Positions 1 through 64,000 of a stretch of 64,000 nucleotides of DNA are shown here, one piece after another. Location of the stretch: NCBI RefSeq assembly GCF_008801695.1, contig NZ_VZPF01000005.1:1-64000 (forward strand), written 5' to 3'. Below the pieces are notes generated by a model. The model was not told the DNA's origin. It saw only the letters and a program-made list of their open reading frames with translations, and searched no databases. A program made the translations under genes and the position numbers. This DNA comes from Pantoea stewartii subsp. stewartii (GTDB lineage: Bacteria > Pseudomonadota > Gammaproteobacteria > Enterobacterales > Enterobacteriaceae). Position 1 is the first letter of the stretch, and each line of letters begins with the position of its first letter.

Positions 1-174
1 ACCAATCGATGAGCGGGCACAGCAGAGTGTTCTGGCAACATGACTGACGGTGTCACCACGATGCAGCATCAGCATGGCGGTGAGCCGCCGGGCGTGGTTT
101 TTGTCCTTTGTTTTATGGATAGTTTTCTGCATCAGGCGTCGTTCGGTTCTGGGTATTGGTGCTATGATCGACAT
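1..174 (-). CDS. IS630-family transposase, N-terminal 58 residues (cut by window edge)
   Basis: The reverse strand reads from an ATG at 174 to the window edge without a stop. The protein begins MSIIAPIPRTERRLMQ and continues through an N-terminal helix-turn-helix with TVSHVARTLCCARSSIG, which I recognise as the start of the IS630 transposase. The catalytic DDE domain would lie to the left, outside the window. The family cuts and pastes into TA targets. Whether the copy is intact cannot be judged here. Confidence 0.8.
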   Translation of the reverse strand, partial: MSIIAPIPRTERRLMQKTIHKTKDKNHARRLTAMLMLHRGDTVSHVARTLCCARSSIG

Positions 175-247
175 TGCTCAGTCCGGCTGGTGATTTGGGA
201 TATTCAGCGATTGATCAGATCGCATAAACCGGACTGAGTTCCCTCTA
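1..247 (-). mobile_element. IS630-family insertion sequence, one end only
   Basis: The left edge of the window holds the 5' part of an IS630-family transposase gene and its upstream terminal region. The upstream part contains inverted copies of CCGGACTGAG around 190-240, as expected near an IS end. The outer boundary near position 247 (a TA dinucleotide, the target type of this family) is a guess. The rest of the element and its second end lie outside the window. It sits next to phage tail genes, so it has inserted in or at the edge of the prophage. Confidence 0.75.
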
Positions 248-389
248 AGTGATCTACTATTCCGAGCAGTTATTTAGCGCTGACACGAGAGATTAAGCTA
301 GCTAAAATGGTTTTGGGTGGCGTGGGCTGTGCTCCCGCCTCGGTCATGATTATGGGTAGATCGGACATATTCTCCCCTAAGGATAATTT

Positions 390-1073
390 ATGAGAAATAT
401 TTTGATAGTTTTTCTACTCGCGCTCTCAGTAGCAGGATGCGCAAAAAAAGAAAATGTTCTATTACCCACTGGGTTTTATAGCGGAGGGCAAAAATTTGCA
501 TACTGCAAAAACCCTCAATTGTTTGATGCAACATTCATCAAATTCGTCAATGAAAACTACACCTCATCACTGAATACAACAGTTGAATCCATAGCTGAAA
601 TAAATGCAGAAAACAGCAATGGATACTCCGTACAAACACCATTGAAGTGCAATGGCGTTTTCAGCATGAAAGATGGTAGTTATTATAAGTTCAATGTTAA
701 AGTTTCAATCCCAAAGCAAAACTCACCTCGCATTGATAGTTTGACGATGAATGAAGATAAAGAAAGAGAAATTACTGAGCATGAGAGCTTTGCCAATTCT
801 TTTAATTCACCATCAATTCAATACTGCGAAGATTTGATGAGAAAAGTTAGGGAGTCCTACGGAAAAGCCCCACGTTGTATTCCGGTAATACAAAAAGGGA
901 TGAATGTAACTGAAAGTTCTGGCGTCGTTGGCCTCAGTGACGAATTAACAGGTAAAAACATATATTACTATATGAACATATTGCCGGGTCAACTCAATGG
1001 TGATTATTCATATAGCGAAAGAGAATTAAGCACCCTCATTACCATGATAAAATTCCAAGGGAAAGGGGTTTAA
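390..1073 (+). CDS. Predicted lipoprotein of unknown function at prophage edge
   Basis: A 227-residue protein starting with a charged, hydrophobic signal sequence and a lipobox LSVAGC, with Cys17 as the predicted lipidation site. An AAGGA ribosome binding site lies 7 bases before the ATG. The body has several cysteines and no domain I recognise. The gene is more AT-rich than its neighbours, lies on the strand opposite the tail genes and ends only 4 bases from the end of the gp25-like gene. That layout fits a lysogenic-conversion (moron) gene or a cargo gene brought in with the neighbouring IS. A superinfection-exclusion role is possible but is inference only. Confidence 0.7.
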   Translation: MRNILIVFLLALSVAGCAKKENVLLPTGFYSGGQKFAYCKNPQLFDATFIKFVNENYTSSLNTTVESIAEINAENSNGYSVQTPLKCNGVFSMKDGSYYKFNVKVSIPKQNSPRIDSLTMNEDKEREITEHESFANSFNSPSIQYCEDLMRKVRESYGKAPRCIPVIQKGMNVTESSGVVGLSDELTGKNIYYYMNILPGQLNGDYSYSERELSTLITMIKFQGKGV

Positions 1074-1077
1074 GGAT

Positions 1078-1425
1078 TCAAACCGCTATTTCCTTTTGAT
1101 AACTAACGCCGTTACGGAAAACCACGTCAATGTTGTACGTCGGGTTTTCCGCTCCATCGACTTTCGTAATCGCCAGCGAGGAAAAATACCCCGCGAATTG
1201 CTGTTGCGTCATGTTAACGTAGTAATCAGGGTAAATCTGCTGAACGATGGACTGCTGTGCCGGTATGCCATACTGCGCATAAAAAGGCGACTCACCAAGC
1301 CCGAGTTTTAACGTCTGGATTAGCGTCGTCAGCCATACGTACGACGAATCACCATTTTCGTCCGTCTCAACAACAACCCACATTTTGTTGCCGCTTGCAT
1401 CAGTGACGCGCCCCCAGGTTCTCAT
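1078..1425 (-). CDS. Baseplate protein, gp25/W-like
   Basis: A 115-residue protein, last visible gene of the leftward tail operon, 2 bases after the spike gene. Size, position directly after the spike, and a central segment (PFYAQYGIP through YYVNMTQQQF) match small gp25/gpW-like baseplate wedge proteins of contractile-tail phages. Family assignment rests mostly on synteny. In related phages the next genes encode a baseplate J protein and tail fibres, which are missing here. Confidence 0.6.
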   Translation of the reverse strand: MRTWGRVTDASGNKMWVVVETDENGDSSYVWLTTLIQTLKLGLGESPFYAQYGIPAQQSIVQQIYPDYYVNMTQQQFAGYFSSLAITKVDGAENPTYNIDVVFRNGVSYQKEIAV

Positions 1426-1427
1426 GG

Positions 1428-2144
1428 TTACCCCTCTTTTGGTTTTTCAGACTGAACTGTACTGCCACCGCTCTGAACATTTTTAACATCATGAGGATGG
1501 TTCATCAGACTGATACCGCCTGCCACCACATCATTCGTGACGTCCATCGGGCCGATAAATTTGGCGGAAGTATCAGACATTTCGCCAGCATCCTGGACAA
1601 TAGTGCCATTAAGATGAATGACTCCCCCGCCCAGATAAATATTTTTCGCGTTCAGATAAATGGCATCAGCTTTTTCTGTGATTTTCCCGGGTTCAATTGT
1701 GATGCTGCTTGCGCCATCCTCAGTTTTCAATATGGCGCCATCGGGCCCATAGAGTACAATTTTATTCGCATCCTCTTCCGACCATCCGGCGTTCGAGAGT
1801 GGAACGAAGAACAGTGGTACCAGCGACATCGAAAACGCCCTGCTCGCAATCCCGGTACCGAGTCCCGACACCCCGCGTAGAGACACATCGGCAGCGACCG
1901 TTACGCCCCTGTCACCAACCTGAATGGGATAGCGGATATAAGGAAAAGTAGCGATTGGGATCGTCACCTGCGGGTACTGTGTGCCGTCAGGGAACATATC
2001 GAACTGGACCGTGACAATCTGCCCTTTCACACCAACTACATGGCAAGGCAGCGACCGCCCTTTGACCTCTTCTCGGTCTTCGTTTTGTGCCTGAATCGTT
2101 GAGGACAATGCTTTTACGAAGGGATATTTTTGTGAGTCACTCAT
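1428..2144 (-). CDS. Membrane-puncturing tail spike (Gp138-like)
   Basis: A 238-residue protein likely forming the trimeric needle at the tip of a contractile tail. Residues about 30-110 resemble the OB-fold N-terminal domain of Gp138-type spikes, followed by a beta-rich stalk with repeated DG/GG turns. Near the C-terminus is NHPHDV (His216 and His218), an HxH motif like the iron-binding apex of P2 gpV and phi92 gp138. The start ATG overlaps the stop of the upstream gene, implying translational coupling. Confidence 0.8.
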   Translation of the reverse strand: MSDSQKYPFVKALSSTIQAQNEDREEVKGRSLPCHVVGVKGQIVTVQFDMFPDGTQYPQVTIPIATFPYIRYPIQVGDRGVTVAADVSLRGVSGLGTGIASRAFSMSLVPLFFVPLSNAGWSEEDANKIVLYGPDGAILKTEDGASSITIEPGKITEKADAIYLNAKNIYLGGGVIHLNGTIVQDAGEMSDTSAKFIGPMDVTNDVVAGGISLMNHPHDVKNVQSGGSTVQSEKPKEG

Positions 2145-3145
2145 GTTGAATTTTTCGCCAGCGCGACGGCCTCATAGATGGTGTTCCATGCGTTATTGCT
2201 GTCAGGGTTTAAAAAATCTCCGACATGTCGCACGGAAGTGATCATGAATTTCCCGGTGAAATTCACCTGATTTCTGAGCATGGAAAAGGAACGTTCGGTG
2301 TTCACCGAAAGCAATGCGCTCGGCCCGGAAATAATGTCCTGTGGTAGGTTGACGACATCACCGCAGCGCAGATCGCCCCGAATTGGGCACTTGAAAGATA
2401 CGCTGACCAGACCAATCCAGGTCGGCTGACCCACCAGTTCCTGCGGCAGTATCGCGATCCCATCTCCCGCCGCCGTCGTATTATCGAAAATGCGGATGAC
2501 CTTGTTCTGCATCAGCATTTGCACTCCTGTGTAATCGTCGGTGTTGATGATGGAGAAAGACTGGCTACGGATGGCTGTTGCCAGTTGCCCGAGGCGGCTG
2601 TATACCCCAACCCCATCCTCTGCCAAGGTCAATTTGTCGCTGATAGCGATCTCGATGGCGAACTCAGGATATGCCGTCGTCAGCGCTCGCTGGAGTACAG
2701 CAGAAAGTGTTTCTCCTTTTTTACCATCGAGCGTAATGCTTCTTTCCTGCCCCGCGTCGTTCAGTAAAGGGCTTGGGTTGACGATCATGTTCAACGTCTG
2801 GTGTGTACCGACCCAGTTGGCATATTTATTGTAGATCTGCCCACTGATAATCATCCCCTGCTGATCTGGATTTGCCAGTGGCAGACCTTTAGAGAAGCCG
2901 GCAAAGACATTAACCTGGCAGCCACTGAGCTGCACGCTCTGACTGAGCATCGTGATTGGCAAACCAGAAATTACAATCAGCGTGCCGCTGTTCACAACGT
3001 CATAGCCGGTGATGAGTGCGTCGAATTCGATTTGTAACCCTCGCCCCGGCGTATCGGAGGTATCAAACGGACCAATTGGATTGCCGGCGCTATCCAGCGG
3101 TGTATTTCCGTCTTTATCCGTGATTTCTACTCGGTAGTAACGCAT
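2141..3145 (-). CDS. Baseplate hub protein
   Basis: A 334-residue tail protein encoded between the small tail gene and the spike. The ATG at 3145 overlaps the preceding stop as TGATG and gives the N-terminus MRYYRVEITDKDG; the open frame extends upstream but those codons lie inside the previous gene. Composition (long beta-rich protein without membrane segments) and position just before the spike fit a gp27/gpD-like hub that plugs the tail tube. I do not recognise a named domain with certainty. Confidence 0.6.
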   Translation of the reverse strand: MRYYRVEITDKDGNTPLDSAGNPIGPFDTSDTPGRGLQIEFDALITGYDVVNSGTLIVISGLPITMLSQSVQLSGCQVNVFAGFSKGLPLANPDQQGMIISGQIYNKYANWVGTHQTLNMIVNPSPLLNDAGQERSITLDGKKGETLSAVLQRALTTAYPEFAIEIAISDKLTLAEDGVGVYSRLGQLATAIRSQSFSIINTDDYTGVQMLMQNKVIRIFDNTTAAGDGIAILPQELVGQPTWIGLVSVSFKCPIRGDLRCGDVVNLPQDIISGPSALLSVNTERSFSMLRNQVNFTGKFMITSVRHVGDFLNPDSNNAWNTIYEAVALAKNST

Positions 3146-3408
3146 CAGGTAGCCTCGAACTGTTGGCTGCTGGCCCGAAAGACCAGCGCACCGGGTGAGC
3201 AAGGCAACGCCAGATTGATGTCAAAATCATCGGGCGATGCAACCATTGGCACATAACAGATCCCCCGGCCCTGACCGTCTGTCAGATTTACGTAGTAGCG
3301 GTTGGCATAGAGGTTATAAGGCACCTTTCCAAATACCTTTATGCCGCCGACCGTTGCCTGAAAGGTGAACGGTGACTGACCGTTTGGCTTGAAAGGAATT
3401 GTCATCAT
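3145..3408 (-). CDS. Small tail/baseplate protein
   Basis: An 87-residue protein starting MMTIPFKPNGQSPFTFQ. The ATG at 3408 overlaps the previous stop (ATGA), so I prefer it over the longer open frame. It is predicted to be beta-rich. Its location between two baseplate genes with overlaps at both ends shows it belongs to the tail operon. No specific function is recognisable. Confidence 0.6.
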   Translation of the reverse strand: MMTIPFKPNGQSPFTFQATVGGIKVFGKVPYNLYANRYYVNLTDGQGRGICYVPMVASPDDFDINLALPCSPGALVFRASSQQFEAT

Positions 3409-4067
3409 AAGCCGAACTCCTGTACCAACGTTTGTTTGACTCCTGACCATGACAGACCGCCCGGAGAAGGCATACCCGACTCAAATTTATCCATCAGGTT
3501 GCCCAGAGCAGCGTCCAACTGTGAGATAGTCAGTAGCGGTTGTTCAAACTCAAACTGCCAAGTGTGCTGAACCTGCTTATTTTGTTCAGAGAATCCCGAT
3601 GTATCGATCAGTGCACGTAGCAGACAGCCAGTATAAATGAATGCTGGAGTAAGAACGGTATAGCTACCTCCGCTCTGGTTATGCATATCAAGAGCCAGCT
3701 TTAGCGCGGTGAAAGTCATGCTTTTCGTTGCATACCCCCCACCAGTAGTGAAAGCTGGGCGAATCATTTGCATAATCACCCGGTTAGGTTTGTTAACTAC
3801 TGCGTTCGCGGCAGTCACTAGATTATAGAAATTGAGGTTTCCAATATCTTGCTGTACCAGCGTCGTACCGGCCATAGGAGTAAAAGCCCCTGTTTGGGTT
3901 TTACCAATATCACCATGCAACAACCCATCAGCTACACTTAATCCCTCAGTCAGTACAGCTATCGGTATAACGCCACCGGGAATATCAGCAGCGATGCCAT
4001 CCACAAGTAGAATCGGAGAAATTTCAAAGGCCAGTTTGAACGCCTGACCAAAATAGTTCAGAGACAT
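3405..4067 (-). CDS. Tail protein between tape measure and hub genes
   Basis: A 220-residue protein encoded directly after the tape measure gene (0-base gap) and overlapping the next gene. It begins MSLNYFGQAFKLAFEISPILL and is moderately hydrophobic, with many small residues. Position suggests a tail-tip or baseplate component joining tube and hub. No catalytic motif is visible. Confidence 0.55.
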   Translation of the reverse strand: MSLNYFGQAFKLAFEISPILLVDGIAADIPGGVIPIAVLTEGLSVADGLLHGDIGKTQTGAFTPMAGTTLVQQDIGNLNFYNLVTAANAVVNKPNRVIMQMIRPAFTTGGGYATKSMTFTALKLALDMHNQSGGSYTVLTPAFIYTGCLLRALIDTSGFSEQNKQVQHTWQFEFEQPLLTISQLDAALGNLMDKFESGMPSPGGLSWSGVKQTLVQEFGL

Positions 4068-5921
4068 TTAGATCCTCGGAGCCAAAGTTATCCCTTTCAC
4101 CTGAGCTGAAATATCGGAGCCAGGCTTCTGGTCAACCTGAAGAGTGATGGTGGCACGGTCATTTTTCCCGCCGCTGGATAGAACAGTATTTGCTGCTTCC
4201 AGTTGACGCATAATGCCCGGGTGTTGATCCGTAGCACCCTGTACTTGAGGTAGGATTTTTAACAGGTAATCGACGGTTTCTTTTTTTAGGCTAAGGTTAC
4301 CGTCCTTATCGATACGCCCACCGTTATAGCTGGTGAGCATCTTCGCAACATCACCTTTGTACCGCTTATTCAGATCATTCAGATAACGGCCAGCAGCTAC
4401 CGTTGACTTGTTCGGGTCATAGACATCATCCCCTTCTAGGCCATAGGCTTTTGCGGTACCAGGCATGAACTGGAATAGACCTGCGGCACCACTGGATTTG
4501 TTAAGTGCTAACGGATTCCATGAAGATTCTTTCTGAGCGATGGCAGACATCAAGCCATTTGGAAGATTCGCAGTTTTATTTGCTGCCTCCACGAATGTCT
4601 GTACGTTTGCCTTCATCGCATCAGGCATCTGGTATTTCGTATAAACATCGTCCTGCTTGAAATATTCACCGGTATATTGGTTTGTAAGCGGGTTAGCACC
4701 CGGAAGATTTCCACCGAGATATTTATTACCAAACGCCACAAAAGCAGGATTAGCTCCGTCAGCCCCAACACCAGCCCCATTAAGATTCACATCAGGAACG
4801 TTACCCGCGATCCACTTAATGGCTTGTCCAAGTGCCGAAATTATGGTTTTCACACAATCAGCAAACGTCTCAAGGTCAGTCTGAAAATCATCACTACCGA
4901 GCCAATTTCCAAGCTTTTGCAAACCACTAGCCAGTGTATCGAACAGCGCTTTGCCGTTTTTCCCATTAAGAAACTTATCAATGCTGCTGGTAAGGTTGTC
5001 GGAAATAAGTCCAATCGGGCCGCTGAGTTTTGCCAGTGCCTTAAGAAATGAATTCCCTATCCGGTCAGCGTTGTAGGCAAATTTTGCTGATAGATCCTGA
5101 TAACTCTGCTGGGTGCCTCCCCCCATATTCTGATCAAGCTGATTCGCCTGGGCCTGATACTGTTTACTCAGTTCAGGTAGCCGGTCACTGTTCGCCAGTA
5201 ACTGGTTGGCGGTCGCAACATCAACGATGCCACCAAGGCTGCGGCTATTGAGCACGGTCTGAGATACACCAGTCCCCTTGTACTGCTTAAGTAAACCAGC
5301 TACGCGCTCCATCAATACCGGCAAGTTCGCAGCAGCGCCATTCTGAGGATTTATCCCCAGGCTCATCAATCCTGCATATTGCGGGTTGGTCGGATCATTT
5401 TGCGCCGCTGCCAATGCCTGCATAATTGTGCTGGTGCCGGAAAATCGCGAACCATAGACGTTTTGCGCGGCCTGCATCTGACCGGTACTGACACCAAGCC
5501 CCTGAGACGATTTGTACTGCTCAGTAGCTCTATGAGCCATATAGCCGTATCCAAACGGCCCGGCCACACTGATAGCGGCAAGTTTCGCGCCCCAGGAGAT
5601 TGTGGTGGTAAAGAGTCCTTTCAGCGTATTGGTGGTAGCACCGAGGGTTTTATTTATGAGGGTGAACGTTTTGAGCGTGCCCTGAGCCTCTTTGTTGAGG
5701 TTCTTTAAAAACTTGTCAAAGCTGGTATCACCGGTTGGTTTCTTACCAGCTTCCGGCACGTTATCAGGTGGCCGTTTTGCTGGTGGTGGTGCCGATGGGA
5801 CTGGCAATCCGCCAGGACCGATACCCAACGCATTCTTAAATTTATCGGCGATCTCGTTTAGCTGCTGGATTTTTTCATCACTGAAATCCAGCGTGAGAAC
5901 CGGTAGCTGGTTTCCCGCCAT
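4068..5921 (-). CDS. Tail tape measure protein with lytic transglycosylase domain
   Basis: A 617-residue tape measure: it sets tail length and is ejected through the tube during infection. The N-terminal half has a proline-rich linker and alpha-helical segments with a hydrophobic stretch near residue 110. The C-terminal part is an SLT-type lytic transglycosylase: QKESSWNP around residue 465 carries the catalytic Glu, followed by GLFQFMPGTA and the TSYNGG motif, to cut peptidoglycan during entry. The short length implies a short tail. The start overlaps the stop of the frameshifted chaperone, the usual arrangement. Confidence 0.85.
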   Translation of the reverse strand: MAGNQLPVLTLDFSDEKIQQLNEIADKFKNALGIGPGGLPVPSAPPPAKRPPDNVPEAGKKPTGDTSFDKFLKNLNKEAQGTLKTFTLINKTLGATTNTLKGLFTTTISWGAKLAAISVAGPFGYGYMAHRATEQYKSSQGLGVSTGQMQAAQNVYGSRFSGTSTIMQALAAAQNDPTNPQYAGLMSLGINPQNGAAANLPVLMERVAGLLKQYKGTGVSQTVLNSRSLGGIVDVATANQLLANSDRLPELSKQYQAQANQLDQNMGGGTQQSYQDLSAKFAYNADRIGNSFLKALAKLSGPIGLISDNLTSSIDKFLNGKNGKALFDTLASGLQKLGNWLGSDDFQTDLETFADCVKTIISALGQAIKWIAGNVPDVNLNGAGVGADGANPAFVAFGNKYLGGNLPGANPLTNQYTGEYFKQDDVYTKYQMPDAMKANVQTFVEAANKTANLPNGLMSAIAQKESSWNPLALNKSSGAAGLFQFMPGTAKAYGLEGDDVYDPNKSTVAAGRYLNDLNKRYKGDVAKMLTSYNGGRIDKDGNLSLKKETVDYLLKILPQVQGATDQHPGIMRQLEAANTVLSSGGKNDRATITLQVDQKPGSDISAQVKGITLAPRI

Positions 5922-6217
5922 CAGAAAAGCCCTCTCGGCTGCTTGAATTTCAGCAGCTCACGCAACTGAGCCGCTGTTTTCAGTTCTATTCCGGTATTTG
6001 TCCAGATTTCAGGGAATCCTGTTCCTGCGCAGTGGTCGAGGATGTCGCTGATAACGTGCTCCCCGTCACGCCAGAACTGGCGACAGGCGTCGATGTCTGC
6101 AACGAAGCAATCCAGTCCGTAAGACTCAATGACGTAATTGCACTGCCCCACACACCAGCGACCTGCTCCATCACCGCTTTCGCCTGTGGAGGCTTGTTTA
6201 TCGACGAGACGCATGTA
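5921..6217 (-). CDS. Frameshift extension of tail chaperone (gpGT/E+E'-like)
   Basis: This reading frame joins the upstream chaperone by a -1 shift at 6217-6225: the ribosome reads GTT TTT TTT, slips back one base and continues TAC ATG CGT. The extension adds 98 residues including RDGEHVISDILDHCAGTG and ends where the tape measure gene begins, giving a fusion of about 227 residues. An internal ATG at 6212-6214 could also start it, but no good ribosome binding site precedes it, so the fusion is the better explanation. Confidence 0.6.
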   Translation of the reverse strand, partial: YMRLVDKQASTGESGDGAGRWCVGQCNYVIESYGLDCFVADIDACRQFWRDGEHVISDILDHCAGTGFPEIWTNTGIELKTAAQLRELLKFKQPRGLF

Positions 6218-6603
6218 AAAAAAACTAACTCACCGATCGCTTCATCAAGATCGATAACATCCCGCTCGATAGCAACATCAAGAGGCACGGTATCCCATCC
6301 TTTCCCCTCTACGGGATAGACCAGATTAGAAAGACGAATAATCTCTGTGACCAGCGTATTTTTAACTCCCTCGGCGTTATCCCATACGCCCAGGTCCTTA
6401 CAGATTTTCTCCAGCATAAGATACGCAACACGAGGACCAGCCACCACGCCAAGCCCTTCAGAAAAAATAGCTGCGAAGGTTTTGCTAAGAATGTAAAAAT
6501 GCTGGCGATAGACCTCTTTGGAGATCGGTACAGAATGAACGTAACCCGCCCCCATTTCTGTCTCAACAGGCAATACAAAATTCATATTTCGCGCAATTTT
6601 CAT
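5986..6603 (-). CDS. Tail assembly chaperone, zero-frame product (gpG-like)
   Basis: A 205-residue protein between tail tube and tape measure genes, the position of the lambda G / P2 E chaperones. The ATG at 6603 overlaps the previous stop (TGATG). The first 129 codons reach a run of eight T that can direct a -1 shift. The remaining 76 zero-frame codons overlap the alternative frame and are Ser/Thr/Gln-rich, unlike a folded domain. Chaperones of this type coat the tape measure while the tube polymerises. Confidence 0.65.
   Translation of the reverse strand: MKIARNMNFVLPVETEMGAGYVHSVPISKEVYRQHFYILSKTFAAIFSEGLGVVAGPRVAYLMLEKICKDLGVWDNAEGVKNTLVTEIIRLSNLVYPVEGKGWDTVPLDVAIERDVIDLDEAIGELVFFTCVSSINKPPQAKAVMEQVAGVWGSAITSLSLTDWIASLQTSTPVASSGVTGSTLSATSSTTAQEQDSLKSGQIPE
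6217..6225 (-). promoter_or_regulatory. Slippery sequence for programmed -1 frameshift
   Basis: On the minus strand the bases are G followed by eight T. In the chaperone frame this reads GTT TTT TTT, giving the X XXY YYZ heptamer T TTT TTT. A -1 slip leads directly into the long overlapping frame ending at 5921. Confidence 0.6.
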
Positions 6604-7043
6604 CAGATATCCCACATTTCTGAGTTGATGTAATAAGTGCCAGTGATGGTGATGGCCACACCCGGCTCGCCACCGGCGAAAGACATATCCTGGACGTTTG
6701 TGATCGCTGTATTCATCACCTCAAAATCACCGAATGTGCTGCTGTCTGAGTAGACTTTCGCATCACCGATCGCTGTATTGGCCTCCCATTGGGTTTTGTA
6801 CTGCGCCCCCAGTGCCTGGCTACGCAGCAGGTGAACCTTTGCCTGCATAATCATGTAAGGTTGCGGCGACTGTACTGCCCCGGTCATTGCCGGCAGGAAA
6901 TCAGTCATATTCCCCTGAAATACAAGTTCAACGCCTTCTTTCGCCAGATAAGACGCTGAAACGTTCAGTTCCGAGTGGTCAGTAAATTTAATGCTGGCGC
7001 GGACACGGTTAAGTACGCCAACGGGGATCATTGGATTTGGCAC
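6603..7043 (-). CDS. Tail tube protein
   Basis: A 146-residue protein encoded straight after the sheath gene, the usual tube position in myoviruses. It starts at a GTG with AGGAG 8 bases upstream, giving MPNPMIPVGVLNRVR. The sequence is beta-rich and ends in GTYYINSEMWDI. In related phages this slot holds the tube protein that forms the inner channel beneath the sheath. Assignment is by position and size. Confidence 0.65.
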   Translation of the reverse strand: MPNPMIPVGVLNRVRASIKFTDHSELNVSASYLAKEGVELVFQGNMTDFLPAMTGAVQSPQPYMIMQAKVHLLRSQALGAQYKTQWEANTAIGDAKVYSDSSTFGDFEVMNTAITNVQDMSFAGGEPGVAITITGTYYINSEMWDI

Positions 7044-7056
7044 GGTTCAACTCCTT

Positions 7057-8385
7057 TTAAGAAAGCTGCATGGTCACGTTAATGTTGAAAATAATTGCGG
7101 TAAAACCACGCATTGGCGTATAGGTTGCAGAAAGTCCTGCATAACGACCGATACCGTAATCGTTCGGGTTATTTTTGACGTAGGTTTTAAATGGAACCGC
7201 ATTAACCGGTGTTTGCCCGTTCACCAAACCGTATGCGACGCCGGTATTGAAAACACCCTGAGCACGCTGCTGAAGTCGGTCAATGCCGTCCTGGTTGTAA
7301 TAAAGCGGGTTTATCGGGTTGTTGCTGCCGTTGATCACTTCATTAGCCAGCGCCATATCGACGTTGATCTGCACCCAGTCCACGCTATACCAGTACGTCA
7401 TATCGTTACCGTCGCTGGTAACCCCTTTAACCAGAATGGTGTTGGAGATCCCTCCTTCCGCGCCGGTATCGACGTAGTTGATATTTTGCTCAACCATCGT
7501 AGTGAGAATGCTGTTTTTGGCCTGATTCGCGTTGACCGCCTGCAAATAGCGGAAGGCCATCGGAGGAACTTTATTTATTTCAGAAGGCGAGGCAGAAACA
7601 AAATTCCACATTGCGGCCGCTGCTGCGTTCGTAGTTGGATAAGTGTCGTCTGCCATTGCGACAATCGACTTAATGCTGCTGTACGGCGTGACGTAATTTG
7701 TATCGTCTGGGGTGTCTTCCAGAACGAAGAAATACTGCTTTGCGTCATTCGCGGTATACAGTTTCGCCAGCGTGATAAAGTCAGCATCACCTTTCCACGT
7801 CTCCGGCACCAGATACGCATAGAAACGCTTCAGAGGTTCCTGCATATATGCCTTCAGCGCATCGACCTCATCCCCCGTAACATCGTTTTGATAACCGAGT
7901 TCCAGCAAATAAGTACCAACAGAACTACCCTGAGCGAAGAAAGCTTCGACCGCGGTAACCAGCAGCTCACTACTGGCCAACGAAAACTGCCCAACCGTGG
8001 TGGGTGAACCATCAAGTGTTGAACCGCTATCTGTCCAGGTCAGCATCCCTGTCAGGGTAAGCGTTGCTGTATAGGTTCCATTCCACACTGATGGAGAGCA
8101 GCCAGAAATAGTAATTTCAATTTCGCTGCCCGGCACACGGTCGATAGTTACTCCCTGCGGAAGCGTCAATGTGAAATCAGAGCCATATGAAGAATTTTCT
8201 GCCGATAAAGTACCGATTGGGGTTTTAACAAGATCAGTAATATCTGAATCCTGAGTGAGCAGCACCGGTTTTCCTGGCTCCTGCAATGTGGCGCCAAAGG
8301 ATAAAATGGCCGACATCTGCTGAAGATTTGACGGCGTAGCGCCAATCGTCTGCGAGACGTTAACGGTGACGATGTTGTATCCCAT
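7057..8385 (-). CDS. Tail sheath protein, DUF3383 family
   Basis: A 442-residue protein resembling DUF3383 sheath proteins, which polymerise around the tube and contract on infection. Visible features are an N-terminal segment with VSQTIGATPSNLQQ, an insertion with an Ig-like beta region around 60-150 and a C-terminal domain ending FTAIIFNINVTMQLS. This gene shows that the phage is a contractile-tail myovirus. The ATG overlaps the stop of the upstream gene. Confidence 0.8.
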   Translation of the reverse strand: MGYNIVTVNVSQTIGATPSNLQQMSAILSFGATLQEPGKPVLLTQDSDITDLVKTPIGTLSAENSSYGSDFTLTLPQGVTIDRVPGSEIEITISGCSPSVWNGTYTATLTLTGMLTWTDSGSTLDGSPTTVGQFSLASSELLVTAVEAFFAQGSSVGTYLLELGYQNDVTGDEVDALKAYMQEPLKRFYAYLVPETWKGDADFITLAKLYTANDAKQYFFVLEDTPDDTNYVTPYSSIKSIVAMADDTYPTTNAAAAAMWNFVSASPSEINKVPPMAFRYLQAVNANQAKNSILTTMVEQNINYVDTGAEGGISNTILVKGVTSDGNDMTYWYSVDWVQINVDMALANEVINGSNNPINPLYYNQDGIDRLQQRAQGVFNTGVAYGLVNGQTPVNAVPFKTYVKNNPNDYGIGRYAGLSATYTPMRGFTAIIFNINVTMQLS

Positions 8386-9338
8386 TATTTAACCTCGTAA
8401 TTAAAAATGACTTCTTTGATAAGTTGCTGCGAAATGTCCCGCGTAGTGCCCTGGTAATAGTTCACTTCGAAGTCGATGGTTTTTTTCTTCGCCAGCGCGT
8501 TAATTTCGACCTGATTAGCCTTTGCATCCTGAACAATTGGCATATTCGTGATCCCGAATTGCTCATCCCAGAGCGCCTTTTCCACGACATAATCCAGAAA
8601 ATTAAGCGCCTGTTCGTTGTTGAATCCGTAGAGCGTTACCCGCACCTGGTCCTGCGAAAACTGATAGCGTTGGCCGTCTAAAGTTTTCTGCGCAACCTGA
8701 AGCGCTACGGTTCGCGATACATCGACAGCGATGTATGGAGGTCGTAGATTTGATGGCACGAGAAATGAGGGGTATACCGTTGCAAACTGCTTGAACGACA
8801 ACCAGACAGGAATGCTGTTAGAAAGCACCAGGTCAGTACTTATATCATCAGGGTCATCTATTATCTGCGACCGCATCGTTGGCAGGATCGCCGTTCCCCG
8901 GTAATGAAAAATGCCAGCCTGGGTATAACGACTCTCCATCCGTGAAAATGCGAACTGCGTACCATCGTATTCACCGAGATATACAGAGTTCGGATCCTGG
9001 ATATTGAAATCGTCTATTTTCTCAATTGGCGTGAAAATAATACTGTTTACGTCGCGGGACGTTGTATCGTTCTGCTCAGTAACAACCTGCCTGTGCAGGC
9101 TCCCTTTTATCGTGCAGGTTAATGGGCTATCAGTAAGCCCTAACCGGGCCAATTCATCCGGGTTTACGATTGCAGCGTTGACCCAGTAAACAAAACCATC
9201 AAGCGGTAAAACCTGTTTCACATAAAGAGTGAAATTAATTTCCTGACCTGACGATATTGTTTCGACTGCTGACTGCAATACACCTGATAACTGGCTCCCG
9301 GTCTGCTCGGCTAATTCGTCAAGACTCGGCATCGTCAC
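8385..9338 (-). CDS. Head-tail connector or tail-completion protein
   Basis: A 317-residue protein encoded immediately before the sheath. It is soluble, rich in beta-strand and aromatic residues, with no recognised catalytic motif. In this family of phages the slot between connector genes and sheath holds a tail-terminator or neck protein. It overlaps the upstream gene by 20 bases. Confidence 0.5.
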   Translation of the reverse strand: MTMPSLDELAEQTGSQLSGVLQSAVETISSGQEINFTLYVKQVLPLDGFVYWVNAAIVNPDELARLGLTDSPLTCTIKGSLHRQVVTEQNDTTSRDVNSIIFTPIEKIDDFNIQDPNSVYLGEYDGTQFAFSRMESRYTQAGIFHYRGTAILPTMRSQIIDDPDDISTDLVLSNSIPVWLSFKQFATVYPSFLVPSNLRPPYIAVDVSRTVALQVAQKTLDGQRYQFSQDQVRVTLYGFNNEQALNFLDYVVEKALWDEQFGITNMPIVQDAKANQVEINALAKKKTIDFEVNYYQGTTRDISQQLIKEVIFNYEVK

Positions 9339-9747
9339 CTATCCATGCAACAAAAGATGATTTGAATAGACCGCCATCAATGAAGGACGGGCGACGCGGC
9401 CCCTTCTCCTGCTTCAGGCGCGAGTTTTTACCTTCCAGCGCGGCCTGTGTCGGCACACCATCTACAGCTAACCCTGCCATTTCCTCGCGTTCGAGAAAAA
9501 TGTTGAACTGCTGCATAGTTTCCCCGAGCAATTCTCCCTGAGTTAACGGCGCACCATGCTGGATGTGATTGATAAGCGAATAAGCAACAGCTTCGCCCAC
9601 CTCGGCGCAAATCTCGTCAGAGTGCGTTTCAAAAAAATGGGTGAAGAGTTGGTACCTGTCCTGAAGTTCTTCAGCGACTTCAAACGTGGTAGCCGACGTG
9701 TCGCCGTAGTCATACGGCATATCAATGACACCCAGACAGACTTTCAC
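9319..9747 (-). CDS. Head-tail connector protein, unknown family
   Basis: A 142-residue acidic protein. I choose the GTG at 9747 because it overlaps the upstream stop as GTGA, a typical coupled start; an ATG at 9720 is the alternative. It is mainly alpha-helical (EVAEELQDRYQLFTHFF). Its place after the DUF4054 gene suggests a neck component. Confidence 0.55.
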   Translation of the reverse strand: MKVCLGVIDMPYDYGDTSATTFEVAEELQDRYQLFTHFFETHSDEICAEVGEAVAYSLINHIQHGAPLTQGELLGETMQQFNIFLEREEMAGLAVDGVPTQAALEGKNSRLKQEKGPRRPSFIDGGLFKSSFVAWIGDDAES

Positions 9748-10184
9748 GGCGTGTACCCCCAAAGCGGACCCATTTCCATCAGTACCGCAATAACCTGACG
9801 ACCATACGGATCCTGCATCATCATCAGGTCGGCCAGTGTCAGATTATTGAGCGCATCGCTGATAGCCATTGAACCCGATGTTCCCTGATCGGCAGCGGAA
9901 TTAACCAGCCCGTACACTGGCGTATTCAGACCCAGCTTTTTTCGCTGTTCAATGAAGAAATCACCGGGGCCATAACGCAGCAAAAGCGAGCCACCAGCGT
10001 TATAAACGGTGTTCGTGTAGATAATGGGCAGGCACTCCAGCCCCAGATTTTTCGGGATAAGCTCAAGTGCCGAGCAGTAACAGCATTTCAGCGTGGGATC
10101 ATCATCGGAAATAGCTGTTTCAGGTACGCCCATCACGCCACGAACGAATGCGAGGTATCCCTCAAACGTCGGGCGAATGGTCAT
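9744..10184 (-). CDS. Head-completion protein, DUF4054 family
   Basis: A 146-residue protein resembling DUF4054 neck proteins that follow the capsid gene in this phage type and sit under the portal. The start TIRPTFEGYLAFVRGVMGVP and a helical core with YNAGGSLLLRYGPGDFF are visible. The start codon overlaps the previous stop. Confidence 0.65.
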   Translation of the reverse strand: MTIRPTFEGYLAFVRGVMGVPETAISDDDPTLKCCYCSALELIPKNLGLECLPIIYTNTVYNAGGSLLLRYGPGDFFIEQRKKLGLNTPVYGLVNSAADQGTSGSMAISDALNNLTLADLMMMQDPYGRQVIAVLMEMGPLWGYTP

Positions 10185-10654
10185 TATTTTTGTACCTTTA
10201 CCGTTTTATTCAGTTTCGGTGGGTTATCCTGTTCAACGTTGACGGCCTCACCGGTTATTTCAACGACAACTTCACCCGGTTTAGGCGTTTCGCCACTCTG
10301 CATGACAGCTTTATCAACAGCATTACTCATCGACACGGCGTTAGCCTCAAGAATAGCCTGAGACATATCGTCGAGATTTTCGGTTTTTTGCTCCGCATTC
10401 TCTTCGATACGCCCAACGGTCAGCGGCTTATCAATGGAATAGCAGATGCCAGAAAATGTTTTGTCCACTTTGTCGCAGCGCTGGAAACCATACGGCTCAT
10501 GCTGTTTGATGATGTGGTGAATAACGTCAGACTGGTTATCGATCATGTGCTGGCCGCCAGCGGGGATCGTCACACCAAAGGACTGTGATTTTTCCGGCAG
10601 TTTGTAGTTGAACGTATGAGCCTGACGGGAGCAGTTAGCGATAAAAAGTTTCAT
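10184..10654 (-). CDS. Virion-region protein of unknown function
   Basis: A 156-residue protein between the major capsid and DUF4054 genes. The N-terminus MKLFIANCSRQAHTFNYKLP and VTIPAGGQHMI suggest a small beta domain, while the C-terminal third is charged and likely disordered. A head decoration or connector role is plausible by position only. Confidence 0.5.
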   Translation of the reverse strand: MKLFIANCSRQAHTFNYKLPEKSQSFGVTIPAGGQHMIDNQSDVIHHIIKQHEPYGFQRCDKVDKTFSGICYSIDKPLTVGRIEENAEQKTENLDDMSQAILEANAVSMSNAVDKAVMQSGETPKPGEVVVEITGEAVNVEQDNPPKLNKTVKVQK

Positions 10655-10719
10655 GAATTTTCCTCAAAAAAATGGGGAGTGTTATCTCCCCAAATCCACC
10701 AGTTAAAACAACGAGGGTA

Positions 10720-11748
10720 TTACGCGTATTTCGCAGAAAGCAGCGTCACGCCTTCAGAACGGAAGTTCCAGCCAGGCGTTGAGCGCATGGTGTACAGCGT
10801 GGTAATGCCTCCATCCGGCATCGGTGACGGGATTTCAGTCGGCGCAGCAACGTCGCAGAACATCACGTTCACAGCCTTCTGGTTCGGCATCAGAGTCGCG
10901 AAAATGTTGGTGTTGAGTTCCTGACGTGCCTCAGGCACAACCAGTTCCGGGTTGGTCACGATAATAAGATCGGTACCTCCGGCACCTTTACCAATCAGCG
11001 TGTCGTCCTGACAGAAGATCACATCATCACCGCTGGCACCGTTGGCAATATTTTTAATCATGGTACCGACAGTTTCAGTACCGCCACCCGGGCGTTGATA
11101 GCTGGTCAGTTCAACAACACCAGTCCATTCCAGCGCCTTCATGAACCGCTGAGGGCACAGAACAACGGTGGTCAGCGCCTGCCCCAGCAACATCATGCGG
11201 GTTTTCTGATCGGCAATCAGACCGAGGACAAACTTCGCCATTTCACCGGAGTCCCAGGTGGTGTACGAATCGTTGCCCTGGCTATCGCTGCCGAGGTTTA
11301 CCGTGGTCGCATTTGGTGAGTTGGCGATCCCTTCGTTGTTGGATGCCTTCACACCATAAATGAGCATGTTGCGAAGCTGCTGCGCGTGACCCTGACGGTT
11401 AGCAAGTTGCAGACCGCTGTTAAGTGAATAACCCCAACGGCTTGCCGCATCAGTATCGAGATAGCTGTACTGAGAACGGGTCGAAATGCGGTAAGTCATC
11501 ATCTGGTCATAGCTCGGAACGATGCTCGCAGACGGTAACTGGCCCGGCAGTGACTGGCCGACATGAGCCTGAGTCGTTGCACGAAGATATTTCTGGTACA
11601 CAACCAGATCGCTTGAACCGATACGAGCAGAAGGTGCGCCGCCCGGGAGGATTTCAAATGCGCCGGAAGCCATGCTGTACTGCATGACAATATCCGGCTG
11701 CATCATGGAAGGCGATACCGTGGTAATCGCTGGTGCGAATGCGCTCAT
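10720..11748 (-). CDS. Major capsid protein, DUF2184 family
   Basis: A 342-residue protein at the normal position of the main head subunit, after scaffold/protease and decoration genes. It resembles DUF2184 (HK97-fold) capsid proteins: N-terminal arm, long helix region around ASRWGYSLNSGLQLANRQG, and an A-domain-like C-terminus with NTNIFATLMPNQKAVNVMF. A GGAG-type site precedes the ATG, as expected for a highly expressed gene. Confidence 0.75.
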   Translation of the reverse strand: MSAFAPAITTVSPSMMQPDIVMQYSMASGAFEILPGGAPSARIGSSDLVVYQKYLRATTQAHVGQSLPGQLPSASIVPSYDQMMTYRISTRSQYSYLDTDAASRWGYSLNSGLQLANRQGHAQQLRNMLIYGVKASNNEGIANSPNATTVNLGSDSQGNDSYTTWDSGEMAKFVLGLIADQKTRMMLLGQALTTVVLCPQRFMKALEWTGVVELTSYQRPGGGTETVGTMIKNIANGASGDDVIFCQDDTLIGKGAGGTDLIIVTNPELVVPEARQELNTNIFATLMPNQKAVNVMFCDVAAPTEIPSPMPDGGITTLYTMRSTPGWNFRSEGVTLLSAKYA

Positions 11749-11758
11749 TAATAACTCC

Positions 11759-12376
11759 TTAAATCAAGAACAGGCCACAAGGCTTGCCGTTTTCCCAGAC
11801 CACGTTGCCGCTGGTTTCTTTTTTCACTGTCAGGTTGCTCTGCTGGGAAACCATCAACAGGCTGATGTTCACTTTTGGGTTAGAGGAAGAACCACTGGAA
11901 TACACATCCACGCAGTTTTCCGTCATATCCCAGACAAAACCATCAGCCCCGACTGGATCATCACCGGTGGCAAGCGCCGCGACTGCTGCGCTGATCGGCA
12001 ATGGAATACGCGCACCTGAACCGACGCGATAGTAGTGAACCGAACCACCAGCCAGATAAAGCGGTACCGGGTTACTGGCAGTCGTGATGCCGTGGTACGC
12101 CTGGTTGAACACGGTAAAAGCATTGCAGACCGAAGCTGTTGCTTTTTTGATGGTTGAGCCGCTTACGTTTTCCGCGACAGTGGAAACGCACTCAACCACA
12201 CCAATACCGCCCCATACGGGCGCATCGAGGTTTTTATCCAGAGTACCGGAGCAAAGTTGCAGGCGGATCGCAGGGTCGTCCTGCGCGTCACCCTGAGTCA
12301 GGCCACGCGATTCGACGTTAAAGCTGCCGGCAAATGAACCCTGTGTTTTGAACGGGTCGAAATTAATATCAGCCAT
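11759..12376 (-). CDS. Capsid decoration (cement) protein
   Basis: A 205-residue protein starting MADINFDPFKTQGSFAGSFN and encoded just upstream of the major capsid gene. It is Gly/Ser/Ala-rich and beta-rich without membrane segments, as structural cement proteins are in this position. The start overlaps the end of the protease/scaffold gene. Confidence 0.6.
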   Translation of the reverse strand: MADINFDPFKTQGSFAGSFNVESRGLTQGDAQDDPAIRLQLCSGTLDKNLDAPVWGGIGVVECVSTVAENVSGSTIKKATASVCNAFTVFNQAYHGITTASNPVPLYLAGGSVHYYRVGSGARIPLPISAAVAALATGDDPVGADGFVWDMTENCVDVYSSGSSSNPKVNISLLMVSQQSNLTVKKETSGNVVWENGKPCGLFLI

Positions 12377-13649
12377 GGTTGTTCATGCTCCCTGGAGTGT
12401 TGATTTTGACGAGGCGACGCCCCGGAGTTTTGAATGCTGCTAACCAGACGTTGGGATCGCCCTGGTATTCAGTAATGCGACGACCTGCTTCATCCATGCG
12501 AACACGCTGGTGTAACTGGCCCAGAGTGTTGTTCATTTCATTCTCGATGGATTTCCGCGCTTCGCCGTAAATAGCCTCTTCGAGAACAGAAAGGGTCGCA
12601 GAATCCGCAATTGCGCGAATGTTCACGTCTTTATGCTTTTCCGAGTGTTTTTGCATTCCCATCAGTACGCGCTTGCGGTAATCCAGCGCTTTTTCCCCGG
12701 AAAATGGAGTAGGTGCCTGTTTGCCACACGCAACGTAAGCGGAGTCAGCTTTAACCCTGGCCTCAGTCATGTCAGAGTCAGATTTGGCTTTTTCCTCCTC
12801 CTCAGCTTTGGCCTTTTCTTCATCAGCCTTGGCCTGATCAGCTTTTCGCTGCTCTTCTTCGGCTTCATCCGCTTTGGCTTTTTCCTCTGCCTTTTTCTGC
12901 TCTTCCTGATCGGCTTTTTCCTTTGCCTCTTTCTTTTCCGCTTCTTCCGCATCAGCGCGGGCTTTAATGCCGGATTCCAGCGAATCCATGCGTGCAGAGA
13001 TCGTTTCAAATCCCTTATTCACGCCGCCTAATGCATCGCCAACTACTTTCGCGACGATGCTTTCGAGCATTTTCTCGTCCATATCAATGTCACCTTTGTT
13101 AGAAACCTCGACCCCTGTGGGGATCTTGTCTTTGTCCCACACTCCCAAAGAGCCGTGGTCCTCTGTTACCAGAGCGATGTGATCGAGCAGGAAAGGCACG
13201 CCTTCGATAAGGAAGTTCGTGTCACCATCCATTACTTCCACATTGCCTGATGCGTTGTTAAATACGACTGAAGGACTGGTCGAAACAGTTTCCTTCACGA
13301 TCTGTTCAACGATGTCCCGTATGTAGATGCGACAAACCGCCCAGACTTCATCCCCTCGGATGTATGGCAACATCACCGAGCCGACGATTCGCTCGGTAAA
13401 ATCCTGCTCCGTCAGGACAGCTTTATCAGGGTGATTAGTGATAACGGGCAACCCGTTACAGCGTTGAAGAAATGCATCGTTAAGGTAGAGATTCGGGTCG
13501 CGCCATACGTGTTCTTTCAGCCCTGTCCGGTACGCCAGCCCGGTTCCAGTAATGCGCAGGTTGACCAGCCACATGTTCGAAAACTTCATCGGAGAAGGCG
13601 CTGTGCCGTCCCGTATTCGCTGTGCTAATTCAAGCTCGGTTAAATTCAC
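12369..13649 (-). CDS. Prohead protease/scaffold fusion, DUF2213 family
   Basis: A 426-residue protein. Residues about 1-180 match DUF2213, a prohead protease-like domain, including the segment NGLPVITNHPDKAVLTEQDF and a conserved LDHIALV. Residues about 215-300 are an extreme Glu/Lys/Ala coiled-coil region (many EEAEKKEAKEKA-type repeats), suitable as an internal scaffold. The C-terminus is helical. One polypeptide therefore probably supplies both the scaffold and the enzyme that removes it. It overlaps neighbouring genes at both ends. Confidence 0.75.
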   Translation of the reverse strand: MNLTELELAQRIRDGTAPSPMKFSNMWLVNLRITGTGLAYRTGLKEHVWRDPNLYLNDAFLQRCNGLPVITNHPDKAVLTEQDFTERIVGSVMLPYIRGDEVWAVCRIYIRDIVEQIVKETVSTSPSVVFNNASGNVEVMDGDTNFLIEGVPFLLDHIALVTEDHGSLGVWDKDKIPTGVEVSNKGDIDMDEKMLESIVAKVVGDALGGVNKGFETISARMDSLESGIKARADAEEAEKKEAKEKADQEEQKKAEEKAKADEAEEEQRKADQAKADEEKAKAEEEEKAKSDSDMTEARVKADSAYVACGKQAPTPFSGEKALDYRKRVLMGMQKHSEKHKDVNIRAIADSATLSVLEEAIYGEARKSIENEMNNTLGQLHQRVRMDEAGRRITEYQGDPNVWLAAFKTPGRRLVKINTPGSMNNHG

Positions 13650-14466
13650 GTTTTCCTTTCTCCGTTAAAAACTCGACAGGTAATTTCTGCGGGGCATAAA
13701 TCGGAAACACCTGACAACTGCAAAATGGCTCTTCGCCGGCAGCGGTAATTTCGTCGTAATAACCGTATTCGGGCTTAATCAATCCCTGCTGTACCGCCCA
13801 GGAGTCGCGGATCAGGTAAATAAGCGTGTCGCGGTGCTTGTGATCGACGCGATAGTCGTAGCCAGGCCGACGCCAGTTGGAATGCCAGCGAAACGCGATA
13901 GCGCCACCCTGAACGGAAAGCAGGTATTTCACGTTGCTCGCGAGTTTATGCCCCTGGTCGATTGCCACCCGGCGACTGATGAAATCCAGATCGGTGACTG
14001 ATTTCCGAATAGTCGATTTCTGCGCGTTTTTATCAATCTCGCTCACGCCGTCCGGAGGGATAGACGTTACCCACCCCTGAAAACGCTGCACAGTACGTTC
14101 AATAGCCTGCTCACGGTTCAGTTTGATAAGGTTGGCGCTGGCAAAGATTCGCCGATCAAGCTCCTTACGGAGTTCTGGCTTAATCTTGTCGAGGGTGATT
14201 TGTTTGGGTCCGTCTGGAGGCTGGTCCCGTAAAGCGCCACCGTGAACAACGAGGCGGCTGTAAATAGAGGTGAGGTGCTTACGTGTTACATCATCGCTGG
14301 GTGATTCCCGACTGGCTGCCACCCGTAGTTTCTGACACCAGGAAAGCAATGATTTCTGGCTATCCCATCCGTTATCAACGTAATAATTAATCGCATCGGT
14401 CAGCACTTCGTAGAGGGTTTTAGGTTTCCTCTTCAGTTTCGTACGGCTGGTTCGTTTGTCCGCCAT
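13630..14466 (-). CDS. Minor head protein, Mu gpF-like
   Basis: A 278-residue protein after the portal gene, the normal place of the Mu gpF / SPP1 gp7-like head morphogenesis protein. A C-terminal region with a WRRPGYDYRVDHKHRDTL segment and a later CSC pair recalls the conserved His/Cys part of that family. The first residues are very basic (ADKRTSRTKLKRKPK). It overlaps the portal gene by 47 bases. Confidence 0.6.
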   Translation of the reverse strand: MADKRTSRTKLKRKPKTLYEVLTDAINYYVDNGWDSQKSLLSWCQKLRVAASRESPSDDVTRKHLTSIYSRLVVHGGALRDQPPDGPKQITLDKIKPELRKELDRRIFASANLIKLNREQAIERTVQRFQGWVTSIPPDGVSEIDKNAQKSTIRKSVTDLDFISRRVAIDQGHKLASNVKYLLSVQGGAIAFRWHSNWRRPGYDYRVDHKHRDTLIYLIRDSWAVQQGLIKPEYGYYDEITAAGEEPFCSCQVFPIYAPQKLPVEFLTEKGKREFNRA

Positions 14467-15850
14467 TATTCGGATCCTGCGGTGGTGGTGGCTGGTATTT
14501 CGAAAGGGCTTCTTTGTCGATGATCATTGGCGAATCACCGTAGGTTTCGGTGGCGTTGGTCACGCTGGCCAACCACTCTGCCGCCATCGCCCTGTTTTCG
14601 GGATCAAGCTGTTGCGCCATGATTGAGAACAATGCACCGGCTTGCTGTACAACCTTGCTGTCGCTCTCCCTGCGCTTATCCGGCGACTCTTCCACCAGCT
14701 CCTGCCAGCCCGCATCAAACTCACGCTCCCACATCCTGAAAGTTGTCTGATAATCCTCGGTGATAATGTCCGGATAATCGTTCTTCAAAGAGGTGTAGAA
14801 ATCCTCATTCCAGGCGATGTAACGCACCAAGCGTTCGAAGTAGTCCATAACCGGCTCGATAACCTGACGAACACCATCGACATACTGGCTGATGGCTTTG
14901 GAATCCTCTTTCCCCTCCCCGAACCCATTGGAAAATGCTTCCTCTTTGATAAGGATTGCGGGAACATCACTACCAGCCGAAATGTCGCTGATAATGTTGT
15001 CGCGGGCTGTAGAGAGCGCTTTATCGATGTTCTGAAGGTTCAACGATTCGATATCGTCTTTCGTGCCAATACTGAGCACCCCTTCATTTTCCGAGATTTT
15101 GACGTTTTCCCTTTTCTTACCTGTGGCTGCCGCCATGATGCCGCTGGCTACCGAGCCGTTCTGTTCGGTTTTGGCGACAAGCACGCCCGCTTTTTTAGCC
15201 ACAAGGTTGTTTGCCACCATCGTTCCGATATAAGACTTCATCGGGTACAGAACACGCTGAAACACGCTGCGGCCAGTAAAGCCGAACGTTGAGTTCTGGT
15301 ATTCGAGGTAAATCGGTGTGCCGTTGAATATTTTCAGCGTGCGCGATGGATGCCAGCTTTTTGACGCTATTTTCAGCGTTGCATTCGCCTGCTGAAAGAA
15401 TCGACTATTCGGGTTCTGGTCGGTGACCATGCTGCCGGCAGCATTAAGCGGATCCCAGACGTTGATATAAACGTCTTCTTCTCTCAGCCCAAAAGTCGGT
15501 AGCGGGTCTTTGCACGTCACGCCATCCGTCCCCACACCGATCGCGGCAGCACCATAACAACGGGACACGTAAAAAAGATTCTTTATCTTCTCATTGAGCC
15601 CCATACGCTCCCACACTTCACGAAACTGGCGAACAACACGTTCATCCGGGTCCGTTTCGACGTTATAGGAGCGCGGTTTGCACATCGCCATGTTGATCGG
15701 CTTTTCCACCAGCTTCCCGCCGAGGGGATGGAACTGCCAGAGCAGCTTGCAGGTGTTATAGCCAACATCGGTACCTGGCTTGATAGCGTCGCTATCGAGT
15801 ATCTGCATTAGCTCAGAGCTAAGGTTGGTATTGATCTGAATTTCTGCCAT
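14420..15850 (-). CDS. Portal protein, DUF1073 family
   Basis: A 476-residue portal subunit, forming the dodecameric ring for DNA packaging and tail attachment. It resembles DUF1073 / HI1409-type portals, with the segments MCKPRSYNVETDP and SAGSDVPAILIKEEAFSNG and the following GFGEGKED. It lies 15 bases downstream of the large terminase gene. The C-terminus is a proline-rich tail (KYQPPPPQDPN). Confidence 0.8.
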   Translation of the reverse strand: MAEIQINTNLSSELMQILDSDAIKPGTDVGYNTCKLLWQFHPLGGKLVEKPINMAMCKPRSYNVETDPDERVVRQFREVWERMGLNEKIKNLFYVSRCYGAAAIGVGTDGVTCKDPLPTFGLREEDVYINVWDPLNAAGSMVTDQNPNSRFFQQANATLKIASKSWHPSRTLKIFNGTPIYLEYQNSTFGFTGRSVFQRVLYPMKSYIGTMVANNLVAKKAGVLVAKTEQNGSVASGIMAAATGKKRENVKISENEGVLSIGTKDDIESLNLQNIDKALSTARDNIISDISAGSDVPAILIKEEAFSNGFGEGKEDSKAISQYVDGVRQVIEPVMDYFERLVRYIAWNEDFYTSLKNDYPDIITEDYQTTFRMWEREFDAGWQELVEESPDKRRESDSKVVQQAGALFSIMAQQLDPENRAMAAEWLASVTNATETYGDSPMIIDKEALSKYQPPPPQDPNNGGQTNQPYETEEET

Positions 15851-15865
15851 TACAGAAGTCCCTGT

Positions 15866-17188
15866 TTACAGTGCCTCGTAGTTCCCGAACGCGATGATCA
15901 GGCCGTACGTGTAGCAGTCGAAAAGGTCATCAGCGCGTTTATGCGCTTTCGGGTCGGCCAGGTGGAAACCGGCAATCTGGCGCCAGAGGTGGTTAGCGGT
16001 CTTTTTCTTAAACTCGACCGTTTTATCGAAAGCAGGTTTGGCGATCTTTGCTTTTTCCTGCCAGTGATGACCGGACGCCAAAACTGCCCTTTCGTCTTTC
16101 CCCTTAGAGGTCAATACCGATTTTATGGGCTTCATATCCCATTCTTCGGTTTCGGCTTTCTGGTTGAGGATGGCACCCATTGCAGCGTCTTCCATGAAAA
16201 CGCCCTGGCTCCCATGACGGGGGCGGCAAATCTTCGCCAGCCGTTCGAGGTTGTTGTAAACACCCGGCATATATTCCGGGAGTAACGACGCTTTAATCTG
16301 CGTCACATCCCAGTCAATGATGGTCAGCCGCGGTTCTGAGTAGGTTTCTTCATAAGCGAAGTAAACGAACCCGGTGCCGTCGTTTTCGGTACCGCCTTTC
16401 AGTGCGGTATCAGCCACCGCGAAGATCATGTCGCAGGTAGTTGGCATATCGACGGGCAGGCCATCCACCAGCAGTTTATTCACGTCCAGCAACGCTTCTT
16501 TCGACCAGTCGATAAACTTGGCCAGAAATTCCTGCTGCCATACACGGGGGTCTGTAGTTCGCTCTATCTCCGCCAGCTCATCTGCCGGAAGGTGAGGGTT
16601 TGATGAAGACGGTGCATGATGCTCATGGAAGCCGTGAGCCGGGTCGTTACAGATGGCGTAGAAAAAGTTCTGATCGTTAATACCGTCAGGTGTGGAAAAT
16701 ACCCAGGCGCGGCCACGATAATCCACCAGCGTTGGCTTGATAGCGCGGGGCCAGATTTCTTCCAGCATTTCCGGTGATTTGGTAAACGCAGCTTCATCGA
16801 TCAGGACGCAATGATATTTACGGCCACGGCCTGCCAGTTTGTTATCGTCAGTAACCCAGAAATCTATCTTGCCGCCATTCTTCAACAGAATTCGCTTCTC
16901 ACTGCGAGACTGCGTTTTGATCAGCGGCTTAAGGTATTCGACTAACTCGTCAAAGATTTCCTGATATTGACGATATTGCGCGGTAAAAATCCCCACGCGA
17001 CCGGCTATAGATCTCTTGGTACCAGGTATTACAAATTTATTGGTGACATAGCTTATCGCTATATCAACCAGCATTACTGTTTTGCCCCACCGTCGGCCAC
17101 AACGAATCGCGTTGTATCTGTGCTCAGATCCTGCCGTCCAGACGCGTAGTTGCTCGGAATGCAATTCCGGTAAGAATATTTCCGCCAC
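15866..17188 (-). CDS. Terminase large subunit
   Basis: A 440-residue packaging motor. Walker A is GRRWGKT at residues 31-37 and Walker B VLIDEAAF with Asp131/Glu132. The nuclease domain acidic residues appear in AVADTALKGG, VFMEDAAMG and the C-terminal KRADDLFDC. Together with the upstream small subunit it cuts concatemers and pumps DNA through the portal. Length and motif order are normal, so it looks functional. Confidence 0.9.
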   Translation of the reverse strand: MAEIFLPELHSEQLRVWTAGSEHRYNAIRCGRRWGKTVMLVDIAISYVTNKFVIPGTKRSIAGRVGIFTAQYRQYQEIFDELVEYLKPLIKTQSRSEKRILLKNGGKIDFWVTDDNKLAGRGRKYHCVLIDEAAFTKSPEMLEEIWPRAIKPTLVDYRGRAWVFSTPDGINDQNFFYAICNDPAHGFHEHHAPSSSNPHLPADELAEIERTTDPRVWQQEFLAKFIDWSKEALLDVNKLLVDGLPVDMPTTCDMIFAVADTALKGGTENDGTGFVYFAYEETYSEPRLTIIDWDVTQIKASLLPEYMPGVYNNLERLAKICRPRHGSQGVFMEDAAMGAILNQKAETEEWDMKPIKSVLTSKGKDERAVLASGHHWQEKAKIAKPAFDKTVEFKKKTANHLWRQIAGFHLADPKAHKRADDLFDCYTYGLIIAFGNYEAL

Positions 17189-17200
17189 GATACACCCTGC

Positions 17201-18229
17201 TTATTCAGCGCCTGGCGGCTTCAGCGAATTGTGAATAATGATCTGCTCGTTACCGTTCGCTCCATTACGGAGGTTTTCGATTTCGGCTTTGATTTTTTCA
17301 TTGCTCAGGCGGACACGTTCGATTTCGAGTAACCGAAGTTCTCTATCCTGTTCGCTGGAGGCCAGATTGTGGAAAGCTGCAAGGTTTTTCAGTGCAGCGT
17401 CCTGGTCACGCGTCATGACCTCGATGCCGAATTTAGTTTTCTTCACCCCGGCGATAAGACGACGAGCCGGGCCTACTAAATCCCGCGTATCAGCAAGGAA
17501 AACATCTTCGATGCCCTCACCTGCGCATTTAGGACAATCAGGGTTGGGGTCGTCGTTAGCCACAAAACCAAATCCACCTGACTGATCCGGCGGCGGCTTG
17601 CTGTCATTCGCTGCTTTGGCGGCGGCCTTGTCATACTCGGTTTCATCAATCCACTGATAACGGTTATCGAATCCCCAGCAGTAACGGCAGCACACACGGC
17701 GCATCTGAGAAATCTCGCCGGGATCGGCAATCGCTATTTCATGCCAGTGCCTGAGAATATCCTGGGCGTTTAATATGGCCTGCTCGGTTAACTGCTCAAT
17801 GCCCTGGTTAATGGCTCTCGCCACCGCTGGCTTGCGATACAGCATTCGGGCGTTTCTGTCGCCTCCGGTATAACCTGCCTTCCGGTATGCCTCGTACTTA
17901 TTGCGGCACTCCAGATAGTAGGAAACGAACAGTTTTTCTTTATCCGATAGATCTGCGCAAAAAGGGGATCTTTCGGGATCAGGTTTTGCGCAGTTTTTTA
18001 CTGCCCTCCCTTTTCCCATTCCCTGCTCTGGAGCAGCTTTATCAGGATTCTGCGCAACTACCTGTGCAGTTTTTTTTTGCGCATTATTCTGCGCAGACTT
18101 TTTTATGTAGCGGCGGGCTGTGTCGTAAACCAATCCCTGCTGTTCACACCAGTCTTTCAGCTTTATACCCGTACTGGCGTGAGCGGCAGCAAACTGAGAT
18201 TGCAGCGCCTTCCAGTCGGGTTTGCTCAT
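17201..18229 (-). CDS. Terminase small subunit with zinc-ribbon-like insertion
   Basis: A 342-residue DNA-recognition subunit resembling Terminase_2. The N-terminal 60 residues look like a separate helix-turn-helix (KDWCEQQGLVYDTARRYI). The core starts near residue 95 with LSDKEKLFVSYYLECRNKYEAYRKAGY. Around 180-240 are CRYC and CPKC pairs that could bind zinc. The ATG at 18229 overlaps the preceding stop as TGATG. Its place directly before the large subunit confirms the role. Confidence 0.8.
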   Translation of the reverse strand: MSKPDWKALQSQFAAAHASTGIKLKDWCEQQGLVYDTARRYIKKSAQNNAQKKTAQVVAQNPDKAAPEQGMGKGRAVKNCAKPDPERSPFCADLSDKEKLFVSYYLECRNKYEAYRKAGYTGGDRNARMLYRKPAVARAINQGIEQLTEQAILNAQDILRHWHEIAIADPGEISQMRRVCCRYCWGFDNRYQWIDETEYDKAAAKAANDSKPPPDQSGGFGFVANDDPNPDCPKCAGEGIEDVFLADTRDLVGPARRLIAGVKKTKFGIEVMTRDQDAALKNLAAFHNLASSEQDRELRLLEIERVRLSNEKIKAEIENLRNGANGNEQIIIHNSLKPPGAE

Positions 18230-18486
18230 CAATCACTGTCCTTACTGCGCGAAAGTCTCATCAGCTCGTTATAGGCGTATACGTCACCGTTACGGGCGCG
18301 TTTGTATAACGCCCCTCGCAATTCGGCCTCGCCTTTAGCCGTCCCGATACGGATGGCCTCGCGAAATAGCGCTAACCTCTCCCTGTCCTGCCTCAGTTCG
18401 TCCATATCAATATCGAGCACGTCTGCAATCTGCTGTTCCGTCAGACGACGGGCGGCCAACGCCTCTACTTTTTCACGAACGAACAT
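18229..18486 (-). CDS. Small helix-turn-helix protein upstream of terminase
   Basis: An 85-residue basic protein. I choose the ATG at 18486 because GAGGT lies 6 bases upstream. The first half, EQQIADVLDIDMDELRQDRERL, looks like a homeodomain-type DNA-binding unit; the rest is helical (AYNELMRLSRSKDSD). It ends at the start of the small terminase gene, so it may aid recognition of the packaging site. That role is inferred. Confidence 0.55.
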   Translation of the reverse strand: MFVREKVEALAARRLTEQQIADVLDIDMDELRQDRERLALFREAIRIGTAKGEAELRGALYKRARNGDVYAYNELMRLSRSKDSD

Positions 18487-18494
18487 AAGCACCT

Positions 18495-19361
18495 CTACGA
18501 TTTGATATGCAGTACCATTCCGTAGTCATTAGTGCCGGCAGGCAGTTCAATATCCTCTTTCAGGCGAAGGCGCAGTTTTTTGAATCCCCGATAATCAACG
18601 TAATGATGGACACGCCCAAAGCGGTACGTCATACGGGAAATATCGGGGTGCATCTCAACCTGCATTTTGCTTTTGTTATACGTACCCTCTTTCGCGTAAA
18701 ACTCAGCAGTGTTTCCACCCTTTGTTTTTTGCGTCTGGATTTTCTGTTGCAGGAACGCATTGAACTGAATCGTGCACCATCCCGCCTTCAGCATTCTCAG
18801 CGATAAATCCGTATCCTCGTTGTAACGCCCTCTCCACCGAAACGGGAGGTCATTACGAATGAGGTTGCAGGAGTAAATGCGGGTATTGGTAACGAATGGC
18901 GGTTGCTTATCCCTCTCCGGAGCAAACATGGCATAGTTAGGCCCAGCCATCCCCACGTTTTCGTACCGCTGCACAAAATCCTCCATACAGCGGAAAATGG
19001 TTCCGTCACCCACACGGATCCGCTTGTTTTTATGCAGGCGGAAAAAATGCCGGATGTTGTCGTCCATTACCCAGTGCCAGGCGTACCCGTTGGCAATCGA
19101 GTGATCCCACGCAAAATTTCGCGCAGCTCCCGGGCCGACACTTTTTGTCAGCCCCAGATCGTCAAAGGTGTCATAGTCACGCTGGTATTGTTTATCGAGC
19201 ACCAGAATATTTTTCGCATCAATGACCGCGGCGTACTGGTCATATTCTGTTTCCTCGATCACGATGTGATACGGGACACCGATATGTTCCAGCGCTTTCG
19301 CCGTCATGCGCGTATCTGCCCGGCCTTTACTGACGATATAAATCGGGTAATTAGGATTCAT
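18495..19361 (-). CDS. TET-associated glycosyltransferase-like (TAGT) protein
   Basis: A 288-residue predicted GT-A glycosyltransferase. The sequence shows an N-terminal PIYIVSKGRADTR strand, an ARNFAWDHSI helix and WHWVMDDN with Asp100-Asp101-Asn102 in the place of the metal-binding DxD. A later segment RGRYNEDTDLSLRMLKAGW fits the acceptor side. This pattern is that of the TAGT/GREB1-like family, proposed from comparative genomics to glycosylate oxidised bases in phage DNA. No TET/JBP oxygenase or base hydroxymethylase is visible here, so the acceptor is unknown. Overlap with the ParB-like gene suggests joint action. Confidence 0.7.
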   Translation of the reverse strand: MNPNYPIYIVSKGRADTRMTAKALEHIGVPYHIVIEETEYDQYAAVIDAKNILVLDKQYQRDYDTFDDLGLTKSVGPGAARNFAWDHSIANGYAWHWVMDDNIRHFFRLHKNKRIRVGDGTIFRCMEDFVQRYENVGMAGPNYAMFAPERDKQPPFVTNTRIYSCNLIRNDLPFRWRGRYNEDTDLSLRMLKAGWCTIQFNAFLQQKIQTQKTKGGNTAEFYAKEGTYNKSKMQVEMHPDISRMTYRFGRVHHYVDYRGFKKLRLRLKEDIELPAGTNDYGMVLHIKS

Positions 19362-19983
19362 CGCTGATGTATGCCTTATTCACCGTGGATTCCCGTTTAT
19401 GCTCCGGGTACCAGATATATTTCGTTTTTGCCGTGATCTGCTGCTGCACAAGCTGAGCGAACAGCGCAACGTCAGCGTCCGTTTCGAAATGCACGATAAG
19501 CTGCCGGACTCCGTTGTTGTTCTCCTGGTCAAATGCCGGCATTCCCACCCAATGATCTCTCGGATCGTCTGGCTCAACGCCCAGGATATCCCCCAATTCC
19601 AGATCACTGAATCCCAGAAGCCCGACGTCAAACTCAACGTCCTGCAATGCCTCAATTTCCAGTTTAAGTAGCTCACCATTCCAGCCAGCATTCAGCGGAA
19701 GCCGGTTATCAGCTATCCGGTATGCCGCCTTTTGTGCGTCAGTGAGCCCTGAAAGTGTAATTGTGGGAACGGCAGCAATTCCCATCTGCTCGGCGGCCAG
19801 TACCCGGCCATGCCCGGCAATAATTTCGCCGCATTCATCAATAAGTATCGGGTTCGTCCAGCCAAACTCCTCAATGCTCGCCACAAGCTGCAACACCTGC
19901 CGATCGTCATGCGTTCGGGCGTTGTGAGCATATGGGGTTAAATCCTTTAACGGTCGATAGACGATTTTCAGTTTCTCGGTCAT
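19351..19983 (-). CDS. ParB-like (ParB/Srx fold) protein of modification cassette
   Basis: A 210-residue protein starting MTEKLKIVYRPLKDL; the ATG at 19983 has GGAG just upstream. Residues 1-95 are a ParB N-terminal domain with the hallmarks GEIIAGHGRVLAAEQMG and AAYRIADNRL. The C-terminal half (LIVHFETDADVALFAQLVQQQ) is a separate alpha/beta domain. Such proteins occur in phages beside DNA-modification enzymes and terminases, where a nuclease or CTP-dependent DNA-binding role has been suggested. No ParA partner is present, so classic partition is unlikely. Confidence 0.75.
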   Translation of the reverse strand: MTEKLKIVYRPLKDLTPYAHNARTHDDRQVLQLVASIEEFGWTNPILIDECGEIIAGHGRVLAAEQMGIAAVPTITLSGLTDAQKAAYRIADNRLPLNAGWNGELLKLEIEALQDVEFDVGLLGFSDLELGDILGVEPDDPRDHWVGMPAFDQENNNGVRQLIVHFETDADVALFAQLVQQQITAKTKYIWYPEHKRESTVNKAYISDES

Positions 19984-20105
19984 ATCTCCGCTCTCTGATA
20001 AAAAAGCAGTAACGATCAATGCGCTGGGTGCGCGGCGGGTACCATTACGGCTTTAACAATCACTATCGGGCACCATCGTAATGACACCCTGTAGTGGCTG
20101 CTGTT

Positions 20106-20723
20106 TTAAATCCGGCAAAAGGCATAGCTACCAATGCCATCACGACCAAGCTCGCTCTCGCGGTTGTTGTGCTCCACCAGCTTAAATCCGTTGGCCGCAA
20201 ACCACTTTATGAGTCCATCATGAGTCCAGTACCAGATATGCTCATCACGGCGGAAATGACGGGACCGCAGTACATGCTCTGCGCCCTCAAAGATGGGTAC
20301 TGAAACAAATACCCATTTTTCCGCCCGAGCGATGGCAACCTCTGGCCGATCGATATGTTCCAGGGAATCCCAGAACGTCAGCGCCGGATATCGGTCATGG
20401 TATAAATGCGCCCACTGTCCTCGCGCTTTCAGCCACTCAACGCCCGCAGGATTTACATCAAATCCCTTGGTATCCGGCCGCGCTTCAACAAATTGCCCCG
20501 CACCGATGCCAACATCCAGAACAACACCGCTGTAATGTCGCGAAACTAACTGGATCCGCGCCGCAGTCAACTCTCTACCGAGTTCGGTATCGGCCAGTTG
20601 CTGGTATCGTGAAAAATAATCTTCATCGTACGGTCGATGGGCTTTCGGTACCGGGTAACGACCAATACCCAATTCAGGCAACCAAGCCAGGCCGTGTTTG
20701 ATTTGCTCAGAGAAATACTTCAT
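20106..20723 (-). CDS. Class I SAM-dependent methyltransferase
   Basis: A 205-residue methyltransferase. Motif I is LDVGIGAGQ (from residue 69), followed by GFDVNPAG (acidic ribose-binding strand) and FWDSLEHI, the strand-4 signature of Methyltransf_11/23 enzymes. No NPPY or PC motif of DNA methyltransferases is present, so a sugar, small-molecule or modified-group acceptor is more likely. It is coupled to the GT gene by a start-stop overlap. A 120-base gap without a gene follows before the ParB-like gene. Confidence 0.75.
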   Translation of the reverse strand: MKYFSEQIKHGLAWLPELGIGRYPVPKAHRPYDEDYFSRYQQLADTELGRELTAARIQLVSRHYSGVVLDVGIGAGQFVEARPDTKGFDVNPAGVEWLKARGQWAHLYHDRYPALTFWDSLEHIDRPEVAIARAEKWVFVSVPIFEGAEHVLRSRHFRRDEHIWYWTHDGLIKWFAANGFKLVEHNNRESELGRDGIGSYAFCRI

Positions 20724-21628
20724 GCGGCCACTCGCTTTCGTGATGCCTGGTAGACGTTTTCGATAAATGACTGCACCCGTGAAAAAAGCCCGCTGATTGT
20801 TTTGTCACAAGCGTGTTTCATCTCCTGGCACCGGCAATAGTTATCCGGGTATACAAACAACGCGCGGGATAAATCCATACAACGGGGATCGGTAACTTTA
20901 GAGTGGTGATTATTGCCGCCATTGCCGCCCTGCAAGCAGATCATCGGTTTACCGTAAGCAAGCGCAGCGTGCATAACGACACATGCACCCGTAAGCACTA
21001 TGTCGGCCCTTTCCACCAGCGCCAGCATCTGCGTGATAGAAAGCTGGCCATCATGCAGTTTCCGATGCGCGAAAGGTTCCAGATCAGGTATCCACTCCAG
21101 ACCAGGCTCGTTATCTGCAATGCTGAGAACATGAAAACCACGTATCGCCAGTAACCGGGAAACTTCATCTACATATTTGTTCAGCGGCCCGCGGCTGGCA
21201 TTGTGCCACTCAGTACGTTCTGTGGTGGGACGTATAACGGCTATTGGCTTACCGTCCGGTACCGGAATATCCGGCGCATGATAATGCGGTAAATCCATCG
21301 CTGCCGGCCGAGTGCCAAACTGCTGTTGCATTGCGTCGAATATGCTCCCGGCCTGAAGATGGCCATTGCCGTAAAAAATGCGCTGACGGGGGATGCCTGG
21401 CGGTTCAGGTTCAAATCTCACCGATGTGCTTTGCTCGTTCTTACGCTGCGTGCGCAATGGCGTATTGGCCTTCACGAAATGCAGGTTCGGGATCCCGGCG
21501 TAAATTTCCGGAAGTGGCGTTCTCAGCCATACCTCTTTTCCCTGCTTGACCAGCGCCTTAATGAAGCAGCGCTGGTTGATATTGTCACCGATGCCGTGCA
21601 TCCCGTCGAAGTACAGTTTTCCAGGCAT
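20720..21628 (-). CDS. Glycosyltransferase, GT-B heptosyltransferase-like
   Basis: A 302-residue protein starting MPGKLYFDGMHGIGDNINQR, with GAGG upstream of this ATG. The GIGDN loop near the N-terminus, and the C-terminal ADIVLTGACVVMHAALAYGKPMICL, are those of GT9 heptosyltransferase-like GT-B enzymes, where the second binds the nucleotide sugar. A CRCQEMKHAC segment near the end could bind metal. It may modify phage DNA or a surface glycan; the sequence does not decide. Confidence 0.65.
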   Translation of the reverse strand: MPGKLYFDGMHGIGDNINQRCFIKALVKQGKEVWLRTPLPEIYAGIPNLHFVKANTPLRTQRKNEQSTSVRFEPEPPGIPRQRIFYGNGHLQAGSIFDAMQQQFGTRPAAMDLPHYHAPDIPVPDGKPIAVIRPTTERTEWHNASRGPLNKYVDEVSRLLAIRGFHVLSIADNEPGLEWIPDLEPFAHRKLHDGQLSITQMLALVERADIVLTGACVVMHAALAYGKPMICLQGGNGGNNHHSKVTDPRCMDLSRALFVYPDNYCRCQEMKHACDKTISGLFSRVQSFIENVYQASRKRVAA

Positions 21629-22166
21629 AAAGTGCCGCCTCAAGTGGTAAACGTTTAAAGCAAGTCAGCGCGGTCTCGCGTGACGCGTTGATAATTTCCA
21701 CGCCCGGCAGAGCACCAGCGAGAGAAGAAAAGTCGGTGTGCCAGCGCCCTACTTCGCGCGGTACCGGATTATGCATCGTTGCCGGGTGGCGCCCATGCCA
21801 GTGTGCGCCGTTCACCAAAGTGCAGTCATATCCGAGAAGAATCACCCTCTCTGCGCCGAGGTGTGCGGCGAGTTGAATGGCACGCTGCCCGGAGTTGAAC
21901 GGCCCATTGTCTGATGGGGTGAAAAGCTTCACGCCGAACCGGGCATGAGCCCGTTTACTCTGGGTCCATAGTTCGGCGCTGGTTTCCAGCGAATCGTGGT
22001 AATGGTCCCACCAGGTGAAATCGGCAGCGAAAATGTGCCGACAGTCTGGCACGGCCCTCCAGCTCGAATTAACTGCAATGACCGGGTAACCGGAGCCGGA
22101 GGCCTGTGCGCAGTCGTTCGCCGTCAGCGACGGGCCGCTGGCGACGCAGATATAGGTTTGGGTCAT
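21585..22166 (-). CDS. MptE/GT42-like Rossmann protein
   Basis: A 193-residue protein. It begins TYICVASGPSLTANDC, a nucleotide-binding GPSL loop, and contains NSGQRAIQLAAHLGAERVILLGYD and the C-terminal GVEIINASRETALTCF. This motif set is shared by sialyltransferase-like GT42 enzymes and the MptE/DUF115 diphosphokinase fold, so a transfer from an activated sugar or pyrophosphate is likely. First gene of the cassette; it overlaps the next GT gene. Confidence 0.6.
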   Translation of the reverse strand: MTQTYICVASGPSLTANDCAQASGSGYPVIAVNSSWRAVPDCRHIFAADFTWWDHYHDSLETSAELWTQSKRAHARFGVKLFTPSDNGPFNSGQRAIQLAAHLGAERVILLGYDCTLVNGAHWHGRHPATMHNPVPREVGRWHTDFSSLAGALPGVEIINASRETALTCFKRLPLEAALYAWKTVLRRDARHR

Positions 22167-22226
22167 AGGGAATGGTTGATCAGGTTGGCATTATCGCAGG
22201 CACTCCAGGAAATGCCTGCTGTAATG

Positions 22227-22628
22227 TCAATCGCGTAGGAATTTTTCAGTGCGATGGACTTTTTCGCCCTGGAGCAACTCTGCGTGGGTCGCCGTAACAA
22301 TCACCGAGTGATGAGGATGAACGTTTTCCGCCAGCCATTTGATCAGTGGTTCTGAAGCTTCAGCAAACGAGTCCACATCCTGTTCGTAGACAGGGCTGCA
22401 TTTGATTTCATCAACTCGATAAAGCCGAATGGCTTGAAGTTCCAAGGAATCAGGGGTCGGGGCAAGAGAAATAAATTCGCTACCGTGAAGTTTTTGCGGG
22501 TTGACCTGATCCTTTGAATAGCCGGTAAAGAATGGTTGTCTTTTTTCCGCCAACATTTGCGTTATCACAGATTTAGGCTGCTGCTCGAATAGCTCTACTT
22601 TCCAGTATTTGACCAACTTAATTTCCAT
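22227..22628 (-). CDS. Hypothetical protein between spanin and sugar-transfer genes
   Basis: A 133-residue soluble protein starting MEIKLVKYWKVELFEQQ. It overlaps the Rz gene by 11 bases, so it is translated from the late transcript. Composition is ordinary, with KWLAENVHPHHSVIVTATHAELL in the C-terminal part. I recognise no family and propose no function. Confidence 0.5.
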   Translation of the reverse strand: MEIKLVKYWKVELFEQQPKSVITQMLAEKRQPFFTGYSKDQVNPQKLHGSEFISLAPTPDSLELQAIRLYRVDEIKCSPVYEQDVDSFAEASEPLIKWLAENVHPHHSVIVTATHAELLQGEKVHRTEKFLRD

Positions 22629-23157
22629 TATTTGTTCCTGTCACTTTGTCGTAGGTTCGTTCGCAGCTTGATCCCGCTGCATAGCGTTCATCAGCCTCTT
22701 TTGCATAGATGCCCGCTCTTTTGTCAGATTCGCCAAGCAGCTCGGCAAGCACTCTTGTGGTCTCGGCTTTTGCCGCGCCTGCTGCTGCAATTGCGGAAAT
22801 GCGGCCGGTTTCACTTCCTGCGAGCTGCCTGCGTAGCGTGGCGAGTTGTTGCTGCAACCCATCACCAGCCCGCTGAGCAGCGTCAGCATCAGCCTGTACT
22901 TTTGCCAGTTCCTCATCTGCACGTTTCCGTTCCTCGTCTGCCGCCTGCTGGCGTCGCCGTTCTTCGTTTCGTTCGGCGACTTCAGCATGCAGCGCCGCGG
23001 TAGAATCAACCAGGTCACGCTGCGACCATTTCAGGTTCCATTTGCTATTTGTCGAATCGACACCGAAGCTATAGGCACGCCATAACGAAAAAGCCACCAG
23101 CAACGTGATCACCAGTGGCTTCCAGTATTTCTCGGCTATGGCAAGCAGCGCACTCAT
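22618..23157 (-). CDS. Rz: Rz-like inner-membrane spanin, DUF2514 family
   Basis: A 179-residue i-spanin: an N-terminal membrane anchor (WKPLVITLLVAFSLWRAYSFG) and a long periplasmic coiled coil rich in Ala, Glu, Arg and Gln, ending in a Cys-containing segment. It acts with the outer-membrane lipoprotein encoded inside it to fuse the two membranes at the last step of lysis. It overlaps the endolysin gene by 4 bases. Confidence 0.8.
   Translation of the reverse strand: MSALLAIAEKYWKPLVITLLVAFSLWRAYSFGVDSTNSKWNLKWSQRDLVDSTAALHAEVAERNEERRRQQAADEERKRADEELAKVQADADAAQRAGDGLQQQLATLRRQLAGSETGRISAIAAAGAAKAETTRVLAELLGESDKRAGIYAKEADERYAAGSSCERTYDKVTGTNNGN
22641..22916 (-). CDS. Rz1: Rz1-like outer-membrane lipoprotein spanin, nested in Rz
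   Basis: A 91-residue protein in a different frame wholly inside the Rz gene. It starts MRNWQKYRLMLTLLSGLVMGC: a basic N-terminus and a lipobox ending GLVMGC with a predicted lipidated Cys. The mature part is proline- and glutamine-containing (RYAGSSQEVKPAAFP). The nested layout is that of lambda Rz/Rz1. The upstream GGAA is a modest ribosome binding site. Confidence 0.7.
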   Translation of the reverse strand: MRNWQKYRLMLTLLSGLVMGCSNNSPRYAGSSQEVKPAAFPQLQQQARQKPRPQECLPSCLANLTKERASMQKRLMNAMQRDQAANEPTTK

Positions 23158-23765
23158 ACCAGTACCGATTTCGCTTTTTCGTAGCGAGCTTTACGGTCAT
23201 CAAGACCATTGGTACCGCCATTGATGATTTTTGTTACTGCCGTAATATCGCCACTGCGTTTCAGGCAACCTTTTGAGGCAAAGAACCACGCTGCCGAACG
23301 GGCCGCATATTCGTCCTGCTCCAGCAACTGCGGAACCAGTAGCAAATCGGTACCCAGGCCAGCGCCGCAATCCCGGTAATTGTCGTGTCCGGTAATCTGA
23401 ATCAGGCCGCGACCGCGATAATTCCAGCCATCGCTTTCTGCTATATTCCCCATGCGGTGGGCGTAAACAATATTTGCAATTGCTTTTTGATCCGCCGGAT
23501 GATCAGCAGTGCGGCCGTATCGCTGAGCAGTATCGCCGGGGAAATATTTCCCGAAAGTTGCTTTTAAGCCATCAGCAGAATAATTCAGGTTTTCCACAAT
23601 ACGTGTGAAACCTCCAGACTCATGCCCCACCTGAGCGATAAACATCGCCTGATCATCGGAGGAGGCTATGCCAAATTCTGCCATAGCCGCATCAATTGGC
23701 TGAAACCAACGCGCAGCTAACTCGGCGCTGATATTAGCCGCCTTCTGAAACTGTGATTTATTCAT
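23154..23765 (-). CDS. Endolysin, GH19 chitinase-like lysozyme
   Basis: A 203-residue muramidase of the GH19 type used by many enterobacterial phages. The probable catalytic Glu is in VGHESGGFTRIVENLNY, and the substrate-binding NYRGRGLIQITGHDNY follows. No signal peptide is visible, so export needs the adjacent holins. It is coupled to Rz and lies 13 bases after the holin gene. Confidence 0.85.
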   Translation of the reverse strand: MNKSQFQKAANISAELAARWFQPIDAAMAEFGIASSDDQAMFIAQVGHESGGFTRIVENLNYSADGLKATFGKYFPGDTAQRYGRTADHPADQKAIANIVYAHRMGNIAESDGWNYRGRGLIQITGHDNYRDCGAGLGTDLLLVPQLLEQDEYAARSAAWFFASKGCLKRSGDITAVTKIINGGTNGLDDRKARYEKAKSVLV

Positions 23766-23778
23766 TGAATTACCTTAG

Positions 23779-24081
23779 CTATTTATCCGAACTGGCTACA
23801 TTCCGGTTAAAAACACGCATCACATTCCCTTTTGCAGAAACGATAAATATGGTCAGCATTACGTTGATCACCGTTTCTGATGGATTTGCTACGGTATATT
23901 CACCGGTAAGAATTTGGATAGTTACTGAGCCACAGGCGATGATCAGCACTAACGCCAGAAACGCGCCAATACGTTTGTGTTTCGCCCCTTTGCGCTGGAA
24001 TGTACCGAGGGTTGTTGCGCTGACTGCGCAGGCGAGAGCATTAACGATCAGGAGAAATTCATTTAACGTTACCATCCCCAC
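23779..24081 (-). CDS. Holin, three-TM phage_holin_3 type
   Basis: A 100-residue protein with three predicted membrane helices (LLIVNALACAVSATTLGTF, RIGAFLALVLIIACGSVTIQ and TVINVMLTIFIVSAKGNVM) and a short charged tail. The pattern is that of the 3-TM holin family. It overlaps the upstream holin-like gene by 23 bases and precedes the endolysin. Confidence 0.7.
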   Translation of the reverse strand: MGMVTLNEFLLIVNALACAVSATTLGTFQRKGAKHKRIGAFLALVLIIACGSVTIQILTGEYTVANPSETVINVMLTIFIVSAKGNVMRVFNRNVASSDK

Positions 24082-24463
24082 TCCCCCCGGATATCAGACG
24101 GCTCAGGATTGTTTTGGGGTCGATTTTCCGCAACGAAATCAGAATGCAGACACCAACCGCTGCCGCTACAGTAGCGCCAAGCCAGTTACCGATCGTTACT
24201 CCATCAGGAAGATGCTTACCAAGCATTCCATTCAGGATCGCTGTCGTAAAATCGGCACCAAGTATGCCTATGAGAAACGACGCCACGAAATAACCGACCT
24301 GCGCAAACCTGCTCAATTCCTGCGATGACAGAACATAAACAACCGCACCAGCAAACGCCCCGACATAAACCCCGGCAGGAGTATCAGCGAAGAGGCTAGC
24401 AAAAGTAACGCTGGTCAGGGTTAACGTCGTAGCGGTGACGGCAGATACAGGTTCACCCACCAT
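24059..24463 (-). CDS. Second holin-like membrane protein
   Basis: A 134-residue protein with about three hydrophobic segments, including GVYVGAFAGAVVYVLSSQEL and ATVAAAVGVCILISLRKIDP. It resembles the putative holins (Phage_holin_8-like) encoded at the head of lysis cassettes. With the following 3-TM holin it may form a holin/antiholin pair. Which is lethal cannot be told from sequence. Confidence 0.65.
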   Translation of the reverse strand: MVGEPVSAVTATTLTLTSVTFASLFADTPAGVYVGAFAGAVVYVLSSQELSRFAQVGYFVASFLIGILGADFTTAILNGMLGKHLPDGVTIGNWLGATVAAAVGVCILISLRKIDPKTILSRLISGGSGDGNVK

Positions 24464-24505
24464 AGCCCCCTAATTTGAATACCCACATCAGCGGGCATGA
24501 GTGAT

Positions 24506-24542
24506 AAAAAAGCCCCGAAAATCCAGGAGCGGAAACGGGGCA
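24506..24542 (-). terminator. Intrinsic terminator in late leader
   Basis: On the minus strand GCCCCG pairs with CGGGGC around an 18-base loop, followed by TTTTTTA. It stands between the 67-residue gene and the holins, so late transcription must read through it. Confidence 0.7.
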
Positions 24543-24624
24543 AGGCGTTGCACAAAATGACCTGTCAGCGGCCTTAATAATGCCTTCGATCGGAAGCATG
24601 ATAAGAACACTGTGTGGTGCAGAT

Positions 24625-24656
24625 ACAAAAAAGCCCCGGCATATACCAGGGCTTGA
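24625..24656 (-). terminator. Second intrinsic terminator in late leader
   Basis: On the minus strand AAGCCCTGG and CCGGGGCTT form a stem (with one mismatch) around TATATG, followed by TTTTTTG. It lies 16 bases after the 67-residue gene ends. Confidence 0.7.
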
Positions 24657-24671
24657 GATTTTTGATGGTGC

Positions 24672-24875
24672 TTATCGTTCCAGAACAGTTATCGCAGCTT
24701 CCATCGCTTTACGCATGTATTCAGTATGACCGTGATCACCAGATAAAGCCGTCCTGAGTGCATTTGCGATATTGTATTTCTTCGTTTCTACGTCGGTATC
24801 ACAAAGAATAAACACCGCATCCCCCACAATCCGGCACATCTCGTTATAAAGCGCCTCTGACTCTTCACCGTGCAT
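24672..24875 (-). CDS. 67-residue hypothetical protein between terminators
   Basis: A small acidic helical protein starting MHGEESEALYNEMCRIVGDA, with AAGGTG 6 bases before the ATG. It has no recognised domain. Intrinsic terminators lie both upstream and downstream, so it forms its own short transcript unless antitermination occurs. Possibly part of the late-control region. Confidence 0.55.
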   Translation of the reverse strand: MHGEESEALYNEMCRIVGDAVFILCDTDVETKKYNIANALRTALSGDHGHTEYMRKAMEAAITVLER

Positions 24876-24939
24876 AATTTCACCTTTTTAGCTATTTTGG
24901 CGATAGTACCTTCAGAAAGTAGCGCGAATGTGGATCCAA

Positions 24940-24970
24940 AGCAAAAAACCCGCAATTAAGCGGGTTTATA
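24940..24970 (-). terminator. Terminator after Q-like gene
   Basis: On the minus strand AAACCCGC and GCGGGTTT form a perfect stem around TTAATT, followed by a T run. It closes the operon ending with the Q-like gene. Confidence 0.8.
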
Positions 24971-25008
24971 CAATTTTGGCAAAATATCAGAATTACGCTA
25001 AATATGGC

Positions 25009-25707
25009 TTATTTCGTTGCATTTTGCAATAGCGTCCATTCAACCTCTTCTGGAATGGCTTCGCAATGGTGGTCAAGAGTGTGCTGCAATGCTCCTACAT
25101 CCAGCTCGTCGAACGCACGTTTGAAGTGTGCCCAATGAGGCGCGTAGACGCGAAGCCATGTTGAAGGGTTTACGCTCATCAACCTGGCTAACGCCGCTCC
25201 AGCGTACTCTTTGTATGTGTCATTGTTTCGCGTGGCGGCAACGTCCTGCGCGGCAAGCCAGATAAGCGAAATTAACCGCTTCTTAGTTTTATTCAGCAGG
25301 CCAGTCGGTAGATATTTTTGATGTCCGTTCCAGATTACCTCGCATATTAGCGTCTGATAACGGAACGTCAGATCGAAGCCGTAGCAATACTTTAGCCAAG
25401 CCTGCTCGTACTCTGGCAGGAAATTAACTGCGCGGCGCCACGGTGCTCCGGCAAACTCATAATCGTTAATCGGTGGTAATGGCCTGCGGCGGCTACGTGT
25501 CTCAAGCACGTACAGTGACGTGTTCTCTGCCTTAACCTTTCGACCGTCATCAAACTCAACCATGTGGATCTGTTTGCGCGGGCAGCGGTCTTTCTCCGCT
25601 GGTGGATGCTCACAAAATGCCTGCAATTGCCCTTTCGTTTTACCTGAGTTATCCATCAATGCGCGGGTAAGCTCAATCCGGGCGTATTCAATTAATTGCG
25701 GATCCAT
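25009..25707 (-). CDS. Q-like late antiterminator (DUF1133-like)
   Basis: A 232-residue protein at the place of Q: last gene of the delayed-early operon, just before a terminator-rich leader and the lysis genes. The segment LETRSRRRPLPPINDYEFAGAPWR resembles phage proteins of the DUF1133/antitermination group, and the C-terminal half is helical and basic. By analogy it would let polymerase read through the three downstream terminators into late genes. Family call is from recognition, not a search. Confidence 0.6.
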   Translation of the reverse strand: MDPQLIEYARIELTRALMDNSGKTKGQLQAFCEHPPAEKDRCPRKQIHMVEFDDGRKVKAENTSLYVLETRSRRRPLPPINDYEFAGAPWRRAVNFLPEYEQAWLKYCYGFDLTFRYQTLICEVIWNGHQKYLPTGLLNKTKKRLISLIWLAAQDVAATRNNDTYKEYAGAALARLMSVNPSTWLRVYAPHWAHFKRAFDELDVGALQHTLDHHCEAIPEEVEWTLLQNATK

Positions 25708-26003
25708 CAGATAAAACCCTCTTTTTTCCAGATTGTGAGTGTGCGAAACACACCCTCAGCGTGCATTAACCGCAGTTCTTCGCGGGAATATTCTGTTTTG
25801 ATTCGACCATCTACGGCATCATGGCAACAATTGCAGCCAATAGCGGCTACCAAATCATCAGGCTTAATCCCCGTTCCACATAAACCCGGCATACGATAAT
25901 GAGTCAGGACGCTGGTTTCCGGGTTAAAGTTACAGACACCAGGCACACGAATTGTGCATTCCCGGCCTTTGGCTTGTTTGCGAAGATTCACAGATCGAGA
26001 CAT
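25707..26003 (-). CDS. DUF1364-family Cys-rich (nuclease-like) protein
   Basis: A 98-residue protein starting MSRSVNLRKQAKGRECTIRV. It shows the pattern of phage DUF1364 proteins: Cys in ECTIRVPGVC, THYR, GTGIKPDDLVAAIGCNCCHDAVDG. The His/Cys arrangement recalls an HNH-type metal site, and the family is often called nuclease-domain containing. It lies in the nin-like region ahead of Q and is coupled to it by overlap. Confidence 0.7.
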   Translation of the reverse strand: MSRSVNLRKQAKGRECTIRVPGVCNFNPETSVLTHYRMPGLCGTGIKPDDLVAAIGCNCCHDAVDGRIKTEYSREELRLMHAEGVFRTLTIWKKEGFI

Positions 26004-26380
26004 TGTTGACCGCCTCCCTGCTCCAGCTTCAGGCCGTTCTGATATTCATTACTGAATCCCGCCCAATGGGCGCGGCGTATTGTTATCCCTTGCCCTGGAG
26101 AATAAATAATGCGGCGTACCGTCTGGGGATAGGCAGGGAGTTCACGAATGCAGATTGGGCAATGATCAACTGTTTCAATCTGGCAACCCTTCCCGCGGCT
26201 GCATATGTGTATCCTGGCCTGCTGCATGGTACAGCTACTGCACATTGGTGCATCGCAGGTATATGGGTGAAGTGGGTCTATGAACTCCTGTCCGTCTACA
26301 ACTTTCGGTGGGTAGCCGAGACGCCCATCGCACAATAGCGTCGCTGGTGATCCACAAAACATGCAGGGTTCTTTTTTCAT
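25988..26380 (-). CDS. Cys-rich zinc-binding protein, unknown function
   Basis: A 130-residue protein starting MKKEPCMFCGSPATLLCDG, with CxxC pairs at CMFC, CSSC and CPIC. Several zinc sites are likely. It is coupled to the Dam gene upstream and the DUF1364 gene downstream, in the nin-like region. No named family is recognised. Confidence 0.6.
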   Translation of the reverse strand: MKKEPCMFCGSPATLLCDGRLGYPPKVVDGQEFIDPLHPYTCDAPMCSSCTMQQARIHICSRGKGCQIETVDHCPICIRELPAYPQTVRRIIYSPGQGITIRRAHWAGFSNEYQNGLKLEQGGGQQCLDL

Positions 26381-27030
26381 GCTGCCACCCCGACCAACTT
26401 TATTGCCGCACGCTGTATCTGAGTCAGGATCATGCGGCCTGTGGATTCAAGTTCTTCACGGCTGATGTAGCTCGTCGCTTGGCCCGTCCATGTTTTATCG
26501 AATATCGCAATCGCCATACCGAAACCGGCAGAGGATTCAGACGGTTCTCCTTCTGCGGGAATGTACCAGTCAGGAAGGTCAAAGCTGATGCGGCCACGGA
26601 CGAAGGCTATGTGATCAGCATTCTCCGGCCACCAGCTTTCGCTTGTTGCTGACTTAATGAAAAATACATACCTCCCGCCCAGTTCCCGCATCGCAGCGGC
26701 GTGCTGCATGATCGGCACCATCCCCGTGATGTACTCACCTTCAAATTGTTGAGCACGACTGTATGGCGGGTTAGCGTACGCGGCACCACCGAGGAATCCG
26801 AGGCGAGCGGACCAGTCCTGCACCAGCGCATTATCTTCGGCGGTGTAGTAGTTATCACATTTGGTGTTGTGGTCGTCGGCAAACAGGTCAAGTGAAAACG
26901 GGCCAAATTTGGCGTTTATTCCCCACCAAATCGCATCTGGTGTACGCCACTGATCGCCGACTTCTTTCAATTTGTGAGACTGACGGTTACGCAGCGCTTC
27001 GAGTGATTTACAGTATGGATTAAGGTTCAC
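26377..27030 (-). CDS. Phage N6-adenine DNA methyltransferase (Dam-type)
   Basis: A 217-residue enzyme of the phage Dam family (PF05869 type). The catalytic motif is NPPYS in AAYANPPYSRAQQFEGEY, and the N-terminal WRTPDAIWWGINAKFGPFSLDLFADDHN is characteristic. It would methylate adenine in phage DNA using SAM, probably to evade restriction or tune GATC-dependent events. Start and stop overlap neighbours by 4 bases. Confidence 0.85.
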   Translation of the reverse strand: MNLNPYCKSLEALRNRQSHKLKEVGDQWRTPDAIWWGINAKFGPFSLDLFADDHNTKCDNYYTAEDNALVQDWSARLGFLGGAAYANPPYSRAQQFEGEYITGMVPIMQHAAAMRELGGRYVFFIKSATSESWWPENADHIAFVRGRISFDLPDWYIPAEGEPSESSAGFGMAIAIFDKTWTGQATSYISREELESTGRMILTQIQRAAIKLVGVAA

Positions 27031-27626
27031 GCGGCATACTCCAGTAACTGAGCAGCAACGTTTTCGACTTCGGCTGGCGATGAGAATTTACGGAACAGGA
27101 TCCAGTTCCAGAGTACATTCAGCGTTGATTTATAGAATTGCTGGAATTCAATTTCGTCCATTTTGGCAAAGGAAATCGACTTCGCCCGGCGGTTGCGGCT
27201 GCCATCAGGATAAATGTGCTCAGTGTAATACCCAGCCTGAATGGTCACCCATTCGCGATAAGCTTCGAAGGATTTGAGCAGGGCAATATCACGCGTACGA
27301 ATATGGGCTGCATCAGCGAGGTACTGTTCTGCGGCGTCGGAAAGCGCAACACTATGCTGCTGGCCCACCTGCCGGCAGAGAAAATCGACGAAGCCGTTAA
27401 CCAGCTTTTGCTCTTCAGGAAGAATAGCGCCGCCGGTGGGTGTCCAGTAATCAAAGCCAAGCTGAAGGAGTTTGAAAAAGCGTTTGTGAAACTGGTAGTT
27501 GCGGACACGCTTAAAGTCGGCGTGAATCCACTCACCGATTTTGATGCGTTGCAGAAATTCGCTGGCCTCGGGCGTTGCCGGGGTCAGGGTTTCGGGGCTA
27601 ACTTTTTGTAGTTGAATCTGTGCCAT
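27027..27626 (-). CDS. DUF1367-family phage protein
   Basis: A 199-residue protein starting MAQIQLQKVSPETLTPATP, with IHADFKRVRNYQFHKRFFKLLQLGFDYW as the family signature. It is common in the nin-like regions of lambdoid phages, with unproven function. It precedes Dam and overlaps it by 4 bases. Confidence 0.75.
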   Translation of the reverse strand: MAQIQLQKVSPETLTPATPEASEFLQRIKIGEWIHADFKRVRNYQFHKRFFKLLQLGFDYWTPTGGAILPEEQKLVNGFVDFLCRQVGQQHSVALSDAAEQYLADAAHIRTRDIALLKSFEAYREWVTIQAGYYTEHIYPDGSRNRRAKSISFAKMDEIEFQQFYKSTLNVLWNWILFRKFSSPAEVENVAAQLLEYAA

Positions 27627-27683
27627 CGGTTTTCTCCGGTGACACAGTGGTTTCTCAGCAGGTTGTTCAGACCTGTGTATAGA

Positions 27684-27884
27684 TTATAGTGGATTATCAG
27701 CATCATCAACAGCCGATATTCCGGCAGTTTTCCGCGCTTCAGCCATCTGCTGCACACTGGTTACAAATTCATCAGGGCGCAGCACAAAGCCATAAACAAC
27801 ATCGCCGTATTCGTTCCTGTAAAGCACAACGGGTCTTGTGCTGTTGTTCAGGCCACGAATTAAGTGGTCAGGTATGATCATCAC
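27684..27884 (-). CDS. Small protein, first gene of LexA-boxed operon
   Basis: A 66-residue protein starting MMIIPDHLIRGLNNSTRPV, with GGAG 8 bases before the ATG. Function unknown; the sequence is compatible with a small beta/alpha fold (VVLYRNEYGDVVYGFVL). It is the first coding sequence below a LexA box about 120 bases upstream, so it may be SOS-controlled. Confidence 0.5.
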   Translation of the reverse strand: MMIIPDHLIRGLNNSTRPVVLYRNEYGDVVYGFVLRPDEFVTSVQQMAEARKTAGISAVDDADNPL

Positions 27885-28004
27885 TTTGCTCCAGCATGTT
27901 TTTGGGAATCCTTTACTTTCCTTCGCGCGTCCCGATAGTTAAGCCGATGCATACGCTTATCTCAATCAACATGTCAGGGCTGTTTGAGATAAGTGGCATT
28001 AATA

Positions 28005-28024
28005 TACTGTATATAAAACCAGTA
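28005..28024. promoter_or_regulatory. LexA (SOS) box
   Basis: TACTG-N10-CAGTA with an AT-only spacer except one C at its edge, nearly identical to the E. coli LexA consensus. On the minus strand it overlaps a possible TATATT -10 element directed to the small gene at 27884 and the DUF1367-Dam-Q operon. It lies in a 340-base interval (27,885-28,224) with no convincing gene on either strand. Confidence 0.75.
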
Positions 28025-28224
28025 TCATTCTCCAGTGCCTATAGCGTTATTTTTGATCATGTCGATAAAAATCAATTGGTTGTGTATTTTTCGAACAATG
28101 TATTAGAGAAACAGAGAGATAACTAATTACGCGGCAGGATCTGGACTGAATGAGAGGGAATGGGTGCCTGGGAACGCCTCAGCTTAACACGGCGGTGGCG
28201 GGGATTTCTCCCCGCCGGTTGCCC

Positions 28225-28380
28225 TTACTGGTTGGACTCACAAGACATGACTGCCGCAACCTCCCTGCTACCGTCCCGTATTCGCAGTTCGTAAAGCGAA
28301 TGACGGGTCAACAAAGTGAATGCCAGTATCGTCAGGCAGACGATGGCCAGGCACCAGATAACAGGGTTTTGCGGCTTCAT
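28225..28380 (-). CDS. Hok/Gef-family membrane toxin
   Basis: A 51-residue type I toxin starting MKPQNPVIWCLAIVCLTILA, with AAGGAG 9 bases upstream. It has a single membrane helix then RHSLYELRIRDGSREVAAV, the Hok signature. Hok proteins depolarise the inner membrane. In most family members the position of Tyr in SLYEL is Cys, and the later AYES has Tyr; here the second site reads MSCES. The toxin would be kept silent by an antisense RNA. Confidence 0.8.
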   Translation of the reverse strand: MKPQNPVIWCLAIVCLTILAFTLLTRHSLYELRIRDGSREVAAVMSCESNQ

Positions 28381-28476
28381 GGTTGCATCTCCTTGTCTTC
28401 CAACAACATCAGGCTTTTGACATAGCCGGATATTGATTTCGACGTTGTAAGAGGCTAACCTGTACGTGTCTAGCAT
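28225..28476 (-). CDS. Mok-like overlapping frame controlling the hok toxin
   Basis: In frame with the toxin, an upstream ATG at 28476 gives a start MLDTYRLASYNVE, which parallels MokC (MLNTCR...). Translation of mok is the step blocked by the Sok antisense RNA. The leader just upstream (28484-28515) has the repeated CCCGAG motif typical of hok mRNA, read on the minus strand. The antisense RNA gene would lie on the plus strand across this leader. Confidence 0.6.
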   Translation of the reverse strand: MLDTYRLASYNVEINIRLCQKPDVVGRQGDATMKPQNPVIWCLAIVCLTILAFTLLTRHSLYELRIRDGSREVAAVMSCESNQ

Positions 28477-28483
28477 ACGAGGG

Positions 28484-28515
28484 GCCTCGGGTTGATTTAT
28501 CAGCTCGGGGCTTTT
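28484..28515 (+). ncRNA. Candidate Sok-like antisense RNA region
   Basis: Complementary to the mok/hok leader: GCCTCGGG and CTCGGGGC, separated by 12 bases and followed by TTTTC on the plus strand. Chromosomal hok loci have an antisense RNA here. No promoter was pinned, so this is by analogy. Confidence 0.35.
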
Positions 28516-28620
28516 CTCTTTCTGCTTCGTGTATGCCTGAAACAGAAAGTCTCAAGCACCCGGCGTAATCATACCTTGTCATTCCCTCAACGCAACAGTT
28601 GGCGATAATTCTGTTTTTTT

Positions 28621-29445
28621 TCAAGCCGCAAGCCTGCTTCGGTCGGACGCAATTTTTTTCTGTTCGTCGATTATTTCCAAGACTTCGGCAAGCGCTAACC
28701 CATCGAGTTTGATCACACCATCGTCACTGATCAGCGCCAGTGCCAATAACTCAACAGCCCGGCGAGCCTTCTTGACACTGATTTCGGGCGCGATGATGCT
28801 GCGGGTAACTTTTTTCTTTCCGGCTGCGGCGGCAATGGCTTTATCCTGTTCCAGTACTTCACCCGCTTTTTCTCCGTGCTCTTTCACCCTGTCAACGGCA
28901 ACATCCACAGATACTGCTCCGGCTTTCACGCTTTGCTGAACGTCGTGATTAGCCATCGCCAGCGTTAATAGCTTCTCGATGGTTGCCACTGATTTATGCA
29001 CCTTCTGGGCTATTTCCTGTTTCGTCAGGTTGAACGCAGCCAATTCTTTCACAACAGCGGCCTGTTCAATTGCAGTCAGCGGCAATTGGTTATTCGATGT
29101 CATGATCCGCGCTACGCGGTCAACGTCATTCCCCTCGAACGGTACGATGCTGATGAACTCAACCGGTTTACCCGCATCACGGCAACGCTGGTAGCACCTG
29201 CTGCGGCGATGGCCCTCAACAATCCATACACCGCCCTCATCACGCGGAATCACCTCCAGCGCAGGTACACGGCCACCAGCGGCGAGAAACTCAAACAGCT
29301 CATCATCGGCCTGCTGCGTCCGTTCGTCGTTCTCACGCTTGTTGAAGCCGTCTTTGACGTGAATATCTTCCAGACGAATAAACATGCCGGAATGCAGGCG
29401 CTTGATTACACCGGAGGTGGTCATTTTTTTAAAAGAATTAGCCAT
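28621..29445 (-). CDS. ParB-like DNA-binding protein (replication region)
   Basis: A 274-residue protein with a ParB N-terminal domain (IVEGHRRSRCYQRCRDAG at about 95-110, then RIMTSNNQLPLTAIEQA) and a helix-turn-helix around FNLTKQEIAQKVHKSVATIEKLL. The C-terminal part is charged and helical. It lacks a ParA partner, so it more likely acts in phage replication or gene control than in plasmid-style partition. It follows the DnaC-like gene. Confidence 0.75.
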   Translation of the reverse strand: MANSFKKMTTSGVIKRLHSGMFIRLEDIHVKDGFNKRENDERTQQADDELFEFLAAGGRVPALEVIPRDEGGVWIVEGHRRSRCYQRCRDAGKPVEFISIVPFEGNDVDRVARIMTSNNQLPLTAIEQAAVVKELAAFNLTKQEIAQKVHKSVATIEKLLTLAMANHDVQQSVKAGAVSVDVAVDRVKEHGEKAGEVLEQDKAIAAAAGKKKVTRSIIAPEISVKKARRAVELLALALISDDGVIKLDGLALAEVLEIIDEQKKIASDRSRLAA

Positions 29446-29464
29446 CTATCTATATTTCCTCAAT

Positions 29465-30211
29465 TTATTTTACTAAGCGCAGGTGAGTTACTTTGTTGCG
29501 GTAGCTCTCCCACACGAAATTCACCCACATGCCTTTGTCCATCTTCAGACGGTCTACGACGCGCTCGCCCAGCGTGGCAGCCAGCTCGTCATAATTCAGG
29601 TTGGTTAGTACCCCGACAGGCTTCATCGCAGCCAGGCGGCGATCCACAACTTGATTCAGCAAAACTTTCTCGTGCTGCGAACCCTTCTGGATCCCGACTT
29701 CATCCAGCACCAGCAGGTCTACACGATCCAATTCGTCGAGTAACGCGGCCTCAGATTGCCCTCCGTCATAACAAGCACGTACGCGCAACATCAGGTCTGC
29801 TACAGTGACAATGAGCACAGAGCGGTTTTGTGCCAGCAGGTAATTACCTATCGCCGCTGCAAGATGGTTTTTCCCGGTACCAGGGCTGCCGCTGAACACG
29901 AAGCTCGTAAAGCCGTTGCCAAAGTTCATCGCATAGCTCTTCGCCAGACTGAGTGCATGGCGCTGGCCATCGCCTTTCACTTCGTAATTTTTGAAAGTGC
30001 AGTTTCGGTGAAGGTTCTGGATCCCTGAGCGCCCGAGTATTTTGTCGGCCCGGACTTTCTGGTTGAGTCGGTCCACTTCCGCAGCCCTTTTTCGCCCCTC
30101 CTCATCCTGCCAGCGGCGCCATTCTTCAGCGTTGGAAAACTTCGGCTGAACACCTGCCGGGATAAGTTTTTTCAGGCGCTCCAGTGCGCCACCAGCCGAA
30201 ACGTTTTTCAT
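29465..30211 (-). CDS. DnaC-like helicase loader
   Basis: A 248-residue AAA+ ATPase closely resembling E. coli DnaC: LHRNCTFKNYEV, then Walker A GSPGTGKNHLAAAI with the DnaC-typical GKN, Walker B LLVLDEVGIQ and the sensor LTNLNYDEL. It would load host DnaB at the phage origin. The N-terminal 75 residues would contact DnaB. It is 2 bases after the DnaT-like gene, mirroring the host dnaT-dnaC order. Confidence 0.85.
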   Translation of the reverse strand: MKNVSAGGALERLKKLIPAGVQPKFSNAEEWRRWQDEEGRKRAAEVDRLNQKVRADKILGRSGIQNLHRNCTFKNYEVKGDGQRHALSLAKSYAMNFGNGFTSFVFSGSPGTGKNHLAAAIGNYLLAQNRSVLIVTVADLMLRVRACYDGGQSEAALLDELDRVDLLVLDEVGIQKGSQHEKVLLNQVVDRRLAAMKPVGVLTNLNYDELAATLGERVVDRLKMDKGMWVNFVWESYRNKVTHLRLVK

Positions 30212-30213
30212 GC

Positions 30214-31083
30214 CTACCCCCTGAAGCCTGGTGGAATGGAATTATCTGGTTGCGATAGCTGGTTAACATCCCGACCATAAGCTCCACCAGATTTCGGGAT
30301 CTGCCAGTCGTTTTCGTAGTGGCAGGAACGTCCAAAAAATGTCGCTGTTTGCTGAACATATTCGGTGTGTTGCTTCCCCGTCGCCGTAATATACGCGGCG
30401 TAACGCTTCACACCGTCGATCATATCCTGCACTGGAACGCCGGATTTAATTCGGGCATTCCAGGCCTTGAATGCCGCCTGTTTGCTGTTGCCCCCTGCTC
30501 GCTTGGGATAATTGGCCCAGGCATCCTCAAATTCAGGGGTATATCCAGATTTCGCATCTGGTTTCCCCTTGGGGGGTATGGGGGGATCTTTTAATTCTTT
30601 ATCTTCCTCTTCCTCTTCCTCTTCCTCTGGTAACGCTTTTTGATTCGAATGTGTAACGTTCACAGCGTTACTTTTATCGTTACCATTGCGTTTCAAATTA
30701 CGTGATTTATTTACCCTCTCATTTGTAAGCGCCCGATTTTTAGAGCTTTTCCCGTTGTGCTTCTCAAAGTTAACGAAGAAAAGTGAATCACCTTCCTGAA
30801 TAAGCCAACCCGCGTAGATGAGTGCATCAGCAAACCCAGGCATAAAAGCAATGCGGTCTATTGCGATCTTACTGAGTACAGATGCGTTACTCTTACGCTC
30901 CATCTGTTCCGAATCTGTAACGCTATCGGCGTTACTAATTGCGATCTGTTGGTCGGCCCAGACCCATAAACGGATTAATTTTCCGAGCACCATATCAGGA
31001 TCAATATTCAGTTTTTCAGAGATAAGGAAAATCTCTGGTTTATCAGGTGTAATTACTTCTACCTTGATCCAGTTTGAAGCCAT
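30214..31083 (-). CDS. Phage replication initiator (DnaT/O-like)
   Basis: A 289-residue protein starting MASNWIKVEVITPDKPEIF. The first 110 residues are a winged-helix-like replication initiator domain (LNIDPDMVLGKLIRLWVWAD). A poly-Glu stretch near residue 155 and a proline-rich linker follow, then a DnaT-like C-terminal domain with EDAWANYPKRAGGNSKQAAFKAW. It probably binds the phage origin and recruits the DnaC-like loader. Confidence 0.7.
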   Translation of the reverse strand: MASNWIKVEVITPDKPEIFLISEKLNIDPDMVLGKLIRLWVWADQQIAISNADSVTDSEQMERKSNASVLSKIAIDRIAFMPGFADALIYAGWLIQEGDSLFFVNFEKHNGKSSKNRALTNERVNKSRNLKRNGNDKSNAVNVTHSNQKALPEEEEEEEEDKELKDPPIPPKGKPDAKSGYTPEFEDAWANYPKRAGGNSKQAAFKAWNARIKSGVPVQDMIDGVKRYAAYITATGKQHTEYVQQTATFFGRSCHYENDWQIPKSGGAYGRDVNQLSQPDNSIPPGFRG

Positions 31084-31124
31084 ATATGAAACTCACTTGT
31101 AACGCTTAATGCGTTACTTCATCG

Positions 31125-31598
31125 TTACTGAATGCCAAAACTTGGCGATATACCTGCTCTTGCCGCAGTCATAGCTGCTACACGGATTGCTGAAATAGCC
31201 TCGTCTGCCTCACGTAATATTTCCGTAGGCGCTGCACCGAGATTTATGGCATTTATTGCATCAACAAATTCTTTGGTTGCCACAGCTACCAGGTAGGCAG
31301 GGCTATGTGGTCGTAATAACCTGGCCCTTCGCTCTGTCGGCAATGCAGCTAATGCGGCTCTTTTCAAACTTTCTGCCTGCGGCGCATATCGTGGGCCATC
31401 AAATCCCCTGAAAATACGCTTTACCCGCTGAACCGCATTTCGAAGGCCATCACCGGTATCGACTGCTGGGAGGATGTCGCCCCCACCATCGGCGTGATAT
31501 TGATCTGCTATGGCCATCCCTACCGCTTTCCAGCCATCTTCAAGAGCCCATGCTTCCAGTTCGGATGCAACAACATCAATCGGAGGACTGATTTTCAT
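31125..31598 (-). CDS. YdaT-like (CII-position) regulator/toxin
   Basis: A 157-residue protein with VQRVKRIFRGFDGPRYA and ARLLRPHSPAYLVAVATKEFVDAI, matching the Rac prophage YdaT pattern. It sits in the lambda cII position between the Cro-like gene and replication genes and overlaps the Cro-like gene. In Rac, YdaT affects cell division when derepressed; the same is possible here but is not shown. Confidence 0.65.
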   Translation of the reverse strand: MKISPPIDVVASELEAWALEDGWKAVGMAIADQYHADGGGDILPAVDTGDGLRNAVQRVKRIFRGFDGPRYAPQAESLKRAALAALPTERRARLLRPHSPAYLVAVATKEFVDAINAINLGAAPTEILREADEAISAIRVAAMTAARAGISPSFGIQ

Positions 31599-31806
31599 GA
31601 TTCACTTTGCCTTTACGCTTTGCCTTATATTGGTCGTATGCAATCGGGTCATATTTCAGAACGCCGCCAGAAGCGATCTGAAGGCGCATAGCTTTACCCT
31701 CTGGAACCAAATCCCCCCAAACAGACACGGATGAAGGTTTAACCCCGGCGGCCATAGCTAATTTCGTCTTATTACCAAAAAATTTTACTGCGTCACTTTT
31801 GAGCAC
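31576..31806 (-). CDS. Cro/YdaS-like DNA-binding protein
   Basis: A 76-residue protein starting at GTG (31806) with GGGAGA upstream. NKTKLAMAAGVKPSSVSVWGDLVPEGKAMRLQIASGG is the YdaS/Cro helix-turn-helix with its recognition helix. It is transcribed away from the repressor across the shared operator region, as cro is in lambda. Confidence 0.75.
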   Translation of the reverse strand: MLKSDAVKFFGNKTKLAMAAGVKPSSVSVWGDLVPEGKAMRLQIASGGVLKYDPIAYDQYKAKRKGKVNHENQSSD

Positions 31807-31818
31807 TTCACTCTCTCC

Positions 31819-31884
31819 CTTAGGTTTTCTTAAGAAGATTAGATCGTAGAGAAACCTAAGTAAAGAAAATTTAGAATAACCTAA
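31819..31884. promoter_or_regulatory. Operator/promoter region between repressor and Cro-like gene
   Basis: Three related sites share CTTAGGTT: 31819-31834 (plus), 31851-31865 (minus) and 31868-31884 (minus, TTAGGTTATTCTAAATT). The last overlaps TAGAAT at 31872-31877, a -10 for the repressor gene, and ends next to the repressor ATG. A start there would give a leaderless repressor mRNA, as for lambda cI from PRM. Confidence 0.65.
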
Positions 31885-31885
31885 T

Positions 31886-32290
31886 ATGCAAAACGAAACT
31901 TTTGGCTCCCGTCTGCTACGCAGGCGTAAAGAATTAAAGCTATCTCAAGCTGCCTTAGGGAAATTGGTCCAGGTGGCTCACGTAACTATTTCTCAATGGG
32001 AACGAGATGAAACACAGCCTGCGGGCAAGCGGCTTTTCGGACTAAGCAAGGCCCTTCAGTGCAATCCAACATGGCTGATGTTTGGTGACGACGACAAAGC
32101 CCCTACAGAACCAGTGCAGCCACAGATCCAAGAGTTATCTCCTCAACACAAAGAGCTGATCGAACTGTTCGATGCACTCCCTGCATCTGAGCAAGAGGCC
32201 CAGTTAAGTGAATTACGCGCACGGGTAGAAAACTTCAGTCGTCTTTTTGACGAACTACTTCAGGCTCGTAAACGTTCCCAGAAAAAATAA
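31886..32290 (+). CDS. Prophage repressor, short CI/RacR-like
   Basis: A 134-residue protein with an Xre helix-turn-helix at residues 6-65 (LSQAALGKLVQVAHVTISQWERDE) and a helical, acidic C-terminus. It lacks the S24 peptidase domain, so RecA-stimulated self-cleavage is not expected. The gene order repressor / YdaS-like / YdaT-like matches the Rac racR-ydaS-ydaT module. No Shine-Dalgarno is visible before the ATG. Confidence 0.8.
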   Translation: MQNETFGSRLLRRRKELKLSQAALGKLVQVAHVTISQWERDETQPAGKRLFGLSKALQCNPTWLMFGDDDKAPTEPVQPQIQELSPQHKELIELFDALPASEQEAQLSELRARVENFSRLFDELLQARKRSQKK

Positions 32291-32310
32291 TCTCGACTAT
32301 CGTCACCAAA

Positions 32311-32335
32311 GCCCGTTTTCTACGGGTATTTTTAC
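32311..32335 (+). terminator. Terminator after repressor
   Basis: CCCGT and ACGGG form a stem around TTTCT, followed by TATTTTTA, 20 bases after the repressor stop. It separates the repressor transcript from the early right operon. Confidence 0.7.
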
Positions 32336-32390
32336 GCACCCATCAGAAATTTAAACACCTTCAAAATCATAAGGTTAACTTTTTACGCCC

Positions 32391-32450
32391 TTAGATTTAG
32401 GTTTTTATACATTTTTTCTATTGATCTAAATCTTAGGTTATTCTAAATTT
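32391..32450 (+). promoter_or_regulatory. Early rightward promoter with repressor operators
   Basis: Two more copies of the repressor motif: TTAGATTTAGGTTTTTA at 32391-32407 and CTTAGGTTATTCTAAATTT around 32431-32450. The second repeats the 31868 site base for base over 17 bases, in opposite orientation. A TTGATC (32421) with TAAATT (32444), 17 bases apart, is a reasonable promoter for the rightward early genes and would be blocked by repressor. Confidence 0.6.
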
Positions 32451-32532
32451 AGTCCATCGAAACCACACAGTGATTTCTCAGATAACACGTTCCGCCAGCC
32501 TGGCGACAAGGGCACAACACAGGAGATAGGCA

Positions 32533-32697
32533 ATGGTTAAGCAATATCAGGATGTGAAAGTTAGCGATCTGCAATGTATCTACGAAATTCAGGGCGATGA
32601 AACCGTCTGTGATGCAGACAAACAGCAGGCGACTATTGAGTCATTCACATATGAATGGATTCTTGGAGACAACGTCAAATACGGATTTAACCTATGA
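32533..32697 (+). CDS. 54-residue early protein
   Basis: A small acidic protein starting MVKQYQDVKVSDLQCIYEI, after AGGAG. Its stop overlaps the next start (ATGA). It is the first gene of the rightward early operon and is too short for a confident family call. Confidence 0.55.
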   Translation: MVKQYQDVKVSDLQCIYEIQGDETVCDADKQQATIESFTYEWILGDNVKYGFNL

Positions 32698-32885
32698 CAG
32701 GAACTCTCTTCGCTCTGGTGCTGACCACTTATCTTACGACCGGGGAAGTTCAGGACAGCGTGGTTGAAGTGTTCCCGACTTACACCGAATGCTTGAAAGC
32801 TGCGGATCAGCAAAAAATTGAAGGCAGTTGCTACCCTGTTGAAAAAATAATTCATCAGGGAGAAGAAACACCAGCGGGGTATTAA
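32694..32885 (+). CDS. DUF1482-family small protein
   Basis: A 63-residue protein starting MTGTLFALVLTTYLTTGEVQD, with a conserved pair of Cys in YTECLKAADQ and GSCYPV. It fits the DUF1482 family found in lambdoid prophages; function unknown. A signal-like hydrophobic start suggests possible membrane or periplasmic association. Coupled to both neighbours by overlap. Confidence 0.65.
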   Translation: MTGTLFALVLTTYLTTGEVQDSVVEVFPTYTECLKAADQQKIEGSCYPVEKIIHQGEETPAGY

Positions 32886-33013
32886 TGATGGAGACCGTTT
32901 TAGTAATAACCGGATTCATCTTTATTATTCTGGCATCAGCAGTGATTAGTTTAGTTTCTTTTTTTATGTTTCAGGTTGATGTATGCGGGTCTGATTCCAG
33001 CCGCGATTTATAG
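32885..33013 (+). CDS. 42-residue single-pass membrane protein
   Basis: Starts MMETVLVITGFIFIILASAV and contains one membrane helix of about 25 residues, then FQVDVCGSDSSRDL. The start overlaps the previous stop (TAATG). It belongs to the early operon; a role in host take-over or exclusion is possible but unsupported. Confidence 0.5.
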   Translation: MMETVLVITGFIFIILASAVISLVSFFMFQVDVCGSDSSRDL

Positions 33014-33084
33014 TTGTTAGTTGCACTTTTTTAATATGCCGTTTATCCGGCAGGTAATTCCACAATCTTTTTTCAGGAGCGAAT

Positions 33085-33372
33085 ATGAAAACCATCAGCA
33101 TTATTAATCTCAGTTTATCCGCCATTAATAACGAACTGGCGTTGTTCAATTGTGAAGATTCTATTACCGGAGTAATTCACACTGCCCCATCAAACACAAC
33201 CGTTGTTCTCGATGGCGGCTACGTTCTCGGTCAATACGGTTGTGTTCACAAGGCTGTTGATGAACTGACAAGTGTACATATCCAGCTTCACGAAGCTGAA
33301 AAAGAAAGCGGTACATATGCTGCTTATAAAAATGCCTTTAGTGCCGGGCTTGCATCTTCACGGACACACTAA
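33085..33372 (+). CDS. Hypothetical early protein (95 aa)
   Basis: Starts MKTISIINLSLSAINNELALF, with AGGAG 7 bases before the ATG. Predicted mixed alpha/beta with two Cys and no motif. It lies in the rightward early operon after a 70-base gap. Confidence 0.55.
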   Translation: MKTISIINLSLSAINNELALFNCEDSITGVIHTAPSNTTVVLDGGYVLGQYGCVHKAVDELTSVHIQLHEAEKESGTYAAYKNAFSAGLASSRTH

Positions 33373-33453
33373 TTCATACGCCCCGTTAGCGCGGGGCATT
33401 TATCAGCATAAGCATTTGTTAAGTGCTTAATCTGATAAATGAGGAGCCATAAA

Positions 33454-33717
33454 TTGGATATTACTCTCGCGTTCAAAAAATTATCACTGACAAACGGTGA
33501 TGAAATCACATTAAGCATTGCGCCAAGTGCAATGCAAAAAATGATTATCGAGTTAATCGCTCAGGGTTATCTCACCACAGAGGAAATGGCGACTTACGTA
33601 ATAAGCCAATTAAAGATTTGCGATAAACAAAACCTTCCGTACGTATTACCTGAAAACGTACTGAAAAAATTAAATGAAACTTATCAAACCGTAAATAACG
33701 GGGGTGAAAATGTCTAA
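33454..33717 (+). CDS. Hypothetical early protein with probable TTG start
   Basis: The open frame has an ATG at 33439, but that ATG is itself part of the GAGGAG ribosome binding site for a TTG at 33454, which gives DITLAFKKLSLTNGDEI as the N-terminus. About 87 residues, helical in the second half. Its end overlaps the start of the large annealase gene. No function is recognisable. Confidence 0.55.
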   Translation: MDITLAFKKLSLTNGDEITLSIAPSAMQKMIIELIAQGYLTTEEMATYVISQLKICDKQNLPYVLPENVLKKLNETYQTVNNGGENV

Positions 33718-35965
33718 ATATATTGGCTGTTGGTTTGGCCTTGAAGAATCTGCTGAAGAAAATGGCGAAATGCGAATCGCCCATGCTTTTGAGGCCGTAA
33801 ATGATAAACAGGCAAAAGCGAAAGCAGCGCTGCTGTTCATGGAAGCCTTTCCGGATGGTGACGACTCTCAGTTCGAATTCCGTATGTATGCCGAAGCGGA
33901 CGGTATTCCCTGCCCTACCGAAGAATGGGATGAAACCTTTTTATTCGAACATGAATGGGACGACGATCTGGGACACCCGGTAGCGAACGTCCAGGCCAGC
34001 CCCGTTGATTTTGACAAGCTACAGCCATCAGTGCGTGTCGCAGTACTGGTGAAATACAACACGACTGAAATCACCAGTGATCAGCTTGGTGCCGCGATTG
34101 AATTGCAGCAGGGCGACTCATCAACGTTTGACAGCCATATTACCGACGCTATTTCCAAGATGCCGGCAATCGTGTCCATGTACCCGGAACGCATTCTGGA
34201 AGCTATCCAGTATATCCGTGATAACTGCGCCCCTAATAAGAAATGGCCGGAAATTAAAGCGGCACTTGCTGGATGGCTGAAGAGTCACGAAGAAGAACGA
34301 AAAGAAGGTGCAATCGACGCCATTGATACTGACGCTGTTGAACCATCTGCTGTCGTGGTACCACGCCCCTATAAACACACGCATAGCACTTTGGACGTTG
34401 AAATTGCCACAGCATTATGGGCGGGTGATGTAGATCCAAACGCCCCGCAGCCCTCTGTAACACGTTGGGCGAATGGCATCATCAAAGAGGATCGCGAGGA
34501 TTTTAAACGCTGGTCAATTCAGCTTCGCACCCAGGCCAACATTCTCAAATACGACCGCCCGACCATTTTCGGCGTGGTCCGTAACGTGCCGGCAACCGAC
34601 GCATATCGCTTCCCGGAATCACATAAACGCTACATCACCGAATACCTCAAAGCCCACGGCAAGATGGAGAACGAAGACGATGAAACCGAACAGAACACGG
34701 CGGCATCAACTGGCCCACTGGAATCTGAATCGCCAGAAACTTCTACAGTGGCGACGCAACACTCTGATGATGTGTCAGCAACGGGGACGGTGGAAACTGC
34801 GCCACCTGTAGAGCGTACCGGGCCATTCTACTATCGCACCGCTGATGGTCAGCCTGGCCGTGCTAACAAGCTGGCTAAACTCGAAGCCGTTATTGAACAG
34901 GGCTGCATCGAGATCACCAAAGAAGAATACCAGGCACTGAAAGAGGCTCCGCCAGTTCAGCAGCAGGCCAGCAGTGATCATCCCGGTATAAATAACCTCG
35001 GTAATGGTCGTTTCAGCATTGAAGGGCTGGCGCCAGAGCAGCCGCAAACCGATGAAAACAGCGCCTCAAATGAAGTCGAAAAAACGGAAGTAGCACCACA
35101 GGCAGCCCCGGATTCTGATGCTTTCGTGCTTCGGGCAGATGAGCTTGAAAAAGAACTCGGTGACAGCGAGAACCTTTCACTCTGGAAAAGCGTTATGCGC
35201 ACCAACCCTCGTTACACGAAGGATATGGGCGACCTCGGGTTCGGTGGCACTTCCATTAATGCCGAATACATGTTTATGCGAGCCACCGAATCTTTTGGCC
35301 CTGCTGGCACCGGTTGGGGATGGACGATCCTCGAAGACAAAATGGTTGAAGGCGCACCACTCACAGAAAAAATCTTTGAGGGTACCAAGTTTGTTGGGAA
35401 ACGCATTCTTCGTGATGCCGACGGCTCCCTGCTTTTCGAGCTGAACCACTATGTGCGCATCGCGCTTTGGTACATCAAAGACGGCGAAAAAGGGACGGTC
35501 GAAAACTTTGGCTCAACACCATACCGCCAAACCACCAAAAACGGCATTTATTGCGATAGCGAAGTGCATAAGAAGTCGCTCACCGACGCAATAAAAAAAT
35601 GCCTGTCAATGCTCGGCTTCTCCGCTGATGTCTGGCTCGGTCTTTACGACGACGCCGCATATAAAGCTGAAAGCGTGCTTGAGTTCGGCATTAAGGATGC
35701 CGCGGAAAAAGCGGACGACTCCACCCGGATCCGCGAGGAACTGGACGAGCGCTTTAAACAGAACGTCGAAACGATGCGTAAAGCTGTTTCCCAGAATGAA
35801 GTTTCGAAAATAGCCAGCAGTCTGACCCGTACAGTTGGTATTCACCTGAAATCAGCCAAAGAAATCAACGATCAGGAATACGCCAAATATCTTGAGGGCC
35901 GTCTGCGCCGCCTCGAAGAAGTTAAATCCGAATGCCTCGCCAAATTGCAGGAGAAAGCAGCATGA
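33710..35965 (+). CDS. Large recombination protein: RecE-N-like region plus ssDNA-annealing domain
   Basis: A 751-residue protein; the ATG at 33710 has GGGGGTG upstream. Residues 1-330 contain HTHSTLDVEIATALWAGDVDP and a segment like the dispensable N-terminal part of RecE. Residues 340-480 are acidic and low-complexity. Residues about 490-660, from SLWKSVMRTNPRYTKDMGD to LSMLGFSADVWLGLYDD, resemble Rad52-superfamily annealases of the Sak3 type. The C-terminus is helical. RecE exonuclease motifs are absent, so this is probably an annealase with RecE-like N-terminal regions. Position before the Gp157-like gene fits a recombination module. Confidence 0.6.
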   Translation: MSKYIGCWFGLEESAEENGEMRIAHAFEAVNDKQAKAKAALLFMEAFPDGDDSQFEFRMYAEADGIPCPTEEWDETFLFEHEWDDDLGHPVANVQASPVDFDKLQPSVRVAVLVKYNTTEITSDQLGAAIELQQGDSSTFDSHITDAISKMPAIVSMYPERILEAIQYIRDNCAPNKKWPEIKAALAGWLKSHEEERKEGAIDAIDTDAVEPSAVVVPRPYKHTHSTLDVEIATALWAGDVDPNAPQPSVTRWANGIIKEDREDFKRWSIQLRTQANILKYDRPTIFGVVRNVPATDAYRFPESHKRYITEYLKAHGKMENEDDETEQNTAASTGPLESESPETSTVATQHSDDVSATGTVETAPPVERTGPFYYRTADGQPGRANKLAKLEAVIEQGCIEITKEEYQALKEAPPVQQQASSDHPGINNLGNGRFSIEGLAPEQPQTDENSASNEVEKTEVAPQAAPDSDAFVLRADELEKELGDSENLSLWKSVMRTNPRYTKDMGDLGFGGTSINAEYMFMRATESFGPAGTGWGWTILEDKMVEGAPLTEKIFEGTKFVGKRILRDADGSLLFELNHYVRIALWYIKDGEKGTVENFGSTPYRQTTKNGIYCDSEVHKKSLTDAIKKCLSMLGFSADVWLGLYDDAAYKAESVLEFGIKDAAEKADDSTRIREELDERFKQNVETMRKAVSQNEVSKIASSLTRTVGIHLKSAKEINDQEYAKYLEGRLRRLEEVKSECLAKLQEKAA

Positions 35966-36525
35966 GCAACCGTACTATCGACCTCGCTTTAGAGATCAGC
36001 AAGCTTGAATCCCTCGCCGTGGAAGGCGGGGATCTTACCCCTGAAATGATTGCTGACACGCTGGAAGGCATAGAGGGGATGCTTGAAGACAAATTCGACG
36101 CAGTAATGGCTAAAGTTCGTGAATTCGATACCAAAGCGGAAGCCTGCAAAAAAGAAGCAGCACGGGTTAGCGAAAGGAAAAAACACTGGGAACGCCAGGT
36201 TTACGCACTCAAAAGCTACTTACTGCAATGTCTGCAAGCCAGCAACCGTACCACCTTTAAAACCACCCTCAACACCTTCACGGCCCGCAAAGGCAGCGTA
36301 AGCCTGAAGATCGATAATGTGGATTTACTGCCAGATGAGTTTGTCGAGTCGCATACGGAGGTGGTCACAACCCCGAAGAACGACGAACTGAAAAAAGCAT
36401 TGCAGGAGCTGGCCACCAAAATCGCAGCGGCCCGCGCTGCCGGCGAAGAACCAGATCCGGAATTGCTCAAATCAATACCCGGCGCTCACCTCGAAACAGG
36501 TTCACCAACTTTGCAGGTGCGTTAA
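35962..36525 (+). CDS. Siphovirus Gp157-like protein
   Basis: A 187-residue protein starting MSNRTIDLALEISKLESLA; the ATG overlaps the previous stop (ATGA). It has a long coiled coil (KKEAARVSERKKHWERQV) then NTFTARKGSVSLKI, the Gp157 family pattern. These proteins accompany annealases in phages and are thought to assist recombination or confer phage resistance; the exact role is not established. Confidence 0.75.
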   Translation: MSNRTIDLALEISKLESLAVEGGDLTPEMIADTLEGIEGMLEDKFDAVMAKVREFDTKAEACKKEAARVSERKKHWERQVYALKSYLLQCLQASNRTTFKTTLNTFTARKGSVSLKIDNVDLLPDEFVESHTEVVTTPKNDELKKALQELATKIAAARAAGEEPDPELLKSIPGAHLETGSPTLQVR

Positions 36526-36566
36526 CCCGGATGCGGCCAGCAATGGCCGCTCACTGAGACAGAGAT

Positions 36567-36740
36567 ATGAGCGACGAATTCAGCAGCCTTTTGTTCCCCA
36601 AAAGAACAGAACCCGATGACTTCAAAGACCACACCGAAGAAATCATCTGGCATATGCGGAACGGGTACCGGCGGCACCACGGCATTGTTGAGCAACCACC
36701 AGAAAGAAAAACTCAAAAATTAAAGGACAGCAGAAAATGA
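36567..36740 (+). CDS. 57-residue hypothetical protein
   Basis: Starts MSDEFSSLLFPKRTEPDDF and is highly charged with a basic end (PPERKTQKLKDSRK). The stop overlaps the next start (ATGA), which supports translation. No family is recognised. Confidence 0.5.
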   Translation: MSDEFSSLLFPKRTEPDDFKDHTEEIIWHMRNGYRRHHGIVEQPPERKTQKLKDSRK

Positions 36741-36952
36741 AAATTATCAAACTTGATCAGTTATGCACCGTAGAACGTGAAGGTAAATACGGTCCGGAAA
36801 CCAGCGTTGTTCATGATCCGATTTATGTCGTGTCTGAACACATTGAATCGTTTTATTACGTGGGTAATACGGCGATAAAAATGGCTTCTGGCGAGGTTAT
36901 TAAGGTGAAAGAAACTCCGGAAGAAATCGTAATAATGCTGGAGGCTAATTAA
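36737..36952 (+). CDS. 71-residue hypothetical protein
   Basis: Starts MKIIKLDQLCTVEREGKYGP and appears beta-rich (YVVSEHIESFYYVGNTAIKM). It overlaps both neighbours by a few bases in a tightly packed early operon. Function unknown. Confidence 0.55.
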   Translation: MKIIKLDQLCTVEREGKYGPETSVVHDPIYVVSEHIESFYYVGNTAIKMASGEVIKVKETPEEIVIMLEAN

Positions 36953-37221
36953 TGACTAGGGCAAACCGAGACCGCTTATTTGCTTATAAAGGCTGGCTAA
37001 ATAGGGAAAACGAGAACGGTACACCATTGGTTGCGTATACCTGCCCATCGTGTTTGGAAAAACTGCATACAGTCCAGGCACCAGATAGTGAGGTCTGGGA
37101 TACGTTTTCAAACTGCCCTTTCTGCCAGTCGCTTCTATTCAAGGTGACAAAGGGTGCCACGGTATCAATCGAGCTAATGACAAAAATAGGGGCAAATAAC
37201 GTCAAAGGCGGTGCAGCATGA
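36952..37221 (+). CDS. Zinc-ribbon protein
   Basis: An 89-residue protein with CPSC and CPFC separated by about 35 residues, a typical zinc-ribbon spacing. Start at TAATG with the previous stop. Probably a nucleic-acid-binding accessory of the early region. Confidence 0.6.
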   Translation: MTRANRDRLFAYKGWLNRENENGTPLVAYTCPSCLEKLHTVQAPDSEVWDTFSNCPFCQSLLFKVTKGATVSIELMTKIGANNVKGGAA

Positions 37222-37430
37222 GCAAATATCCAAGAATTGGTGGTGTATTGTCCAAGAAAAATAATACCTCCGCTAAGTGTCGATGTGGTGCGGTAGCGAA
37301 ATTCAAAACTACGGTACAGGTAGATATTTTTCGTGGTGATGATGAAGTGTTTTGGGCATGCAGCGAACATAAAAATGACAGTGCGTTTCTTCTTGGTCTC
37401 GCAGTCGAGAGAAAAGGAGCTGCCCAATGA
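37218..37430 (+). CDS. Small Cys/His protein
   Basis: A 70-residue protein starting MSKYPRIGGVLSKKNNTSAKC with CRC and a later CSEH, possible zinc ligands. Coupled by overlap to the zinc-ribbon gene upstream and the next gene downstream. Function unknown. Confidence 0.5.
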   Translation: MSKYPRIGGVLSKKNNTSAKCRCGAVAKFKTTVQVDIFRGDDEVFWACSEHKNDSAFLLGLAVERKGAAQ

Positions 37431-37675
37431 GCAACACGGCAAAACTTCAACTCGGATTCTCTCCGTTAACAAAGACCATCATGCTGGCAAAAATGCGCGA
37501 TTTGGAAGGCGGAGGTCGCCTGCGTGTCGGTAGTGACCGTGGACGCGACGTAACGAATGAGGCCGCACAATTGGTCTGGCAACTGGTTATGGCTGAAGGG
37601 GGAGAAATCACCTGGGAGTTGGACGATGGCTCTCGCATGGTACTCAAAGCCGAAAAGCAGGAGCGTACAGCATGA
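37427..37675 (+). CDS. 82-residue hypothetical protein
   Basis: Starts MSNTAKLQLGFSPLTKTIM. Contains RLRVGSDRGRDVTNEAAQLVWQL, so it is basic then helical. Overlaps flanking genes (ATGA type). No domain is recognised. Confidence 0.5.
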   Translation: MSNTAKLQLGFSPLTKTIMLAKMRDLEGGGRLRVGSDRGRDVTNEAAQLVWQLVMAEGGEITWELDDGSRMVLKAEKQERTA

Positions 37676-38004
37676 TTCCAATTACCGCTGTTCCTGTAGA
37701 GCGTGACGACGAATACGGATTTTGGACTCACCCGGCTTTCGATGCGCTATGCGGAGACCGTGAGGGTGTTCCTGCTGCTGAATTTAACGAGTGGCTGGCC
37801 ATTAACGGGCTGGAATACTCAATGGACGAGCTGTGTTTTTGTAGCTATGAGCTGGCTCAGGCTGAATACGAAATTAACGGTTCGTTCACCCAATGGCAAC
37901 CAGAACCACCTGCCGGCGAAGGCTGGTTTATCGGATCAATTCACGACACTGAAGATGGCCCGGTGTGTATCTGGTTTCGCCACATCGAAGGCGGTGCGGC
38001 ATGA
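37672..38004 (+). CDS. 110-residue acidic hypothetical protein
   Basis: Starts MIPITAVPVERDDEYGFWTHP and is rich in Glu, Trp and Phe. The sequence PAGEGWFIGSIHDTEDGPVCIW recalls small phage proteins of the NinX type, which is only a weak hint. Coupled to both neighbours. Confidence 0.5.
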   Translation: MIPITAVPVERDDEYGFWTHPAFDALCGDREGVPAAEFNEWLAINGLEYSMDELCFCSYELAQAEYEINGSFTQWQPEPPAGEGWFIGSIHDTEDGPVCIWFRHIEGGAA

Positions 38005-38303
38005 GCAGATGGGTTCGCGCAGAAATCATGATCATCCGCCAGTGTGCCGGAACTATGACTGTAGGGAGCATCGGTCGGCTGATTGGCAGATCGGGTGCAG
38101 CAGTTCGGGCAAAAGCCCGTGAACTGGGTATCAGGCTGTACCTTCGCGGGGATTACCACCAGTCAGCAAAATACCGCCAGGCCGATATCGAGCTGGCGCG
38201 GGAGCTGCATTGCGAAGGTGTAAGTCGCCGGGATATTGCCGAAAAACTGGAAATGCCAATCGGCGCTGTTAACCAGTACATCTATTTCGAGCGGAGGATG
38301 TAG
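38001..38303 (+). CDS. Helix-turn-helix DNA-binding protein
   Basis: A 100-residue basic protein starting MSRWVRAEIMIIRQCAGTM; the ATG overlaps the previous stop (ATGA). Two DNA-binding-like repeats are visible: GSIGRLIGRSGAAVRAKAREL and EGVSRRDIAEKLEMPIGAVNQYI. It could regulate late early-operon genes. Confidence 0.6.
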   Translation: MSRWVRAEIMIIRQCAGTMTVGSIGRLIGRSGAAVRAKARELGIRLYLRGDYHQSAKYRQADIELARELHCEGVSRRDIAEKLEMPIGAVNQYIYFERRM

Positions 38304-38305
38304 TC

Positions 38306-38539
38306 ATGTCATCAGCAGCCCCCATTTTATTTAGAGGTATATCAGACGTTAACGATATAGAGCAGTTGACCAACAAACGTCGATATATCGCTATGGCATG
38401 TGATTTTTGGTCCGAAAACGGATACTGGAAAAAAGATAATAAATTTAATGAAGAATTTGCATCCATTCAATTTTCCGTATTTTCAGAAGCTCTGAAATTA
38501 GCCGATCAGAAATTAATAAAATTGCGTAACGAGGTGTAG
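38306..38539 (+). CDS. 77-residue hypothetical protein
   Basis: Starts MSSAAPILFRGISDVNDIEQL, helical and charged, with aromatic residues in ACDFWSENGYWKKDNKF. In the early operon 2 bases after the helix-turn-helix gene. No function is recognised. Confidence 0.5.
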   Translation: MSSAAPILFRGISDVNDIEQLTNKRRYIAMACDFWSENGYWKKDNKFNEEFASIQFSVFSEALKLADQKLIKLRNEV

Positions 38540-38540
38540 C

Positions 38541-39023
38541 GTGGACAAAATCACCGAAGGGAAAAAATATTGTTATCGCTATTACGAAGGGCATGACAAC
38601 GAAGGTCGCCCGACTATCACTCTGTGGAAACGCGTAATTATTCGTGAAACAGAAAAGACCTTCTGGCATGTAGAAGATATGCCTTACATGCCTTTTGAAC
38701 AGCTCGTTAAATATCGTACCGGCGGCCCAAAAGAACGACAAAAACTCTATGTGCAGCGTTGTCAAAAGGGTGCTGATCGATCTAAGTACCACTACACGAA
38801 AGAGGAAGCATTACAGGCCTTCGTGTATCGCAAACAGTACCAGCTCGAACGAATCCAGTTAACCAAAGAAACGCTTCAAATGTGCCTAAGTGGGCTACGT
38901 GAGGCAGGAATAATTTCAGGTGAAGGAGTCCGTTGCAAAATCGAAAAACTGCCTGATGAGTTTTTCCTTGCTGCCCAGGAACCGGGGCCGATAGCGTCAA
39001 CTTATAACTGGGGAGAGTACTAA
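38541..39023 (+). CDS. 160-residue hypothetical protein with GTG start
   Basis: Starts at GTG (MDKITEGKKYCYRYYEGHD), with GAGG 6 bases upstream. Basic and Tyr-rich, with a helical middle (ALQAFVYRKQYQLERIQLTKE). Ends 2 bases before the DUF4942 methyltransferase gene, so the two may be cotranslated. Function unknown. Confidence 0.55.
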   Translation: MDKITEGKKYCYRYYEGHDNEGRPTITLWKRVIIRETEKTFWHVEDMPYMPFEQLVKYRTGGPKERQKLYVQRCQKGADRSKYHYTKEEALQAFVYRKQYQLERIQLTKETLQMCLSGLREAGIISGEGVRCKIEKLPDEFFLAAQEPGPIASTYNWGEY

Positions 39024-39025
39024 TC

Positions 39026-40666
39026 ATGGGCGAAGTGACAGAAATCCTGTACGGAGAACTGTCGGATGGGGCGTTTTTCGCCCCTGCTTCCTCCGACCTG
39101 GTTGATTCCCTGATCGGCCAGTACAAGCAACTCCGGGCCGATATAGAAATGATGTTCGGGTTAATTAACACGCACCATGTATCGGTTCACCATTTTCTGG
39201 AGGGTAACCAGGACCATGATCGGCGGCATTATTTCGGCGGCGTCAGCAATCTATTTAAGCTCGAAGGCGCTATCGCCAGCCTGAATGCAACATTCTGGCA
39301 AAAAGCCCTGAATATGACCGACGTATACGAGTACATGCCGAACAACCGACGCACCGAGTGGAACGAGCAGATCCGGGAAATGAAAACGCCCGACTTCGAA
39401 GAAGAGACCGTGCGGCCGACAATCATGGAACTGCTTAACTCACGTCAGAAATTTTTCTCCGAGCGAGTGGATGGCATTTTCCGCGCTCTTTCCGGCGACC
39501 ACGTTACCAACAGGCCGGAAGGTTTCGGTAAGCGCATGATCCTTGCCCGGGTGTTCAACGACTACGGAACAACCAATCATGATATGAGCGGCTATATCCA
39601 GGACTTGCGGCAGGTGATTGCTAAATTTATGGGCCGCGATGAACCCCGCTGGCGTGTAACCGACGATGCACTACAGGAAGCACGCTGCCGCCACGGTGAA
39701 TGGCTGGTGCTGGACGGTGGAGCATTGCGTGTCCGGGCTTATCTGAAAGGTACAGCACACCTCGAAGTACACCCGGATATGGCCTGGCGGCTCAACTGCA
39801 TTCTGGCGCACCTGTACCCGCTGGCAATCCCGCCGCAATTCCGCCAGAAACCAAAGAAAAAACTCAAAGATTTTGTGCTGATGAGCAAACCGCTGCCGTT
39901 TGCTGTTCTGGAAATACTGGCAGGGCTGAAGGCTGAGCGGCACACCCCGATTCATCGCAACCGCTGGGATGAGCCGACACAGCCCCTGACTACCAATCCG
40001 TACAACCGCCGATTTGACTGGCGCGACGAAGACAAAGCGATCCGGGGCCAGGCGGGGAAAATACTGGAAACCATCGGCGGCGTGCTGATCAAAGCGGGCC
40101 CAAATAAAAATATCAACATCTGGGAATTCGACTATGACCCCGCCCGGGTGCTAGGCGAGATTATCGCGTCCGGGTGCATTCCGGATCATCAGTCTCACCA
40201 GTTCTACCCTACCCCAGAATCACTGGCTGAATGGGCCGTATCCGAAGCTGATATTCAAGCAAGTGATAGATGTTTGGAGCCGAGTGCCGGCACAGGGAAT
40301 CTTGCCGTACTGATGCCGGCAGACCAGACCCAGTGCGTGGAAATCTCAGCGCTGCACTGTCGGGTACTGGAGGCGAAAGGTTACGCCGTCGAACAGGCTG
40401 ATTTCATCCAGTGGGCCGAAGCCACCAGCAGCCGCTTTGACAAAGTGGTAATGAACCCACCGTTCAGCGAAGGACGAGCCAAAGCACATGTGGAATCTGC
40501 TGCCAGCCTGGTTAAACCCGGCGGCCGTCTTGTGGCCATCCTGCCCGGAAGTATGCGGAAAAAAGATATTTTGCCCGGCTGGTCATGTAGCTGGTCTGGA
40601 CTAATTGATAACGAGTTTGACGGTACCGGCGTTTCAGTCGTCATGCTGAAAGCCGATCGCAAGTGA
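39026..40666 (+). CDS. DUF4942-domain adenine methyltransferase
   Basis: A 546-residue protein. The N-terminal ~220 residues are DUF4942-like (SLIGQYKQLRADIEMMFGLIN through QDLRQVIAKFMGRDEPRW). The C-terminal domain is a class I methyltransferase with motif I EPSAGTGNLAVL (around 415) and NPPF in VVMNPPFSEGRAKAH, typical of N6-adenine enzymes. It would modify phage DNA in a sequence-specific way, likely as protection against restriction. Second adenine methyltransferase of this prophage. Confidence 0.75.
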   Translation: MGEVTEILYGELSDGAFFAPASSDLVDSLIGQYKQLRADIEMMFGLINTHHVSVHHFLEGNQDHDRRHYFGGVSNLFKLEGAIASLNATFWQKALNMTDVYEYMPNNRRTEWNEQIREMKTPDFEEETVRPTIMELLNSRQKFFSERVDGIFRALSGDHVTNRPEGFGKRMILARVFNDYGTTNHDMSGYIQDLRQVIAKFMGRDEPRWRVTDDALQEARCRHGEWLVLDGGALRVRAYLKGTAHLEVHPDMAWRLNCILAHLYPLAIPPQFRQKPKKKLKDFVLMSKPLPFAVLEILAGLKAERHTPIHRNRWDEPTQPLTTNPYNRRFDWRDEDKAIRGQAGKILETIGGVLIKAGPNKNINIWEFDYDPARVLGEIIASGCIPDHQSHQFYPTPESLAEWAVSEADIQASDRCLEPSAGTGNLAVLMPADQTQCVEISALHCRVLEAKGYAVEQADFIQWAEATSSRFDKVVMNPPFSEGRAKAHVESAASLVKPGGRLVAILPGSMRKKDILPGWSCSWSGLIDNEFDGTGVSVVMLKADRK

Positions 40667-40689
40667 TTTTTGATAATCAGTTTTAAAGC

Positions 40690-40715
40690 CCGGTCAGCGC
40701 TAAATTACTGACCGG
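40690..40715 (+). other. Hairpin upstream of xis
   Basis: CCGGTCAG and CTGACCGG form a perfect 8-base stem around 10 bases in the short gap before xis. No T run follows, so it is not a standard terminator. It could attenuate xis-int expression or be a protein site. Confidence 0.4.
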
Positions 40716-40732
40716 CTGTATGAGGTACGAGT

Positions 40733-40984
40733 ATGGCCAGAATGGTGAGCTTAGAAGAATGGGCGGCGGAAGAATTTGGAAGTTTAGCCCCCAGCCTTCG
40801 CACATTAAAAAAATATGCCAAGGGCCACATGATGGCACCACCAGCCAGAAAAGTAGGCAGAGAGTGGATGATTGATCGTGAAGCCCGATTTATCGGCATT
40901 TTAGCTGAACCAAAAATCGCACCGACCGCAAACCCCAAGCTGAGAAGGATTATTGAAGATGGCTGCCAGACCACGAACCCATAA
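40733..40984 (+). CDS. xis: Excisionase (Xis)
   Basis: An 83-residue basic protein with SLEEWAAEEFGSLAPSLRTLKKYAKGH, the winged-helix pattern of phage excisionases, and VGREWMIDREARFI. It bends DNA at the attachment site and directs integrase toward excision. It overlaps the integrase start by 26 bases, the usual xis-int order. A start at 40742 is also possible. Confidence 0.7.
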   Translation: MARMVSLEEWAAEEFGSLAPSLRTLKKYAKGHMMAPPARKVGREWMIDREARFIGILAEPKIAPTANPKLRRIIEDGCQTTNP

Positions 40985-42092
40985 AATAACCATCCCTAAT
41001 CTGTACTCAAAGCTGGATAAGCGTACCGGGCGTGTGTACTGGCAATACAAACACCCTGTAACGGGTAAATTTCACAGCCTCGGTACTGATGCTGAAGAAG
41101 CCAGACAGGTCGCCAGTGAGGCCAACGACATTATCGCGGAGCAGCGTACCCGGCAGATCCTCAGCGTTAACGAAAAAATCGCCCGTATGCGTGAGTCCAG
41201 AGAATTTATCACCGTAACAACCTGGCTGGATCGCTACCTTGCTATCCAGCAGGAACGACTTGAAACAGGAGATATAAAATTGAACTCAGTAAAACAGAAA
41301 AAAAAGCCCGTTGAACTGCTGCGCCAGCACTCCGGGATGATGTATCTGAAAGATATTACCACGCTGGAAATCGCGGAGGTCGTGGATGCGGTAAAAGCCC
41401 AGGGCTACAACCGTATGGCGCAGGTTGTCCGGACAACGCTGATCGACGTGTTCAAGGAAGCCCAGCACGCCGGACATGTTCCCCCCGGCTACAACCCGGC
41501 ACAGGCAACTCGCCAGCCGCGTAACCGGGTAATACGCGAACGCCTTTCCCTTGAGGAATGGAAAGAAATTTACGCCGCGGCTGAACACCACCCGCCCTAC
41601 CTTCAGTGTGCAATGCTACTGGCCGTTGTCACCGGGCAGCGCATAGGGGATATTTCCCGGATGAAGTTCTCTGACATCTGGGATGATATGCTCCACGTCG
41701 AGCATGAAAAGACTGGCGCCAAAGTGGCGTTGCCATTGTCACTGCGTTGTGAAGCACTGAATATTACCCTGCGTGAGGTTGTGGCCAAATGCCGCGATGC
41801 CGTAGTCAGTAAATACCTGGTACATTTCCGGCACAGTACATCGCAGGCCACGAGAGGTGATCGGGTTTCGGCTAACTCCATCACCACCACATTTAAAAAA
41901 GCCAGAAACCGCACCGGTATTTTATGGCCTGACCGGAAGGCTCCAACATTTCACGAACAGCGTTCACTGTCCGAAAGACTGTATGAGGCTCAGGGGATCG
42001 ATACGCAAAAATTACTCGGTCACAAGTCACCTCAACAGACGGCAAAATACCATGATGACCGTGGAAAAGACTGGACGGTTGTAGCCGTCTGA
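40959..42092 (+). CDS. int: Tyrosine integrase, e14/phage 21 type
   Basis: A 377-residue tyrosine recombinase. Start at ATG 40959 (MAARPRTHKITIPNLYSKL), matching the e14 integrase N-terminus; the upstream TTG frame is not needed. Catalytic residues are Arg228 (TGQRIGD), His332 and Arg335 (HEQRS), His355 (LLGHKS) and nucleophile Tyr364. It integrates the phage into the 3' end of icd, as seen by its convergent position 120 bases from icd. Confidence 0.9.
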   Translation: MAARPRTHKITIPNLYSKLDKRTGRVYWQYKHPVTGKFHSLGTDAEEARQVASEANDIIAEQRTRQILSVNEKIARMRESREFITVTTWLDRYLAIQQERLETGDIKLNSVKQKKKPVELLRQHSGMMYLKDITTLEIAEVVDAVKAQGYNRMAQVVRTTLIDVFKEAQHAGHVPPGYNPAQATRQPRNRVIRERLSLEEWKEIYAAAEHHPPYLQCAMLLAVVTGQRIGDISRMKFSDIWDDMLHVEHEKTGAKVALPLSLRCEALNITLREVVAKCRDAVVSKYLVHFRHSTSQATRGDRVSANSITTTFKKARNRTGILWPDRKAPTFHEQRSLSERLYEAQGIDTQKLLGHKSPQQTAKYHDDRGKDWTVVAV

Positions 42093-42110
42093 ACAGCATA
42101 TTTTATAGCC

Positions 42111-42148
42111 AGTTTTGGGGAAGAGTTTTGGGGAAGTTTTGGGGAAAG
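42111..42148. repeat. Three tandem GTTTTGGGGAA repeats (candidate integrase arm sites)
   Basis: Copies begin at 42111, 42124 and 42136, two with a perfect AGTTTTGGGGAAG unit of 13 bases and the third overlapping by one base. They lie between int and icd, in the phage arm of the attachment site, where arm-type integrase sites are expected. Confidence 0.55.
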
Positions 42149-42161
42149 GATGGGAGAAGAT

Positions 42162-42199
42162 AAAAGCCAACATAAAATTAACATCTATGTTGGCTTTTT
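42162..42199. terminator. Bidirectional terminator between int and icd
   Basis: AAAAGCCAACATA pairs with TATGTTGGCTTTT (13-base stem, 11-base loop) with A and T runs on the two sides, so it can stop both int and icd transcripts. It marks the prophage/host side of the junction. Confidence 0.85.
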
Positions 42200-42214
42200 G
42201 TTGCGTTGTATATG

Positions 42215-43465
42215 TTACATGTTCGCGATAATTGCGTCGCCAAACTCACTACATTTCAGTAGTTTAGCGCCTTCCATCAGACGTTCAAAGTCATAGGTTA
42301 CGGTTTTGGCGTTAATCGCACCTTCCATACCTTTAACAATCAGGTCTGCGGCTTCGAACCATTCCATGTGACGCAGCATCATTTCAGCGGACAGAATCAC
42401 GGAACCTGGGTTCACTTTATCCTGACCTGCGTACTTCGGTGCCGTACCGTGGGTGGCTTCGAACAGCGCACATTCGTCACCGATGTTTGCGCCTGGTGCA
42501 ATACCGATACCGCCAACCTGCGCCGCCAGGGCGTCAGAGATGTAGTCACCGTTCAGGTTCATACAGGCGATAACGTCATATTCTGCCGGACGCAGCAGGA
42601 TTTGCTGCAGGAAGGCATCGGCGATCACGTCTTTTACGATGATCTCTTTACCAGTGTTTGGATTTTTAAATTTCATCCATGGGCCGCCATCGATCAGCTC
42701 GCCGCCGAACTCGTCTTTCACTAACTGGTAACCCCAGTCTTTGAAGGAGCCTTCGGTGAACTTCATGATGTTGCCTTTGTGTACCAGCGTCAGTGAATCA
42801 CGATTGTTAGTGATGGTATATTCCACTGCTGCACGGACCAGGCGCTTGGTGCCCTCTTCCGAACACGGTTTAACACCGATACCGCAGTTTTCTGGGAAGC
42901 GAATTTTCTTCACGCCCATTTCTTCACGCAGGAATTTGATGACTTTATCCGCTTCTGGCGTGCCCGCTTTCCATTCGATACCGGCATAGATATCTTCGGA
43001 GTTTTCGCGGAAGATCACCATATCAGTGTCTTCAGGACGTTTTACCGGGCTTGGTGTACCGGTGTAGTAGCGTACCGGACGCAGGCAAACGTACAGATCC
43101 AGTTCCTGACGCAGCGCAACGTTCAGAGAACGGATGCCGCCGCCAACTGGCGTGGTCAGTGGGCCTTTGATCGCTACGCGGTATTCTTTGATTAAATCGA
43201 GGGTTTCTTGCGGCAGCCAGACATCCTGACCGTAGAGTTCAACCGATTTTTCACCGGTATAAATCTCCATCCAGGAGATTTTACGCTCGCCGTTGTAGGC
43301 TTTTTTCACAGCGGCATCAACCACTTTCAGCATCACTGGTGACACATCAACGCCGATACCATCCCCTTCGATGTAAGGGATAACCGGGTTATTTGGGACA
43401 ACCAGTTTACCTTGATTCAGGGTGATTTTCTGACCTTCCGCCGGAACAACTACTTTGCTTTCCAT
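42215..43465 (-). CDS. icd: Isocitrate dehydrogenase (NADP)
   Basis: A 416-residue enzyme, the same length as in E. coli, converting isocitrate to 2-oxoglutarate in the TCA cycle. The segment [22 protein letters not shown] holds the regulatory Ser phosphorylated by AceK. Its 3' end is the integration site: the last codons may be supplied by the phage, as in e14 and phage 21, leaving icd functional. The other att copy lies outside the window. Confidence 0.95.
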
Positions 43466-43596
43466 TAACCTCTCCTTCGAGCGATTTTTTGTTAATGATT
43501 TGTAAGATGCGCGTCAATACTACTTGAATATTCACGCCACGCCAATCACCGCAATTTCGCGTTATAATGCGCTGAATGTTCCAGACTGCAAAGCGT

Positions 43597-44235
43597 ATGC
43601 GAAAAACTAATCAGACTTCTCATCCAAATAAACGATTCAGCCGACAAACACGTCCCGTGCATCGCAAGGCGTCCTCGCCGCCTGCCGTCCGCAGCGTGCT
43701 TCTGTTCAACAAACCCTTCGATGTTCTGCCGCAATTTACCGATGAAGCCGGCCGCCGCACCCTCAAAGATTTTATCGACGTGAGTGACGTTTACGCGGCG
43801 GGCCGACTCGATCGCGACAGCGAAGGACTGATGGTCCTGACTAACGATGGTCCGCTACAGGCGGCGCTGACGCAGCCCGGCAAGCGCACCGGCAAGATTT
43901 ACTATGTGCAGGTGGAAGGCGCGCCTGAGGAAACCGATCTACAACCTTTGCGCGATGGCGTTAATCTGAAAGATGGCCCGACGTTACCGGCTGGCGTCGA
44001 AAAAGTGGCTGAGCCCGACTGGTTGTGGCCGCGCCAGCCGCCGATTCGCGAGCGCAAAGCCATTCCAACACAGTGGCTGAAAATAACGCTTTTTGAAGGA
44101 CGTAACCGTCAGGTCAGACGTATGACGGCCCATATTGGCTTTCCAACCCTGCGTCTGGTGCGCTATGCCATGGGCGAGTTTACGCTGGGCGATTTGGCCC
44201 CGGGTGCCTGGCGCGATATCAGCGCACAAGATTGA
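43597..44235 (+). CDS. rluE: 23S rRNA pseudouridine synthase E
   Basis: A 212-residue pseudouridine synthase that acts on U2457 of 23S rRNA in E. coli. Motifs [17 protein letters not shown] (catalytic Asp) and [19 protein letters not shown] are present. I chose the ATG at 43597 because a TATAAT at 43563 would start transcription right at the earlier ATG (43576); the longer start remains possible. Divergent from icd. Confidence 0.9.
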
Positions 44236-44283
44236 CTGCCATTATCATTTCCATAACTTTAAGTTAACAATTCAGGAGGATCG

Positions 44284-44757
44284 ATGTTTAAACCGCATGT
44301 CACCGTCGCGTGCCTGGTGCAGGCTCGGGGTGCATTACTGGTCGTTGAAGAACGCGTCAACGGCATCGCCACCTGGAACCAGCCTGCCGGTCATCTTGAA
44401 GCCGATGAAACGCTGCATGAAGCCGCATCACGGGAATTGTTTGAAGAGACCGGCATTCGGGCCGAAATGCAGTATTTTATCGGCATAAACCAGTAGATCG
44501 CCCCGGATAATACGCCTTTTGTGCGGTTTCTGTTTGGCGTGGATCTGGACGATATCCAGCCAACGGCTCCGCAGGACAGCGACATTGATTGCTGCTGGTG
44601 GGTCGCGCCAGAGCAGATTCTGTCGGCCTCTAACCTGCGTTCGCCCCTAGTTGCCGAAAGCGTACGCCGCTGGCAACAGGGCGTACGCTATCCGCTCGAC
44701 CTGATCAGCCCGTTCAACTGGCCGTTTCATGAAGGTGCGCACCCGCGTTCAGCGTGA
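44284..44757 (+). pseudogene. nudJ: nudJ interrupted by a premature TAG
   Basis: Frame 44284-44757 encodes the whole NudJ phosphatase, but codon 71 is TAG (44494-44496) where E. coli and relatives have Trp (TGG). The first part includes the Nudix box [22 protein letters not shown]; the rest resumes in frame with the conserved [11 protein letters not shown] single G-to-A change explains it. NudJ hydrolyses thiamine pyrimidine and nucleotide diphosphates. A truncated 70-residue product keeps the Nudix box but loses the C-terminal half. Confidence 0.85.
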
Positions 44758-44796
44758 TAGAATGCGCCGCCTGTTTTACTGTTTTGCGAGCTTGTG

Positions 44797-45909
44797 ATGT
44801 CTGATAACTGCCAGAAAAAAGTGATCGTCGGAATGTCCGGCGGCGTCGATTCTTCCGTTTCCGCCTGGTTACTGCAACAGCAGGGCTATCAGGTTGAAGG
44901 CCTGTTCATGAAGAACTGGGAGGAAGACGATGGCGAGGAATACTGTACCGCCGCTGACGATCTGGCGGATGCGCAAGCCGTGTGCGACAAGTTAGGTATT
45001 AAACTGCACAAAGTGAACTTTGCGGCAGAGTACTGGGACAATGTCTTTGAACACTTCCTGGAAGAGTACAAAGCGGGCCGCACTCCCAATCCCGATATCC
45101 TGTGTAATAAAGAAATCAAATTCAAGGCGTTTCTGGAGTTTGCCGCAGAGGATCTGGGTGCAGACTTCATCGCCACCGGGCACTATGTCCGCCGTCAGGA
45201 TATCGATGGCCGCAGCCACCTGCTGCGCGGTCTGGATGGTAACAAAGACCAGAGCTATTTCCTTTACACACTCAGCCACCAGCAAATCGCGCAGAGCCTG
45301 TTCCCGGTCGGCGAGCTGGAAAAGCCTGAAGTGCGTCGCATCGCTGAACAACTTGAGCTGGTGACGGCGAAGAAAAAAGACTCCACCGGCATTTGCTTCA
45401 TTGGTGAACGCAAGTTTACCGAATTCCTGGCGCGCTACCTCCCTGCCCAGCCGGGTGAAATTGAAACCGTCGACGGACAGATTGTGGGTGAGCACCAGGG
45501 CCTGATGTATCACACGCTCGGCCAGCGTAAAGGGCTGGGCATTGGCGGTCTTAAAGAAAGCAAAGACGATCCCTGGTACGTCGTTGATAAAGATGTGGCG
45601 CGCAACCGCCTGATCGTGGCGCAGGGCGGCGACCATCCCCGACTGATGTCAGTGGGTCTGATTGCCCAGCAGTTACACTGGGTTGATCGTCAGCCGCTAA
45701 CCTCACCGCTGCGTTGTACGGTGAAAACCCGCTACCGTCAGACCGATATCCCCTGCGAAATTATCCCGCACGGCGAGGATAAAATTGAAGTCCGGTTTGA
45801 TGAGCCCGTTGCTGCGGTCACGCCGGGTCAGTCTGCGGTGTTCTACCTTGATGAAGTCTGCCTGGGTGGCGGTATCATCGAAGAACGTTTGCCTTGGGTT
45901 GCCGCATAA
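44797..45909 (+). CDS. mnmA: tRNA-specific 2-thiouridylase
   Basis: A 370-residue enzyme making s2U34 in tRNA Lys, Glu and Gln. PP-loop GMSGGVDSS, catalytic Cys in CNKEIKF and second Cys in [12 protein letters not shown] are intact. ATG at 44797 gives [16 protein letters not shown]; a GTG sits 3 bases upstream. Follows nudJ and precedes hflD, as in E. coli. Confidence 0.95.
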
Positions 45910-45943
45910 TACCGGTGGGAATAACGCGTAAACAGGAGTAACC

Positions 45944-47999
<2,056 letters not shown>

Positions 48000-48009
48000 T
48001 ATCCCTTCT

Positions 48010-48032
48010 GCAGACCGGTTCCCGCCGGTCTG
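48010..48032 (+). terminator. Hairpin after purB
   Basis: GCAGACCGG and CCGGTCTGC form a stem 10 bases after the purB stop. No T run follows, so termination may be partial. The PhoP box begins immediately after it. Confidence 0.45.
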
Positions 48033-48067
48033 CGTTAACCTGCTGTTTAATTCATTTCGCTTATACT
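48033..48067 (+). promoter_or_regulatory. phoP promoter with PhoP box
   Basis: CGTTAA-CCTGC-TGTTTA is a direct repeat with 11-base periodicity, the PhoP box form. A TATACT -10 lies 12 bases after it (48062-48067). Position upstream of phoP implies positive autoregulation, as in E. coli and Salmonella. Confidence 0.65.
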
Positions 48068-48105
48068 TATTTAAATTCGTTTCGATCTGATGCTAAGGAA
48101 ATCCT

Positions 48106-48774
48106 ATGCGTGTTCTGGTTGTGGAAGATAATGCCCTGCTGCGCCACCATCTTTCAGTACAACTGCGAGAAATGGGTCATCAGGTTGATGCTGCTGAAGA
48201 TGCCAAAGAAGCCGATTATTTTCTCCAGGAACATTTACCTGATATCGCGTTGGTTGATCTGGGCTTACCCGGTGAAGACGGCATGTCGTTAATTCGTCGC
48301 TGGCGCAATGATGCCGTGCGTCAGCCTATTCTGGTGCTGACCGCCCGTGAAGGCTGGCAGGCGAAAGTCGAAGCGCTGGAAGCCGGTGCGGATGATTACG
48401 TCACAAAACCGTTTCATATTGAAGAAGTTGCCGCACGCCTGCAGGCATTAATGCGCCGCAACAGTGGTCATGCGTCGCAAATTATTGCCATGCCGCCGTT
48501 TCAGGTCGATTTATCGCGTCGCGAACTGACGGTGAATGAAAGCCCGGTTAAGCTGACCGCCTTTGAATATACCATCGTGGAAACCTTAATTCGTAATGCG
48601 GGCAAAGTGGTGAGTAAAGATTCATTAATGTTGCAGCTGTATCCCGATGCGGAATTGCGTGAAAGCCACACGATCGATGTATTAATGGGCCGCCTGCGCA
48701 AAAAAATCCTCGCGCTGCATTCTGACGAAGTTATCGCTACCGTTCGCGGCCAGGGTTACCGCTTTGATCCCTGA
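48106..48774 (+). CDS. phoP: Response regulator PhoP
   Basis: A 222-residue OmpR-type regulator. Receiver phospho-acceptor Asp51 ([12 protein letters not shown]), then Lys in [11 protein letters not shown]-terminal winged helix with RGQGYRFDP at the end. Responds to PhoQ under low Mg2+, acidic pH and antimicrobial peptides. Stop overlaps the phoQ start. Confidence 0.95.
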
Positions 48775-50246
48775 TGATGTCCTGGCTTAAACGTTATCGC
48801 CCTATTTCGCTGCGGACACGCTTTTTACTGGCCTCCGCAGCCATCGTTCTCATTCTCTCGCTTTCTTATGGCATGGTCGCCGTGATTGGCTATGTGGTGA
48901 GTTTTGATAAAAACACCTATCGCGTGATGCGAGGCGAGAGTAATTTATTTTTTACCCTGGCACAGTGGAAAGATAATAAGCTGACAATTGCGCAGCCCGA
49001 GCGCACCATGCTTAATTTCCCCACCCTGGTATTTATTTATGATGAACACGGCAAGCTGCTCTGGCAGCAGCGTGATGTGCCGGAAATTCGTGAGAAGATT
49101 CAACCCGAATGGCTGTTAAAACCTGATTTCTACGAGATTGATACCAACAACAGCACCAGCCGGGCCGCCATGGGCGACAATCTGACGGCACAGCAGCAGC
49201 TTCATGCGTGGGATGATAACGACGATGACGATCAGGATACGTTTACCCATTCGGTTGCCGTCAACCGCTACGATGCCACCACCAACCTGCCCGCCCTGAC
49301 CATTGTGGTGGTCGATACCATTCCACAAGAGCTACAGCATTCCGATGTGGTCTGGTCATGGTTCAGCTATGTTCTGGCCGCTAACCTGATTTTAATTGTC
49401 CCGCTGTTCTGGCTGGCGGCGCACTGGAGTTTACGGCCGATTGGGCATCTGACGCTTCAGGTACGCGAACTGGAAACCGGACAGCGTGAAAATCTGGACG
49501 ATAAGCCCCCGCAGGAGCTGCGTTCGCTGGTGCGTAACCTCAATCTGTTGCTGACCAACGAGCGTCAACGTTACACGCGTTACCGCACGACGCTGGCCGA
49601 CCTGACCCACAGCCTGAAAACACCGCTGGCGGTCCTGCAAAGTACCCTGCGTTCGCTGCGCGGCGGAAAAGAGTTAACCATCGAACAGGCCGAGCCGGTG
49701 ATGCTGGAGCAGATCAGCCGCATCTCTCAGCAGGTCGGTTATTACCTGCACCGAGCCAGCATGCAGGCCGATCATAATCCCCTGCAGCGTGATCTGCATT
49801 CGGTATCGGGTTTACTGGACAGCCTGTGCTCGGCACTGAATAAAGTGTATCAGCGTAAAGGGGTGGAAATTACCCTGGATATTTCCCCGGAAATCACCTT
49901 CTTTGGCGATCAGAACGACTTTATGGAAGTGATGGGCAATGTGCTGGATAACGCCTGCAAATACTGTCTGGAATTTATTGAGGTCAGTGCTCATCAGACC
50001 GAAGATGCGCTGCACATTTATATTGATGATGACGGTCCGGGCATTCCGGAAAGTAAACGCGACCTGATTTTCGTGCGGGGACAGCGCGTCGACACCATGC
50101 GACCAGGCCAGGGGCTCGGGCTGGCCGTGGTGCGAGATATCCTTGAGCAGTACGCCGGTAATGTCATCGCCTCCAGCAGCCCGTTAGGCGGTGCGCGCAT
50201 GGAAGTCGTATTTCAGCGTCAGGAAATGGAACATCGCCGCGAGTAG
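48774..50246 (+). CDS. phoQ: Sensor kinase PhoQ
   Basis: A 490-residue two-TM kinase. The periplasmic sensor has an acidic patch ([11 protein letters not shown]), the surface that in PhoQ senses divalent cations and peptides. Catalytic His is in LTHSLKTPL (about residue 279); N box ENVLDNACK-like region and G box [10 protein letters not shown] follow. Start could be the first or second ATG of the tandem at 48774/48777. Confidence 0.9.
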
Positions 50247-50302
50247 TTCAGGCTGCGGGCTGTTATACTTGCAGGTATTTTCAGCCCTTAGCGGACTTTC
50301 TT

Positions 50303-51427
50303 ATGGATTATCAGCTCGATCTCAACTGGCCCGATTTTATTCAGCGTTACTGGCAAAAGCGCCCGGTAGTGCTGAAGCGTGGCTTTAAAAATTTTATCGA
50401 TCCCATTTCGCCGGATGAACTGGCGGGCTTAGCCATGGAAAATGAGGTCGACAGTCGGCTGGTCAGCCAGCCAAACGGAAAGTGGCAGGTCAGCCATGGT
50501 CCATTTGAAAGCTACGATCACCTGGGCGAAAACAACTGGTCACTGCTGGTTCAGGCGGTCAATCACTGGCATGAGCCCTCTGCCGCGCTGATGCGCCCTT
50601 TCCGCTTTCTGCCGGACTGGCGCATTGACGATCTGATGATCTCGTTCTCCGTGCCCGGCGGCGGCGTGGGTCCGCATTTCGATCAGTACGATGTGTTTAT
50701 TATTCAGGGCACCGGCCGCCGCCGCTGGCGCGTCGGGGAAAAAGTGCCGATGAAACAGCACTGCCCGCATCCTGACCTGCTGCAGGTCGAGCCGTTTGAC
50801 GCCATTATCGATGAAGAAATGGAACCGGGCGATATTCTCTATATTCCGCCGGGTTTCCCGCATGAAGGCTACTCCCTCGAAAATGCGCTGAACTACTCTG
50901 TAGGGTTCCGCGCGCCCAGCGGACGTGAACTCATCAGCGGCTTCGCCGATTATGCGCTGGCCAACGAGCTGGGCAGCCTGCGTTATACCGATCCCGATGT
51001 GCCTTCGCGCGACTGCCCGTCGCTGATTTTGCCTGAAGAAGTGGAAGGCTTACGCAAGGTGATGCTGGATGTGGTGAATCAGCCTGCGCATTTTGAGCAG
51101 TGGCTGGGCGAATTTATTTCACAATCACGCCACGAACTTGACGTTGCGCCACCGGAACCGCCTTATCAGCCCGATGAAATCTATGATGCGCTGCAACAGG
51201 GCGATGTATTGTCCCGTCTGGGTGGATTACGCGTCCTGACGCTGGGCGATGCGATTTATATCAACGGCGAGCGCGTCGAATGCGCCGATCCGCGCGTGAT
51301 GTCCGTGCTGGCACATCGTGATGAAATCACCCTGGATGATTTGGGAGAGGCTCTTGACGATCCGGCCGTGCTGGCGCAGATTGCCGGGCTGATTAACGCA
51401 GGTTACTGGTATTTCGGCGCTGAATAA
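50303..51427 (+). CDS. roxA: Ribosomal protein L16 arginine hydroxylase
   Basis: A 374-residue 2-oxoglutarate/Fe(II) oxygenase (YcfD) that hydroxylates Arg81 of L16. Iron ligands His125, Asp127 (PHFDQYD) and His187 (FPHEGYS) are visible, at the same positions as in E. coli. Downstream of phoQ as in E. coli. Confidence 0.9.
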   Translation: MDYQLDLNWPDFIQRYWQKRPVVLKRGFKNFIDPISPDELAGLAMENEVDSRLVSQPNGKWQVSHGPFESYDHLGENNWSLLVQAVNHWHEPSAALMRPFRFLPDWRIDDLMISFSVPGGGVGPHFDQYDVFIIQGTGRRRWRVGEKVPMKQHCPHPDLLQVEPFDAIIDEEMEPGDILYIPPGFPHEGYSLENALNYSVGFRAPSGRELISGFADYALANELGSLRYTDPDVPSRDCPSLILPEEVEGLRKVMLDVVNQPAHFEQWLGEFISQSRHELDVAPPEPPYQPDEIYDALQQGDVLSRLGGLRVLTLGDAIYINGERVECADPRVMSVLAHRDEITLDDLGEALDDPAVLAQIAGLINAGYWYFGAE

Positions 51428-51462
51428 ACCGCTGGAGAAGTGTTGTTCCCATCCGTTTACGC

Positions 51463-51500
51463 CGTCTCCTCGCCCGGCCCGGACGAGGAGACGTTGTTTT
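51463..51500. terminator. Terminator between roxA and pepT
   Basis: CGTCTCCTCG and CGAGGAGACG form a perfect 10-base stem with an 11-base loop and then TTGTTTT on the plus strand. The two genes converge here. It overlaps the pepT stop. Confidence 0.8.
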
Positions 51501-52728
51501 AACCTTTCTTCTGACCGGCCAGTTCTGCCAGGCGAACGATGACGTCGACGGACTGCGCCATGATGTTCAGCGAGGCAAACTCGTGCTTGCCGTGGTAGTT
51601 ATAGCCCCCGGTAAACAGGTTTGGACAGGGCAATCCTTTCCATGACAGGGACGAACCGTCAGTACCGCCGCGAATCGGTTTCACCACCGGCTCGATGCCG
51701 CAGTCACGCATCGCCTGTAAGGCCAGATCGATAATATGCGGGAAAGGTTCGACTTTTTCGCGCATATTGCGATAGCTGTTGCTGATCTCTACCGTAATAC
51801 CACAGCCGGGATGCAGGTCTTTATTGATCTCATCCGCAATTTACTGCAGTGTGCGTTTGCGTTGTTCAAACGCCTCGGTATCAAAATCACGAATGATGTA
51901 GTGCAGCTCAGCGTGCTCAACCGTGCCTTTCATCTGGTGCAGATGAAAGAAGCCCTCATAACCGTCTGTCCATTCCGGCTTCTCTTTCGCAGGCAACGCT
52001 GCACTGAAACGCGTCGCCAGCTCCAGCGCATTGACCATGACATTTTTCGCAGACCCGGGATGAACATTGTTGCCCACGACTTTCACCAGCGCCGAGGCCG
52101 CATTGAAGTTTTCGTATTCAAATTCGCCCAGATCGCTGCCGTCGACGGTATAGGCCCAGTCAGCCGCAAAGCCTTCAACATCGAAATGCGACGTGCCCCG
52201 CCCAATCTCTTCGTCTGGGGTAAAGGCAACGCGAATGGCACCGTGCGGAATATCGCCTTCCGCCAGTCTGGCCATGGCCGTCATGATCTCGGCAATGCCC
52301 GCTTTATCATCCGCGCCCAGCAGGGTTTTGCCATCGGTGGTGATCAGGGTGTGACCGATAAGCTTATGCAACACGGGGAACATGACCGGTGACAGCACTT
52401 CATCACCATTGCCCAACGCGATATCGCCGCCCCGGTAGTTTTCGATGATTTGCGGATTAACATGTTTCGCGGTGAAATCCGGTGAGGTATCCATGTGCGA
52501 AATAAAGCCCACCACCGGCGTTGGCCAGTCCACATTGGCCGGTAGCGTGCCCATCACACAACAGTGATCGCTCAGGCTGACATCCACAAAACCCATGGCC
52601 AGCAGTTCTTCCTGCAACTGGCGGGCCAGTACCCACTGACCTTCGCTGCTGGGCACCTGACGTGCCTGCGGTTTTGCCTGCGTCTCTACTGCCACATAAC
52701 GCAAAAAGCGTTCTAATAGTTGCTTCAT
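51499..52728 (-). pseudogene. pepT: pepT interrupted by a premature TAA
   Basis: Frame 52728-51499 encodes a full peptidase T (409 codons), but codon 296 is TAA (51841-51843), between RKRTLQ and IADEIN. Metal ligands His78, Asp80, Asp140 (GADDKAG) and TPDEEIG are before the stop; the last ligand in NYHGKHE is lost. The remainder stays in frame, so one base change explains it. PepT is a periplasm/cytosol tripeptidase; loss is normally tolerated. Confidence 0.85.
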
Positions 52729-53301
52729 ATGCCATCCTTAAAATTTACCGCCGGTCATTATTGATAAACCGGCAAGACATTGTGTTGCGTCAAATCATTA
52801 TCGTTCAGGTTAAGGCTGCCGGGACATATTCCGCACGCCAGACAGCATAAAAAAACGGGTAATCGCTGGTTTTTGCGGCGGTTAACGCAATCCTGCCCTG
52901 CATCACCCAGATTCAGAGCCAAAACCGGGGCGCGTTTTTTTCCGCTATCGCGGCCCTTTTCTTTGCTGACAGGCTGCCGGGTCAGCAGACAGAAATATTA
53001 ATAAGGTAAGCACGCACACAGCCGTTTCGGGCTCCTGTAACCTTTGTGATGCGCCCCGGGAAGCATCCGGCTGCGCTTAATCATACGGCGGCGGAGTTTA
53101 ACGCGACTGAGGATGAGAGGAGGCAGGCAACAGCCGCGTGCCGTTCGGAAACCACACGCAGGCCGTTAACCTGTGCATCAACAGGCGGCCTGACTCCCTG
53201 CCGCAGCAGGGCTGCCGTAAACCCTGAGGCCGGCGTGTGGCACGACCGTCTTATTGATGAAAGTGTTTTCTTTCAGGTGTGCGGTGGCATCACACACAAG
53301 A
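52729..53301. other. Gene-free interval between pepT and cobB
   Basis: 573 bases without a convincing gene. In E. coli potABCD lies between pepT and cobB; no residual pot protein is visible in any frame. The interval contains GC-rich, irregular sequence with short CCGG/GGCC repeats. Confidence 0.6.
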
Positions 53302-54135
53302 TTATTTGTGCAGCCCGTGCAACAGCTTATGTACGAAGGCGGGAACCACTTCACTTGCGAGCCCGTAGTGACTTTCGGCAAACTCATTGCCCACCTGGCT
53401 GGGCTCCAGATTCAGTTCCACCGTATGCGCGCCTTGCAGCTTTGCCTCATGAACAAAGCCCGCCGCGGGATACACGTGGCATGAGGTGCCGATGGCGATA
53501 AACAGATCGGCCTGTTCCAGCGCCTGGTAGATGTCTTCCATACCCAGCGGCATTTCGCCAAACCAGACGACATGGGGGCGCAGGACAGAGGGAAACTGAC
53601 AGCAGGTACACCGGTCGTTCTCCGTGACGTCTTCCTGCCAGTCGATCACCTGTCCGCTACTGGCACAGCGCACTTTTAACAATTCGCCGTGCATATGCAG
53701 CACACGGCTGTTGCCCGCGCGCTCGTGCAAGTTATCGATATTTTGCGTGACAAGGAAAAAGTTGTCGCCCAGCACCTGTTCCAGTTCTGCCAGCGCCAGA
53801 TGCGCGGCATTGGGCTGGATCTCGGGCTGCTGAAGCTGCTGACGCCGCGCGTTATAAAAGCGCTGCACCAGCGCCGGATCACGTCGGAAACCTTCTGGCG
53901 TGGCGACATCTTCAACCCGATGCTCTTCCCATAATCCGTCTGCGGCACGAAAGGTCCTGATACCAGATTCGGCGGATATCCCTGCCCCCGTTAACACGAC
54001 GATGCGCGGCAACGGGTGCGCCGCCAGTTCGGCCTGACGATCGCGTTCGAAAATACGCTGGCGAAAGCGCTGATGCACTTTCCTGCGTGTTTTCTTCAGG
54101 CGGGCAAGTCGTATACGGCGACGAGGTGTACGCAT
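53302..54135 (-). CDS. cobB: NAD-dependent protein deacylase CobB
   Basis: A 277-residue sirtuin. NAD-binding [20 protein letters not shown], catalytic His in [18 protein letters not shown] and the zinc Cys set (CASSG, CTCCQ) are intact. The first 35 residues are Arg/Lys-rich, as in the long E. coli form. In E. coli nagK lies between cobB and lolE; it is missing here. Confidence 0.92.
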
Positions 54136-54256
54136 AAAGTCTCCTGGTGCGGTGAGTAAAACGTCCGCAGGTCAATCAACAAAGTTTGGGCCAGTTGGCC
54201 CGACAATCCAAAGAACAGGGCCGACAGCGCAGCATGAACGGCGCTGTCTGGTACGA

Positions 54257-55501
54257 CTACTGTCCACTCAGGACACGCGCCGGATCGATGCGGCTGGCGC
54301 GCCGTGCGGGATACCAACTTGCCAGCAGGCTTAGCACAATAGCGGTAATCAGTACTGAAAACACGTCCAGCCAGTGCAATTCAGACGGCAGGAAGTCGAT
54401 GAAGTAGATATCGCCGGCTAACAAATGGTGACCGGTCAGCGTTTCAAGACCTTTCATCAGCGATGTCAGATTCAGCGCCACCAGTACACCGACCACCACG
54501 CCGCTCACGCTGCCCAGCAGGCCTGCCAGCAGGCCGTACCAGATAAAAATTGCCCGAATCAGGCCATCTTTTGCGCCCAGCGTCCGCAGAACGGCGATAT
54601 CACTGCTCTTGTCTTTAACGGCCATCACCAGTGTCGACACAATGTTGAAACAGGCGACGCCGATCACCAGCACCATGGCCAGGTACATGATGGCGCGAAT
54701 CATCTGGATATCGCGGTACATATAACCGTAGGTGCCAATCCAGCTTTTGATATACACGTAAGCGTGCGTCACTTCACCCGCCGCGCGCACCAGTTTGGCC
54801 GCCTGGAAGGGATCGTTCATCTTCAGCGCGATGCCGGTCACGCTGTCACCCATATCCAGATACTGCTGCGCGTCCGCCAGCGGCACCAGAGCCAGGCTGT
54901 GATCCAGCATTCCGCTCAGCTGCAAAATACCGCTCACCTGCAGGCGAATACGTTTGGGTTGCAGGAGCTTATTCTCACCGTCGTTGTTCGGGATCATGAT
55001 GGTGATCCAGTCGCCCTGCTTCACGTTGAGCGCCTTTGCGATACCACCACCGAGGATGATTTGTTGTTTCCCTGCCGCAAAGGATGACCAGGCATTGTCG
55101 GTGACAAAAGAAGGTAAGGCACTCAGCCGTGGCTCCTGTGCCGGATCCACGCCTTTCACCTGCAACGCTTCCATCTTCGCGCCACTTTCAATCAGGCCGG
55201 TAAAGTTGACATAGGGCGCGGCAGCCGCGATGCCAGGCACCTGCTCAATCGGCGCGATCAATGACTGCCAGCGCTGAAAAGGCTGATTAACGGCTTCGAT
55301 TTCACCGTGCGGGACCACGGCAAGAATGCGTTTATTCAGCTCACGCTCGAAGCCGTTCATGGCGCTCAGGCTAATGATCAGCACCGCAACGCCGAGTGCA
55401 ATGCCCACGGTGGAAATCACCGAGATCAGCGACACCATGCCGCCGCGACGACGGCCACGGCTAAAACGCAGCCCCAATAACAGTGATAGCGACGATCCCA
55501 T
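54257..55501 (-). CDS. lolE: LolCDE transporter permease LolE
   Basis: A 414-residue inner-membrane permease for outer-membrane lipoprotein release. An N-terminal membrane helix ([20 protein letters not shown]), a large periplasmic domain and three C-terminal helices are present. Its ATG overlaps the end of lolD. Ends about 120 bases before cobB. Confidence 0.93.
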
Positions 55502-56205
55502 CAGACCGCTCCCGCCAGGATAATCTGATCGCTGAGCTGGCCGTCGCGCATTTCCATCTGACGCGTCATGCGTTTTGCCAGATGCAGATCGTGGGTGACC
55601 ACCAGAAACGCCGTGCCCTGACGCACATTCAGCTCCCCCAGCAGTTCAAAAATGGTATCCGCATTGCGGGCATCCAGGTTACCGGTGGGCTCATCAGCCA
55701 TGACCAGGCGGGGACGATTCACCAGCGCACGGGCAATCGCCACGCGCTGACGCTCACCACCAGACAGTTCAGACGGACGATGGGCGGCGCGGTGTTCCAG
55801 CCCGACGGCGGCCAGCATTTCCCGCGCGCGTGCCTGGGCTTCGCCTTTAGCGGTTTTGCCAATCAGCAGCGGCATCGCGACGTTTTCCAGCGCGCTAAAG
55901 TCGGGCAGCAGGTGGTGAAACTGGTAGATAAAGCCCAGTTCGCGGTTACGCAGTTCGGCCTTATCAGAAGAAGACATGCTGTTCAGCGAACGCCCGTCAA
56001 ACACCACATCGCCCGCAGTGGGCGTATCCAGCCCGCCCAGCAGGTGCAGCAGGGTACTTTTTCCTGACCCTGAACTGCCGACAATCGCCATCAGTTCACC
56101 AGGCTGCACATCAAAATTCACGTTGCGCAGTACGTCGGTCTGTACGCTGCCTTCCTGATAGCGTTTGCACAGGTCGCGGCACTGCAACAAAGGAGAGTTA
56201 CTCAT
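55501..56205 (-). CDS. lolD: LolCDE ATP-binding subunit LolD
   Basis: A 234-residue ABC ATPase powering lipoprotein extraction to LolA. Walker A GSSGSGKS at 43-50, signature LSGGERQR, Walker B VMADEP. The start at 56205 ([19 protein letters not shown]) matches E. coli; the upstream frame is inside lolC. Confidence 0.95.
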
Positions 56206-57397
56206 AGCGTAAAGCCTCAGCGGGTTGTACGGCGGCAGCGCGCCATGAAGGGTAAAGCGTAGAAAGCAGCGCACTCACCATTGCGCTGAAAGCGATAGTC
56301 ACCACCTGCCACAGATTAATATCCACAGGCAGCGCGGCACCGTCCAAAAACAGGCCAATGACCGGCATCAGGTTATTAAGCTGGCTGGCTAACAGGACGC
56401 CAAGCAGCGCCCCGAGCAACGTGCCAATAATCCCGGCACTGGCACCCTGCACCATAAAAACGGCGACAATCTGACGGCGGGTTAATCCCTGGGTTTGCAG
56501 AATGGCCACTTCACCTTGCTTCTCCATGATCAGCAGGCCCAGCGAGGTGATGATATTGAAGGCCGCAACGGCAATGATCAGGCTCAGTAGCAGCCCCATC
56601 ATGTTTTTCTCCATACGCACGGCCTGGAATAAATCCCCTTTGCGTTCGCGCCAGTCTTTCCAGACCATGCCCGCGGGCAGAGCCTGTTGGCTCACGCTGT
56701 CAACCTCAAGCGGCTTATCCAGCCACAGACGCCAGCCGGTGATGTTGCCCGCGGGATAGCGCATAATGCGCGACGCATCCTGCTGGTTAACCAAAATCTG
56801 ATAGCCATCAACTTCGCTGTTAGCCGCATACGTGCCCGCCACGGTAAACAGGCGCTGGCTCGGCACGCGCCCCATGGGCGTGAACTGGCTGACGGACGGC
56901 ACCATCAGGCGGATCTGATCACCCCGTTTCACGCCCAGCTGCGAGGCCAGTTGTTCGCCCAGGATGACGTTATACTGACCGGGCTGTAACACGCTTTGCG
57001 GCGTGTTAACGAGAAAAGGCGTCAGGGGATCCTTTTCGTCCGGCTGGATCCCCAGCATCACCCCGACTGAGACGTTGTGTGCACTTTGCAGCACCACATT
57101 ACCGGTGGTCAGCGGCGCGATGCGGTCAACGCCGTTGAGCTTGAGCGCAGAGGCAGGGAATTGCTGCGGATTGATGCTGCCAGTGTTGCTGGTGATCAGC
57201 GCCTGTGGCATCAGGCCCAGGATGTTGCCCTCAAGCTCGCGCTCGAAACCGTTCATCACAGACAGCACAGTAATCATGGCCAGCACGCCAAGCGTGATAC
57301 CAATGGTGGAGAGCCAGGAGACAAAGCGACCGAAACGATCCGCTGCTCTTCCGCGCATGTAGCGCAGACCGATAAATAGCGCGACAGGTTGATACAT
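56198..57397 (-). CDS. lolC: LolCDE transporter permease LolC
   Basis: A 399-residue permease subunit starting [21 protein letters not shown], identical in pattern to E. coli. N-terminal helix and periplasmic domain that docks LolA, then three helices. First gene of the lolCDE operon; overlaps lolD. Confidence 0.94.
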
Positions 57398-57805
57398 GGT
57401 ATCCAATGTGCAGTTGCTGGAAAATAAGTAGAGAGGATGATAAAGGAGCTGTGCACTTTATGAAACCTCTAACCCTCTGAGTCTGCTGCAAAGTTGTATC
57501 AGAATAGGTTAGCAGACGGTTTGATGCACAGGATTAAGCCACAAAGATGATGTTTATCGTACGATCATTCACGCCCCACATCGGTATACTTATTCGGGTA
57601 AAGCGGTGACGGCTATGACCGTGACTCTGATGTACCCGATTCACTTTCCTGCGAGCCCTGTTCGCAAAAAAGATTTACACACAGCAACCCTTCTGCATCG
57701 CCTGCTTCAGGCGAAGCGGCAGAAAAAATCTGCCGCAGAGGTGATCCCCATGGCGTATTATGGAATGATGACGCCTTGGTAAAAATGGAGCAACCTCGAG
57801 ATCAC
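57398..57805. other. Divergent promoter region lolC/mfd
   Basis: 408 bases without a gene. It must hold promoters for lolCDE (minus) and mfd (plus); a TATACT near 57587 is a possible -10. No other structure is seen. Confidence 0.5.
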
Positions 57806-60800
57806 ATGTCCGAACCGACTCGCTATACCCTGCCCGTGAAATCAGGCGACCAACGCCTGCTCGGTCAGCTGACTGGCGCTGCGCACGCGGTTGAGTGTGC
57901 CAGCATCACTGAGCGCCATGCAGGTCCGGTGTTAATGATTACACCCGATACGCAAACCGCTCTGCGTCTGCTGGACGAGATTCGTCAGTTTACCGATTTA
58001 CCTGTTACCCACCTTGCGGACTGGGAAACGCTGCCTTATGACAGCTTCTCACCCCACCAGGATATTATCTCGGCACGTCTGTCCACCCTGTATCAGTTGC
58101 CCACGCTGCAACGCGGCATGCTGATTATGCCGGTCAACACGCTGATGCAGCGTGTTTGTCCTCACAGCTACCTGCACGGTCATGCGCTGGTGATGCAGCA
58201 GGGCCAGAAACTGTCACGCGACCGCCTGCGCGACCAGCTTGACCAGACCGGCTATCGCCATGTCGATCAGGTGATGGAGCACGGCGAGTACGCCACACGC
58301 GGCGCCCTGCTCGATCTGTTCCCGATGGGCAGTGATCAGCCCTACCGTATCGATTTTTTTGATGACGAGATCGACAGCCTGCGCCTGTTTGATGTCGACA
58401 GCCAGCGAACGCTGGAAGCCGTTCCCGCCATTAATTTGCTGCCGGCCCATGAATTTCCCAGCGATAAAACAGCCATTGAACTGTTCCGTAGCCGCTGGCG
58501 TGAAAACTTTGATGTGCGCCGTGAGGCAGAGCATATTTATCAGCAGGTGAGCAAAGGCACCCTGCCGACCGGTATTGAATACTGGCAACCGCTGTTCTTC
58601 GACCAGCCGTTACCGTCGCTGTTTAGCTATCTGCCTGACAACACGTTGATCGTGAACTGTGGCGATCTGGAAGGTAGTGCCGAGCGCTTCTGGCAGGATG
58701 CGAATGCGCGTTACGAAAACCGCCGTGTCGATCCCATGCGCCCGCTGCTGGAGCCGACCACGCTGTGGCTGCGCCCGGATGCCTTAATGGGGGAACTCAA
58801 AGCCTGGCCGCGTATCCGTATGACCCATGAGGTGCTGCCGGCCAGGGCCGCCAATACCAACCTGGGCTATGAATCCCTGCCCGATCTGTCCGTTCAGGCG
58901 CAGGCGAAAGCGCCGCTGGATCATTTACGTCAGTTCCTGGAACAGTTTACCGGTGATGTGGTGTTTTCCGTTGAAAGCGAAGGCCGCCGTGAAAGCCTGC
59001 AGGAGTTGCTGGCGCGCATTAAAGTACGGCCGAAACCCATTCGTCATCTGCGCGAGGCCCGGGAGGCACAGTATGGTCTGATGATCGGTGCCAGCGAGCG
59101 GGGCTTTGTGGATACACAGGGGAAGCTGGCTTTCATCTGTGAAAGCGATTTGCTGGGCGAACGCATCAGCCGCCGCCGCCAGGATACGCGCCGCACCATT
59201 AATCCGGACATCCTGATTCGCAACCTGGCGGAACTGCATCCGGGCCAGCCTGTGGTGCACCTTGAACACGGCGTCGGGCGCTACATCGGCCTGACCACGC
59301 TGGAAGCCGGCGGCATTCAGGCAGAGTATTTGATGCTCTCCTATGCCAATGACGCCAAGTTGTACGTCCCGGTTTCCTCCCTGCATCTTATCAGTCGTTA
59401 TGCCGGCGGTGCCGACGAAAATGCACCGCTGCATAAACTGGGCAGCGATGCCTGGTCGCGCGCGCGGCAGAAAGCGGCGGAGAAAGTGCGCGACGTGGCC
59501 GCTGAACTGCTGGATATCTATGCTCAGCGTGCCGCTAAGGCCGGGTTTGCCTTCAAACATGACCGTGAGCAGTATCAACTGTTCTGCGAAAGTTTTCCGT
59601 TTGAAACCACACCCGATCAAACCCAGGCCATCAATGCCGTGTTAAGTGACATGTGCCAGCCGCTGGCCATGGATCGTCTGGTGTGCGGTGATGTGGGCTT
59701 TGGTAAAACCGAAGTCGCCATGCGCGCGGCCTTCCTGGCGGTGGAGAACAACAAGCAGGTGGCGGTGCTGGTTCCCACCACCCTGCTGGCTCAGCAGCAT
59801 TACGATAATTTCCGTGACCGCTTCGCTAACTGGCCGGTGCGCATCGAAATGCTGTCACGCTTCCGCAGCGCCAAAGAGCAGAATCAGATTTTGCAGGAGG
59901 CCAGCGAAGGCAAAATTGATGTGCTGATTGGCACTCACAAGCTGTTGATGAGCGACATTAAGTGGCACGATCTGGGCTTACTGATCGTCGATGAAGAACA
60001 CCGCTTTGGCGTGCGTCATAAAGAGCGCATCAAGGCGATGCGCGCCGATGTGGATATCCTTACGCTGACCGCCACGCCGATTCCCCGTACGCTGAATATG
60101 GCCATGAGCGGGATGCGCGACCTGTCCATCATCGCCACGCCACCCGCGCGTCGTCTGGCGGTAAAAACCTTTGTACGGGAATACGACGACTTAGTGATTC
60201 GCGAAGCCATTTTGCGTGAAATTTTGCGCGGTGGTCAGGTCTATTACCTGTATAACGATGTCGAAAATATCGAGAAAGCCTCGCAGCGGCTGGCGGAACT
60301 GGTGCCGGAAGCGCGCATTGCCATTGGTCACGGACAGATGCGCGAACGCGATCTGGAACGGGTGATGAATGACTTCCATCATCAGCGTTTCAATGTTCTG
60401 GTATGTACCACCATCATCGAAACCGGCATTGATATTCCGACGGCGAATACCATCATTATTGAACGGGCCGATCACTTCGGGCTGGCACAGCTACATCAGT
60501 TGCGTGGTCGCGTGGGCCGGTCGCACCATCAGGCTTATGCCTGGCTGCTGACCCCACATCCCAAAGCCATGACGACCGACGCGCAAAAACGTCTGGAAGC
60601 CATCGCCTCCCTGGAAGATCTGGGGGCAGGCTTTGCGCTGGCTACGCACGATCTCGAAATTCGGGGTGCCGGTGAACTGCTGGGTGAAGAGCAAAGTGGT
60701 CAGATGGAAACCCTGGGCTTCTCGCTGTACATGGAACTGCTGGAAAATGCGGTCGATGCATTGAAAGCCGGTCGCGAGCCTTCGCTGGAAGATCTCACCA

Positions 60801-61255
60801 GTAACCAGACCGAAGTGGAACTGCGCATGCCTGCCCTGCTGCCAGAAGACTTTATTCCGGACGTGAATACCCGTTTATCGCTGTATAAACGCGTAGCCAG
60901 TGCCGAAACGGAAGAGGAGTTGCAGGAGCTGAAGGTGGAAATGATCGATCGCTTCGGTCTGTTACCCGATCCGGCGCGTAATCTGCTGGACATCGCCGTG
61001 CTGCGCATGAAAGCGCGAGTGGTGGGCGTGCGCAAAATTGAAGCCAGCGACAAAGGCGGTTATTTTGATTTTGCTCCGCATAACAGTGTCGATCCGGCCT
61101 GGCTGATTGGTCTGCTGCAGAAAGATGCAAAGCAGTGGAAACTGGAAGGTCCGACACGGTTACGCTTTACCCGTGAGCTGACGGAACGAAAGGTGCGCAT
61201 GGACTGGGTGCAGTCATTTATGAACCAGTTACTGGAAAATCAGGTCGCGTCTTAA
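57806..61255 (+). CDS. mfd: Transcription-repair coupling factor
   Basis: A 1149-residue DNA translocase. UvrB-like N-terminal modules, RNA-polymerase-interacting domain (PVVHLEHGVGRY), Walker A GDVGFGKTEVAMRAAF, DEEHRFG, and TATPIPRT are visible. It releases stalled polymerase and recruits UvrA. I choose the ATG at 57806 (MSEPTRYTLPV), matching E. coli length; ATGs 21 and 27 bases upstream are possible. Confidence 0.93.
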   Translation: MSEPTRYTLPVKSGDQRLLGQLTGAAHAVECASITERHAGPVLMITPDTQTALRLLDEIRQFTDLPVTHLADWETLPYDSFSPHQDIISARLSTLYQLPTLQRGMLIMPVNTLMQRVCPHSYLHGHALVMQQGQKLSRDRLRDQLDQTGYRHVDQVMEHGEYATRGALLDLFPMGSDQPYRIDFFDDEIDSLRLFDVDSQRTLEAVPAINLLPAHEFPSDKTAIELFRSRWRENFDVRREAEHIYQQVSKGTLPTGIEYWQPLFFDQPLPSLFSYLPDNTLIVNCGDLEGSAERFWQDANARYENRRVDPMRPLLEPTTLWLRPDALMGELKAWPRIRMTHEVLPARAANTNLGYESLPDLSVQAQAKAPLDHLRQFLEQFTGDVVFSVESEGRRESLQELLARIKVRPKPIRHLREAREAQYGLMIGASERGFVDTQGKLAFICESDLLGERISRRRQDTRRTINPDILIRNLAELHPGQPVVHLEHGVGRYIGLTTLEAGGIQAEYLMLSYANDAKLYVPVSSLHLISRYAGGADENAPLHKLGSDAWSRARQKAAEKVRDVAAELLDIYAQRAAKAGFAFKHDREQYQLFCESFPFETTPDQTQAINAVLSDMCQPLAMDRLVCGDVGFGKTEVAMRAAFLAVENNKQVAVLVPTTLLAQQHYDNFRDRFANWPVRIEMLSRFRSAKEQNQILQEASEGKIDVLIGTHKLLMSDIKWHDLGLLIVDEEHRFGVRHKERIKAMRADVDILTLTATPIPRTLNMAMSGMRDLSIIATPPARRLAVKTFVREYDDLVIREAILREILRGGQVYYLYNDVENIEKASQRLAELVPEARIAIGHGQMRERDLERVMNDFHHQRFNVLVCTTIIETGIDIPTANTIIIERADHFGLAQLHQLRGRVGRSHHQAYAWLLTPHPKAMTTDAQKRLEAIASLEDLGAGFALATHDLEIRGAGELLGEEQSGQMETLGFSLYMELLENAVDALKAGREPSLEDLTSNQTEVELRMPALLPEDFIPDVNTRLSLYKRVASAETEEELQELKVEMIDRFGLLPDPARNLLDIAVLRMKARVVGVRKIEASDKGGYFDFAPHNSVDPAWLIGLLQKDAKQWKLEGPTRLRFTRELTERKVRMDWVQSFMNQLLENQVAS

Positions 61256-61287
61256 CCTCGCTCATCGTTTTGCTTCATTGTGCTGAC

Positions 61288-61313
61288 AAGCCGCCTTACG
61301 GCGGCTTTTTTTA
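61288..61313 (+). terminator. mfd terminator
   Basis: AAGCCGCC and GGCGGCTT around TTAC, followed by seven T, 32 bases after the mfd stop. Classic intrinsic terminator. Confidence 0.9.
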
Positions 61314-61393
61314 TGGTTGGCTGAGAAGTGCGTTTCATGCGCCTGTTTCCGCCGCCACGCTTTTCATCAGGAGCGTGCATTCATGCCGTGGTG

Positions 61394-62698
61394 TCAGACA
61401 GGCTTTTTATGCGGATCACGCGGTGACTGACGTCGGCCAATCAACAGCGCGCCAAGGCAGGCACAGGACGTGACCAGCATCAGGGGCGTCAGCGCATAGG
61501 TAAAACTCCCCGTACTGGTGCGAATTAAGCCAATTAGCCAGGTGCCCACAAACACACCCAGATTATTAAGGGCATTGATTTGCCCGATGACCACAGCCGC
61601 CGCGCTGGCGGGGATCATCTCGGTTGCCATCGCCCAGAACGGGCCCTTAATCATCGACGCTGCGGTAATGGTCAGGCAAAGCACCATCAGCATCGGCCAG
61701 AGATGGGTAACATACATGCTGGCCGCAAGACCGGTCGCTCCCAGCAATAACGGAAAAGCGGTGTGCAGACGACGCTCGCCTGTCTGGTCAGAGTGACGTC
61801 CCCACAGATACATGGCCAGGCTCGCCACCGCGAACGGAATGGCATTGACTAAGCCAATCTGAATAACGCTCAGGTTAAAGGTTTTAATGATTTGAGGTTG
61901 CCATAATGCCAGACCATTGGTAACGGCGGTTCCGCCCAGATAAATAAGCGTCAGCAGCAGCACGTGCGGACTGAACAACGTGGCGAACAGGCTGACGCGC
62001 GGGGTTGTCGGGGCGGCACTTTTCTGCTCTTCCGCCATCGTATGACGTAACCAGCTGCTTTCCTGCGGGCTCAGCCATTTAGCCTCCAGAGGCTGCCTCG
62101 GCAACATCAGAAAGGTCAGGAAGCCCAGCGCGACAGCCGGCGCACCTTCAAGGATAAATAACCAATGCCAGCCACGCAGGTTCATCAGGCCATCGAAATT
62201 AAGCAGTGCGGCGGACAGTGGTGAACCCAGCACGCTGGACACCGGCAGTGCCATCATCAGGATGGCCACCATTTGTCCGCGATAACGTTTGGGAAAACAA
62301 AGCGTAAAGTAATAAATGACGCCCGGGAAAAAGCCGGCTTCCGCGATCCCCAGTAAAAACCGGAGAAGATAAAAAGATACCGGGCCCTGCGCCATTGACA
62401 TGCCCGCCGCCAGCAATCCCCATGCAATCATGACGGCAGACAGCCAGCGGGTTGCGCCCACTTTTGTCATCACCATATTGCAGGGCACGGCGAAAAGGCA
62501 GTAGGCAAAGAAAAACAGCCCTGCACCCAGGCCGTATGCGGCAGCGGATAAGCCGATGTCGCCATTCATTTGTAATGCCGCAAAGCCGACGTTGACGCGG
62601 TCCAGGGACGCCAGAAAATAGCCTACCGTAAACAGCGGCATCAGCCGCCATGCCATCTTGCGCACCGTGCTGTGCTCGACTGAGGTGTTATCACGCAT
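61394..62698 (-). CDS. MFS transporter, anion:cation symporter family
   Basis: A 434-residue, 12-helix major facilitator. Start at 62698 (MRDNTSVEHSTVRKMAWRL) has GGGAG 8 bases upstream. LASLDRVNVGFAALQM and LLRFLLGIAEAGFFPGVIYY are typical of the ACS family (tartrate, phthalate or hydroxyphenylacetate permeases). Substrate unknown. E. coli has ldtC and bhsA, not this gene, between mfd and ycfJ, so it is lineage-specific here. Confidence 0.8.
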   Translation of the reverse strand: MRDNTSVEHSTVRKMAWRLMPLFTVGYFLASLDRVNVGFAALQMNGDIGLSAAAYGLGAGLFFFAYCLFAVPCNMVMTKVGATRWLSAVMIAWGLLAAGMSMAQGPVSFYLLRFLLGIAEAGFFPGVIYYFTLCFPKRYRGQMVAILMMALPVSSVLGSPLSAALLNFDGLMNLRGWHWLFILEGAPAVALGFLTFLMLPRQPLEAKWLSPQESSWLRHTMAEEQKSAAPTTPRVSLFATLFSPHVLLLTLIYLGGTAVTNGLALWQPQIIKTFNLSVIQIGLVNAIPFAVASLAMYLWGRHSDQTGERRLHTAFPLLLGATGLAASMYVTHLWPMLMVLCLTITAASMIKGPFWAMATEMIPASAAAVVIGQINALNNLGVFVGTWLIGLIRTSTGSFTYALTPLMLVTSCACLGALLIGRRQSPRDPHKKPV

Positions 62699-63042
62699 TG
62701 AACTGCTCCCTTTTACTTTTGCACCGAAGCAAACCGGTTTTGTTATCAACGGTTAGCCTGCTTTCTCAATGCATTTGATAAGAAAGAGTAATTAAGCGTA
62801 ATGCTCTTTCCCTGACTGTGCACTTTGTTCTAAATATGTAAAAATCCAGCAAGTAATGTGTTACAAAAACTGTCCTGACGTGACTGTCTGTGAATCGCGT
62901 GAATGAAAATGTCAGCCTGACGCCGCCGCTTTAACGCAGTCGTATTTACCGGGCAGCCGGGATCTGATGCATAAGGTCAGCCATGCACGGCGAGCAGCCT
63001 GGAAGAGGCTATCGTTCGGTTGCGCGCTTTAGCGTTCGGATA
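62699..63042. other. Intergenic region MFS/ycfJ
   Basis: About 340 bases with no gene. It should carry the MFS promoter (minus). AT-rich in the first 150 bases; no motif is recognised. Confidence 0.45.
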
Positions 63043-63072
63043 AGCAAAAAAAAGCGCATCCGGAGATGCGCT
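63043..63072 (-). terminator. ycfJ terminator
   Basis: On the minus strand AAGCGCATC and GATGCGCTT form a 9-base stem around TCCG, followed by eight T. It lies about 50 bases after the ycfJ stop. Confidence 0.85.
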
Positions 63073-63123
63073 TATCATTTTTGTTATGTGTACTGTGTGA
63101 CCGCAGTGCGGCAAGCTTTGCCC

Positions 63124-63666
63124 TTAAGCCTTGTCGCCGTTCAGGATCAATTGTCCGTTACGGTCAACCGGAATACGCGTACCCGGATCGTTTTCCATAC
63201 GGATTTTACCCTGCTGGTCGCCGACCTTGTAGGTTACGTCATAACCCAGCATCTTTTCTTGTTTGTCGTATACGGTTCTGCAACGCTGTTCAGACGTCGT
63301 GTAGGTATCACGATCCTGCAGGCCGCCCTGAACTTGGTTACCGGCATAACCGCCTGCCAGCGCACCGGCTACCGTTGCGACATCGCGTCCGCGACCACCG
63401 CCAAACTGATGACCCAGCACACCGCCCGCTACCGCACCCAGTACTGAACCGGCGATACGGTTTTCATCCTGAACCGGACGACGATGCGTCAGCGTCACGT
63501 TACGACATTCCTGACGCGGTTGTTTGATAGATTCTTTTATTGGTGTTGCTGACAGCACCTGTGCGTATTGAGGACCGCGGTCAAACACGTTAATGCTTGC
63601 TACGGCGGCAACACCCAGTGCCGCTGCCACGCCAATACCGATACCCGCTAACATTGATTTATTCAC
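63124..63666 (-). CDS. ycfJ: Glycine-zipper membrane protein YcfJ
   Basis: A 180-residue protein with an N-terminal membrane anchor (MLAGIGIGVAAALGVAAVASI) and a glycine-zipper two-helix region (GSVLGAVAGGVLGHQFGGG, then AGALAGGYAGNQVQGG). The C-terminus is charged. Function poorly known. Preceded by AGGAGG. Confidence 0.85.
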   Translation of the reverse strand: MNKSMLAGIGIGVAAALGVAAVASINVFDRGPQYAQVLSATPIKESIKQPRQECRNVTLTHRRPVQDENRIAGSVLGAVAGGVLGHQFGGGRGRDVATVAGALAGGYAGNQVQGGLQDRDTYTTSEQRCRTVYDKQEKMLGYDVTYKVGDQQGKIRMENDPGTRIPVDRNGQLILNGDKA

Positions 63667-63889
63667 AGGAAGTTCCTCCTGAAAGTGTTACCGCGCATTC
63701 CTGCCGCTGGATATCCCTCACAGCACTGGCAGAACCGGCGTGCGCGACTCGCCGTTTGGTTGAGATAAGTTTTACAGATGTAAAGCTTTTGCAATATCGG
63801 AATTTGGGAAGAAAATCGCGCCAACAGTGGTACTACCACGTTTTCGGAGAGTTCTGAACAGGAATGACAGCGTAAAATCGTGCGCGGGT

Positions 63890-63918
63890 TTCGCCACCGG
63901 AACAGCACCGGTGGCGAA
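63890..63918 (-). terminator. Hairpin after ndh
   Basis: TTCGCCACCGG and CCGGTGGCGAA form an 11-base stem with a 7-base loop, about 25 bases after the ndh stop. There is no T run, so termination is possible but not certain. Confidence 0.5.
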
Positions 63919-63942
63919 GTCAGGCGAATCCGCCCCGTACTC

Positions 63943-64000
63943 TTAGTGCAGTTTCAGCCGGGGGCGAATCACCCGGTTCAGGCTCCCCACCACCATCATC
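63943..64000 (-). CDS. ndh: NADH dehydrogenase II, last 18 residues (cut by window edge)
   Basis: The minus-strand frame reads MMVVGSLNRVIRPRLKLH then TAA, very close to the C-terminus of E. coli Ndh (GSINRVIRPRLKLH). It sits next to ycfJ as in E. coli. The rest of the gene is outside the window. Confidence 0.85.
   Translation of the reverse strand, partial: MMVVGSLNRVIRPRLKLH

Follow-up and report, generated by a model that had tools for sequence, protein, structure and literature searches.

In the window, i.e. the whole 64,000-nucleotide stretch of Pantoea stewartii subsp. stewartii DNA that was analysed, five consecutive genes lie beside the terminase genes of a prophage. The sequence-only reading had described these genes as one glycosyltransferase, ParB and methyltransferase cassette, and all five were recovered as open frames on the minus strand at the coordinates of Table 1. 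The set consists of two modules, namely module A (ParB-like protein and TAGT) and module B (MptE-like protein, GT-B transferase and methyltransferase).

Table 1 Features of the two modules and of the adjoining packaging genes, in window positions.
Feature	Position	Strand	Length	Module	Remarks
MptE-like / phrog_4603 protein	21585-22166	-	193 aa	B	relative of P1 PmgO
GT-B transferase (GT9/heptosyltransferase-like)	20720-21643	-	307 aa	B	
SAM methyltransferase	20106-20723	-	205 aa	B	
ParB/Srx-like N-domain + C-terminal TAGT-partner domain	19351-20019	-	222 aa	A	
C-terminal TAGT-partner ("W-x-x-MP") domain	19351-19605	-			within residues 139-222 of the ParB protein
TAGT glycosyltransferase	18495-19361	-	288 aa	A	PF20691
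Small-terminase-like protein between TAGT and TerS	18229-18492	-	87 aa		phrog_309, E=2.5e-16
Terminase small subunit TerS	17201-18232	-			PF03592, E=3e-19
Terminase large subunit TerL	15866-17188	-			PF03237 and phrog_2

The ParB and TAGT frames overlap by 11 nt, and the sole intergenic gap within the set (86 nt) separates the methyltransferase from ParB, all remaining junctions being overlaps. The ParB start is probably the ATG at 19983, where four aligned homologues begin, which would widen the gap to about 122 nt. Genes at the upstream position in relatives are annotated as DUF2514, Rz and endolysin/spanin, and from this annotation we take the genes just upstream of the set to be lysis genes. 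Downstream, the 87-aa frame aligns to part of the small-terminase PHROG profile and matched no family in the Pfam scan. The five-gene cassette as a whole gave zero megablast matches to phages, and a 10.9-kb query matched the E. coli genomes only through a DUF2514 stretch covering 4% of it, in 2 of 5426 genomes.

Assignment of the TAGT is firm at the family level, with a match to PF20691 (E=3e-47; 161.6 bits, cut-off 27.5) that spans profile positions 1-205 of 205. Residues D100-D101-N102 and N181-E182-D183 are invariant in 108/108 TAGT cores scoring above 200 bits; these DDN and NED motifs are presumably those of a GT-A fold and the predicted catalytic residues. Sequence search of the PDB with the TAGT yielded nothing useful. 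The T6 TAGT (beta-glucosyl-HMC-alpha-glucosyltransferase; PF20691, phrog_842) belongs to the same Pfam family and, according to PMC13216743, adds glucose to phage cytosine that already carries a glucosyl group, and was modelled as a GT-A fold. By the same account its step follows hydroxymethylation and the action of a first glucosyltransferase, whereas such enzymes were not found here. Compared by its description, the T6 protein also differs from the window TAGT in that the latter comes with ParB and a coupling domain. In 288/753 phage genomes the same paper finds TAGT homologues that stand alone, with neither alpha- nor beta-GT; it leaves their role open, and its main text contains the word "ParB" nowhere.

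The ParB-like protein falls slightly under the cut-off of PF02195 ParB_N (23.6 bits; cut-off 26.3) and matches phrog_620 with E=2e-56, and its family profile matches Spo0J/Noc chains in hmmsearch, down to E=1e-12 for Spo0J. The best Foldseek matches of its AlphaFold2 model in the PDB are ParB and Noc structures (7bm8: E=2.7e-8, TM-scores 0.49/0.59), the alignment rebuilt for this model (A7) leaving out locus L047 for its masked letters. The modelled structure thus carries the ParB-N fold and places the protein in the ParB/Srx superfamily. The gene itself is set among late genes. A ParB-type protein beside a DNA modifier is likewise a feature of CmoX systems and ParB-methyltransferases, where a carboxymethyl- or methyltransferase acts as modifier and not, as here, a glycosyltransferase; ParBc proteins are reported from many CmoX contigs, their precise role there being stated as not known in PMC12783734.

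At its C-terminal end the ParB protein carries a small domain of ~70 residues, not recognised as a TAGT partner in the sequence-only reading, for which neither Pfam nor PHROGs gave a match, and a profile built from six TAGT-fused copies alone matches the window ParB with E=5e-18. Elsewhere this domain is fused to the TAGT N-terminus or encoded as a stand-alone frame ahead of TAGT, and in locus L040 it occupies the middle of a triple ParB-domain-TAGT fusion in a single 673-aa frame. In 100/102 assessable loci it precedes TAGT or is fused to it, the domain having been sought up to 1.5 kb upstream; 107 of 111 loci entered this count (L024, L030, L047 and L051 yielded no TAGT core frame under the filter used), of which 5 have too little upstream sequence. 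L038, scored as lacking the domain, has a sub-threshold match (E=0.021) and clusters with L039, which has it; at 90% clustering, 78/79 assessable clusters include a domain-bearing locus. Scanned in reverse, with the domain alone as query, a TAGT core was found in 80/80 best-matching loci, 67 of which have no mid-locus 200-nt word in common with the loci of the first viral set; in 11 of the 80 the spacing between the two exceeds 200 nt or falls in some other way outside the range -50 to 200 nt. As the loci are the best 80 of 592 and the best 80 of 444 matches, the sample leans to window-like sequences. ParB went undetected in 35 of the 100 domain-coupled loci, and a few ParB-less frames above 200 aa may hold a diverged DNA-binding part. 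The proposal that TAGT and ParB belong together is upheld. On the coupling domain, no paper was found among the matches listed for the open-licence literature.

Linkage to packaging genes tends to follow the ParB gene. Among the 46 loci with 3 kb or more of flank on both sides, a large terminase lies nearby in 26/33 loci with ParB vs 2/12 without (p=2.7e-4), the terminase cluster counted including the Pfam-confirmed TerL of the window; a link of the TAGT/ParB pair to terminase is supported. Behind ParB, one slot holds interchangeable partners: TAGT type 1, TAGT type 2, or a DAM-like protein with a GNAT protein. In SL25 ParB precedes an ABC/GNAT protein and in 613R2 a ParB-methyltransferase, and in L096 the TAGT is fused to a SNF2-type helicase that adjoins an N6_N4 DNA methylase.

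In loci of the second TAGT type, ParB lies upstream in all cases (79/79) and a small terminase is near in 71/73, many of these loci being near-identical E. coli copies. The ParB-TAGT pair, under type 2, was also found in archaeal HHTV-2 and Lactobacillus phi jlb1, so that relatives of the unit occur in viruses of both bacteria and archaea. The ynaK-ydaY region of E. coli Rac-type prophages shares the ParB-TAGT-small ORF-TerS-TerL layout of the window, although its type-2 TAGT is divergent from the window TAGT and its ParB has a different C-terminal part; in EcoS-673R7 the order is trkG-ParB-TAGT type 2-small ORF-TerS-TerL. The Rac-type segment was matched in 1572/5426 complete E. coli genomes, with at least 80% of the query covered in 863. 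At this place K-12 has just two short genes, ynaK (87 aa) and ydaY (119 aa), which, from their position and annotation, would be remnants of the ParB-TAGT pair.

Linkage and fusion of genes do not prove a substrate. Taken together, the fusions, the swaps with DNA-modifier types and the terminase linkage nevertheless make DNA the most likely target, in agreement with the sequence-only reading, and module A, sitting beside the packaging genes of the prophage, probably attaches sugar to viral DNA. We consider it reasonably probable that it does so near packaging, as a DNA-directed glycosyltransferase complex with an unexplained acceptor. The ParB/Srx-like domain would bind DNA or a nucleotide, and the small C-terminal domain would link the ParB part to TAGT. 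TAGT itself would add the sugar to phage DNA at a late stage of infection, about the time of packaging, and the sugar would probably shield against nucleases; the DNA substrate, this timing and the protective benefit are all inferred. One TAGT type thereby gains a partner, a small domain which in the examined loci is nearly always alongside it and often ties it to ParB and terminase; solitary TAGTs are treated as an open question in PMC13216743.

Iyer et al. 2013 reportedly predicted TAGT/ParB/TET neighbourhoods, with ParB adjoining TAGT in a DNA-modification setting. ParB stands beside TAGT here as well, whereas TET was not found; the coupling domain and the terminase linkage were measured in the present work. 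Since no hydroxyl-making enzyme was found alongside, the locus presents known TAGT chemistry without an obvious acceptor. It was previously noted that neither a base hydroxymethylase nor TET/JBP is visible here. The first part stood, as no thymidylate-synthase-type hydroxymethylase was found in the prophage and the genome's single PF00303 match is on another contig; the second rests on 0 TET/JBP matches in the same genome in a search without a working control, the family being silent also in 14 control and 398 further genomes. In the co-occurrence survey, likewise without a working TET control, the thymidylate-synthase family appeared in 1/50 and C5-methylase in 3/50 TAGT records (those of 47 of the 80 viral TAGT loci plus 3 phages, many of them fragments, and of none of the 31 genome loci).

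An unrecognised prophage or host enzyme, TET/JBP-like or other, could therefore hydroxylate the base and leave module A much like known TAGT systems. We regard this as possible, at clearly lower probability than the general DNA-directed reading: the TET search had no positive control, and the family scan, which covered part of the prophage frames, left several of those scanned without a family. Against it, no third family was found to recur around TAGT as ParB or the coupling domain and terminase do, and the two enzyme families above are rare in the records surveyed, many of them fragmentary. More tentatively, ParB, coupling domain and TAGT may be self-sufficient in phages and archaeal viruses and place sugar directly on ordinary, unhydroxylated DNA at packaging, the acceptor being, say, an amino group of a base or the end of a DNA molecule. 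To our knowledge such a transfer has not been described; if glycosylation does proceed without a hydroxylase, a new DNA chemistry would be hidden in common prophages.

A reading in which the TAGT substrate is a protein (of terminase, capsid or tail) or else a surface glycan, ParB being a functionally unrelated neighbour, is rather unlikely. That no enzyme making an acceptor on DNA was found would suit such a target, as would accessory genes such as trkG at the same position, but DNA is favoured by the near-obligate coupling domain, the ParB fusions, the DNA-modifier swaps and the fusion to a helicase alike.

Module B is of a different character. Its MptE-like protein scores below the cut-off of PF01973 (23.2 bits against 34.6, over 29 aligned residues) and matches phrog_4603 "alpha-2;3-sialyltransferase" with E=1e-55, and a PDB sequence search gave nothing useful. 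Structure comparison, which had borne out the ParB assignment through its ParB/Noc matches, returned only weak and mixed matches for the confident MptE-like model: human sialyltransferase 6apl (TMq 0.48), thiamin pyrophosphokinase 3k94 (TMq 0.42) and, top by E-value, an NADP reductase. The GT-B protein barely reaches the cut-off of PF01075 GT9 (22.2 bits; cut-off 22) and matches phrog_6804 (E=9e-72) and, weakly, heptosyltransferase 1psw (E=0.011); the methyltransferase matches PF13489 (E=8e-11) and phrog_6564 (E=2e-82). MptE-like relatives, 39-49% identical to that of the window (P1 PmgO, 39%), occur in the P1 pmgO-pmgP-ppp-pmgQ set and in D3, PAJU2 and Eowyn, the latter three also holding GT-B and methyltransferase relatives; the window set differs in its type-1 TAGT, which had no match in these four records. 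P1 pmgO, pmgP and pmgQ are given as non-essential in PMC10695390.

By analogy with T-even phages, where PMC13216743 has a GT-B enzyme followed by TAGT, all five genes could form one DNA hypermodification pathway, with GT-B adding the first sugar, TAGT the second, and the MptE-like protein and methyltransferase finishing. The genes are indeed adjacent, on the same strand and in the same order in several enterobacterial phages. This single pathway is nonetheless improbable, and with it the original view of one cassette had to be given up. TAGT was seen within the fetched flank in just 11/142 distinct module-B loci (142 of 181 kept after removal of identical key proteins), a lower bound because some loci are short and genes can escape the ORF picker, as in L325 and L326, which have ParB and no labelled TAGT. 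The 23 TAGT-type-1 and 29 GT-B records of the phage collection are disjoint, and 5/20 GT-B viral loci (L217-L236) have neither TAGT nor another modifier in the slot. Relative to L053, GT-B and methyltransferase are about 75% and about 80% identical and ParB and TAGT about 97%, hence the two halves appear to have separate histories.

Module B is thus best read, from its gene neighbourhoods, as a separate three-gene glycan module. Clustering of its neighbours in 118 loci placed TerS in 25, an HK97 gp10-like connector directly after the module in 36 and a tail terminator in 32 (the last two read by eye). As many loci lie among putative head-tail genes and are mostly TAGT-less, it is somewhat more likely that the module decorates a virion or host component. 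A role of module A in defence or superinfection exclusion, in place of self-modification, is very unlikely: ParB-superfamily proteins are discussed as antiviral effectors in PMC10853773, but the genes sit in a late position by the terminase and TAGT is present in large T4-like and Ackermannviridae phages.

The dN/dS pairs are non-independent, because L021/L218 and L053/L226 are identical sequences, and dS is saturated in some GT-B and methyltransferase pairs. Read with this in mind, the estimates of about 0.03-0.04 for TAGT, 0.05-0.08 for ParB and 0.05-0.10 for the MptE-like protein, GT-B and methyltransferase indicate purifying selection on all five genes.

The five late genes described in the sequence-only reading are all present as open genes on the minus strand in the late region of a prophage, which we read as spanning roughly the first 42.1 kb of the window, and are followed in order by an 87-aa small-terminase-like gene and the small and large terminase subunits (TerS and TerL). 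The window start is the start of contig C5 of a 4.9 Mb genome in 352 contigs; it falls inside the prophage tail region, and the phage end beyond it lies outside the window. All five genes show low dN/dS, and near-identical TAGT-like glycosyltransferases were found in Erwinia sp. OLFS4 (L021, 99%) and in the viral contigs L052 (100%) and L053 (98%).

Coordinates of features in the window and in homologous loci (L-numbers)
Feature	Location	Remarks
TAGT	window 18495-19361 (-)	PF20691
ParB-like protein	window 19351-20019 (-)	
SAM methyltransferase	window 20106-20723 (-)	
GT-B transferase	window 20720-21643 (-)	
MptE-like protein	window 21585-22166 (-)	
Dam-type N6-adenine methylase	window 26377-27030	PF05869; prophage
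DUF4942 protein	window 39026-40666	weak methyltransferase match; prophage
Lambda-type integrase	window 40953-42092	
DAM-like-phage1 and GNAT-phage-like protein	L249:10600-13017	DUF488 gene on opposite strand; different ParB; ahead of terminase; also L224, L229, L230
TAGT-SNF2-type helicase fusion, then N6_N4 DNA methylase	L096:1901-5808	
HHTV-2 ParB-TAGT pair	L478:3196-4858	ParB gp21, TAGT gp22; TerL is gp31
Lactobacillus phi jlb1 ParB-TAGT pair	L479:3274-4849	order ParB-TAGT-TerS-TerL
E. coli K-12 Rac ynaK, ydaY	L252:4878-5481	short ORFs
Second short ORF 3' of TAGT, phage phiAS5	L011:4894-5094	weak coupling-domain match, E=3e-6
Second, divergent TAGT-like domain ahead of TAGT	L090:7352-9743	fused to ParB and coupling domain
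Second, divergent TAGT-like domain ahead of TAGT	L038:7749-10834	
Phage P1 PmgP	L007:4947-6133	weak match to PmgO-family phrog_4603, 1.8e-5

The gene inventory was confirmed, and the earlier interpretation was partly supported: the ParB-TAGT pairing, its link to terminase and DNA as the most likely target stood, the missing hydroxymethylase stood in part, and the grouping of all five genes into a single cassette did not stand. In the phage collection, no record appeared in both the TAGT-type-1 set (23) and the GT-B set (29) at the cut-off applied. Searches with the MptE-like or GT-B protein led to 142 distinct viral loci; those two genes and the methyltransferase (together module B) were all present in 87, and a TAGT was seen in at least 11, a minimum figure since some loci are truncated and ORF picking may overlook genes. 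The window GT-B retrieved 20 viral loci (L217-L236), in which the slot following the methyltransferase held ParB with TAGT type 1 in seven, ParB with the second, divergent TAGT type 2 in four and ParB with a DAM-like/GNAT protein in three; five had no such module and one was uninformative. Identity between the window and L053 is about 97% for ParB and TAGT (module A), 93% for the MptE-like protein, 80% for the methyltransferase and 75% for GT-B. Given these slot swaps, unequal identities and few TAGTs in module-B loci, the region resembles a site where exchangeable modules lodge more than an operon of fixed content.

The strongest new point is a coupling domain linking TAGT with ParB and, in its ParB form, with terminase. 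The window ParB protein comprises a ParB/Srx domain and then about 70 conserved residues, and it is matched (E=5e-18) by a profile derived solely from N-terminal regions of long TAGTs, six in all (Vibrio phages 1.076 and 1.124, two from Kuja, phiAS5 and POP12). Genome and viral scans yielded 107 TAGT loci, of which 102 could be judged; within an upstream limit of 1.5 kb, the domain was upstream of or fused to TAGT in 100, sharing a reading frame with ParB in 65 and standing without detected ParB in 35; L038 and L050 were the two loci where it was not seen. Across this set, every ORF-level copy was within 2.5 kb of TAGT. Clustering at 90% gave 83 clusters; four consist of truncated loci only, and of the remaining 79, 78 include a domain-bearing locus. 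With the domain alone as query, the best 80 of 444 viral loci had the TAGT core in 80/80 and ParB in 39/80, and 67 of these 80 lacked any mid-locus 200-nt word from the first viral TAGT set (best 80 of 592). The domain-to-TAGT gap in the same 80 had a median of 14.5 nt and a maximum of 898 nt, with 69 falling within -50 to 200 nt. ParB, coupling domain and TAGT are fused in a single 673-aa frame in L040 (its ParB part slightly under the Pfam ParB_N cut-off); downstream lie a small HTH-like ORF and one from the terminase cluster. Scans of the coupling-domain region were negative with Pfam (three long TAGTs) and with PHROG (two stand-alone ORFs). For the window ParB protein, AlphaFold2 gave a confident model (mean pLDDT 87), its best PDB matches being ParB and Noc with moderate TM-scores. 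In phiAS5, a second short ORF 3' of TAGT shows a weak match to the coupling-domain profile, and L090 and L038 carry a second, divergent TAGT-like domain ahead of TAGT.

Among loci with at least 3 kb on each side, TerL was nearby in 26 of 33 ParB-form loci versus 2 of 12 without detected ParB (Fisher p=2.7e-4; the terminase cluster counted includes the window TerL). For TAGT type 2, where many loci are close E. coli relatives, ParB was immediately upstream in 79/79 and TerS at most four genes away in 71/73. The ParB-TAGT pair is also upstream of terminase in the archaeal tailed virus HHTV-2 and in phi jlb1. In the Rac prophage, ynaK and ydaY occupy the position of a full ParB-TAGT pair in other E. 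coli genomes.

Likely, the substrate of module A is DNA. One link to DNA enzymes is the partner swap in the slot described above: the DAM-like/GNAT protein in that slot of L249 was identified by Pfam (PF22555, PF22559), with visibly similar proteins in L224, L229 and L230, and this set reads as an alternative, perhaps Mom-like, DNA modification module. An ABC/GNAT protein is located 3' of ParB in SL25, ParB precedes a ParB-methyltransferase in 613R2, and in L096 TAGT is joined to a SNF2-type helicase with an N6_N4 methylase as neighbour.

The sequence-only reading saw no base hydroxymethylase, and none of the thymidylate-synthase type was found in the prophage: a scan of the whole genome gave a single PF00303 match, on another contig, taken as the host thyA. 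PF00303 was present in all four large TAGT records tested (POP12, Kuja, phiAS5, henriette) and absent from both small ones (1.076, 1.124) and from HHTV-2, phi jlb1 and EcoS-673R7. In 50 mostly viral TAGT records, many of them fragments, it occurred once and a C5-methylase three times. The TET/JBP base-oxygenase search returned 0/10, 0/50 and 0/398, which is not evidence of absence because the profile matched no control either. Around TAGT, ParB/coupling domain recurred at 97 loci and terminase at 53; no other family was comparably recurrent in these often fragmentary records, the next (24 loci) being, in our reading, a TerS-like HTH. Hence, either module A works without a dedicated hydroxylase, or such an enzyme sits elsewhere or is unrecognised.

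For module B, a virion or surface glycan role is tentatively favoured. Its genes are among head-tail genes in D3 and PAJU2, per annotation, and by our reading such neighbours recur at other module-B loci. The MptE-like protein yields a confident model (pLDDT 92.5), with weak, mixed fold matches. Its P1 relative pmgO and the adjoining pmgP and pmgQ are given as non-essential in PMC10695390. From the PHROG match of PmgP, PmgO and PmgP may be paralogues.
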